Part shown: positions 1 through 34,709 of the stretch, piece after piece | How positions within the stretch are numbered: the first letter of the stretch is position 1 | How the letters are laid out: the number at the start of each line of letters is the position of its first letter | NCBI GenBank assembly: GCA_036376135.1 | Contig: DASVAW010000104.1 | Coordinates: 1 to 34,709 of the forward strand | Direction of reading: 5' to 3' | Length of the DNA stretch: 34,709 bases | Source of the DNA: Candidatus Polarisedimenticolaceae bacterium | Lineage (GTDB): Bacteria; Acidobacteriota; Polarisedimenticolia; Polarisedimenticolales; DASRJG01 | Notes under the pieces: model-generated | The model's input: only the letters and a program-made list of their open reading frames with translations | Told to the model about the DNA's origin: nothing | Databases searched by the model: none | Translations under genes and position numbers: made by a program

Positions 1-138
1 TCCGGACGCAGCGAGATCGGCTTCGACGAGTGGATGAAACTGGATCTTCGCTACATCGATACTTGGTCCTTGGCACTTGACATGAAGATACTCGCCAAGA
101 CGATCCCGGCGGTCGTCTCGGCCCGCGGCGCGCACTGA
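1..138 (+). CDS. Sugar transferase (polyprenyl-phosphate hexose-1-phosphate transferase), C-terminal end only
   Basis: Only the last 45 codons are in the window; the frame opens at base 1 and stops with TGA at 136-138. The residues include DEWMKLDLRYIDTWS, then LALDMKILAKTIPAVV and RGAH at the end. This is the typical C-terminus of bacterial sugar transferases of the WcaJ/ExoY/EpsL type (W-x4-LDL-x-YI-x-x-WS-x3-D-x-xI-x3-T). The family attaches the first sugar phosphate to undecaprenyl phosphate at the inner membrane, starting a repeat unit. It converges on the polysaccharide polymerase/ligase-like gene 17 bases away, which supports an exopolysaccharide role. The sugar specificity and the catalytic N-terminal part cannot be judged from this fragment. 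Confidence 0.8.
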   Translation, partial: SGRSEIGFDEWMKLDLRYIDTWSLALDMKILAKTIPAVVSARGAH

Positions 139-155
139 ACTTCGCGGTCGGGCCT

Positions 156-1562
156 TCAGCGCCTTGCGTTTGGAAGCGCGTTTCCGACGGCCAGCACCAC
201 GGCAAGAAGGACGGCCAAGGCGGGAATCCGCACACCGAAGTCCACGAGCGAGTGGACGGTGATCGCCGCGATGGACGCGAGCGTCGCGGATTGCGCGGTC
301 TGTAGCGACGCAAAACGTACGGTCGATCGGCGAGAAAACGTCGCGGTGCCCAAGCTCAACAACAGGAGAGCACTCACCACCCCCCCCTCCACCCCCGCCT
401 GAATCGGATCGTTGTGCGCATGGTCGTACCGCGCTCCGACGTCCCGGCTCCCCAGCGACCGGAACGCCTCCTCGAAGGTCCCGAGCCCGGTCCCGACGAT
501 GGGGAAGCGCGCCGCGACGCCGAGCGAGGTCTTCCACACCGCGGCGCGCCCCGACGTCGAGACGACCTCCTGATCCAGGTCCGCGACCCGCTCGAGCGGC
601 ACCCGCGTGTCCCGCCACAGCAGGAACGCGGCGGGGATGGCGAGGGTCGCGAGCACGAGGCGCAGGCTCGGTCGTCCCGCCCGCGCGAGAAGCGCGTAGG
701 CCGCGACCGCGGCCAGCGCCGCCGCGAGGCCGCCCCGCGATTGGGACAGCAGGATCCCCAGGAACAGCAGCGCGGCAGCGGCGATCCAGCCCCAGGACGC
801 CACGCGCGCGCGGAAGGGGTCCTTCGGGTCGGCGGACGCCTTCGCGCGGGCGGCCAGGGCGAACGCGAACGGGAGGATCGCGGCGAGGTAGCCGGCGAAG
901 TGGTTGCGGTTGATGAACGTGCCGGTCGCGCAGTCCACGTAGTGCTTCTTTTCGTACCCGAAGATCCGGTTGCTCCCCGACAGGTACTCCCCGCCGCCGT
1001 ACACCGCCTGGAACACGCCGCACAGGACGAGCGTCACCGCGAGGGCGGCGAGGTGGCGCGGCTCGCGGAAGGCGACCGCAGCGGCGAGGCCGAGGGCGAC
1101 GTAGCCGACGAAACGCGCGAGGGCGTCGGACGTGTCCGCGGGGCTGAGGCTCCACGGGGCGGACTCGGGGGCGGCCTCGGGGACGAACGGGGCGATCGCC
1201 GCACGCGCGGGGGCGCCCGGGGCCCCAAGGGAGGCGGCCAGCGGGGCCGGGAGCGGCGCCAGCTGGATCACCCCGACAAGCGCGATCCCCAGGGCGCAGG
1301 CGAGGACGAGGAGCGCGGGGCGCGGGAGCGGCGCCGCGTCCCTGGCGAAAAGGACGAGCGCGAACGCGCCGAGCAGGGCGGAGGCGATCTCGATCGCGAG
1401 GACCGCCCCGGCGTGAACGCTCGCGAAGGGGAGCGGCGTCAGGACGAGGAGGGCAAGGACCCCCGCGCGGAGGATCGAACGGGGGCGCTCGAGCGGGTCG
1501 GGGCCGGGCGGCGTCGTCTCGACGGCCCGGACCGGCTCAGGTCCGGCCGGAGCTGCGGGCAT
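156..1562 (-). CDS. O-antigen ligase / Wzy-type polymerase family membrane protein
   Basis: A 468-residue, very hydrophobic protein with about ten to twelve predicted membrane segments starting near residue 32. Family landmarks of the Wzy_C/O-antigen ligase domain are visible: NRNHFAGYLAA in a membrane segment, SQSRGG, a large periplasmic loop with GTGLGTFEEAF and YDHAHNDPIQ, then closing hydrophobic helices. Members polymerise lipid-linked repeat units or transfer glycan chains to an acceptor on the periplasmic face of the inner membrane. The start ATG lies inside the 3' end of the upstream autokinase gene (26-base overlap, 1537-1562), so the two are probably translated as a unit; no strong ribosome site is visible at this start. 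Whether it acts as polymerase or ligase cannot be told from sequence alone. Confidence 0.85.
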   Translation of the reverse strand: MPAAPAGPEPVRAVETTPPGPDPLERPRSILRAGVLALLVLTPLPFASVHAGAVLAIEIASALLGAFALVLFARDAAPLPRPALLVLACALGIALVGVIQLAPLPAPLAASLGAPGAPARAAIAPFVPEAAPESAPWSLSPADTSDALARFVGYVALGLAAAVAFREPRHLAALAVTLVLCGVFQAVYGGGEYLSGSNRIFGYEKKHYVDCATGTFINRNHFAGYLAAILPFAFALAARAKASADPKDPFRARVASWGWIAAAALLFLGILLSQSRGGLAAALAAVAAYALLARAGRPSLRLVLATLAIPAAFLLWRDTRVPLERVADLDQEVVSTSGRAAVWKTSLGVAARFPIVGTGLGTFEEAFRSLGSRDVGARYDHAHNDPIQAGVEGGVVSALLLLSLGTATFSRRSTVRFASLQTAQSATLASIAAITVHSLVDFGVRIPALAVLLAVVLAVGNALPNARR

Positions 1563-3834
1563 GGCGGCGGAAGCGGCGGGAGAGCCGCTTCGACGTCGAC
1601 GGCGCGTCGCTCTCCGTCGCGGAGCCGCTCTCGTAGCGGTAGCGGCCGTAGTAATACGAGCCGATCTCGTCGGTGATCGCGTTGAGCACGGCGCCGGCGA
1701 CCCGCGCCCTCGAGTGCTTGAGGCGCTCGACGCTGTGGGCGAGGGCCTCCCGCGAGGTCTTCCCCGCGCGGACGACGACGATCGTGGCGTCGAGCGAGGA
1801 CGACAGGAGGACCGGGTCGGTGACCGAGGCGATCGGCGGGGTGTCCAGGATCACGTGGTCGAAGCCGAGGTCCTCGTCGGCGTGGCGGAGGAAGGTCGCG
1901 AGGGCGGGGGAGCCGAGCAGCTCCGACGGGTTCGGCGGGATGGGGCCGCTGCACACGAGGCTCAGGCCGGGGACCTCGGTCGTCTGAACGACCTCGGCGG
2001 CCTCGGCGTTCCCGCTGAGGACGTTGGAGAGCCCCGCTTCGTTTCCGATGCCGAAGGAACGGTGCAGGCGCGGGCGGCGCAGGTCGGCGTCCACGAGGAG
2101 CACGCGTTTCCCCTGCTGGGTGAGGACGATCGCGAGGTTGGTCGCGACGGTCGACTTCCCGTCCTGCGGCTCGCACGAGGTCACGACGATGTGGCGGGGC
2201 GGGCGCTCGGGGGAGGCGAGGAGGATCGAGGTGCGCAGGTTCTTGAAGGCCTCGGCGAAGGTCGAGCGCGGGTCGGCGTGGCTGGCGAGGTCGATCGTCG
2301 CGGGGGCCGGCTCGTCGTCCGGGGCCGGCGCGTCGCCCTCGACCAGGCGCAGCGAGCGGAAGCGGGGGACGTGGCCGAGGACCGGGAGCTTCGTCACCCG
2401 GAGGATGTCGAGCTCGCTCTTGACGGCGTTGTCGAGGTAGTCGAGGAGGATCGCCATCCCGACCCCCAGCGCGGTCCCCAGGAGCAGGGCGAGCGCGAGG
2501 TTGACCGACTTGCGCGGGCGCACGGGGCGCTCGGGAACCTCGGCGAGGTCGACGATGCGGACGTTGCTGGTCCCCGTGTCCTTGAGGCGCTCGGAGGACT
2601 GCGTCTGGCTCTGACGCGCGACGAGATCGCCGAGCACCTTGCGCTTGTTGTCGATCTCGCTCCTGAGGCTCGCGAACTCGATCGCGGCGCGGTTCACCCG
2701 CTGGACCTCGGTCTTCTGGGTCACGACCTGGGCCTCGAGCCCCTCGACCTCGCCCCTGGCCTTCCCGTATTCGGCCTCGGCGGTCGCGCGGACCTGGCGC
2801 GCGATCCCGGCCTGCTCGATCTCGAGCCGCTCGCGGGCCTGCGCGAGCTCGCCTTCGAGCTCCTGGAGCGCGGGCCAGCCTGGGAGGAACCGCTCGGCCA
2901 AAAGCGTGTGCTTGCGCTCGATCTCCGCGTATTGCTGGCGGAGGTGCTGGATCAGCGGGCTGTTGAGCACCTCGGGGAGGGACTCGGGGGGGGCGTTGCG
3001 GACCGACTCCCAGCGGGCCCGCGCGATCGCCAGGCGCGTGCGCGCCTGGACGAAGCTCTCGTTCATCGAGGCGAGCGCCTGCTGGCTGATGTCCTCGGTT
3101 CCCTGGGAGAGGGAGAGCAGCTCCTTCTTGGTGCTGTACTCCTGCAGGCGGCGCTCGAGGTCGCCGATCTCCCCCTGGACGCGCGCGACCTCCTTCGTGA
3201 GGAACTCCCGCGCGATCGCCGCCGTGCCGTAGCGCTTGTCGTAGTTGAACTGGAGGTAGGCCTCCGCGACCGCGTTCGCGGCGTCGCGGGCGAGCACGGG
3301 GTCGCGATCGGTGAAGATCAGCTGCACGAGCTGGCTGTTGCGGACGGGGCGGACGCGCATCCGCGCCTCGAGGAAACGGATCGACGGGAGCAGCGGGTCC
3401 GCGGCGGTCGCGTCGTCGTCCCCGAGCGGGCTCTTCAGCCACGCGACGAAGCGGGCGATCGGGGAAGGCCGGCGCGTGGCGAACGACGGGAGGTTCGGAA
3501 GGTCGAGGCGCTCGGCGGCAAGGCGCAGGACGCTGCGGCTCTCGAGGATCCGGTACTGCGTCTGGTAGAAGTCCTGGTACGCCGCGTACGACGGGTCGAC
3601 GCCGACCACGTCCCGGAACGTCAGGATGTCCGGGCCCTGGCGGTCGATCTGGAGGGTGGTGGTCGCCTCGAACTCCGGCTCCGCGAAGAAGGTCGCGATC
3701 ATCGTGGTGGCGACGACCACCGCGACCGACGCGAGGACGACCCAGCGTCGCTGGAGCAGGACGGACCAGTACTCGAGCCCTCGGCGGCGAAGCGTCGGGT
3801 CGTTGGCCGATCCATCGGCAGCGTGCGAGCTCAA
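1537..3834 (-). CDS. Wzc-type polysaccharide co-polymerase and tyrosine autokinase
   Basis: 765 residues. An N-terminal Wzz-like part has a membrane segment near residues 31-50, a long coiled-coil periplasmic part (about 205-420) and a second membrane segment near 443-465. A cytoplasmic BY-kinase domain follows: Walker A EPQDGKST at about 555-562, Walker A' VLLVDADLRR at 578-587, Walker B VILDTPP at 661-667. A tyrosine cluster YYYGRYRY at 727-734 sits close to the C-terminus, the usual autophosphorylation site. Such proteins control chain length and export of exopolysaccharide by cycling phosphorylation. The start is TTG, with GGGAGG four bases upstream; an ATG alternative is not apparent nearby. 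The 3' end overlaps the Wzy/ligase-like gene. A possible terminator lies between it and the preceding small exported-protein gene, so it may be partly separately transcribed. Confidence 0.92.
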   Translation of the reverse strand: MSSHAADGSANDPTLRRRGLEYWSVLLQRRWVVLASVAVVVATTMIATFFAEPEFEATTTLQIDRQGPDILTFRDVVGVDPSYAAYQDFYQTQYRILESRSVLRLAAERLDLPNLPSFATRRPSPIARFVAWLKSPLGDDDATAADPLLPSIRFLEARMRVRPVRNSQLVQLIFTDRDPVLARDAANAVAEAYLQFNYDKRYGTAAIAREFLTKEVARVQGEIGDLERRLQEYSTKKELLSLSQGTEDISQQALASMNESFVQARTRLAIARARWESVRNAPPESLPEVLNSPLIQHLRQQYAEIERKHTLLAERFLPGWPALQELEGELAQARERLEIEQAGIARQVRATAEAEYGKARGEVEGLEAQVVTQKTEVQRVNRAAIEFASLRSEIDNKRKVLGDLVARQSQTQSSERLKDTGTSNVRIVDLAEVPERPVRPRKSVNLALALLLGTALGVGMAILLDYLDNAVKSELDILRVTKLPVLGHVPRFRSLRLVEGDAPAPDDEPAPATIDLASHADPRSTFAEAFKNLRTSILLASPERPPRHIVVTSCEPQDGKSTVATNLAIVLTQQGKRVLLVDADLRRPRLHRSFGIGNEAGLSNVLSGNAEAAEVVQTTEVPGLSLVCSGPIPPNPSELLGSPALATFLRHADEDLGFDHVILDTPPIASVTDPVLLSSSLDATIVVVRAGKTSREALAHSVERLKHSRARVAGAVLNAITDEIGSYYYGRYRYESGSATESDAPSTSKRLSRRFRRHARSSGRT

Positions 3835-3853
3835 CGATCCTCCCAGACGAAAA

Positions 3854-3882
3854 CGGCCCGGAACGCTCCGCGTCCCGGGCCG
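3854..3882 (-). terminator. Intrinsic terminator or attenuator upstream of the autokinase gene
   Basis: The 13-base arms at 3854-3866 and 3870-3882 pair with one mismatch around a 3-base loop. On the minus-strand transcript the stem is followed by TTTTCGTCT. It lies after the stop of the small exported-protein gene and before the autokinase start. It could end transcription of the two small genes or reduce read-through into the kinase gene. The U-tract is short, so efficiency is uncertain. Confidence 0.5.
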
Positions 3883-3914
3883 AAAGGTGCGACGTCGGGC
3901 GCGGAGACTCTAGC

Positions 3915-4418
3915 TCACTTCCCCAGCGGTTCCGACGGCGAGGCCGGGGCCGGGGGCGTGGTCTCCTCGTCGTCGTCCATGAGCATGATGGCGCCGAGCG
4001 CGGTCCCCGCGACGAGGGCGACGCCGGTGAACTTCCCCCAGGAGGTGGACCAGAACGAGCCGGAGCCCGAGGCGCCGCCCGTCCCGCCCTGCTTGACGGC
4101 GATCTGGACGTTCTGCCGGCTGCCCGCCGCGAGGGTCAGCGTCGAGCCGGCGGCGTACGCGCCCTTCGGGGTCGTGACCGCCAGGCGGTACGTCCCCGCG
4201 GGGATCGATTCGAGCTGGAAGGTCCCCTGGTCGGTGACCGGGGCGGTCGCGACGACCGCGCCCGCGCGGTCGGCGAGCTCGACGCGGGCGCCGGTGAGCG
4301 CGGCGTCGGCGACGACGGAGCCCTCGAGAAGGGCGGGGGCGGCCGCGATCGCGGGGTGCGAGGCGGCGACGGTGGCGACGACGAGGACGAAGGCGACGAA
4401 GGGGGATCGGGAGGTCAT
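3915..4418 (-). CDS. Small exported protein with carboxypeptidase-regulatory-like (Ig/CNA-B type) domain and C-terminal membrane anchor
   Basis: 167 residues with an N-terminal signal peptide (hydrophobic FVAFVLVVATVAAS, then AxA sites near residue 26). A beta-sandwich region follows (GSVVADAALTGARVELADR, then GTFQLESIPAGTYRLAV), the pattern of carboxypeptidase regulatory-like or SpaA/CNA-B folds. A Gly/Ser linker leads to a hydrophobic helix (VALVAGTALGAIMLM) and an acidic tail (DDDEE). The design places the domain outside the cytoplasm with the tail anchored in the membrane. It lies 16 bases after a paralogue of the same layout and just before the tyrosine autokinase gene, suggesting a role in the same polysaccharide export or envelope system. 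No enzymatic motif is seen and the function is unknown. The start ATG at 4416-4418 has AGGAGC upstream. Confidence 0.75.
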   Translation of the reverse strand: MTSRSPFVAFVLVVATVAASHPAIAAAPALLEGSVVADAALTGARVELADRAGAVVATAPVTDQGTFQLESIPAGTYRLAVTTPKGAYAAGSTLTLAAGSRQNVQIAVKQGGTGGASGSGSFWSTSWGKFTGVALVAGTALGAIMLMDDDEETTPPAPASPSEPLGK

Positions 4419-4434
4419 CGTTCGCTCCTTGGAA

Positions 4435-4959
4435 CTAATTGCTCGGCGAAACCGGCGTGGGGTCGTCGTCGTCCGTGGCCGCGTCGATCGCGAACCCGAC
4501 GAGGACTGCGGCGCCGACGACGATGAGGCTCGCCGTCAGCGGGTTGTTCCAGAAGGTCATCTTGTCCTTGTCCGCCTCGGCGGCCGCGGTGTCGGGACCG
4601 GGGGCCTGCTGCGGGTTGATCCCGACGGTGACGTCGCGGACCTGGCCGGGAGCGAGCGTGACCGGCGCGTCGACGACCCAGAGCTTCTCCCCCTCGCGGA
4701 CCGCCAGCTGGTAGGTCGCGGGGGCGAGGTTTCCGATCGAGAAGCGCCCTTCGGCGTCCGCCGGCCCCGAGGGGACGACCGAGCCGTCCTTGGGGTTCCC
4801 GACGAGGACCACCGCACCCGCGATCGGCTGCGTGCCACCCTGCACGGTGACCGTGCCTTGGAGGGAAGCGGGGGCGGGGGATGCGAAAGCGCCCGTTCCG
4901 CCCATGAGCATCACGCTGAGTAGGCCTGCGATTCCGCGAAACCACGCTGGCCGATTCAT
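4435..4959 (-). CDS. Small exported protein with carboxypeptidase-regulatory-like domain, paralogue of the downstream gene
   Basis: 174 residues. A signal peptide (GIAGLLSVMLMGGTGAFA) is followed by a short beta-sandwich region (SLQGTVTVQGGTQPIAGAVV; EGRFSIGNLAPATYQLAV), a linker, a membrane helix (LIVVGAAVLVGFAI) and an acidic tail containing DDDD. This mirrors the domain order of the next gene, so the pair probably arose by tandem duplication followed by strong divergence. ATG at 4957-4959 is preceded by AGGAGG eight bases upstream, and a strong promoter lies further up. As first gene of the minus-strand group leading into the autokinase and Wzy-like genes, it is probably an envelope component tied to polysaccharide assembly. 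This role is inferred from position only. Confidence 0.75.
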   Translation of the reverse strand: MNRPAWFRGIAGLLSVMLMGGTGAFASPAPASLQGTVTVQGGTQPIAGAVVLVGNPKDGSVVPSGPADAEGRFSIGNLAPATYQLAVREGEKLWVVDAPVTLAPGQVRDVTVGINPQQAPGPDTAAAEADKDKMTFWNNPLTASLIVVGAAVLVGFAIDAATDDDDPTPVSPSN

Positions 4960-5016
4960 TCCAACTACCTCCTGTTTTGGGGGCGGGCCCCCCTAGGGCG
5001 CCGAAAACGTGGCGCA

Positions 5017-5045
5017 ATACTAGGAAAGGGGGCCCGGCCGGTCAA
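5017..5045 (-). promoter_or_regulatory. Sigma-70-type promoter of the exported-protein/polysaccharide gene group
   Basis: On the minus strand, TTGACC (5040-5045) and TAGTAT (5017-5022) are separated by exactly 17 bases. The start codon at 4959 is about 50 bases below the expected transcription start. This is one of the best matches to the housekeeping consensus in the window. Confidence 0.65.
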
Positions 5046-5160
5046 GCTATTTGCAAGATTTCCCCCTTGACGGAACCGTGACACCGGTCAAACGGACAAT
5101 CGAGGCGGCCGGGCGGGGTCCGAGGTACCTTGGCGCCTTCGTTTTCGAGGAGCACGAACC

Positions 5161-5712
5161 ATGTCGAACGAGCGCGAACGTCTCCGGGAACTTCTGAAAA
5201 CGCACTCGCTGATGTTCGGGGACTTCGTCCTCGCTTCCGGCAAGCGCAGCACTTTCTACTTCGACTCCAAGAAGACGACCCTCCTCCCGGAGGGGGCGTG
5301 GCTGACCGCCCGCGCGGTCCTGGAGGTGGTCCGCCGGGAGAAGATCGACGCCCAGGCGATCGGCGGCCTCACCCTCGGCGCGGACCCGATCGTCTGCCCG
5401 GTCGCGGCGCTCAGCCACAAGGAGGGGCCGGCGCTCCGGGCGTTCATCGTCCGCAAGGAGGCGAAAGAGCACGGGACCGCCCGGCAGATCGAAGGGGCGC
5501 TCGAGCCGAACTCGCGGGTCGTCATCGTGGACGACGTGGTCACGACCGCCGGGTCGACGCTGAAGGCGATCGAGGCGGCCGAGGCGGCGGGGCACACCGT
5601 CGCCGCCGTGATCTGCATCGTGGACCGCGAGCAGGGAGGGGCCGAGGCGCTCGCCAAATACCCGTTCTACTCGTTGTTCAAGAAGTCGGAGATCTTCGAG
5701 GGGGTGGCGTAG
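5161..5712 (+). CDS. pyrE: Orotate phosphoribosyltransferase
   Basis: 183 residues, close to the usual length of the shorter PyrE group. It converts orotate and PRPP to orotidine 5'-monophosphate in pyrimidine biosynthesis. The PRPP-binding motif VVIVDDVVTTAGST lies at about 120-133. The substrate-side stretch FVLASGKRSTFYFDSKKTTL (22-41) and the flexible-loop region IVRKEAKEHG (96-105) are typical. ATG at 5161 has GAGGAG at 5147-5152. A -10-like TACCTT at 5126-5131 precedes it without a clear -35. It stands alone, not with other pyrimidine genes, and converges on a sugar aminotransferase gene across a palindromic region. Confidence 0.95.
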   Translation: MSNERERLRELLKTHSLMFGDFVLASGKRSTFYFDSKKTTLLPEGAWLTARAVLEVVRREKIDAQAIGGLTLGADPIVCPVAALSHKEGPALRAFIVRKEAKEHGTARQIEGALEPNSRVVIVDDVVTTAGSTLKAIEAAEAAGHTVAAVICIVDREQGGAEALAKYPFYSLFKKSEIFEGVA

Positions 5713-5721
5713 CTCTCGCTG

Positions 5722-5851
5722 GACCCTTCGTCCCCACCCGCGTTCATCGCTTCGCGCTGAACGCGGTTACCTGGGACGAGCCGTCCTGAATACGGATCGA
5801 CCCAGTAACCGCGTTTCGCGCTTCGCGAAACGCGGGCGTGAGCGAAGGGTC
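5722..5851. repeat. Long imperfect inverted repeat between pyrE and the aminotransferase gene
   Basis: Left arm 5722-5775 and right arm 5801-5851 match each other in inverse orientation with small gaps. The outer 9 bases (GACCCTTCG / CGAAGGGTC) and inner 15-16 bases (AACGCGGTTACCTGGG / CCCAGTAACCGCGTT) match almost perfectly around a 25-base centre. The right arm also contains its own hairpin at 5811-5833. The region fills nearly the whole gap between two convergent genes. It could be a bidirectional terminator or a decayed small palindromic mobile element. Confidence 0.65.
5811..5833. terminator. Perfect hairpin between convergent genes, possible bidirectional terminator
   Basis: GCGTTTCGCG at 5811-5820 pairs perfectly with CGCGAAACGC at 5824-5833 around a CTT loop. 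It lies between the convergent stop codons of pyrE and the DegT-type aminotransferase gene. There is no T-tract in either direction, so termination activity is inferred from position only. Confidence 0.4.
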
Positions 5852-5870
5852 GAGCGACCCTCCGCCTCGT

Positions 5871-7016
5871 TCAGCCCTTCGAATAGAACTCCGCGACCGC
5901 CGCGGCCACCGTCTCGATCTGCTCGGTCGAGAGCTCGGGGAAGATCGGGAGCGAGATCACTTCCGCGGCGGCCTTCTCGGCGACGGGGAGATCCCCCGGC
6001 CGGTAGCCCAGCGAAGCGAAACACTCCTGCAGGTGGAGCGGGATCGGGTAGTAGATCGCCCAGCCGATCTGCCTGTCCTTCAGGAACGCGCCGAGGGCGT
6101 CGCGGTCGCGAACGCGCAGCGTGTACTGATTGAAGATGTGCCCGCAGCGCGGGTCGCGATGGGGGAGCGTGATCGCGCCGCGCTCGACGAGGCCGGAGGC
6201 GCGGAAGAGGCGGTCGTAGAGGTCGGCGTTGCGGCGGCGTCCTTCCGACCAGGCGCGCAGGTGCGGGAGCTTGACGCGCAGGACCGCCGCCTGGAGGGCG
6301 TCGAGGCGCGAGTTCCAACCCATGATCTCGTGGTGGTAACGCACGCGTTCGCCGTGCACGCGGGTCTGCCGGATGACGGCGGCCAGGCGGTCGTCGTTGG
6401 TGGTGACGAGGCCGCCGTCGCCGAAGGCGCCGAGGTTCTTCGAGGGGAAGAACGAGAACGTCCCGAAGGTCCCCATCGCGCCGGCCTCGAAACGGCCGGA
6501 AAGGCGCTTCGACTCGAAGGTCGCGCTCATCGACTGGCAGGCGTCCTCGACGACCGGAAGGCCGCGGCGCTCGCCGATCTCGAGGATCGCGTCCATGTCG
6601 GCGCACTGGCCGAAGAGGTGGACGGCGACGATCGCCTTGGTCTTCGGGGTGATCGAGGCTTCGAGGGAGGCCGGATCGAGGTTGAAGGTCCTCGGGTCGA
6701 CGTCGGCGAAGACCGGCTTCGCCCCGAGGAGCGCGGCGCACGACGCGGAGGCGAAGAACGAGAAGGGGGTCGTCACGACCTCGTCGCCGCCGCGCACGCC
6801 GAGGGCGTTGAGCGACAGGATCAGCGCGTCGGTTCCCGACGCGCACCCGATCGCGTGGCGCGCGCCGAGGAAGGCCGCCGCCTCCTTCTCGAAGGCCTCG
6901 ACGTTCGGGCCGAGGATGAAGTACTGCGAGTCCACGACGTCGTGGAGGACCTTGTAGACGTCCTCCTTGATCGCGGCGAGCTGGGGCTTCAGGTCGAGCA
7001 GGGGTACGGGTTTCAC
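5871..7016 (-). CDS. DegT/DnrJ/EryC1/StrS family PLP-dependent sugar aminotransferase
   Basis: 381 residues, normal for the family. These enzymes transfer an amino group, usually from glutamate, to a nucleotide-linked keto-sugar. Visible marks: N-terminal PLLDLKPQLA, GTDALILSL in the cofactor pocket (61-69), TTPFSFFASA (82-91), VVEDACQS with the PLP-ring aspartate (D158), and the Schiff-base lysine in FFPSKNLGAFGDGG (K193). The C-terminal Y-Y-P-I-P-LHLQECF pattern matches amino-sugar enzymes of the WbpE/FdtB type. Start is GTG at 7014-7016 with GGGAGG a few bases upstream and a TAAGAT -10-like hexamer at 7041-7046. It is unlinked to other nucleotide-sugar genes here, so its substrate is unknown; it may feed the polysaccharide locus a few kilobases away. 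Confidence 0.92.
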   Translation of the reverse strand: MKPVPLLDLKPQLAAIKEDVYKVLHDVVDSQYFILGPNVEAFEKEAAAFLGARHAIGCASGTDALILSLNALGVRGGDEVVTTPFSFFASASCAALLGAKPVFADVDPRTFNLDPASLEASITPKTKAIVAVHLFGQCADMDAILEIGERRGLPVVEDACQSMSATFESKRLSGRFEAGAMGTFGTFSFFPSKNLGAFGDGGLVTTNDDRLAAVIRQTRVHGERVRYHHEIMGWNSRLDALQAAVLRVKLPHLRAWSEGRRRNADLYDRLFRASGLVERGAITLPHRDPRCGHIFNQYTLRVRDRDALGAFLKDRQIGWAIYYPIPLHLQECFASLGYRPGDLPVAEKAAAEVISLPIFPELSTEQIETVAAAVAEFYSKG

Positions 7017-7099
7017 GGGCGTCCTCCCGATAAGCGCGCCATCTTAGGGCAGGGTCGGCGGGTGGTACCATGCCGGCTCCTATTCGCCCTGGAGGCCTC

Positions 7100-7363
7100 T
7101 TGGGTTCGACGCTCCGTGCCGCGCTGCACGCGTACGTCTTCGGCCTCGTGGGGGTGTTCCTCCTCGCCGCTCCGTGGTCGCCGCTGTGGGACAACCTGGC
7201 GCTCGTGCTCTCCCCGACGCACTGGGCGGGGATCGCGCGCTCGGGGTGGCTTCGCGGGCTCGTGAGCGGACTGGGGGCGCTCAACCTCTGGGTCGCGCTG
7301 CGCGCGGGGGCGGAGCTCTGGAGGTCGGTACGGGGGGCGCGGGCCGCGCCGGATCCCGAATGA
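7100..7363 (+). CDS. Small membrane protein of unknown function
   Basis: About 87 residues with two hydrophobic stretches, AALHAYVFGLVGVFLLAA and a weaker one around WLRGLVSGLGALNLWVAL. No family is recognised. I chose TTG at 7100 because GGAGG sits at 7091-7095, four bases upstream. An in-frame ATG at 7070 would add ten residues, but it overlaps a -10-like TACCAT at 7066-7071, so it would probably precede the transcript start. Its stop codon overlaps the start of the ThiD-like gene (ATGA at 7360-7363), so the two are probably translated together. Confidence 0.55.
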   Translation: MGSTLRAALHAYVFGLVGVFLLAAPWSPLWDNLALVLSPTHWAGIARSGWLRGLVSGLGALNLWVALRAGAELWRSVRGARAAPDPE

Positions 7364-8097
7364 GCGCCCTTCCGGCCGTCGTCTCGGCGACCTCGATCGA
7401 TCCCGCGGGGATCGACGGCGTCGCGGCGGACGCGATCGTCCTCGACGAGATCGGGTGCCGCGCGCTCGCGGTGCCGACCGCGGTCTTCGGCGTCGCCGAG
7501 GGGCGCGACGGGATCTTCGAAGGGGTTCCCGCGGGATGGCTCGCCCGGATCTGGCCGCTCGTCGCCGCCGAGCACCCGGCCGCGGTGCGGATCGGGATCC
7601 TGCGCGACGCCGATCAGGCGCGCGAGATCGCCGGGCTGCTGCAGCTCCACGGCGCGCCGCACGTCGTGCTCGCCCCGGTCGTGCGCGCGGCGGGGCGTCG
7701 CCTGCTCGACGAGGGGGCGATCGCGGCGTGGCGCGAGCGCCTGTTCCCGCTCGCGCACGTCCTCGTGCTGCGCGCGGGGGAGCTCGCCGTATTCGCCGGC
7801 GCCCACGACGACGATCCCTCGGGGTTCGTCGAGGGGGCGAAGCGGGTCGCGGCGCAGGGGATCCGCGCGGTGCTCGTGACGGGGGTCGTGAGGCAGGGGA
7901 GGATCCTCGACCTGCTGGTCGAGAACGGGGAGGTCGCCGCCTTCGACGCGACGCGCCTGCACGTTCCGCGCGTCGACGGGCTGGCGGGTGCGCACGCCGC
8001 CGCGCTCGCCGGCGCGCTCGCGCGAGGCGAGCCGCTCCCGCGCGCCGCCCTCGCGGCGCAGCGTTACGTCGGGATGAGGCTGCAGCGGCGGAGGTAG
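7360..8097 (+). CDS. Degenerate ThiD-like (phosphomethylpyrimidine kinase family) protein
   Basis: 245 residues. The order of landmarks follows hydroxymethylpyrimidine (phosphate) kinase: an N-terminal SATSIDPAGIDGVAADA that mirrors the ThiD AGSDPSGGAGIQAD motif, then VRIGILRD, VVLAPVVRAAGRRLL, LFPLAHVLVLRAGELAVF, IRAVLVTGVV, and a C-terminal LAGALARGEPL helix. Key positions are changed: the DPVM aspartate is alanine (APVV), TPN is replaced by LRA, and the catalytic HGTGC-type anion hole reads VDGLAGAHA. It may be a pseudokinase, a kinase with another substrate, or a binding protein. It overlaps the preceding small membrane-protein gene by four bases. No thiamine genes and no recognisable TPP riboswitch are nearby. 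Confidence 0.65.
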   Translation: MSALPAVVSATSIDPAGIDGVAADAIVLDEIGCRALAVPTAVFGVAEGRDGIFEGVPAGWLARIWPLVAAEHPAAVRIGILRDADQAREIAGLLQLHGAPHVVLAPVVRAAGRRLLDEGAIAAWRERLFPLAHVLVLRAGELAVFAGAHDDDPSGFVEGAKRVAAQGIRAVLVTGVVRQGRILDLLVENGEVAAFDATRLHVPRVDGLAGAHAAALAGALARGEPLPRAALAAQRYVGMRLQRRR

Positions 8098-8130
8098 GAG
8101 CGTGGGATCGCCCCCCTTGCGGTCACGCGG

Positions 8131-8163
8131 AAAAAAAAGGGGCGGCGACTTTCGTCGCCGCCC
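8131..8163 (-). terminator. Intrinsic terminator of the TPR gene
   Basis: On the minus strand a perfect 10-bp stem GGGCGGCGAC/GTCGCCGCCC with a GAAA tetraloop (8140-8163) is followed by CC and eight T residues (8131-8138). It starts 35 bases past the stop of the minus-strand TPR gene. It is the most textbook terminator in the window. Confidence 0.9.
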
Positions 8164-8198
8164 ACGCGCGGAAGGGAGGAGGAGGAGAGGAGCGCGAA

Positions 8199-8705
8199 TC
8201 AGGAGGACGAGGAACGCGAAGGAGCCAGATTCCCCGAGGTCCGCTGGCGCATCGAGGCGCGCACCCGGCCGAGGAAGCGATTGACCGAGTGGTTGCGCGG
8301 AAGGAAACTGACCGGCGGGGCCTGGCGGCGATCGAACTTGGACAGCTCCGCACGGAGCGCGGGATGGCTCGGGGCGAGGCGCAGCCCCTGCTCGAAGGTC
8401 GCGAGCGCCCGGGTGGTCTTCCCCGCGAGGACGTACACCCGCCCGAGGTTGAGCAGCAGGTCGGGGTTGAAGAAGTCGCGCCGCGCCGCCGCCTCGCAGG
8501 CGCGGATCGCCTCCGGGGAGGCGCCGTTCGCCTGGGCCAGCGCGAGGCCGTAATAGGAGAGGTAGCGCATCTGCGGTCGGGCAACCGCGCGCTGGCGTTC
8601 GACCTGGATGGCCGCGTGGAAGAACCCGGCGGCGGCCGCACAGTCCCCATCCACGAGCGACTGGAGGCCCTTGCGGAATTGGTTCTCAGCGGAGAGGATC
8701 GGCAT
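8199..8705 (-). CDS. TPR-repeat protein
   Basis: 168 residues, no signal peptide. TPR-like helix pairs are visible: NQFRKGLQSLVDGDCAAAAGF, LSYYGLALAQANG, then NPDLLLNLGRVYVLAGKT with ALATFEQGLRLAPSHP. The C-terminal 45 residues are basic and Ser-rich (NHSVNRFLGRVRASMRQR, ending in SRSSSS) and look disordered. TPR proteins are usually protein-binding scaffolds; the partner is unknown. ATG at 8703-8705 has AGGTGA upstream and a good promoter. It is a single-gene transcript, closed by a strong terminator and divergent from a HEAT-repeat lipoprotein gene across the most AT-rich stretch of the window. Confidence 0.8.
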   Translation of the reverse strand: MPILSAENQFRKGLQSLVDGDCAAAAGFFHAAIQVERQRAVARPQMRYLSYYGLALAQANGASPEAIRACEAAARRDFFNPDLLLNLGRVYVLAGKTTRALATFEQGLRLAPSHPALRAELSKFDRRQAPPVSFLPRNHSVNRFLGRVRASMRQRTSGNLAPSRSSSS

Positions 8706-8737
8706 CGAATCACCTCTGCGTTGTGTCTACGCTCGAA

Positions 8738-8766
8738 TAGATACGAACGCGTGAGATGCATTTCAA
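8738..8766 (-). promoter_or_regulatory. Sigma-70-type promoter of the TPR gene
   Basis: On the minus strand TTGAAA (8761-8766) and TATCTA (8738-8743) are separated by 17 bases, about 25 bases above the expected leader of the gene starting at 8705. The surrounding 8706-8827 segment is clearly richer in A and T than the rest of the window. No equally clear promoter is seen on the plus strand for the divergent lipoprotein gene. Confidence 0.6.
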
Positions 8767-8827
8767 TGGCGATATTTTGTATCTGCATAAACACATAGGC
8801 CGACGATTCCGACTGAATTGAGCAAAT

Positions 8828-9499
8828 ATGAGAACGTGGATTTTGGTTGGGATGTTGTCCGCGTTGGCGGGATTCGGCGCCGGGTGCGGCAAGGACGCGG
8901 ATCGCGCGCTTCGGGAGGTCGAAGCGCTTCGAGAGCGAGGGGACTCCGCCTCGATGGAGCGGCTGGCGGCGCTTTGCGGCGACGCGAGCCCCGACGTTCG
9001 GGCCTTCGCGCTCGCCGCCCTGGCCGACGGGGCGCGGGAGCGGGCCGCGGAGCGGATCCAGCGGGCGCTCGCGGACCCGGACGTCACCGTGCGCTCGACG
9101 GCGATCAAGCTCGCGGGCGACCTGAAGCTGGAGCGCACCGGGGAGGAGCTGGGCAGGATGCTCGTCTCGGACCCTTCGGTCGGCGCCCGTCGCCGCGCGG
9201 CGGTGTCGCTCGGGGCGATCGGGGGCGGGGAGGCGGCGGCTCGGCTCGCCCCCGGACTGGCGGACGCCGACCCCGGCGTGCGCGAGGCGACGGCGCGGGC
9301 GCTCGCGGGGGTGGACGCGGGACCCGCGGTTCCGGCGCTGCTCCGCACCCTCCAACTCGACCCCGAGCCGCGGGTGCGGTTCGAGGCGGTCCGCGCGCTC
9401 GCGACGGTGAAGAGCGACGAGGCGCGGGCGGGGATCGAGGGGGCGGCGAGCGATGGGAACGAGCTCGTCCGCATGGAGGCCCGCAGCGTCGTCCGCTGA
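8828..9499 (+). CDS. HEAT-repeat lipoprotein
   Basis: 223 residues. The N-terminus MRTWILVGMLSALAGFGAGC is a lipoprotein signal, with the lipidated cysteine at residue 20 followed by Gly and Lys. The rest is made of about five HEAT-like helical pairs of the bacterial PBS-lyase type (SPDVRAFALAALADG; DPDVTVRSTAIKLAGDL; DPSVGARRRAAVSLGAIG; DPGVREATARALAGV; EPRVRFEAVRALATV). Such domains form protein-binding solenoids; no catalytic motif is present. It would sit in the periplasm or outer membrane. The start ATG has only a weak ribosome site. Function and partner are unknown. Confidence 0.85.
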   Translation: MRTWILVGMLSALAGFGAGCGKDADRALREVEALRERGDSASMERLAALCGDASPDVRAFALAALADGARERAAERIQRALADPDVTVRSTAIKLAGDLKLERTGEELGRMLVSDPSVGARRRAAVSLGAIGGGEAAARLAPGLADADPGVREATARALAGVDAGPAVPALLRTLQLDPEPRVRFEAVRALATVKSDEARAGIEGAASDGNELVRMEARSVVR

Positions 9500-9539
9500 C
9501 CCCGCGCCGGGGAGTGCTGGCCATTCTGGCGGCGAGGTG

Positions 9540-9545
9540 TATAGT
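9540..9545 (+). promoter_or_regulatory. -10-like element upstream of the rho gene pair
   Basis: TATAGT at 9540-9545 lies about 75 bases upstream of the TTG start at 9620. No good -35 is seen at 16-18 bases. It is the most likely promoter for the unknown gene and rho. Confidence 0.4.
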
Positions 9546-9619
9546 TTGGCCTCCGATCTTTCGCGCCGCGAGCCCGCCGTAGGGGCGGCGGCGCCGGCCC
9601 GAGATGGGGCGGAAGCGGC

Positions 9620-10120
9620 TTGCCGGACGCGTCGAAGACGATCCTGGCGCCGCGACTCGACGGATCCTTCCGATGGACCGACGGCGGCCGCACGCTGGAT
9701 GTCGTGCGCACGCCCGAAGGATTCCGCATCGACGCGGGTGCCGGCACGAACTGGACGATCGAGGATCGCCGCGGCGACGACGGCGGCTTCGTGTGGTGGG
9801 AGACGAGCTCGGGGGAGAGGCGCGAGCGGGGCCGGACGAGCCGTCCCCGCGGCTTCGAGAGCGCGCCGACGCTCCTCCTCGAGGACGGTCGGCTGTTCCG
9901 GATCCGGATCCGGTCGCTCGCTCCGCCGCGGGTCGAGCTGCACGGCGACGAGGTCGTCGGCGCCTATCTGGCGGCGACGTTCGACGGAACGCGCTGGGAG
10001 ATCGTGACGACGCCGGCGGGGGAGCTCCTGGCCCCCTCTCCGGTCCTGATGGGGTTGTTCGGCGCGGAGATCGCGCGTCTGGCCCGGGGAGACGCGAGTT
10101 CAGGAGCAAGGCATGGGTGA
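9620..10120 (+). CDS. Unknown beta-rich protein overlapping the start of rho
   Basis: 166 residues, no signal peptide or membrane segment. The sequence alternates short beta-like strands and charged turns (GSFRWTDGGRTLDVV, NWTIEDRRGDDGGFVWWE, PTLLLEDGRLFRIRI, GAYLAATFDGTRWEIV) and resembles no family I can name. The start is TTG at 9620, with GGAAG upstream; the ATG at 9604 is in another frame. The 3' end overlaps rho by eight bases (10113-10120), so translation of the two is probably coupled. It could be a Rho-related regulator or an unrelated co-transcribed gene. Confidence 0.65.
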   Translation: MPDASKTILAPRLDGSFRWTDGGRTLDVVRTPEGFRIDAGAGTNWTIEDRRGDDGGFVWWETSSGERRERGRTSRPRGFESAPTLLLEDGRLFRIRIRSLAPPRVELHGDEVVGAYLAATFDGTRWEIVTTPAGELLAPSPVLMGLFGAEIARLARGDASSGARHG

Positions 10121-11549
10121 GTTCGCGGGCGGCGGTGGAAACGCGGGGGGCAACGGCGGAGGGGGCGGGCGTCGTCGCCGTCGTCGTCGCCGGTTCGGCT
10201 CGCGCGAAGGCCAGCCCTCGGTGGCGCCGAACTTCGAGAACGGACCCCCCTCGGGGGTCGTCCACGAGCTCGCCGGTCCCGCGTGGAATCCGGGGGCGGG
10301 GGGCGGCGGAGCGCGACGGCGGGGACGCCGCCGGCGCGGCGGGTTCGGCGGCGGCGCGCCGCGGCCGGCCATGCCCGGGAACGGCGGCCAGCCGCAGACG
10401 CAGGGACGCCCCGCCGTCGCGGTGCTTCCCGCCGGCGAGCCCGATGTCGAGGTCCGCGGCGTCCTCCAGATCCTGCAGGACGGCAGCGGCTTCCTGAGGC
10501 AGGCGGCCAACGACTACAACCCCGAGCCCGGTGATCCGTGGGTGCCGCGCGAGATCGTCGCCGCGAGCGCCTTCGAGACCGGCGTCGAGCTGACCGGCCT
10601 CGCCCACCCGCCCGACCGCCCCGGCCGCTCGCCGGTCCTCGCGACGATCCGCGAGGTGAACGGCACCGATCCCGCGGCGTGGGCCTCGCGCACGCCTTTC
10701 AAGAACCTCGTCGCCGAGGACCCGACCGAGCGCATCCGCCTCGAGAACGACCCGGCGGACCTCTCCACGCGGGTCGTGGACCTCATCGCCCCGATCGGCA
10801 AGGGGCAGCGCTGCCTGATCGTCGCCCCGCCCAAGGCCGGAAAGACCGTCCTGATGCAGCGGATGGCGAAGGCGATCACCGTCAACCACCCCGAGATCCA
10901 CCTCATCGTGCTGCTCGTGGACGAGCGCCCCGAGGAGGTCACCGACATGCGCCGCAGCGTGCGGGGCGAGGTCGTGGCGTCCTCGTCGGACGAGATGGCG
11001 CGCACGCACGTGGCGGTCGCGGAGATCGTCCTCGAGCGGGCCAAGCGCCTGGTCGAGTGCGGCCGCGACGTCGTGTTGCTTCTCGACTCGATCACGCGGC
11101 TGTCGCGCGCCTACAACAACGAGCAGAAAAGCTCCGGGCGCGTGTTGTCCGGCGGCATCGACGCGCGGACGATGGAGAAGCCGCGGCGCTTCTTCGGCGC
11201 GGCACGCAAGTGCGTGCAGGGCGGGTCGCTCACCGTCATCGGCACCGCGCTCGTGGACACGGGCTCGCGGATGGACGACGTGATCTTCCAGGAGTTCAAG
11301 GGGACCGGGAACACCGAGATCGTCATGGACCGCGGGCTGTTCGAGCGGCGCATTTTCCCCGCGATCGACATTTCGTCGAGCGGGACCCGCAAGGAAGAGA
11401 AGCTCTACGGCGCCGACGAGTTCCCGCGCGTCACCCTGCTACGGCGCGCCCTCGCCCCCCTGCGCGCGCAGGAGGCGATGCAGCTGCTCGTCGAGCGCGT
11501 GGGGCGTTACCCGACCAACGAGGAGTTCCTCAAGAACCTGCTGGGGTAA
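10113..11549 (+). CDS. rho: Transcription termination factor Rho with Gly/Arg-rich N-terminus
   Basis: 478 residues. Rho is a hexameric RNA-dependent ATPase that ends transcription. Visible: the primary RNA-binding fold around 114-185 with GSGFLR (125-129), Walker A APPKAGKT (238-245), LVDERPEEVTDM, LLLDSITRLSRAYN, and the C-terminal GGIDARTMEKPRRFFGAAR and FKGTGN motifs. The first ~105 residues are a low-complexity Gly- and Arg-rich region with eight arginines in a row (20-27) and a second RRRGRRRR patch near 68-75. In the RNA-binding motif the usual aromatic of DGFGFLR is serine (DGSGFLR), and the usual IYV stretch reads PWV. The stop codon lies inside the left arm of the 53-bp inverted repeat. 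ATG at 10113 has AGGAG upstream. Confidence 0.96.
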   Translation: MGEFAGGGGNAGGNGGGGGRRRRRRRRFGSREGQPSVAPNFENGPPSGVVHELAGPAWNPGAGGGGARRRGRRRRGGFGGGAPRPAMPGNGGQPQTQGRPAVAVLPAGEPDVEVRGVLQILQDGSGFLRQAANDYNPEPGDPWVPREIVAASAFETGVELTGLAHPPDRPGRSPVLATIREVNGTDPAAWASRTPFKNLVAEDPTERIRLENDPADLSTRVVDLIAPIGKGQRCLIVAPPKAGKTVLMQRMAKAITVNHPEIHLIVLLVDERPEEVTDMRRSVRGEVVASSSDEMARTHVAVAEIVLERAKRLVECGRDVVLLLDSITRLSRAYNNEQKSSGRVLSGGIDARTMEKPRRFFGAARKCVQGGSLTVIGTALVDTGSRMDDVIFQEFKGTGNTEIVMDRGLFERRIFPAIDISSSGTRKEEKLYGADEFPRVTLLRRALAPLRAQEAMQLLVERVGRYPTNEEFLKNLLG

Positions 11550-11680
11550 ATGGGGACAGCAACCTATTTCGCAACTGGGGACAGTCACCGTATTTCCGCA
11601 AGTCCGTCGCGTGCGCTTCGGGTTTGGGGAAATACGGTGACTGTCCCCAGTTGCGAAATAGGTTGCTGTCCCCATTTACC
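11545..11680. repeat. Perfect 53-bp inverted repeat spanning two convergent gene ends
   Basis: Arms 11545-11597 and 11628-11680 pair at every one of 53 positions, separated by a 30-base centre. Each arm carries two GGGGACAG blocks (11552-11559 and 11577-11584), inverted in the other arm. The left arm supplies the TAA stop of rho (11547-11549). The right arm and centre encode the last ~30 residues of the opposing kinase. Its boundaries and symmetry look like a small non-autonomous palindromic element (REP/MITE class), although no transposase or target duplication is visible here. It could also act as a bidirectional terminator. Confidence 0.92.
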
Positions 11681-14290
11681 CATCACAAGCGCCTCGGTTC
11701 CGCGGTAGGACCAGTTCGCCATCTCGCGCCGCTCGCGCTCGATCGCGGCGAGCTGCGCCGGCGACGGGCGCCAGGACGGGTCCGCGAGGCGTCGCGCGCG
11801 CGCCTCGAGGGCGTTCCACGGAACGACGATCCCGCTGCGGTACGACGTGCGGCCGCGCGCGATCCCCTCGAGGGCCTTCGCCGGATCGGGGTCGGGACCC
11901 TCGAGCCACGCGCGGGCCGTCCAGTATTCGAACTCGTCGCGGTGGAACGCGTCCTCCGCGTCGACGGCGCGGGCGTCGCGCGGGTCGCCGAACAGGACGG
12001 CGTGCGCCAGCCGGATCTGCGCCCCCCACGTGTGGCGCGGCTGCGACGCGAACTCCCCGAGCGCCGCCGCCAGCGGCACGTCGTCTCCGGCGAGCCAGCA
12101 CAGCAGCATCCACTCGTAGCGGTACATCTCCGGCGACGCGGTCGCCCAGAACTCGCGCAGCGTGGCGCGCGCGGCGGCGCGGTCGCCCAGCCGGATCTGC
12201 GTCTCGGCGCGCAGCAGGAGCATCCGCGCGGCGTCCGGCTCGAGCGCCAGGGCCGAGTCGAGCGCGACGAGCGCCGCCGGGGGTGCGCCGGCCTTCAGGT
12301 GGAAGATCGCCGTCCAGTACCACGCGAGCGCGTTGAGCGCGGCCCCCCCCGTTCCGCCGGCGGCCGCCTGGCCGACGATCGCGGCCGCCGCGTCCGGATG
12401 CCCCATCTGCGCCTCCGCCTGCGCGCGGTAGAGCGCCTGGAACACCGCGCGACGCCGCGCGTCCCACGCCTCGGGGTCGAGCCCTCCGCGGTCCGCCGCG
12501 TCGAGGGGGATGCCGCGCGCGGCGTCGAAGCGATACTCGCGTCCGCCTGAGATCCGGACGCGCGCGGTTGCGCCGTCGAGCCGAAGCTCGGAGTGGATCT
12601 TCCGGTCGTAGGGGAGCGGGAGGTAATACGAGGACGGGTCCGCCAGCCGGCCGCCCGCCGTGTAGGGGGGCGCCTGGCCGTGGACGTCCCCGCGCAACGG
12701 CAGCGCGAACGCGACGGGGCGCGGACCCAGCAGGTTGTTCCACGCCACGAAGACCGCGAGCGCGGGTCGCTCCCCGGCCGCGGGGAGGATCGCGACGTGA
12801 TCGGTCTGCCCGGGGTGCTCGTATCCGCCCACGGCCGCACCCGCGCGGGCGGGCTGGGTGAGGACCCGCGACGGGTACTCGCCCGCGTGCGACACCTCGA
12901 CCACCAGCGCCGCATCGCCGCCGTTGGCGTCGGCGGGAACGTGGAGCAGTCGCTTGGGGAGGTAGAACTCCGACTGGAACGGGTAGGCGCCGCGCCCGAG
13001 GATCTCGTGTTGCGCGTCGGCGTCCCAGAACGGCCGTCTCCCCCCGCCGAGCCAATCCACGCGCACGAGCCGCGAAGGGTACTCGCGCGGGACCGGGACG
13101 ACGCGCGGGAGCGGCTCCGGCCAGTGCAGCAGGACCAGGGCGGTCGGATTGAAGGGCCGCCCCTCGGACAGGAGGACGGCTCCCGAGACCCGCGCGTCGA
13201 ACGCCTCCGAGCGGATCCGGAAGCCGGCGCGGGTGATCCACGCGATCCGGTCGACGTCGGTCTCCACGGCGACCGGCGTCGCGAGCCAGGCCCCGGCGGC
13301 GAGCAGCGCGATCGAGACGGAGGCGACCGCGCCGCCGATCCGCGCCCAGCGCCGGTGGGCGAGCTCGGTCGCCAGCCGCGCGCCGAGGAGGGTGCGAAGC
13401 CTCCCCGCCCTCCCGCGGAGCAGCTCGGCCAGCGCCGCGTGCGCGTCGGCGGGACGGCGGTCGGGGTTCTTCTCGAGCAGGCGCACGAGCAGGGCGCGCA
13501 GGCGCGACGGCGCGGCGGAGACGCCGGGGGGCATCACCGGGAGAGGGCGCGACAGGTGCGCGTTGAGGAGATCGAGGTCGGAGGTGCCGAGGAACGGGGG
13601 GGCTCCCGCGAGCATCTCCCACAGGGTGACGCCGACGGCGTAGAGGTCGGTCGCGGGGCGGAAGGTCCGGTCGCCGCGCGCCTGTTCGGGGGAGGTGTAT
13701 TCGGGGGTCCCGACGAACCGGCCCGTCGCGGTGAGCCCGGGGGTGTCGGCCTGGCGGGCGAGGCCGAAGTCGAGGAGCACGACCCGCTCGAGCGCCCCGT
13801 CGTGCCGCTTGGCGAGGAAGATGTTCGCGGGCTTCACGTCGCGGTGGACGATTCCCCGGGCGTGCGCGTGGCCGAGCGCGTCCAGGACGTCGCGGAGGAT
13901 CCGCTCCGCCTCGTCGGCGGGAAGGCGCCTGCGCGCGCGCAGGCGCTGCGCGAGATTCTCCCCTTCGAGGAGCTCGGAGACGACGTAGAAGAGCCCTTCG
14001 GCCTCGCCGATGTCGTAGAGGCGGACGATGCCGGGATGCTGAAGCGCGCGCACGACGCGCAGCTCGCGCCGAAGGCGCTCGACGTCGCGCGTGCCCGCGC
14101 CGGGGAACAGGACCTTCAGCGCGACGCGCTGCTGCGCGACCCGGTCGAAGGCCTCGAAGACCTCCCCGGCGCCGCCGGAGCCGATGGGGCCGACGATCTC
14201 GTAACGCGAGGCGAAGATCGCCCCGTCCGCGAGCGAGGGCAGGCGGAGCAGACGTTTGTTGTCGGACGGCGTGGGCGTCGGATCCGCCAC
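11585..14290 (-). CDS. Membrane-anchored Ser/Thr protein kinase with large C-terminal extracytoplasmic region
   Basis: 901 residues. N-terminal Hanks-type kinase (about 30-295): Gly-loop IGSGGAGEVF, VALKV lysine at 59, HRDVKPAN at 149-156, DFGLA at 174-178, GTPEYTSPEQ at 194-203. One membrane helix lies near 317-337. The ~560-residue C-terminal part would be periplasmic. It has a beta-rich half with aromatic and charged loops (ending near GGREYRFDAARGIPLD) and a TPR-like alpha half (AQAEAQMGHPDAAAAIVGQA; LDSALALEPDAARMLLLRAETQ). The start GTG at 14288-14290 has GAGGGG upstream and TACAAT at 14307-14312; the frame stays open further up but without a credible start. The last ~30 codons run into the 53-bp inverted repeat and stop at 11585. 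The signal sensed is unknown. Confidence 0.9.
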   Translation of the reverse strand: MADPTPTPSDNKRLLRLPSLADGAIFASRYEIVGPIGSGGAGEVFEAFDRVAQQRVALKVLFPGAGTRDVERLRRELRVVRALQHPGIVRLYDIGEAEGLFYVVSELLEGENLAQRLRARRRLPADEAERILRDVLDALGHAHARGIVHRDVKPANIFLAKRHDGALERVVLLDFGLARQADTPGLTATGRFVGTPEYTSPEQARGDRTFRPATDLYAVGVTLWEMLAGAPPFLGTSDLDLLNAHLSRPLPVMPPGVSAAPSRLRALLVRLLEKNPDRRPADAHAALAELLRGRAGRLRTLLGARLATELAHRRWARIGGAVASVSIALLAAGAWLATPVAVETDVDRIAWITRAGFRIRSEAFDARVSGAVLLSEGRPFNPTALVLLHWPEPLPRVVPVPREYPSRLVRVDWLGGGRRPFWDADAQHEILGRGAYPFQSEFYLPKRLLHVPADANGGDAALVVEVSHAGEYPSRVLTQPARAGAAVGGYEHPGQTDHVAILPAAGERPALAVFVAWNNLLGPRPVAFALPLRGDVHGQAPPYTAGGRLADPSSYYLPLPYDRKIHSELRLDGATARVRISGGREYRFDAARGIPLDAADRGGLDPEAWDARRRAVFQALYRAQAEAQMGHPDAAAAIVGQAAAGGTGGAALNALAWYWTAIFHLKAGAPPAALVALDSALALEPDAARMLLLRAETQIRLGDRAAARATLREFWATASPEMYRYEWMLLCWLAGDDVPLAAALGEFASQPRHTWGAQIRLAHAVLFGDPRDARAVDAEDAFHRDEFEYWTARAWLEGPDPDPAKALEGIARGRTSYRSGIVVPWNALEARARRLADPSWRPSPAQLAAIERERREMANWSYRGTEALVMGKWGQQPISQLGTVTVFPQTRSARDGLAEIR

Positions 14291-14425
14291 GTTCCCCTCG
14301 TCGGGGATTGTACGGACGTCGGGCGGGCGTGGCTCTGCCGAACTTCGCCGATGGCGCGACGGCATCGAGGCCGACGGGCGCGCTCCCGTTCCGCTAGACT
14401 TTCCCGGTTTCCCGTGGAGGCGTCG

Positions 14426-15583
14426 GTGCTCGATCTCTCGAACAAGGCCAAGGGCTTCTCCGAATCGGTCATCCGGGAGATGACCCGCCTCGCCCGCGCG
14501 CACGGGGCGATCAACCTCGCGCAGGGGTTCCCGGACTTCGGCGCCCCCGAGGCGATCAAGGAGGCCGCGCGGCGTGCGATCGCGGACGACCTGAACCAGT
14601 ACGCGATCACGTGGGGGAGCGCGGGACTGCGGGGGGCGATCGCGGCGAAGGCGGAGCGGCTCTACGGGATGGAGGTCGATCCGGAGCGGCAGGTCACCGT
14701 CACCTGCGGGGCGACCGAGGCGATGATCGCGTCGATTCTCGCGATCGTCGATCCCGGGGACGAGGTCGTCGTCTTCGAGCCGTTCTACGAGAACTACGGC
14801 CCGGACGCGATCCTCGCGGGGGCGGTTCCGCGGTTCGTGCCGCTGCGGGCCCCCGACTGGTCGTTCGACCCCGAGGAGCTCGCCGCCGCGTTCAACTCCA
14901 AGACGCGGGGGATCATCCTCAACACCCCCAACAACCCGACGGGGAAGGTCTTCACCCCCGAGGAGCTCGAGGCGATCGCCGCCCTCTGCCGCAAGTGGGA
15001 CGTCGTCTGCTTCTCCGACGAGATCTACGAGCACATCCTCTACGACGGCGCGCGGCACGTGCCGATCGCCACCCTCGAGGGGATGGAGGACCGCACGGTC
15101 ACGATCAACGCGTTGTCGAAGACCTACTCGGTGACCGGATGGCGCGTGGGATGGGCGATCGCCTCCCCCGAGCTGACCGCGGGGATTCGCAAGGTCCACG
15201 ACTTCCTGACCGTGGGGGCCGCGGCGCCCCTCCAGGAAGCGGGGGTCGTCGCGCTGGGGATGGAGGAGGCGTACTACGCGAAGCTGGCGGTGGAGTACCG
15301 CGAGCGGCGGGACGTGCTCGTCGCCGGCCTGCTCGACGCGGGGTTCCACTGCACGCCGCCGGGCGGCGCCTATTACATCCTGGCCGACGCGTCGGCGTTC
15401 GGCGTGAGCGACGACGTCGCCTTCGCCCGGAAGATGGTTGCGGAGGTCGGGGTCGCTCCGGTGCCGGGCTCGTCGTTCTTCCGGGAGCCGTCGCGAGGCC
15501 GGTCGCTCGTGCGCTTCGCGTTCCCCAAGAAGCTCGAGACGCTCCGTGCGGCGGTGGAGCGGCTCCGGGGCCTGGCGCACTGA
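14426..15583 (+). CDS. Class I/II PLP-dependent aminotransferase (kynurenine/methionine-type)
   Basis: 385 residues. Fold-type I aminotransferase with AINLAQGFPDF (28-38), YAITWGSAGLR (59-69), NTPNNPTGKVF (166-176), SDEIYEHILYD (197-207), and the PLP lysine in NALSKTYSVTGWRVGW (K232). The FPDF start and SKTYSVTGWRVGW block match the branch of kynurenine-oxoglutarate, glutamine-phenylpyruvate and methionine aminotransferases (YbdL/KAT type). Several amino acids are plausible donors, and no pathway neighbour narrows this down. I chose GTG at 14426 because GGAGG ends six bases before it; a GTG five codons earlier contains that same GGAGG. TAGACT at 14395-14400 is a -10-like element. Divergent from the Ser/Thr kinase gene. 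Confidence 0.92.
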   Translation: MLDLSNKAKGFSESVIREMTRLARAHGAINLAQGFPDFGAPEAIKEAARRAIADDLNQYAITWGSAGLRGAIAAKAERLYGMEVDPERQVTVTCGATEAMIASILAIVDPGDEVVVFEPFYENYGPDAILAGAVPRFVPLRAPDWSFDPEELAAAFNSKTRGIILNTPNNPTGKVFTPEELEAIAALCRKWDVVCFSDEIYEHILYDGARHVPIATLEGMEDRTVTINALSKTYSVTGWRVGWAIASPELTAGIRKVHDFLTVGAAAPLQEAGVVALGMEEAYYAKLAVEYRERRDVLVAGLLDAGFHCTPPGGAYYILADASAFGVSDDVAFARKMVAEVGVAPVPGSSFFREPSRGRSLVRFAFPKKLETLRAAVERLRGLAH

Positions 15584-15589
15584 AAGGGT

Positions 15590-15658
15590 GAAAAGGGGTC
15601 AGGCCCCTTTTTCCTTCAGAATCCGGCTCTGTAAGAAAAAGGGGTCTGACCCCTTTTC
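15590..15658. repeat. Nested inverted repeat (double palindrome) between convergent genes
   Basis: Arms 15590-15613 and 15635-15658 pair at 23 of 24 positions across a 21-base centre. Each arm is itself a hairpin: AAAAGGGG-TCAGG-CCCCTTTT and AAAAGGGG-TCTGA-CCCCTTTT. The right arm abuts the stop of the reductase gene (15658-15660), and the left begins seven bases after the aminotransferase stop. With C-plus-T runs after either stem, it could terminate both convergent transcripts. The form is that of a dispersed palindromic element, different in sequence from the 53-bp repeat. Confidence 0.9.
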
Positions 15659-16413
15659 TAGCCGATCAGGACGGCGCCGCCGTTGACGTTGAGGATCTCG
15701 CCGGTGATGAACGTCGCGAGGTCCGACGCGAGGAAGAGGACCGCCCCGGCGATCTCCTCGGGGGTTCCCACCCGGCCGAGAGGGATCGATTTCAGGATGT
15801 CGTGGCCGCGGGGGCCGAGGAGGTCGTCGCGGGTCATGTCGGTGACGACCCACCCCGGGGCGACGCAGTTCACGAGGATCCCCGAGGTCGCAAGCTCGGC
15901 GGCGAGCGATTTCGTGAGGGAGATGATCGCCCCCTTGCTCGCGGCGTAGTGCGAGCAGAACGCCTCCCCGCGCTGGCCGGCGGTCGAGGCGATGTTGACG
16001 ATCCGCCCGTACCCCGCCTCCTTCATGTGCGGGACCGCCTCGCGGATGCAGTGGAAGGTCCCCGTGAGGTTGATGTCCATCATCTCGCGCCACTCGCCGT
16101 CGCTCATCTCCTCGATCGGGGAGCTGCGCCAGATGCCCGCGTTGTTCACCAGGATGTCGACGCTCCCGAACTTGGAGACGGTCTCGTTGACGAGCATCTC
16201 CGCCTCGTCGCGGCGGGAGACGTCCGCGGCGAGGGCGAACGCCTCGCCCCCGAGGCGCTCGATCTCCTCCACGACGAGGGCGGCGCTGGGGGACTCGACG
16301 CGGTAGTTCACCGCGACGCGCGCCCCGGCACGCGCGAAGGCGAGGGCGCACGCGCGCCCGATGCCGCGCGCGGCTCCGGTGACGAGGACGTTCCTGCCGT
16401 CGAGCTCGATCAT
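15658..16413 (-). CDS. Short-chain dehydrogenase/reductase, FabG-like
   Basis: 251 residues, standard classical SDR length. Motifs: NAD(P)-binding TGAARGIG (12-19), DILVNNAG (86-93), catalytic Asn in DINLTGTF (113-120), Ser143 in NIASTAGQ, Tyr156 and Lys160 in SHYAASKGA, and the C-terminal ITGEILNVNGGAVLIG. These point to a 3-oxoacyl-(ACP or CoA) reductase-like enzyme, but classical SDRs vary too much to name the substrate. Its ATG overlaps the stop of rlmN (ATGA, 16410-16413), and GGAGAA lies upstream inside rlmN. The two genes are therefore co-translated although their known roles are unrelated. Confidence 0.9.
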   Translation of the reverse strand: MIELDGRNVLVTGAARGIGRACALAFARAGARVAVNYRVESPSAALVVEEIERLGGEAFALAADVSRRDEAEMLVNETVSKFGSVDILVNNAGIWRSSPIEEMSDGEWREMMDINLTGTFHCIREAVPHMKEAGYGRIVNIASTAGQRGEAFCSHYAASKGAIISLTKSLAAELATSGILVNCVAPGWVVTDMTRDDLLGPRGHDILKSIPLGRVGTPEEIAGAVLFLASDLATFITGEILNVNGGAVLIG

Positions 16414-17450
16414 GGCCGTTCTCCGAGGATCGCCAGCTGGCCGCACGCGGCGCGGGCGTCCGCCCCACGGCTCCAGCGGATGCTCACCCGCAGGTCCTTC
16501 GCGAGCAGGCGGTCGCGGATCGCGACGATCCGCTCGCGCGAGGGGGGCTTGTACTCGAGCCACCCCGGAACCGCGTTGAAGGGGATGAGGTTCAGCTTCG
16601 CCGGATTCGCGCGAAGCAGCTTCTCGAGGCGCGCCACGTCCGCGTCCGTGTCGTTGACCCCCTCGAGGAGGACGTACTCGAGGGTGAACGGCTCGCCCGT
16701 CGTCTTCGCCCAGGCGCGGCACGCCGCGAGCAGGGTCGCGATCGGCCAGCGCTTGTTCACCGGCATGAGCCGCTCGCGCACCGCATCGGTCGTCGCGTTG
16801 AGCGAGACCGCCAGGCGCGGCCGCGCCGGCTCGCGGGAGAGCCGCTCGATCTCGGGGACGAGCCCCGACGTCGAGACGGTGATGCGCCGGCGCGACATCC
16901 CGAGCCCCTCGGGGTCGGTGAGGATCCGGAAGGCGCCGAGAACGCCGTCGTAGTTGTGCAGCGGCTCGCCCATCCCCATGAACACGAGGTTGAACGGCGT
17001 ATCGCCGAGGTCCCGGTCGTCCTGGAGCAGCGTGACCTGGCCGACGATCTCGCCGGGGGTGAGGTGGCGCTTCAGCCCCATCTTGCCGGTCAGGCAGAAG
17101 TCGCACGCGAGGGCGCACCCGACCTGACTCGAGATGCACATCGTCACGCGCTCGCGCTGGAGCATGAACACCGACTCGACCGTGCCGCCGCCGGGAAGGT
17201 CGATCCGGTACTTCACGGTGCCGTCGGCGGCCTCCGCGCGGCCGACGATCGTCCCGCGATCGACACGCGCCTCCGAGGCGAGCGTCTCCCGCAGGGCCTT
17301 CGACAGGTCGGTCCAGAGGCGCGGGTCGAGCACCCGCCGCGCGTACATCCAGCGGTAGGCCTGGGAGCCGTGGAACCTCGGGGCGCCGCGCTCCACGAAG
17401 AAGGCCTCGAGGCCGGATCGTTCGAGGCCGAAGAGGTTGGGAACGTCCAT
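16410..17450 (-). CDS. rlmN: Dual-specificity RNA methyltransferase RlmN
   Basis: 346 residues. A radical SAM enzyme that methylates C2 of A2503 in 23S rRNA and A37 in some tRNAs. The cluster-binding cysteines lie in GCALACDFC (C112, C116, C119). MGMGEPLHNYDGV (SAM-binding GEP motif), STSGLVPEI, and the C-terminal SRGADARAACGQL, with the methyl-carrying Cys336, are all present. The start is ATG at 17448-17450, at the beginning of the conserved N-terminal part; TACACT at 17459-17464 would give a very short leader. An ATG fifteen codons upstream is possible but lies above that element. Divergent from the membrane TPR gene. Confidence 0.94.
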   Translation of the reverse strand: MDVPNLFGLERSGLEAFFVERGAPRFHGSQAYRWMYARRVLDPRLWTDLSKALRETLASEARVDRGTIVGRAEAADGTVKYRIDLPGGGTVESVFMLQRERVTMCISSQVGCALACDFCLTGKMGLKRHLTPGEIVGQVTLLQDDRDLGDTPFNLVFMGMGEPLHNYDGVLGAFRILTDPEGLGMSRRRITVSTSGLVPEIERLSREPARPRLAVSLNATTDAVRERLMPVNKRWPIATLLAACRAWAKTTGEPFTLEYVLLEGVNDTDADVARLEKLLRANPAKLNLIPFNAVPGWLEYKPPSRERIVAIRDRLLAKDLRVSIRWSRGADARAACGQLAILGERP

Positions 17451-17483
17451 CGGCGGCGAGTGTACCAGCGGGGTCGGTGCGCC

Positions 17484-17512
17484 TTGACGCTCCATGGGCC
17501 ATCCGGTAGCGT
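17484..17512 (+). promoter_or_regulatory. Sigma-70-type promoter of the membrane TPR gene
   Basis: TTGACG (17484-17489) and TAGCGT (17507-17512) are separated by 17 bases and lie just upstream of the TTG start at 17533. It is divergent from the TACACT element serving rlmN. Confidence 0.55.
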
Positions 17513-17532
17513 GCCCCGGCGGAGTCGATGCA

Positions 17533-18156
17533 TTGAAGCAAGAGCAGGTCGCGTTCCTCGCCGGAGGCCTCGTCCTCGGCATCGCGTTGGGATTCGGCGG
17601 CTACCACGCCTGGTACGCGCGTCCCGGGACCCCGGCGGCGCAGCCGCGCGAGGACTCGACGTCTCCCATGGGCCCGAGCGCGATGGGGGGCGCCCCGCCG
17701 ATGACGATGCCGCCGCCCGCGGCCCCCTCCGCAGGGGGGGGCGCGCCGATGGTCCAGGTCGTCAACACGCTCAAGAAGCGGCTGCAGGACGACCCGAAGG
17801 ACCTCGACGCCGCGATGCAGCTCGCGCATCTGCACCACGACGCGGGGATGTGGCAGCAGGCGATCCCGTTCTACGAGCGGGCCCTCGAGATCCGGCCGGG
17901 CGATCCGGACCTCCTCACCGATCTCGGGATCTGCCATCAGGAGCTCAAGGCGTTCGACAAGGCGCTCGACCTGTTCGGGCGGGCGTCGAAGGCGAGCGCC
18001 TCGCACTGGCAGTCGCTCTACAACACCGTCGTCGTGGGGCTGCAGGTCGGCGATCTTCCGAGGGCGCGCGAGGCGCTGACGCGGCTCGAGCAGGTCAACC
18101 CGCAGGCCCCCAACCTCGCGTCCCTGCGCACGGCCGTCGAGGGACGCGCACGATGA
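17533..18156 (+). CDS. Membrane-anchored TPR protein
   Basis: 207 residues. An N-terminal membrane helix (VAFLAGGLVLGIALGFGGYHAWYA) is followed by a Pro/Gly/Met-rich spacer (about 35-75) and three or four TPR units (DLDAAMQLAHLHHDAGMWQQA; DPDLLTDLGICHQELKAFDKA; LYNTVVVGLQVGDLPRA). The layout resembles the TPR half of CcmH/CcmI-like or tail-domain adaptor proteins, but no heme-lyase motif is seen. TTG at 17533 is chosen because GGAG lies eight bases upstream and a good promoter ends just above. An upstream ATG at 17494 lies inside that promoter. The 3' end overlaps the next gene by ATGA (18153-18156). Confidence 0.82.
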   Translation: MKQEQVAFLAGGLVLGIALGFGGYHAWYARPGTPAAQPREDSTSPMGPSAMGGAPPMTMPPPAAPSAGGGAPMVQVVNTLKKRLQDDPKDLDAAMQLAHLHHDAGMWQQAIPFYERALEIRPGDPDLLTDLGICHQELKAFDKALDLFGRASKASASHWQSLYNTVVVGLQVGDLPRAREALTRLEQVNPQAPNLASLRTAVEGRAR

Positions 18157-18434
18157 TCCGCAGGCTCCTCGCGCTGCTGGCGTTCCTCGGCCTCGCGGCG
18201 CTGCTCCGCGCCGCACTTCGCTCCGGCCGGCGTCCGTCGGCCGGGACCCGAGCGGGGGTCCACCCGGGGGCGCCGCGCTTCGAGGGGGCGCTCGTGCGCG
18301 ACCGGGTTTGCGGCACCTTCCTCCCCAGGGCCAGGGCCCTCGTCCTGCGGGATGCGGGAGGGGAGGCCTTCTTCTGTTCCGAGGCCTGCCGGGAGACCCA
18401 CCTGCGCCGGATCCGACCCGCCAAGACGGCCTGA
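18153..18434 (+). CDS. Small membrane protein with PP0621/YHS-like Cys motif
   Basis: 93 residues. An N-terminal hydrophobic helix ([18 protein letters not shown]) is followed by a basic linker. The C-terminal motif [19 protein letters not shown], then [12 protein letters not shown], matches the PP0621-like family, a relative of TRASH/YHS small metal-binding folds. Three cysteines (CG, then CSEAC) are well placed to bind zinc or another metal. Its start overlaps the stop of the membrane TPR gene, so the two are co-translated and may interact. The function of the family is not known. Confidence 0.75.
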
Positions 18435-18455
18435 TCGCGACCCGCCCCCGCGCCT

Positions 18456-18484
18456 TTGCCCCCTGAAAAGCCGGAACCTATATT
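18456..18484 (+). promoter_or_regulatory. Sigma-70-type promoter of the large TPR gene
   Basis: TTGCCC (18456-18461) and TATATT (18479-18484) are separated by 17 bases. The ATG at 18542 follows about 50 bases after the expected transcription start. Confidence 0.6.
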
Positions 18485-18541
18485 CCGTGCGGTTTCGCGC
18501 CCGCGACCGCGTGGTGGCGGGGAAACCGGGGATCGAGGGGC

Positions 18542-20371
18542 ATGAGTACGGAACGCGCCGACCAGCTGCACCAGCAGGCCTCCGAGCATTACCTCCAGGG
18601 GGAGTACGCGCAGGCGATCGCCGCGTGGCGTCAGCTCCTCGAGCTCGACCCCGCCAACGAGCAGGCGCTCGAAGGGGTCCGGATGTCCGCGCTGCTCTCG
18701 GAAGGGGACGGCGGGGCGACGCCGGCGGTTTCGCCGGCCGCGCCGGCGGACGCCACCGCCCCCGCCCCCGACTTCGAGATCGACCTGGGACTGAAGGTGT
18801 TCGACTCGATTCCCAAGCCGGGCGCCCCCGCCCGTCCGTCCAACCCCAACGAAACGATGATGCTCGACCGGTCGGCGGTCGAAGGGATGCTGCGCGAAGG
18901 GGCGCGCGAGGCGGAGGATGCGCCGGAGCGGCTCTCCAAGCCCGCCCCCGCGGTCATGCAGGAGGTCCCCGGGTTCGACTTCGGCGACCTCGACGATTTG
19001 AGCGCGATCCCGCTCGCCGCGGCGCCCGGGGTCGAGCCGCCCTCCCCCGGGGCGACCGACGCGCCGGTGGGCGCGTTCGACGAGGGGAACGCGGAAGCGG
19101 TGGGCCTCGCCCCGGTCGTGGAGGAGCACCGGCCGCACGTGAACGCCGCGAACGCCTCGGCCGAGCTCGTGAAACGCGTCCAGGATCTCCTCGCGGAAGC
19201 CAGGGCCAAGGTCGACGCGGGCGAGCGCGAGGAGGCGCTCGGCATCCTCGCGCGGGTGTTCATCCTCGACGAGGAGAACGCCGAGGCGCGCCAGCTCGAG
19301 GCGCAAATCGAGCTCGCCGCCGGGACGTCGCTCGCCGACATCGAGACCCACCTCATCGAGGGGGTCCAGGCCTTCGATCAGGGCCGGCACGAGGAGGCGA
19401 AGGTCCATTTCCGCGCCGTCCTCGACGCGCACCCCGAGCACCGCGAGGCGCTGCACTACCTCGAGAAGATCCAGGAGCAGGAGGCTTCGTTCGGGGACAT
19501 CCCCGAGGACCTTCTCGCCTCGGCCCCCGGCGTCGCCGGCGCTCCCGTGGCCTCCCCTCCGGAATCGGTGGAGCCGGCGATCGAGCCGGCCGCGCGTCCC
19601 AAGCGGCCTTCGCGCGCCGAGACGCCGGTGGCCCCCGCCGCCCCCGCGATGCCGACGCCGTCCCGCCGATCGTTCGTCCTGTCCCCCAAGCTCCTCGGCG
19701 CGGTGGTCGGGCTCGCGGTCCTCGGCGCGGCGGCGTGGTTCGTCCCCAAGATGCTCTCCGCCGACGGCGGCACGTCGACCGCGGCGGCGCCTCCGACCGC
19801 CGCCGCTGCGCTCCCGCGCCCGGCGAAACCCGCGGCGCCCCCCGCTCCGGCCGCCCCGGCCCCCGCTCCCGTCCCCGCGATGACCCTCGACCAGGCGATG
19901 GCGAAGGCGCGCACCGCGATGGCCGCCTCCGACTACGGCGCGGCTGTGATCGCGTACAAGGCGGCGCTCGACCTCGACAAGACCAATATCGAGGCGCTCG
20001 AAGGGATCCGTCAGGCCGGGGACGCCTACAAGGCGCAGAAGGCCGAGCAGGAGCAGTTCGACCGCGTCGCCATGGCCTTCAAGGAAGGGGAGTTCGCCTC
20101 CGGCCTGCGCCTGCTGTACCGCCTTCCCCCGACGGTCGATCGCGGCCGCGTCGATCGGTACAAGGCCGACGGCTGGTTCAACCTGGGCGTCGTGGCGCTC
20201 CGGGCCGGCGACGTGAGCGCGGCGATCGGGCACTTCGAGGACGCGCTGGCGATCCGACCGGACCCCGACGCCACGAAGTGGCGGTCGTTCGCGCAGCGTT
20301 ACCGCGACCTCCCGAAGGACCGCGGCTTCTACGACGCCGTCGAGGCCATCCCGTTCCGCCAGATCGAGTAG
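18542..20371 (+). CDS. Large TPR protein with internal membrane segment
   Basis: 609 residues. An N-terminal TPR pair ([20 protein letters not shown], then [14 protein letters not shown]) is followed by a long Ala/Pro-rich, acidic linker with [10 protein letters not shown] and FDFGDLDDL (about 80-190). A second TPR block is near 200-320. One membrane helix ([18 protein letters not shown]) is near 380-398, then a Pro/Ala-rich spacer and a C-terminal TPR block ([39 protein letters not shown]). With no signal peptide, the N-terminal half should be cytoplasmic and the C-terminal TPR block periplasmic. Such linkers are common in gliding- and secretion-associated scaffold proteins of myxobacteria and acidobacteria. 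No enzymatic motif is seen. Confidence 0.82.
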
Positions 20372-20388
20372 CCGTCGCCGGGCGCCGG

Positions 20389-20414
20389 CGTTTCGCGTCC
20401 TCGGATGCGAAACG
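20389..20414. terminator. Hairpin between convergent genes
   Basis: CGTTTCGC (20389-20396) pairs with GCGAAACG (20407-20414) around a 10-base loop. It lies between the stops of the large TPR gene and purH. There is no T-tract, so it is only a possible terminator. Its stem sequence resembles the hairpin at 5811-5833. Confidence 0.4.
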
Positions 20415-21965
20415 TCAGTGCCGGAAGTGGCGGCGGCCGACGAGGATCATCGCGAGTCCGCGCTCGTCGGCGGCGGCGATGACCTCGTCGTCGCGGATCG
20501 ACCCGCCGGGCTGGACGACCGCGGCGATCCCGGCCTGGGCCGCGACGTCGAGGCCGTCGCGGAAGGGGAAGAAGGCGTCCGAGGCCATGACGGCGCCTTT
20601 CAGCGGCTCGTTGGCCTTCTGGATCGCGATGCGCGCGGAGTCGACGCGGCTCATCTGGCCGGCGCCCACCCCCACGGTGCGGTCCTCGAACGCGTAGACG
20701 ATCGCGTTCGACTTCACGTGGCGGACGACGCACCACGCGAACTCGAGGGCGCGCCACTCCGCTTCGGTCGGCGCGCGTTTCGTCGCGACCTTCGCGTCGC
20801 GGAGGGTGCCGTCGGCCGCGTCCCAGTCCTGGACGAGCAGGCCGCCGTCCACCCGCCGGAGGTCGAACCCCCGCCTGCCCGCGGCGAACGGCCCGGCGGC
20901 GAGGACGCGCAGGTTCTTCTTCTTCGCGAGGACGGCGAGCGCGTCGTCGGTGAACGACGGGGCGATCACCCCCTCGTAGAACGCCTCCGCGATCGCCGCG
21001 GCCGCGTCCGCGTCCACCGCGCGCGGGAAGGCGAGGACGCCGCCGAAGGCGCTCGTCGGGTCGCACGCGAGGGCGCGGCGGAACGACGCGACCGGGGAGT
21101 CTCCGAAGGCGGTGCCGCAGGGATTCCCGTGCTTGACGATGACGCAGCCGAAGGCGTCGCGGATCCCCTCGAGATCGGCGGCCAATCCCAAGGCGGCGTC
21201 GAAGTCGAGCAGGTTGTTGAACGAGAGCGGTTTCCCCTGGAGCTGGCGCGCGGCGCCGACCCCGACCGCGGAGCCGTCGCGGTAGAAGGCGGCCTTCTGG
21301 TGGGGGTTCTCGCCGTACACGAGATCGGCCTGCTTCACGAACGAAAGGTCGAGCCGCTCGGGGAAGTCGACCCCGGGTCCGGCGAGGTAGTCGGCGACGG
21401 CGCGGTCGTACCGCGCGGTGTGGTCGAAGGCCCGCGCGGCCAGGCGGCGCCGCGTCGCGGGGGACAACCCGCCGTGCTCGCGCAGCTCGGCGAGGACCGT
21501 CGGGTAGTCGGACGGCTCGACGAGGACGCCGACGTCGTCGTGGTTCTTCGCGGCGGCGCGCAGCATCGCGGGGCCGCCGATGTCGATCATCTCGACGACC
21601 TCGTCGTCGGTCGCCGACTCCCGGTCGCGGGTCTTCTCGAACGGGTAGAGGTTCACCACGAGCAGGTCGATCGGTGCGATCCCGTGCGCCGCCATCTGGG
21701 CGACGTGTTCGGGGTTCGCGCGGCGGCCGAGCAGGCCGCCGTGGATCGCGGGGTGGAGCGTCTTCACCCGGCCGTCGAGGATCTCGGGGAACCCCGTGTG
21801 GTCCGACACCTTGACCACGGGAACGCCGCCTTCGGCGAGGAGCTTCGCGGTCCCGCCGGTCGAGAGGATCTCGACGCCGAGCGCGTGAAGGCCGCGGGCC
21901 AGGTCGAGCACCCCGTCCTTCTCGAACGTGCTGACGAGCGCGCGGTGGACCGGGGAGAACGCCAT
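20415..21965 (-). CDS. purH: Bifunctional AICAR formyltransferase / IMP cyclohydrolase
   Basis: 516 residues, typical for PurH, catalysing the last two steps of IMP synthesis. The N-terminal cyclohydrolase domain shows [11 protein letters not shown] (33-43), [15 protein letters not shown] (58-72) and [14 protein letters not shown] (128-141). The C-terminal formyltransferase domain shows LVYGENPHQ (215-223), the catalytic VKHGNPCG (277-284) and the closing [13 protein letters not shown] at 21963-21965 has GGAGG nearby. It is separated by one base from the stop of the upstream phospholipase-like gene, making it the last gene of a minus-strand operon with genes of unknown, probably envelope-linked roles. 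Confidence 0.97.
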
Positions 21966-21966
21966 C

Positions 21967-22713
21967 TCAACGACCTCCGGATCGGGAGTTCAGGTAGGGA
22001 GTCGCGCCGAGATCCCCGCCCGCGTCGCGCCAGCAGCGCAGCCACGATCGGACGACGTAGTTCACGCTGCGGGAATAGGCGAGCGAGGCGATCGCGAAGG
22101 GGACCGACCGGTCGTCGAAGGCGACCGGATCGGGAGGGTCCCCGGCGGCGGCGTAGGCGCGGACGAGGTTCGCGTCGTCGCCGGCGGCTTCCGCGGCGAT
22201 CCGCCGCGAGAAGGCGGCGACGTCCCCCCGGTCGAGGTCCGCGTCCTCGTGGCCGAGGAAGACGAGCGGGAACTTGGGCATCCGGGAGGCCGCGAACTTC
22301 GAGAAATGCGCGTAGCGGATCCCGGCGTCGGGGGCGGCTCCCGGCGGGAAGGCGGCGTCGCTGACGTAGTGGGCGAGGGTCCCGAAGCGCGACGCGATGG
22401 TGTCGAACGCCATCGGCTCGCGAACCGACGCCACGAGATCCGCGGCCGCGCGCGCGGTCGTCGCGTCGAGGGTTCCTCCGGCTCCACGCGGCGCGTGCGC
22501 GGGGGCGTCCTCGGTCGTCATCGGTTCGAGCGCGCCGCGGCGCACGGCGTCCCGATGGTGCTCGAGCGCCAGGCGAAGCGACGGGGGCATGAACCGGATC
22601 GCCTCGTCGACGATCTGCAGGCGCGTCGCGGGATCCCACGCGCGCGCGACGGGCGCCGCGAGGAGGAGCAGGAACGGGAGGAGCAGGCGCGGGCTCGGGC
22701 GCACGGGCGTCAT
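21967..22713 (-). CDS. Secreted protein, possible zinc-dependent phospholipase C / P1 nuclease fold
   Basis: 248 residues. The signal peptide RLLLPFLLLLAAPVARA is followed directly by W26-D, the exposed tryptophan start typical of zinc-dependent phospholipase C and S1/P1 nucleases after processing. A helical protein follows with EHHRDAVRRG (51-60), FGTLAHYVSDAAFPP (110-124, like the family TLAHYLGD helix with His/Asp ligands) and RYAHFSKF (133-140). Not all ligand residues of the family can be placed, so it may be inactive or a remote member. It lies between a TPR gene (11-base gap) and purH (1-base gap) and is surely co-transcribed with them. Confidence 0.6.
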   Translation of the reverse strand: MTPVRPSPRLLLPFLLLLAAPVARAWDPATRLQIVDEAIRFMPPSLRLALEHHRDAVRRGALEPMTTEDAPAHAPRGAGGTLDATTARAAADLVASVREPMAFDTIASRFGTLAHYVSDAAFPPGAAPDAGIRYAHFSKFAASRMPKFPLVFLGHEDADLDRGDVAAFSRRIAAEAAGDDANLVRAYAAAGDPPDPVAFDDRSVPFAIASLAYSRSVNYVVRSWLRCWRDAGGDLGATPYLNSRSGGR

Positions 22714-22724
22714 CGCCCCGCACC

Positions 22725-23501
22725 TTACTTCTTCGCGCCGCCTTTGTCCTGAACCGTGATCAACGGGAGCGAGAGCGCCCCCGACTGCGTCTGGGCGAGC
22801 AGGAGCTTCACGACGAGCATCCGGTCGTTGCCGACGACCTGCGGGTTGACGCGCGGGTCGGCGAGCTTCGGATCGAGGATCAGCGCGCGGCGGAAGGCCT
22901 CGAGACCGTCGTCGTATTTCTCCTGCGCGTCGAGGACGGTGCCGAGGTTGTAATACGCGAGCGCGTTCGCGGGGTCGATCTCGATCGCGCGCTGGAACGC
23001 CGACTCCGCGGAGCCGAACTGCCGGAGCGCGCGCTGCATCGTGCCGAGGTTGAGCCAGTAGGTGGCGTTGGCGCCGTCGAGCTTGACCGCCGCGCGCTGG
23101 AACTCGATCGCCTGGCCGACGAGGCCGCGGTAGGCGACGTACGCCGCGAAGTCGTTGAGCTGCGGGGCCGTCGCCGTCCCGCGATCGACGAGATCGAGGT
23201 AGGGGATCGCCTGGGGGTCCTTGCCGAGCGAGGTCACCCGCAGGCGCGCGACGGTCTTCTCGAGCCCGAGCGACGCGCCGGCCGTCGCCGCCGCCTCGAG
23301 CTTCTGGGTCTGCGCGGCGGCTTCCTGCTCGGCCTTGGCCTGCTCGGTCGCGCCGTCGGAGCCGCCACCCCGCAGCTTGTTGAACCAACCCCCGGCGGCG
23401 GGATCGGGGACGGCCGCAGGGGCGGCCGCGACGGCGGGGACGACCAGGACCAGCAGCGCGGCGGCGAGGGCGCCGCGCACGGTGACGTTCGTGCGGCTCA
23501 T
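22725..23501 (-). CDS. Secreted TPR protein
   Basis: 258 residues. A signal peptide (VRGALAAALLVLVVPAVAAAPAA) is followed by a short linker with GGWFNKLRGGG and a charged helix (TEQAKAEQEAAAQTQKLEAAA). Four TPR units follow (APQLNDFAAYVAYRGLVGQAIEF; ATYWLNLGTMQRALRQFGSAESAF; ALAYYNLGTVLDAQEKYDDGLEAF). The C-terminus is an extension with MLVVKLLLAQTQSG. ATG at 23499-23501 is chosen because GGGGGAG lies just upstream; a start eight codons earlier would weaken the signal peptide. Second gene of the operon ending with purH. A periplasmic scaffold role is inferred. Confidence 0.82.
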   Translation of the reverse strand: MSRTNVTVRGALAAALLVLVVPAVAAAPAAVPDPAAGGWFNKLRGGGSDGATEQAKAEQEAAAQTQKLEAAATAGASLGLEKTVARLRVTSLGKDPQAIPYLDLVDRGTATAPQLNDFAAYVAYRGLVGQAIEFQRAAVKLDGANATYWLNLGTMQRALRQFGSAESAFQRAIEIDPANALAYYNLGTVLDAQEKYDDGLEAFRRALILDPKLADPRVNPQVVGNDRMLVVKLLLAQTQSGALSLPLITVQDKGGAKK

Positions 23502-23521
23502 CGAACTCCCCGGGGGCCGGA

Positions 23522-24091
23522 TCAACGGCCCGGACGTGCCTTCAACTGGACCTTGCGGTCCTTGACCACGACGCGAAGCTCGATCTTCTCACACCCCGAC
23601 TTCTCGCGCAGCCTCCCGGCCTGGGAGGCGATCCCCTTGACGAAACTCTCGAAGGAGACCGAGGACTCGGCCTCCCCGGAGCGGCGGCGCGCGTCGAGGA
23701 ACTTCGCGTGGAGGACCTTCAGGTAGTCGCGGTCGCGGACCGGGTCCTGGATGTTGCAGGTGGCGACGACGCTTTCGTCCCTCGCCCCGCGGTCGGCGAC
23801 GGCGGGGGCCGGACGATCCCCCTCCTCGAGGGTGCGCAGCGTCTTGGACCACAGCTCCGAAAGGCTGTTGTAGCGGCTGACGAGGGAGTTGAAGTGGAAG
23901 CGGGTCGCGTACTTTCGGATCGGCGCGTGGGAGTACCGCTTGATGATCCGCTCGAGCTCGGCCCGGAGCTCGTTGGGCTGCCGGGGGATCGAGCCGGCGA
24001 AGAACATGTCGTACTGGACCTTCAGCTGCCGGATGCCGTTCTCCAGCCGTTCGAGGTCGATTTCGACTTCGGGCGAGACGGCATCGTGCAA
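23522..24091 (-). CDS. Uncharacterised conserved-looking protein, first gene of the purH operon
   Basis: About 189 residues, soluble, no signal peptide. An alpha-helical N-terminal part (EIDLERLENGIRQLKVQYDMFFAG) is followed by PRQPNELRAELERIIKRYSHAP, and by RYATRFHFNSLVSRYNSLSELWSK-like helices that alternate basic and aromatic residues. A Pro/Ala linker leads to a C-terminal block with VSFESFVKGIASQAGRL and a basic end. Similar proteins occur beside polar-growth and TPR genes in acidobacteria and myxobacteria, but I cannot name a function. The proposed TTG at 24089-24091 has AGGGG seven bases upstream and fits the promoter at 24142-24171; other starts upstream lie above that promoter. Confidence 0.65.
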   Translation of the reverse strand: MHDAVSPEVEIDLERLENGIRQLKVQYDMFFAGSIPRQPNELRAELERIIKRYSHAPIRKYATRFHFNSLVSRYNSLSELWSKTLRTLEEGDRPAPAVADRGARDESVVATCNIQDPVRDRDYLKVLHAKFLDARRRSGEAESSVSFESFVKGIASQAGRLREKSGCEKIELRVVVKDRKVQLKARPGR

Positions 24092-24102
24092 CGCGGAACC
24101 CC

Positions 24103-24108
24103 TATACT
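24103..24108 (+). promoter_or_regulatory. -10-like element for selA
   Basis: TATACT at 24103-24108 points toward selA (ATG at 24166). No -35 match is found at 16-18 bases. It faces an identical TATACT on the other strand 33 bases away. Confidence 0.45.
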
Positions 24109-24141
24109 CGGGCCGGCCCGAGACGACGACGACCCGCGGGG

Positions 24142-24171
24142 AGTATAGGTTCCTGGAGCCGGCCCATGCAA
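24142..24171 (-). promoter_or_regulatory. Promoter of the purH operon, overlapping the selA start
   Basis: On the minus strand TTGCAT (24166-24171) and TATACT (24142-24147) are 18 bases apart. The -35 hexamer covers the selA start codon. It would serve the gene starting at 24091. Confidence 0.55.
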
Positions 24172-25584
24172 TCGAACGGTGCGTCCCCGAGCGACCTCCC
24201 GTCGGTGGGGAAACTTCTAGAAACACGCCCCATCCGGGAGCTCGCGGACGAGGTGGGGATCTCCCTTGCGACCTCGCTCGTCCGCGAGATCCTCGACGAG
24301 CTCCGAACCCGCGTCCTCGCCGGGGAGATCGATCGGGGGACCCTCGAGTCGGCGTGTGAGCCGGCCGCGATCGCCCGCCGAGCGCGCAACGCCGCGACGG
24401 CGCTCCTGCGCCCCGCCCCGTCCGTGGTGATCAACGCCACCGGCGTCGTCGCCCACACCAATCTGGGCCGTTCGATCCTCTCTCCCGGGGCGGCAGGCCG
24501 GGTGGCCGAGGCGGCGGTCCGTTACCTCGACCTCGAATACGATCTCGTAACCGGCACGCGAGGCAGCCGCGGCTCCCATCTCGAGCCGCTGCTCGCGCGG
24601 TTGTTCCCGGGGTGCGCCTCGCTCGCGGTGAACAACAACGCCGCCGCGATCCTCCTCGCGCTGCGCGCCCTCGCGCGGGGGAAGGAGGTCGTCGTCTCGC
24701 GCGGCGAGCTCGTCGAGATCGGCGGATCGTTCCGAGTCCCGGACATCCTCGCCGCGTCGGGGGCGAGGCTGCGCGAGGTCGGGACGACGAACCGCACCCG
24801 CGCCGCCGACTACGAAGCGGCGCTGGGGCCGAAGACCGGCGCGATCCTCAAGGTCCACACGTCGAACTTCAAGGTCGTCGGCTTCACGGAGGAGGCGCCG
24901 ATCGCCGCGCTCGCCGGGATCGCACGCGCGGCGGGGATCCCCCTGATCGTGGACTGGGGGAGCGGCGACCTCGTCGACCTCGCCCCCGTGGGGATCCACG
25001 ACGAGGTTCCCGTCCGCCGGCTGCTCGAGGATGGCGCCTCGGTCGTGACCTTCAGCGGGGACAAGCTCCTGGGCGGGCCGCAGGCGGGAATCGCCGTGGG
25101 GGAACGCGACCTTATCCGCGCGATGAAGCGGGACCCGCTCGCGCGCGCGCTCCGTCTCGATCGGCTGCTGACCGCGGCGCTCCACGAGACCCTCGCGAGC
25201 TACGTTCGCGGGCGCGCGCTCGACGAGGTGCCGACCCTGCGCATGCTCGCGCTGCCGAAAGAGCGCGTCGCCGCGCGCGCCCGCGCCCTCGTCGACGCGC
25301 TCGGGGGAGCGCAGGGGGTCTCGATCGTGGACGGCGTGTCGCGGCCGGGAGGAGGGTCCTCCCCCGTCGGGGAGATCCCGACCGCACTGATCGCGGTCGA
25401 GCGCTCCGGGGGGGAGCTCGTCCGCATCGAGCGCGCGCTGCGCCGGGGCGAGCCGTCGATCGTGGCGCGGATCCAGGACGGGGTGTTGCTGCTCGACCTG
25501 CGGACCGTCCTCGAGGACGAGGACCCGATCGTGGCGACCCGACTGCGCGAGGAGCTCCTGCGAGCCCGCGGCGCGAAAAAATAG
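24166..25584 (+). CDS. selA: L-seryl-tRNA(Sec) selenium transferase
   Basis: 472 residues, normal for SelA. A PLP enzyme that converts Ser-tRNA(Sec) to Sec-tRNA(Sec) using selenophosphate. The N-terminal helical tRNA-binding part (LPSVGKLLETRPIRELADEVG) is followed by NATGVVAHTNLGRS (90-103), NNNAAAILLAL (156-166), SRGELVEIGGSFRVP (178-192), EVGTTNRTRAADYEAAL, VDWGSGDL (262-269) and the Schiff-base lysine in TFSGDKLLGGPQAG (K300). It implies that the genome encodes selenoproteins and the rest of the Sec machinery. selB, selD and tRNA-Sec are not in this window. The start ATG has GGAG upstream. Confidence 0.96.
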   Translation: MQSNGASPSDLPSVGKLLETRPIRELADEVGISLATSLVREILDELRTRVLAGEIDRGTLESACEPAAIARRARNAATALLRPAPSVVINATGVVAHTNLGRSILSPGAAGRVAEAAVRYLDLEYDLVTGTRGSRGSHLEPLLARLFPGCASLAVNNNAAAILLALRALARGKEVVVSRGELVEIGGSFRVPDILAASGARLREVGTTNRTRAADYEAALGPKTGAILKVHTSNFKVVGFTEEAPIAALAGIARAAGIPLIVDWGSGDLVDLAPVGIHDEVPVRRLLEDGASVVTFSGDKLLGGPQAGIAVGERDLIRAMKRDPLARALRLDRLLTAALHETLASYVRGRALDEVPTLRMLALPKERVAARARALVDALGGAQGVSIVDGVSRPGGGSSPVGEIPTALIAVERSGGELVRIERALRRGEPSIVARIQDGVLLLDLRTVLEDEDPIVATRLREELLRARGAKK

Positions 25585-25656
25585 TCTGGCGCGCGGCCTC
25601 CCGCGCCCCCTCTATTCCCACCATGAGATCCGGTTGTCCCGGGAGCGGCTCGGGAC

Positions 25657-28600
25657 GTGGGGGGTGGGGTGCCTGCCGAGTCGCCGCCTCACGACGAACA
25701 CACCGGGCGCCGCATCGGCGCCTACGACGTCCTCGAGCTCCTCGGCCGCGGGGGGATGGGCGAGGTGTATCGCGGCTGGGACACGAAGCTGCGACGCGAG
25801 GTGGCCCTCAAGGCGCTCCCGACCGAGCTCCTCGCGGACGACCGGGCGCGCGCCAGGTTCCTGCGGGAGACGCGTCTAGCCTGCCGGGTCGTCCACCCTT
25901 ACGTCGCGACGGTCTTCGACGTCGTGGAGGACGAGGATCGTCCCTGGATCGTGATGGAGCGGATCGAGGGGCGGCGCCTCGATCACTTCCTCGCGGACGA
26001 CGCGCCCGCGCTCGCCGAGGTCGCCCGGCTCGGCCTCGAGGTCGCCGAGGCCCTGCAGGCGATCCACGGCTCCGGGCTCGTCCACCGGGACCTGAAGCCC
26101 GGCAACGTGATGGTCACGACGGCGGGGCACGTCAAGGTGATGGACTTCGGCGTCGCCTATCCGCTGCGCGTGCTGGAGCCACCCGGCGGGGACACGGCCT
26201 CCGGAAGCACGGAGCCGTCGCTGACCGGCGAGGGTTACGGCGTCGGGACCGTCGCGTACATGTCCCCGGAGCAGGTACGGGGCGCCGAGGTGGATCCTCG
26301 CAGCGACCTCTTCTCCCTGGGCATCCTCCTTTACGAGGCGATCACCGGGGAGCACCCGTTCCAGCGGGAGTCGATCTGGGCGACGGCCTCGGCGATCGTG
26401 AACGACCCTCCGGGGACGGGGCCGGAGCCCCGGACGCTGACGGAGTCCGGGCCGCTGCGGCGCGTGGTCATCCAGCTCCTCGAGAAGGACCCTGCGCGCC
26501 GGCCGCAATCGAGCGACGAAGTCGTCCGGCAGCTTCGCGCGATCGTGCGCGGGGAGCCGTTGCCCGTGCCCTCCGAAGAGGCCGCCCCGGCCGGCGTGCG
26601 TCGGGCGGTGATCGCCGCGGTCGTCGTCGTGGCGGCGGCGTTCGTCGTGTACCGACTGTGGACCGGGACGCCGCCCGCGACGGGCCGTCCGACCGTCGCC
26701 GTCCTCCCCTTCGAGGACCGGACCGGGGAGGCGGGGGAGACCGATCGCGGGGACATGCTCGCCGACCTGCTCGCCGCCGACCTCGGCCGGGGCGCCGTGC
26801 GCGCGGTCGGACGCGAACGGCTCCAGCCGGCCCTCGCGGGGATCGGCGCGTCCGGGGCGGGGGTGTTTCCGGAGGTGGGGCGGCTGACCGGCGCGGCGTG
26901 GATCGTGACGGGGCAGCTCTACCGCGAGGGCGCGAGTTATCACGCGGCGTACGCGGTGCGCAGGACCGGCGCCAGCTCGAGCTCCGCTTCCTTCAAGGCG
27001 TCGGCCGGCTCGGTCACCGCCCTCGCCGATCTGATGCGTCCGAAGATCCTCGAGACGATCGCGCCCGACGCGACGCGCGCTCAGCGGGAGGCGCGGGCGT
27101 GGCCCGCGCGCGACGACGCCTCGGCCCTGCTCGAACAGCGCGCGCGCAGGGCGATGCGCGAGCTTCGATTCCTCGATGCGATCGACCACGCGGTGAGGGC
27201 GCTCGAGCTCGAACCGGACTACCTGCCCGCCGCGCTCGTGCACGCGCGGGCCCTCGACGCAGCGGGATTCGGCAAACGCGCGCTCGCCGCCGCGGAGCGG
27301 GCGTTGCGGATCGCGCGCCGGCCCGGCGCCGCGCCGGGGAGCGTCTGGAGCATGGAGGCCGCGGCGGTCGACGCGAGGATCCGCGATCGCCTTTCGGAGG
27401 CGGTCGAGCTGCGCCGCGGGCTGGCCGAGGGCGCCTCGGACGACCCGGAGGCATGGCTCGAGCTCGCTTCGACGCTGCGGGCCGCGGGGAAGCTCGACGA
27501 GGCGACGGCGGCCGCCGAGAAAGCCGAGGCGCTCGATCCGAGGGACGCACGGGTGTTCATCGTGCGGGCGAAGGTGGCGGTGGCGCAGGGGAAGTTCCCG
27601 GAGGCTCAGGCGCGGCTGGACAAGGCAGAAGCGCTGTTCGCGGAGGTGGGGAGCGCGGAAGGGGCGGCGTCGGTCGCCTACGAGCGGGGGAGCCTCGAGC
27701 GCGGGCGCTCGGATCAACAGGCGGCCAAGCTTCGGTACGAGGACGCCGAGCGGCGCTACCGCGAAGCCGAGTTCGAGGGGGGAGTGGCACGAGCCCAGGC
27801 GGCGGGGGCGATGGCGGCGATCTTCCTCGGTCGCTTCGCCGAGGCGGCGCCGTTGTGCGAGACCGCGAGCCGGTCGGCGCGTGCCCGCGGGGATTTCCGC
27901 CTCGCGATCGAGGTCCGCGGCGCGGTCGGGGCGGCGCTTTACGCGAGAGGGGACACCTCGGGTGCGGAGCGTTACCTGCGCGAGGCGGTCTCCGACGCCT
28001 CGGCCCTCGAGAACGACGCCTTGAGGCTGAATCCGCTCGTCAACCTGGCGGGCCTTCTCGCCGGCACCGGGCGCGCGGGGGAGGGCGCGTTGCTCGCGAG
28101 CGACGTGCTGGCGCTCGCCCGTTCCCGGGGAAGGAAGGACCTCGAGTGCGTGGCCCGGACCCTCCTGGCCGACGCGGCCTACCAGATGGGGCGGCTGGGA
28201 GAGGCGATCGAGGAGTACGAGGCGGCCGAGTTGATCGCGGCAGGGGGCGGAGTCTCGCCCGACCAGCGATTCGGCGTGCTCGAGTACCTCACCGAGGCGC
28301 TCGACTGGACCTGCGACTCCGGCCGTGCGCTCGACACGAATCGCCGCGCTCTCGAGGTGGCGGCGGCGGGCGACCAACGCATGCTCCGGGCCTACGGGCT
28401 GCTCCGTCGCGCGGAGCTGCGTGGGGGGATCGGCGATTTCGAAGGCGCCGACCTCGACCTGACCGAGACCGAAGGGTTGATCGGTAGCGAGGGGGACGAG
28501 TTGCTCGACATGAAGCCCCGCGTGCAGCTCGCGCGCGCGACGCTCGAGGTCTACGCGGGGTCGCTCGGTCGCGCGCAGTCCCCGCTCGGGAAGATCGTCG

Positions 28601-29055
28601 CGGAGGGCGAATCGACCGGGGCGCACGGCGTCGAGATGGCGGCGAGACTGACGACGGCCCTCGCGGCGCTCGAGCGTGGCGACCCGCGGTCCGCGGTGCG
28701 GCAGGCGGAGCGCGTCCTCGGATCGAAACGCGCCACCGTTCCCGAGCGGGCCCGGGCTCGCAGCCTGCTGGCTCGCTCGCTGGCGTCGGCGCGCCAGTTC
28801 GAGCGCGCCGCCGCGGAGGCCCGCGCGGCCCTCGACGAGGGCGCGGCGATCGGGATCCCGCTGGTCGTCGCGGAGTCATCGGCGGTCCTCGTGTCGCTGC
28901 CCCCGGCCGCGCGTCCCGCGGGCGTCGGCGCCCTGCGCGAGGACGGCCTGCGCGCCCTGGCGACGTGCGAGTCGGCGGTCCCCGAGGCGCGACGGGGCGA
29001 CTACAGGCGGCGTGCCGATCTCGAGATGCTCTTCAGCGTGCTGCGAGGCTCGTGA
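25657..29055 (+). CDS. Membrane Ser/Thr protein kinase with TolB-like and TPR sensor part
   Basis: 1132 residues. Hanks-type kinase domain (about 22-295): LGRGGMGEVYRG, catalytic lysine VALKAL at 52, HRDLKPGN at 143-150, DFGVA at 163-167, GTVAYMSPEQ at 197-206. One membrane helix (AVIAAVVVVAAAFVVYRLW) is near 317-335. A periplasmic TolB/FlgO-like domain begins PTVAVLPFEDRTGE near 345 and runs to ~460 (AAWIVTGQLYREGASYHAAYAVR). About 650 residues of TPR-like helices follow. This is the PknB-type architecture common in acidobacteria. GTG at 25657 is weakly supported; GTG at 25669 is equally possible. First gene of a four-gene operon, 25 bases before the next. Confidence 0.93.
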   Translation: MGGGVPAESPPHDEHTGRRIGAYDVLELLGRGGMGEVYRGWDTKLRREVALKALPTELLADDRARARFLRETRLACRVVHPYVATVFDVVEDEDRPWIVMERIEGRRLDHFLADDAPALAEVARLGLEVAEALQAIHGSGLVHRDLKPGNVMVTTAGHVKVMDFGVAYPLRVLEPPGGDTASGSTEPSLTGEGYGVGTVAYMSPEQVRGAEVDPRSDLFSLGILLYEAITGEHPFQRESIWATASAIVNDPPGTGPEPRTLTESGPLRRVVIQLLEKDPARRPQSSDEVVRQLRAIVRGEPLPVPSEEAAPAGVRRAVIAAVVVVAAAFVVYRLWTGTPPATGRPTVAVLPFEDRTGEAGETDRGDMLADLLAADLGRGAVRAVGRERLQPALAGIGASGAGVFPEVGRLTGAAWIVTGQLYREGASYHAAYAVRRTGASSSSASFKASAGSVTALADLMRPKILETIAPDATRAQREARAWPARDDASALLEQRARRAMRELRFLDAIDHAVRALELEPDYLPAALVHARALDAAGFGKRALAAAERALRIARRPGAAPGSVWSMEAAAVDARIRDRLSEAVELRRGLAEGASDDPEAWLELASTLRAAGKLDEATAAAEKAEALDPRDARVFIVRAKVAVAQGKFPEAQARLDKAEALFAEVGSAEGAASVAYERGSLERGRSDQQAAKLRYEDAERRYREAEFEGGVARAQAAGAMAAIFLGRFAEAAPLCETASRSARARGDFRLAIEVRGAVGAALYARGDTSGAERYLREAVSDASALENDALRLNPLVNLAGLLAGTGRAGEGALLASDVLALARSRGRKDLECVARTLLADAAYQMGRLGEAIEEYEAAELIAAGGGVSPDQRFGVLEYLTEALDWTCDSGRALDTNRRALEVAAAGDQRMLRAYGLLRRAELRGGIGDFEGADLDLTETEGLIGSEGDELLDMKPRVQLARATLEVYAGSLGRAQSPLGKIVAEGESTGAHGVEMAARLTTALAALERGDPRSAVRQAERVLGSKRATVPERARARSLLARSLASARQFERAAAEARAALDEGAAIGIPLVVAESSAVLVSLPPAARPAGVGALREDGLRALATCESAVPEARRGDYRRRADLEMLFSVLRGS

Positions 29056-29080
29056 AGCCCGAAACGTGGAGGTGACGATC

Positions 29081-29716
29081 ATGGCGGAAGGTGCGTGGAA
29101 GACCTGGCTCCCGTGGTTCGTGGTCGTGATCCTGGTGATCATCGTCGTGTGGAAGGGCGGATCCGACTCGGGTCTCGCGGACCGCGTGGCCGAGGTCGAG
29201 AAGTGCTGTAATGAGCTCAAGGACTGCTGTGAGGACGGCGGTCCGGGTCGCAAGCCCATCATCGTCCTGGATCCGCCTTCGACCGGAACGCTGACTGCGA
29301 TCTGGTCGGTCGACGGCACGACCTTGACCACCGCGGCGCAGTGGGGGGACTCCGGGGAGCTCAACGAGGGGGCGTTCGGCGAGATCGCGATGTTCGGCGC
29401 GACCGACACCGCGGGCGGGAGCGAGTTCGTCGCTTCGAGCATGACGCTCGTCCTCACGGACGATGACGCGGCGAGCCATACCCTCGTCGTGGAGCGGACG
29501 CCCACGGATCACCTCTCCTGGACGCTCGACGGCAACGCCCTGCTCGCGTGCGACACGACGAGCGGCAACGGAGTACCCGACTGCAAGGCGGGGTCGCTCG
29601 GCCTGCCCCCGGAATTGAAGGGCACGATCACCGCGCTCACGACCGTTCCGCCGACGCCGGCGCCGGGCTCGGGGGTCGTCACGACCGTCGACCGGGTCCG
29701 CCTGCAGACCCGGTAG
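29081..29716 (+). CDS. Single-pass membrane-anchored protein with two cysteine pairs
   Basis: 211 residues. A membrane helix at 9-24 (WLPWFVVVILVIIVVW) is followed by a short coiled coil and two adjacent-cysteine pairs (C42-C43 and C49-C50, in EKCCNELKDCC). A beta-rich C-terminal domain (about 60-205) has IIVLDPPSTGTLTAIWSVDG, SEFVASSMTLVLTDDD and a third cysteine region (LLACDTT, PDCKAG). The N-terminal helix with no clear cleavage site suggests an anchored protein with the domain outside the membrane. ATG at 29081 follows a near-perfect GGAGGTGA five bases upstream, the strongest ribosome site seen. The stop TAG shares its last base with the GTG start of the next gene. No family is recognised. 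Confidence 0.75.
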   Translation: MAEGAWKTWLPWFVVVILVIIVVWKGGSDSGLADRVAEVEKCCNELKDCCEDGGPGRKPIIVLDPPSTGTLTAIWSVDGTTLTTAAQWGDSGELNEGAFGEIAMFGATDTAGGSEFVASSMTLVLTDDDAASHTLVVERTPTDHLSWTLDGNALLACDTTSGNGVPDCKAGSLGLPPELKGTITALTTVPPTPAPGSGVVTTVDRVRLQTR

Positions 29717-30876
29717 TGGGCACCGGATCTCTTGGATCGGTCGTCGCCGCACTGGCCGCGAGCGCCGGGCTCGCTGCCGGTGTGGTGACGCCGCCCGACG
29801 TCCTGCGGTTCTCCGAGAACCTGCACGGCGCCTACCGCGGGGTCGGCTACGATCGCGATCGCGCGCGCGTGGTGGTCGCGACGGACCGCGGGCTCTACCT
29901 CATCGACCCGCGCGGCGGCGGGCCGCTCGCCGGGGCGGTGACGCCGGTCCCGCTCGAGGGTTGGAGCGAGTCGAAGCGGCTCACGCCTTGCCGGGACGGC
30001 GGCATCGTCGTCGCGGCCCAGGCGGGCGAGGACGGAATCACCCGACTCGACGTGCACGCGCTGAGCGGCGGCCTCGAGGCGCGCATCGAGGCACCCTCTG
30101 GGCGGCCGTTCCGTTCTTTCGTACTCGGGGGGCCGGGGCGGGCCATTGCGACGGTGACCGCGTGCGCCACGCAACGCTGGTGTTGGCAGTTGTGGACCCG
30201 TGGCGGCACGAACGCAGGCCAGTTCGAGACGGCAGCGGGAGTCAAGGCGGGCTTCGACCCCACGGGGGAGCGCCTTCTGGTGGTCTGGGACGATCACGTC
30301 GAGGTTCGGGACGGGCGTGGCGCGGTCGTCGGTAAGACGATCCAGGGTGCCTTTCACAAGGCGGCGATGTCGGATATGGCCCGTGTCCTCGTTCTCAACC
30401 GTGACGACGATCGGACGCGGGTCGTCGTCATGAAGGACGGCCGCTCCGTTTCTCATGCCTTCGACGCGATTGTCCACGGCGTCGCGGTCGCGCCGGACGG
30501 CCGATCGGCGTGGGCGTGGTTTCGCGGCGGCGTGATCCGTTCGATCGACGTGGAGGCCGGAACGGTCGGGAAGGCGATCTCCGTGGCGGAGTCGTCACGC
30601 GAGAGTCTGGAGGTGACCTCCTTGGTCGCCGAAGACCGGGGCACGGCGCTCGTGGGATTCGCGACGCGGCCCGCGGGGACGGAGGTCTTCAACGGGGGAC
30701 GGATCGCCCGGATCGACCCCAAGGACGTCCTTTGGCGACAGGAATTCGCGACCCCGAGCCCCACCGCCTTCTTCCCCGCGGCGCTGCCCGCAGGAGGCGT
30801 CGCCATCGCCTGGAACCGCGAGGCTCTTGCCGTCGTCAAGCAGGACATGACGAAATCGAAGAGGAAACGTCGATGA
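29716..30876 (+). CDS. Exported beta-propeller-like protein
   Basis: 386 residues. The N-terminus (VVAALAASAGLAAG, followed by VVTPPD) looks like a signal peptide. Repeated blade-like units of about 40-50 residues show alternating strands (YDRDRARVVVATDRGLYLIDPR; DGGIVVAAQAGEDGITRLDVHA; PTGERLLVVWDDHVEVRDGRG; DGRSAWAWFRGGVIRSIDVEAG; GGRIARIDPKDVLWRQEF), the look of WD/PQQ-type propellers. The end is basic (TKSKRKRR). The start is GTG at 29716, overlapping the previous TAG by one base, so it is translationally coupled. The family cannot be named more closely; a binding or sensing role is inferred. Confidence 0.75.
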   Translation: MGTGSLGSVVAALAASAGLAAGVVTPPDVLRFSENLHGAYRGVGYDRDRARVVVATDRGLYLIDPRGGGPLAGAVTPVPLEGWSESKRLTPCRDGGIVVAAQAGEDGITRLDVHALSGGLEARIEAPSGRPFRSFVLGGPGRAIATVTACATQRWCWQLWTRGGTNAGQFETAAGVKAGFDPTGERLLVVWDDHVEVRDGRGAVVGKTIQGAFHKAAMSDMARVLVLNRDDDRTRVVVMKDGRSVSHAFDAIVHGVAVAPDGRSAWAWFRGGVIRSIDVEAGTVGKAISVAESSRESLEVTSLVAEDRGTALVGFATRPAGTEVFNGGRIARIDPKDVLWRQEFATPSPTAFFPAALPAGGVAIAWNREALAVVKQDMTKSKRKRR

Positions 30877-33119
30877 CGCGAACCGCGCTCGCTGTCCTTG
30901 TCGTCGTGGCGGGGGCCTGCAGCGGCGCGCTTCCCGCGTCGGCGCAGGGCTGGCCGATCGAGCCCCACGACCGCCCTCATCACCTGCTCTCGACGTTCGA
31001 GTACATGGACTACAGCTCGACGGACTACTACTGGCACCGTGGGCTCGACATCTTCGCGCCATCGGTCGACGAGCCCGGTGCGCCTTGGGTGATCGCGACC
31101 GTCGACTCCTGGATCGACAAGAACGACGGACTGGAGTGCGATCCAGCGGCATTCCCCCCTCTCAATATCGGCTGCCTCGGTCCCTCAGCCAACGGATGCT
31201 GGGCCACGCTCCGGTACTTGGGAGAGAAACACGTCTACGGTCACCTCGAGTGCGCTTCGTACGATTGGGATTTCCTGGCGCGGTGGATCGCGTCTTCCAA
31301 CGTCACCGCGCACCAAAAGATCGGAAAGCTCCAGAAGTGGGACGACGCCTGCTCCACCGACGGTCCGTTCAAGGGCGTTCACCCGACGCACCTCCATCTG
31401 GAGCGGAAGGATGCGAAGACGGGCAGGCTGCTCACCCCGAGCGACCTCACTCTGCCATATGGCACGGCAGAGAGTCCTCCCAACATCACGGGGGTTTGGT
31501 TCGTGGGCGACGACTCCGGCCTGTCCTCGTCCGCTCCCTGGAGCCTGTTCGCGCCGTCGTCGTCCGGGACGTGCACGGGCGTGAATGGAGCCGTGGACGT
31601 CGTCGTCGGCCACGAGTCCCGCCACCGAGCCGGGGAGCCGGCGCGGCCGGGCGACAACCTGGGCGTGCGTCAAGTGCGCTGGAAGGCTTGCGGCGGCGCG
31701 GACCCGGACTGTGCATGGAGCGACGCCCTCGACGCCTCGTCGATCGACGCCGCCTGGGTGGACTGGGACGACCTGGTCAGCACCACCTACAGCAGGCGCC
31801 ATCCGCTGGTGAGCGATGACCTTTGGCTGTGCGGCGACAACGAGTTCTATACGATCGCGACGAATGTCATCGATGTCGGAGGAACGCTCCAGCCAGACAA
31901 ATCGGGCGTCTGGAAACCACCGAGTCCGGCGCTGCCGTCGGCGGACACACAACACGTCACGGTCACGGTCGAGGTCGAGGACTTCGCCGGGGCGAGCGCC
32001 GCGCGGCTCTTGCCCGTTTGCACGCGTGATCCGGCGTCGGGCGGTGTCGCGAAGCTGCTCATCCGGGATTGCGAATCGGACGACGGCGCCGAGCCGTCGA
32101 ATCCGTCGCGCTGCGAGCTCTGGACCGAGAGCCCCGACATCGTCGTCGACGATGGGGGCGCCGCGACGCCGCTGTCGTACGCGATCCTCGTCTGCATGCG
32201 CAACGTCGGCAACGCCTCGATCGACCCGCTCTCGACGATCACGGTCACCGCCACCACGCGCTCGTCGGCGACCGGGGCGACCTTCTCGGTGCGCGCGGAC
32301 CCGACGGTCGCCTCCCTCGGCACACGAAGCGGGGGCGCTCCCTCGGCTCCGGGGTGGTCGCCCGGGGAGGAGCGATGCGCGACGCTCGAGCTCCTGGCCA
32401 CGGTTCCCGCGCCGTGGCGGTCGCACGACCTCCTCGAGGTCGCCGTAGAACGCACCGACGACGTCGCCAACACCCATGCGGCGGTGAGCTACGACAACAA
32501 CCGTGCCCAGCAGAAGGTGGACTTCACCGCTCCGGCGACCGTCGTCGACCTCTCCCGCACCGACACGCTCCCCGAGGACATGGCGGGCGGGCCGCCGCAG
32601 GCGGCGAGCGTGATCCTGGAGATGCTCGATCGATACTGGGAACGACCCCGCAAGCCGCTCCTGCCCGCGGGCGACCGCCGACCGGCGTGGGTCGTTCAGG
32701 TCTTCGTCGGGCCCGGCCTCGTGTTCGAGCCCCCGGAGGGCGGCATCGTCCTCGGCGCCATGACCCCGGAGACCTACGCCGCCTGGGACGGGGCGCGGCC
32801 GCTCGTGCCGGGGGATCCGGAGCTGATTCTGGCGGGCGGCGAACTCGCGCCGGTGAACCTCGCGGGCTCGCTCGACGGGTGGCGCGTGATCGAGGTGCCG
32901 CCGAGCACGCCGTTCCTGCGATTCGAGGTGCCTTCACTCGGGAAAAGAGTGCCAGTCTCGGTACGGGTCTGGCCACGCCGCGTCGAGGAGACGCCGGACG
33001 TCGCGCCCATGTTTCTGCTGCGGGTCGTCTCGCCGTCCAAGATCGACGGGCGTGCCGTCGAGTGGTTCCAGCGACGGGTGAAGCCGATTCGAGGGGGACG
33101 GGTAGCGCCTACACGTTGA
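30873..33119 (+). CDS. Secreted M23 family metallopeptidase with long C-terminal region
   Basis: 748 residues. A signal peptide (ALAVLVVVAGACSGALPASAQG) precedes an M23/LytM-type fold (about 35-180): zinc-binding HRGLD at 55-59, VYGHLE at 122-127, and HLHLE at 173-177. These carry all the expected zinc ligands (H55, D59, H175) and the catalytic histidines (H124, H173). M23 enzymes cut glycyl or peptidoglycan cross-link peptides outside the cell. The large part after 180 is beta-rich, with sections resembling CARDB/Ig-like adhesion repeats (ILVCMRNVGNASIDP; VSYDNNRAQQKVDF near 540). ATG at 30873 overlaps the propeller stop (ATGA), with GAGGAA upstream. The 3' end overlaps the opposing ychF gene by 11 bases. 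The cell-wall target is not proven. Confidence 0.85.
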   Translation: MTRTALAVLVVVAGACSGALPASAQGWPIEPHDRPHHLLSTFEYMDYSSTDYYWHRGLDIFAPSVDEPGAPWVIATVDSWIDKNDGLECDPAAFPPLNIGCLGPSANGCWATLRYLGEKHVYGHLECASYDWDFLARWIASSNVTAHQKIGKLQKWDDACSTDGPFKGVHPTHLHLERKDAKTGRLLTPSDLTLPYGTAESPPNITGVWFVGDDSGLSSSAPWSLFAPSSSGTCTGVNGAVDVVVGHESRHRAGEPARPGDNLGVRQVRWKACGGADPDCAWSDALDASSIDAAWVDWDDLVSTTYSRRHPLVSDDLWLCGDNEFYTIATNVIDVGGTLQPDKSGVWKPPSPALPSADTQHVTVTVEVEDFAGASAARLLPVCTRDPASGGVAKLLIRDCESDDGAEPSNPSRCELWTESPDIVVDDGGAATPLSYAILVCMRNVGNASIDPLSTITVTATTRSSATGATFSVRADPTVASLGTRSGGAPSAPGWSPGEERCATLELLATVPAPWRSHDLLEVAVERTDDVANTHAAVSYDNNRAQQKVDFTAPATVVDLSRTDTLPEDMAGGPPQAASVILEMLDRYWERPRKPLLPAGDRRPAWVVQVFVGPGLVFEPPEGGIVLGAMTPETYAAWDGARPLVPGDPELILAGGELAPVNLAGSLDGWRVIEVPPSTPFLRFEVPSLGKRVPVSVRVWPRRVEETPDVAPMFLLRVVSPSKIDGRAVEWFQRRVKPIRGGRVAPTR

Positions 33120-34182
33120 ACCGGAAGTGCACCACGTCCCCGTCCTGCATGACGTATTCCTTCCCCTCGAGCCGGAGGAGCCCCTTCGCCTTGCAGGCGT
33201 CCCAGCTTCCCGCCTTGACGAGGTCGTCGTAGCCGACGAGCTCGGCGCGGATGAACCCCTTCTCGATGTCGCTGTGGATGGTCCCGGCGGCGGTGCGGGC
33301 GATCGTCCCCCGCCGGATCGTCCAAGCGCGGCACTCGTCCTCGCCCGCGGTGAAGAACGAGATCCGGCCGAGCAGGCGGTACGAGGCGCGGATCATCCGG
33401 TCGAGGGCGGGCTCGTGGATCCCCAGCTCGGCGCGGAAGGCGTCGGCGTCGGCGCGCTCGAGCTGCGCGATCTCCGCCTCGATCTTCGCGGAGAGCGCGA
33501 CGACCTCGGTCTTCGGGCGTTGCGGGTACGCCTCGAGGCCGAAGGCGGAGGCCCCGGCGTCGAGCTTCCCCGCGTCGGCCTCGTCGGCGTTGACGACGAC
33601 GAGCAGCGGTTTCATCGAGAGGAAGGTGTAGCCGCGCAGGCGCTTCTGCTCGTCCTCGCCGAACTCGAGGTTGCGAAGGGGGGTCTCCGCCTCGAGCGCC
33701 TCGAGGCAGCGCCGGACGATCACGAGCTCCTTCTTGTCGTCGTCCTTCCCCGCCTTCTTGACGTTGAGCTCGAGCTTCTCCAGGCGCTTCTCGGCGATCG
33801 AGTGGTCGGCGAGGATCAGCTCCATCTCCATCGTCGCGACGTCGCGCGCCGGATCGGGGGCCCCCTCGGTGTGGGGAACCGACTCGTCGCGGAAGCCGCG
33901 GACGACGTGCGCGAGGGCGTCGACCGTCCGCAGCTGCTCGAGGGGGAGGTGGTCGGCGGCTTCGCCCTTCTCGACCCCGGCGATGTCCATGTACTCGACG
34001 GTCGCGGGGGTGAACTTCTTCGGGAGGTGCATCGCGGCCAGCTTGTCGAGCCGCGGGTCCGGGACCTTCGTCACCCCGAGCTGGACGCCGTCGCGCCCCT
34101 GGGGGGCGGCCGACGCCCCGGTGAGCAGGCGGAAGAGGGTGGACTTGCCGGTCAGCGGGAATCCGAACAATCCGATGCGCAT
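33109..34182 (-). CDS. ychF: YchF/OLA1-type ATPase
   Basis: 357 residues, close to the usual ~363. A P-loop NTPase of the Obg-related YchF family, linked to ribosomes and oxidative stress and preferring ATP. Visible: G1 GFPLTGKST (7-15), YMDIAGVEKGEA as the G3 DxxG region, a helical insert (LADHSIAEKRLEKLELNVKK), VVVNADEAD in place of the GTPase NKxD, and a C-terminal TGS domain with IEKGFIRAELV and KGLLRLEGKEYVMQDGDVVHFRF. G1 is GFPLTGKS rather than the common GLPNVGKS, so it may belong to a divergent branch. ATG at 34180-34182 has GAGG upstream. Convergent with the M23 gene. Confidence 0.9.
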   Translation of the reverse strand: MRIGLFGFPLTGKSTLFRLLTGASAAPQGRDGVQLGVTKVPDPRLDKLAAMHLPKKFTPATVEYMDIAGVEKGEAADHLPLEQLRTVDALAHVVRGFRDESVPHTEGAPDPARDVATMEMELILADHSIAEKRLEKLELNVKKAGKDDDKKELVIVRRCLEALEAETPLRNLEFGEDEQKRLRGYTFLSMKPLLVVVNADEADAGKLDAGASAFGLEAYPQRPKTEVVALSAKIEAEIAQLERADADAFRAELGIHEPALDRMIRASYRLLGRISFFTAGEDECRAWTIRRGTIARTAAGTIHSDIEKGFIRAELVGYDDLVKAGSWDACKAKGLLRLEGKEYVMQDGDVVHFRFNV

Positions 34183-34209
34183 GGAGCCTCACGATAGACG
34201 ACGACGCAA

Positions 34210-34238
34210 TAGACGGCGGGGGCCTTGTGGGTTACTTT
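34210..34238 (+). promoter_or_regulatory. Promoter of tRNA-Pro
   Basis: TAGACG (34210-34215) and TACTTT (34233-34238) are separated by 17 bases. The expected start is a few bases before the tRNA 5' end at 34250. It is divergent from ychF. Confidence 0.45.
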
Positions 34239-34249
34239 TCCCGGCACCT

Positions 34250-34324
34250 CGGGGTGTGGCGCAGTGGTAGCGCACCTGCTTTGGGAGCAGGCGGTCGTCA
34301 GTTCGAATCTGACCACCCCGACCA
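34250..34324 (+). tRNA. tRNA-Pro (anticodon TGG)
   Basis: A complete cloverleaf can be read: acceptor CGGGGTG (34250-34256) pairs with CACCCCG (34314-34320); D-arm GCGC...GCGC; anticodon stem CCTGC/GCAGG with loop TTTGGGA, anticodon TGG at 34282-34284; T-arm GTCAG-TTCGAAT-CTGAC; discriminator A and encoded CCA (34322-34324). The TGG anticodon reads proline CCN codons. Confidence 0.97.
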
Positions 34325-34402
34325 GCCTCGGTGGTGGTACCTTGAGCGGGCCGAGGTTCGTGCCGCGCCGTTCCACCCCCCGACGACGCTCGAGGGGTTT
34401 GC

Positions 34403-34709
34403 ATGCGCCGCCTACCCGCCCTGCTGGTCCTCGCGCTTCTCGCCGTCACGGCCCTCGCCGCCGACCGCGTCCCCAAGCGCCTCGTTCACGTCCGCGTCCC
34501 GTCGCCCGACCGGATCGCGGCGCTCGTCGAGGCCGGCTTCGACATCGCCGGCATGAACAAGCGGGACCAGACGGTGGGCGTGGTCGCCACCGACGACGAG
34601 ATCCGCCGCCTCGAGTCGCTCGGGTTCGGCTTCACCCTCGGCCCGTCGAACGACGACCCGGTGACCATCCAGGCGCTGCAGGACTACACCGACCCCGCCG
34701 AGATGGCCG
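34403..34709 (+). CDS. Probable M14 zinc carboxypeptidase, N-terminal part
   Basis: The first 102 codons are in the window and the frame stays open to the end. A signal peptide (RRLPALLVLALLAVTALAA) is followed by a propeptide-like region with RVPKRLVHVRVPSPDRIAALVEAGFDIAG and a loop DQTVGVVATDDEIRRLESLG, then YTDPAEMA at the edge. This is the usual exported start of bacterial M14 (carboxypeptidase A-type) peptidases, which carry the zinc site further in; that site is not visible here. TACCTT at 34338-34343 is a -10-like element above it. Confidence 0.6.
   Translation, partial: MRRLPALLVLALLAVTALAADRVPKRLVHVRVPSPDRIAALVEAGFDIAGMNKRDQTVGVVATDDEIRRLESLGFGFTLGPSNDDPVTIQALQDYTDPAEMA

Follow-up and report, generated by a model that had tools for sequence, protein, structure and literature searches.

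A nested palindrome between convergent genes of a Candidatus Polarisedimenticolaceae bacterium is probably a gene-less, REPIN-like pair of transposase end-repeats

The 67-base element at positions 15591–15657 of the window (the whole 34,709-nucleotide stretch of Candidatus Polarisedimenticolaceae DNA analysed here) is, with a probability of roughly 0.87, a non-autonomous REPIN-like miniature element made of two inverted end-repeats of a RAYT-class, IS200-like HUH transposase, a full copy of which was found on C30, another contig of this genome. Direct evidence was obtained for the repeat family, for the full element on C30 (repeat, gene, repeat) and for the element-free junction in relatives, and it is because the repeat family, the transposase flanks and the element-free gene pair occur together that the element was assigned as a gene-less MITE/REPIN-like copy.

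The element was composed of two facing near-palindromes with the 21-bp core AAAAGGGGTCAGRCCCCTTTT. The left 30-bp repeat unit was located on the forward strand at 15591–15620 (core hairpin 15591–15611) by arm pairing and by the 30-bp consensus described below, and the right, inverted unit on the reverse strand at 15628–15657 (core hairpin 15637–15657) by arm pairing, the palindrome check and the consensus; arm pairing also defined the 7-nt spacer at 15621–15627 that separates them. An earlier note had described 15590–15658 as a 24-bp inverted repeat with one mismatch, each arm being itself a palindrome, which can fold as one long stem or as two adjacent hairpins, and both the coordinates and the description were correct. 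As read from the sequence, 15590–15613 is, apart from one mismatch in 24 bp, the reverse complement of 15635–15658, and the pairing reaches arms of 31 nt (15590–15620 and 15628–15658) that are 90% complementary. Of the two 21-mers, the right one is perfectly palindromic about a single base and the left one contains one G·T mismatch. The outermost positions, 15590 and 15658, are each one base beyond the conserved unit. The RNA fold of 15580–15670 gave −57.5 kcal/mol as compared with −28.5 in shuffles (z −8.1), and the DNA fold gave −31.6 (z −7.7). Single-stranded 15591–15657 folded into one long hairpin in both the RNA and the DNA folds, and each unit also folded alone, at −10 to −14 kcal/mol as RNA (−10.4 to −12.6 for the separate arms).

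The window's own genome (G000, 4.38 Mb in 179 contigs) contained 47 matches to the 21-mer at ≤2 mismatches, corresponding to 38 distinct places, since one near-palindromic site may be counted on each strand; the reversed control gave 0 matches and shuffles of the window a mean of 0.00. The stretches fetched first held 34 units in 27 elements (both transposase flanks counted as one element), namely six inverted pairs including that of the window, 20 singles and one transposase copy. A 30-bp consensus, AAAAGGGGTCAGGCCCCTTTTTCTTNCARA, whose outer edge is sharply defined, was common to the 33 units for which sufficient flank was available, and according to the column counts GGGGTCAG was present in 32 of them, one unit having T in place of the A. 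No strong motif was detected outside the unit, the outer columns −4 to −1 of these 33 units carrying 0.11–0.43 bits. Core matches at ≤1 mismatch in L025, L036 and L050–L055, all without A/T flanks, were dropped. In the element on contig C50 (L026:2999–3061) the outer flanks CGGGAAGTAG and CTACTTCCCG were themselves inverted repeats, the inverted repeat therefore being about 10 bp longer than the usual unit.

Two Y1_Tnp (IS200-like) genes were found in the genome, on C30 and C179. The gene at C30:11733–12437, whose transposase is present in a single copy, was bounded on both sides by the window's repeat in inverted orientation, with a perfect match of 27 nt. The stop codon of this gene sits within the right-hand repeat. 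The HUH motif of the C30 protein is NHAH and its tyrosine motif YVERNP. Both proteins scored above the cut-off of the Pfam Y1_Tnp model; the best NCBIfam model for both was REP_Tyr_transpos, yet the scores (77.7 and 70.7 bits) were below its cut-off of 80. The two transposases shared 33% identity, and their C-terminal parts matched no Pfam family at E ≤ 10.

These data bear on whether the element could be a native terminator, or a chance palindrome, without any mobile origin, which is highly improbable. Such an origin would agree with the frequency of hairpins at convergent gene pairs and with the likeness of single units to simple terminators. In addition, four sites (L243–L246, at C30:17917, C39:41208, C158:48996 and C167:80529) consist of the perfect palindrome AAAAGGGGCCTGGCCCCTTTT alone, the inner repeat part being absent; these could be decayed units or plain terminators, and as possible plain terminators they count against the mobile-element reading. 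Nevertheless, the dispersed copies have sequence in common beyond the hairpin, the chance expectation in the shuffles and the reversed control was zero, and the sequence was absent at ≤2 mismatches from 38 of the 41 genomes of the class, while the copy flanking the transposase gene already contradicts an origin of this kind.

The position of the element between convergent genes, also claimed in the earlier note, was confirmed. A class I/II aminotransferase gene on the forward strand (14414–15583; stop codon TGA at 15581–15583) ends 7 bp before the element, and an SDR (FabG-like) oxidoreductase gene on the reverse strand (15658–16413) abuts it with its TAG stop codon at 15660–15658, position 15658 thus already belonging to this codon. 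The same convergent gene pair was found without the element in three relatives, G001, G002 and G004, in which the aligned genes were 14, 32 and 65 bases apart, respectively, versus 92–104 in the window. Fourteen junctions were tried in these three relatives; a second element junction, L044, was alone contiguous, in all three, and was likewise element-free. For L024 both flanks were on one G001 contig, about 640 bp apart, and for the remaining junctions at most one flank was found or the flanks were on different contigs. The genomes with the empty site belong to other genera and are about 68–78% identical in these genes, so that neither the exact target nor a duplication can be read from them. 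The idea that the element supplies the stop codons was rejected at the window junction, as the relatives, which have no element there, show gene ends at the corresponding place; it may apply to some of those flanking stops in the genome that overlap element bases (11 of 40).

A second element of the same class and of another family is located in the window at about 11548–11677 (ends set by eye), with the unit TAAAT[G/A]GGGACAGCAACCTATTTC and inner GGGGACAGTCACCGTATTT units. It contains nested GGGGACAGCAACC and GGGGACAGTCACC units, comes after the stop of a gene scoring as Rho, the transcription termination factor (10221–11549), and is entered by a convergent Ser/Thr kinase reading frame that ends at 11585. 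The unit TTAAATAGGGACAGCAACCTATTTC, which also forms this palindrome, flanks the transposase at C179:82258, whose motifs are NHVH and YVELNP. The two palindromes had been called unrelated, and their sequences do differ, but both are transposase end-repeats of one class and both contain GGGGWSAS. As end-repeats of this kind, they represent two repeat families of that class, each with its own transposase. Cores of both families were found within about 240 bases of the first base of contigs C43, C100, C148, C61, C63, C90, C133 and C172, perhaps as a result of assembly breaks at repeats.

Gene contexts were determined with our own codon-score gene finder, not a published annotator; both flanks of each G000 transposase were taken as one count, and elements at contig ends (three of the first family, one of the second) were kept outside the counts. 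Among 24 informative elements of the first family, 15 were at convergent, seven at tandem and one at divergent junctions and one was in a reading frame. The 22 informative elements of the second family among those fetched (20 stretches chosen among the matches listed, plus the window and L007) comprised 17 convergent, three tandem and one divergent, with one in a reading frame. As compared with a background of 165 junctions from eight 20-kb stretches and the window (176 genes; 21 convergent, 121 tandem, 23 divergent), the convergent enrichment over 21/165 was significant for both families (Fisher 4e-7 and 7e-10), and the bias persisted when only tandem gaps >14 bp were regarded as tolerant (6e-5 and 2e-7). 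The L243–L246 palindromes (one convergent, three tandem) were outside these tests; their addition leads to 16/28 convergent.

In the genome-wide check of copy positions that the earlier note had proposed, the copies examined in G000 were thus non-random with respect to gene ends. The suggestion that convergent ends are preferred landing sites stood for this genome (15/24 and 17/22 versus 21/165) and did not prove universal: near-identical copies in two related genomes, G006 and G008 (33 rows, transposase flanks counted separately), were mostly tandem, with 22 tandem, eight convergent, one divergent and two at contig ends, against a background of 36 tandem, five convergent and 12 divergent junctions. 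The preferred place therefore holds for the genome of the window, and may stem from targeting or from selection.

A stop codon was found ≤7 bp from 22 of the 24 first-family elements, versus 6% expected if elements were spread uniformly over intergenic gaps, and all 10 tandem insertions, both families taken together, were at the stop of the upstream gene, not at the start of the next. TAA and TAG together made up 33 of 40 flanking stops, whereas in the genome stretches they accounted for 55 of 128 (Fisher 1e-5). It is conceivable, albeit unlikely, that the copies are placed not by selection but by a transposase that truly prefers targets at gene ends, such as sites around stop codons, as the proximity and the stop-codon usage would indicate and as the second family, which behaves likewise with another transposase, would support. 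The outer columns, at most 0.43 bits, revealed no clear target motif, however, and the uniform expectation ignores selection against other sites. Furthermore, the element bases overlap 11 of the 40 flanking stops, so that the element itself may create some of this proximity, and short convergent gaps are common anyway. Their median was 39 bp in a first small background and 3 bp in the larger one, so that short gaps on their own were not taken as a signal. Tolerance of 3′ gaps accounts for part of the placement at stop codons, and target choice or terminator use may contribute.

The recruitment of the palindromes as bidirectional terminators, the other suggestion of the earlier note, stays a putative role: a terminator consensus scan of 11300–16000 found none, and the T run of only 4–5 is paired into the stem. 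That the element is a domesticated repeat, a reading that agrees with a mobile origin, and now acts mainly as a bidirectional intrinsic terminator, its copies persisting by stopping head-on transcription, is nonetheless a secondary possibility to be kept in mind, though somewhat unlikely. Each unit forms a G+C-rich hairpin that has both A and T runs and folds as RNA with the energies given above, and the convergent enrichment, the stop within 7 bp of nearly every first-family element and the location of all 10 tandem copies in the tests at the upstream stop would suit such a role. Apart from the scan and the short, paired T run, this role is opposed by the mostly tandem copies of G006 and G008 and by the similar pattern that tolerance of 3′ gaps yields.

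Homologues of the C30 transposase numbered 486 in named genomes, the best 80 of which were kept; many of these 80 were from Planctomycetota, in addition to Nitrospirota, Deltaproteobacteria and others. A similar repeat, such as AAAAGGGGACATTCTACTTTT, AAAAGGGGACAGGCTACTTTT or AAAAGGGGTCAGGCTACTTTT, was found in the left flank of 64 of the best 80 of 486, and in 62 of the same 80 the two flanks shared some type of inverted repeat, not always with this motif. The NH.H motif was NHFH in 70 of them, versus NHAH in the C30 protein. In comparison with AAAAGGGGTCAGGCTACTTTT, the window's repeat has CCCC where that form has CTAC (GTAG when read on the opposite strand), and this replacement makes the repeat self-complementary; in G008 mostly a CACC form was found. 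The order of the change toward the palindromic form is our inference.

Within the 41 genomes of the class, a C30 transposase homologue at E ≤ 1e-30 was present in four, including all three that carry the element; two of the element-bearing genomes are congeners, and some of the homologues at this threshold have other end-repeats. A nearly identical 21-mer flanks transposases at G006:C15:25124–25974 (L165) and G008:C135:3320–4160 (L178), with an inner repeat part that differs (mostly CGCC or CGCTGC). These two transposases are 62% identical to each other and only 31–34% identical to that of C30, and hence the repeat and the transposase do not track each other simply. Since a distant relative (L134) also has its own palindromic form of the repeat, in addition to L165 and L178, the palindromic ends may have more than one origin.

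The most likely course of events would be that single-strand HUH chemistry gave rise to the pair, as a derivative of the C30 element that has no gene, and spread it. Judging from its family, the C30-type transposase would recognise single-stranded hairpins and would copy or move the pair via single-strand cleavage, a step suggested by work on TnpA-REP proteins in the available part of PMC8266576. The copies would then be found at stop codons, mostly in short convergent gaps, mainly because such sites tolerate insertion; a sequence preference at gene ends possibly helps the placement, and a terminator effect, if any, would be secondary. A more elaborate scheme, in which two RAYT-class families independently target convergent stop codons and their ends, derived from a GTAG-bearing, non-palindromic ancestor, turned into near-perfect palindromes that serve as two-way terminators, appears doubtful.

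A striking palindrome is thereby explained as the trace of transposase-linked repeats in a little-studied bacterium. The two families in one genome, with sharp ends and element-free junctions, provide a clean data set on the reasons why repeats gather at gene 3′ ends (target choice, tolerance or terminator use), and the stop-codon placement shared by both families is the part worth following.

Literature searches with GGGGTCAGACCCC, AAAAGGGGTCAGACCCC, GGGTCAGACCC, GGGGTCTGACCCC and GGGTCTGACCC, covering titles and abstract openings and spellings other than GGGGTCAGGCCCC, returned nothing on bacterial repeats. Bidirectional intrinsic terminators resemble the element in that convergent genes are separated by a G+C-rich hairpin bearing A and T runs; they differ from it in that the element is part of a dispersed repeat found also on both sides of a transposase gene, that its T run is short and that the scan did not recognise it. 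With IS200/IS605 elements and their miniature derivatives it shares the Y1 HUH transposase domain, end hairpins and gene-less copies, whereas the C30 type has one transposase copy with a C-terminal extension, a score of 21.9 bits on the IS200 model (cut-off 55) and terminal inverted repeats in place of subterminal hairpins. According to the available part of PMC6006769, most such transposases belong to TnpAY1 subclass 2.1, with a C-terminal helix-turn-helix (Bac_DnaA_C, HTH_23 or HTH_28), the motifs NHVH or NH[YF]H and YIELNP or Y[IV]HLNP, and no REP-like hairpins found nearby. Assignment to this subclass was rejected for C30, as its NHAH and YVERNP do not agree with these motifs; NHVH and YVELNP of C179 are closer.

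The term REPIN denotes two REPs in inverted orientation together with a RAYT (PMC3116915), and RAYT genes lie between two inverted REPs (PMC2817692). As far as the available parts of these two papers describe them, REPINs share with the window's element two close inverted hairpin units, a RAYT gene with the same units and many copies, and differ from it in that the window's repeat is long and A/T-capped, is present in tens of copies, not hundreds, and has no fixed GTAG at the hairpin foot, this absence being the reason for the name REPIN-like. A REP tagged with GTAG, or GT[AG]G, at the hairpin foot was considered and rejected: GTAG or TAG was found in the outer flanks of only some copies, the column information there is low, and much of the TAG is the stop codon of the neighbouring gene. 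A close likeness is that to the TIRYT/TIRtron TIRs of Di Nocera et al. 2013 (PMC3733652), who reported, in the available part of that paper, RAYT genes with terminal inverted repeats, including in Acidobacteria. Some of these TIRs contain GGGGWSAS, some are self-complementary, and they are dispersed as singles, dimers and groups; REPs are described there as mainly located between convergent and unidirectional genes, near 3′ ends, often giving a TAG stop. The genome of the window and its repeat sequence were not found in the same part of that paper. In common with these TIRs are the C30 IS200-like tyrosine transposase gene between inverted repeats, the GGGGWSAS motif (here GGGGTCAG and GGGGACAG) and the dispersal of the window's family as singles and dimers; the core of the window's repeat, unlike theirs as described there, is an almost perfect palindrome. 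The element thus fits the known RAYT/TIR class, within which its nearly perfect palindrome is a variant.
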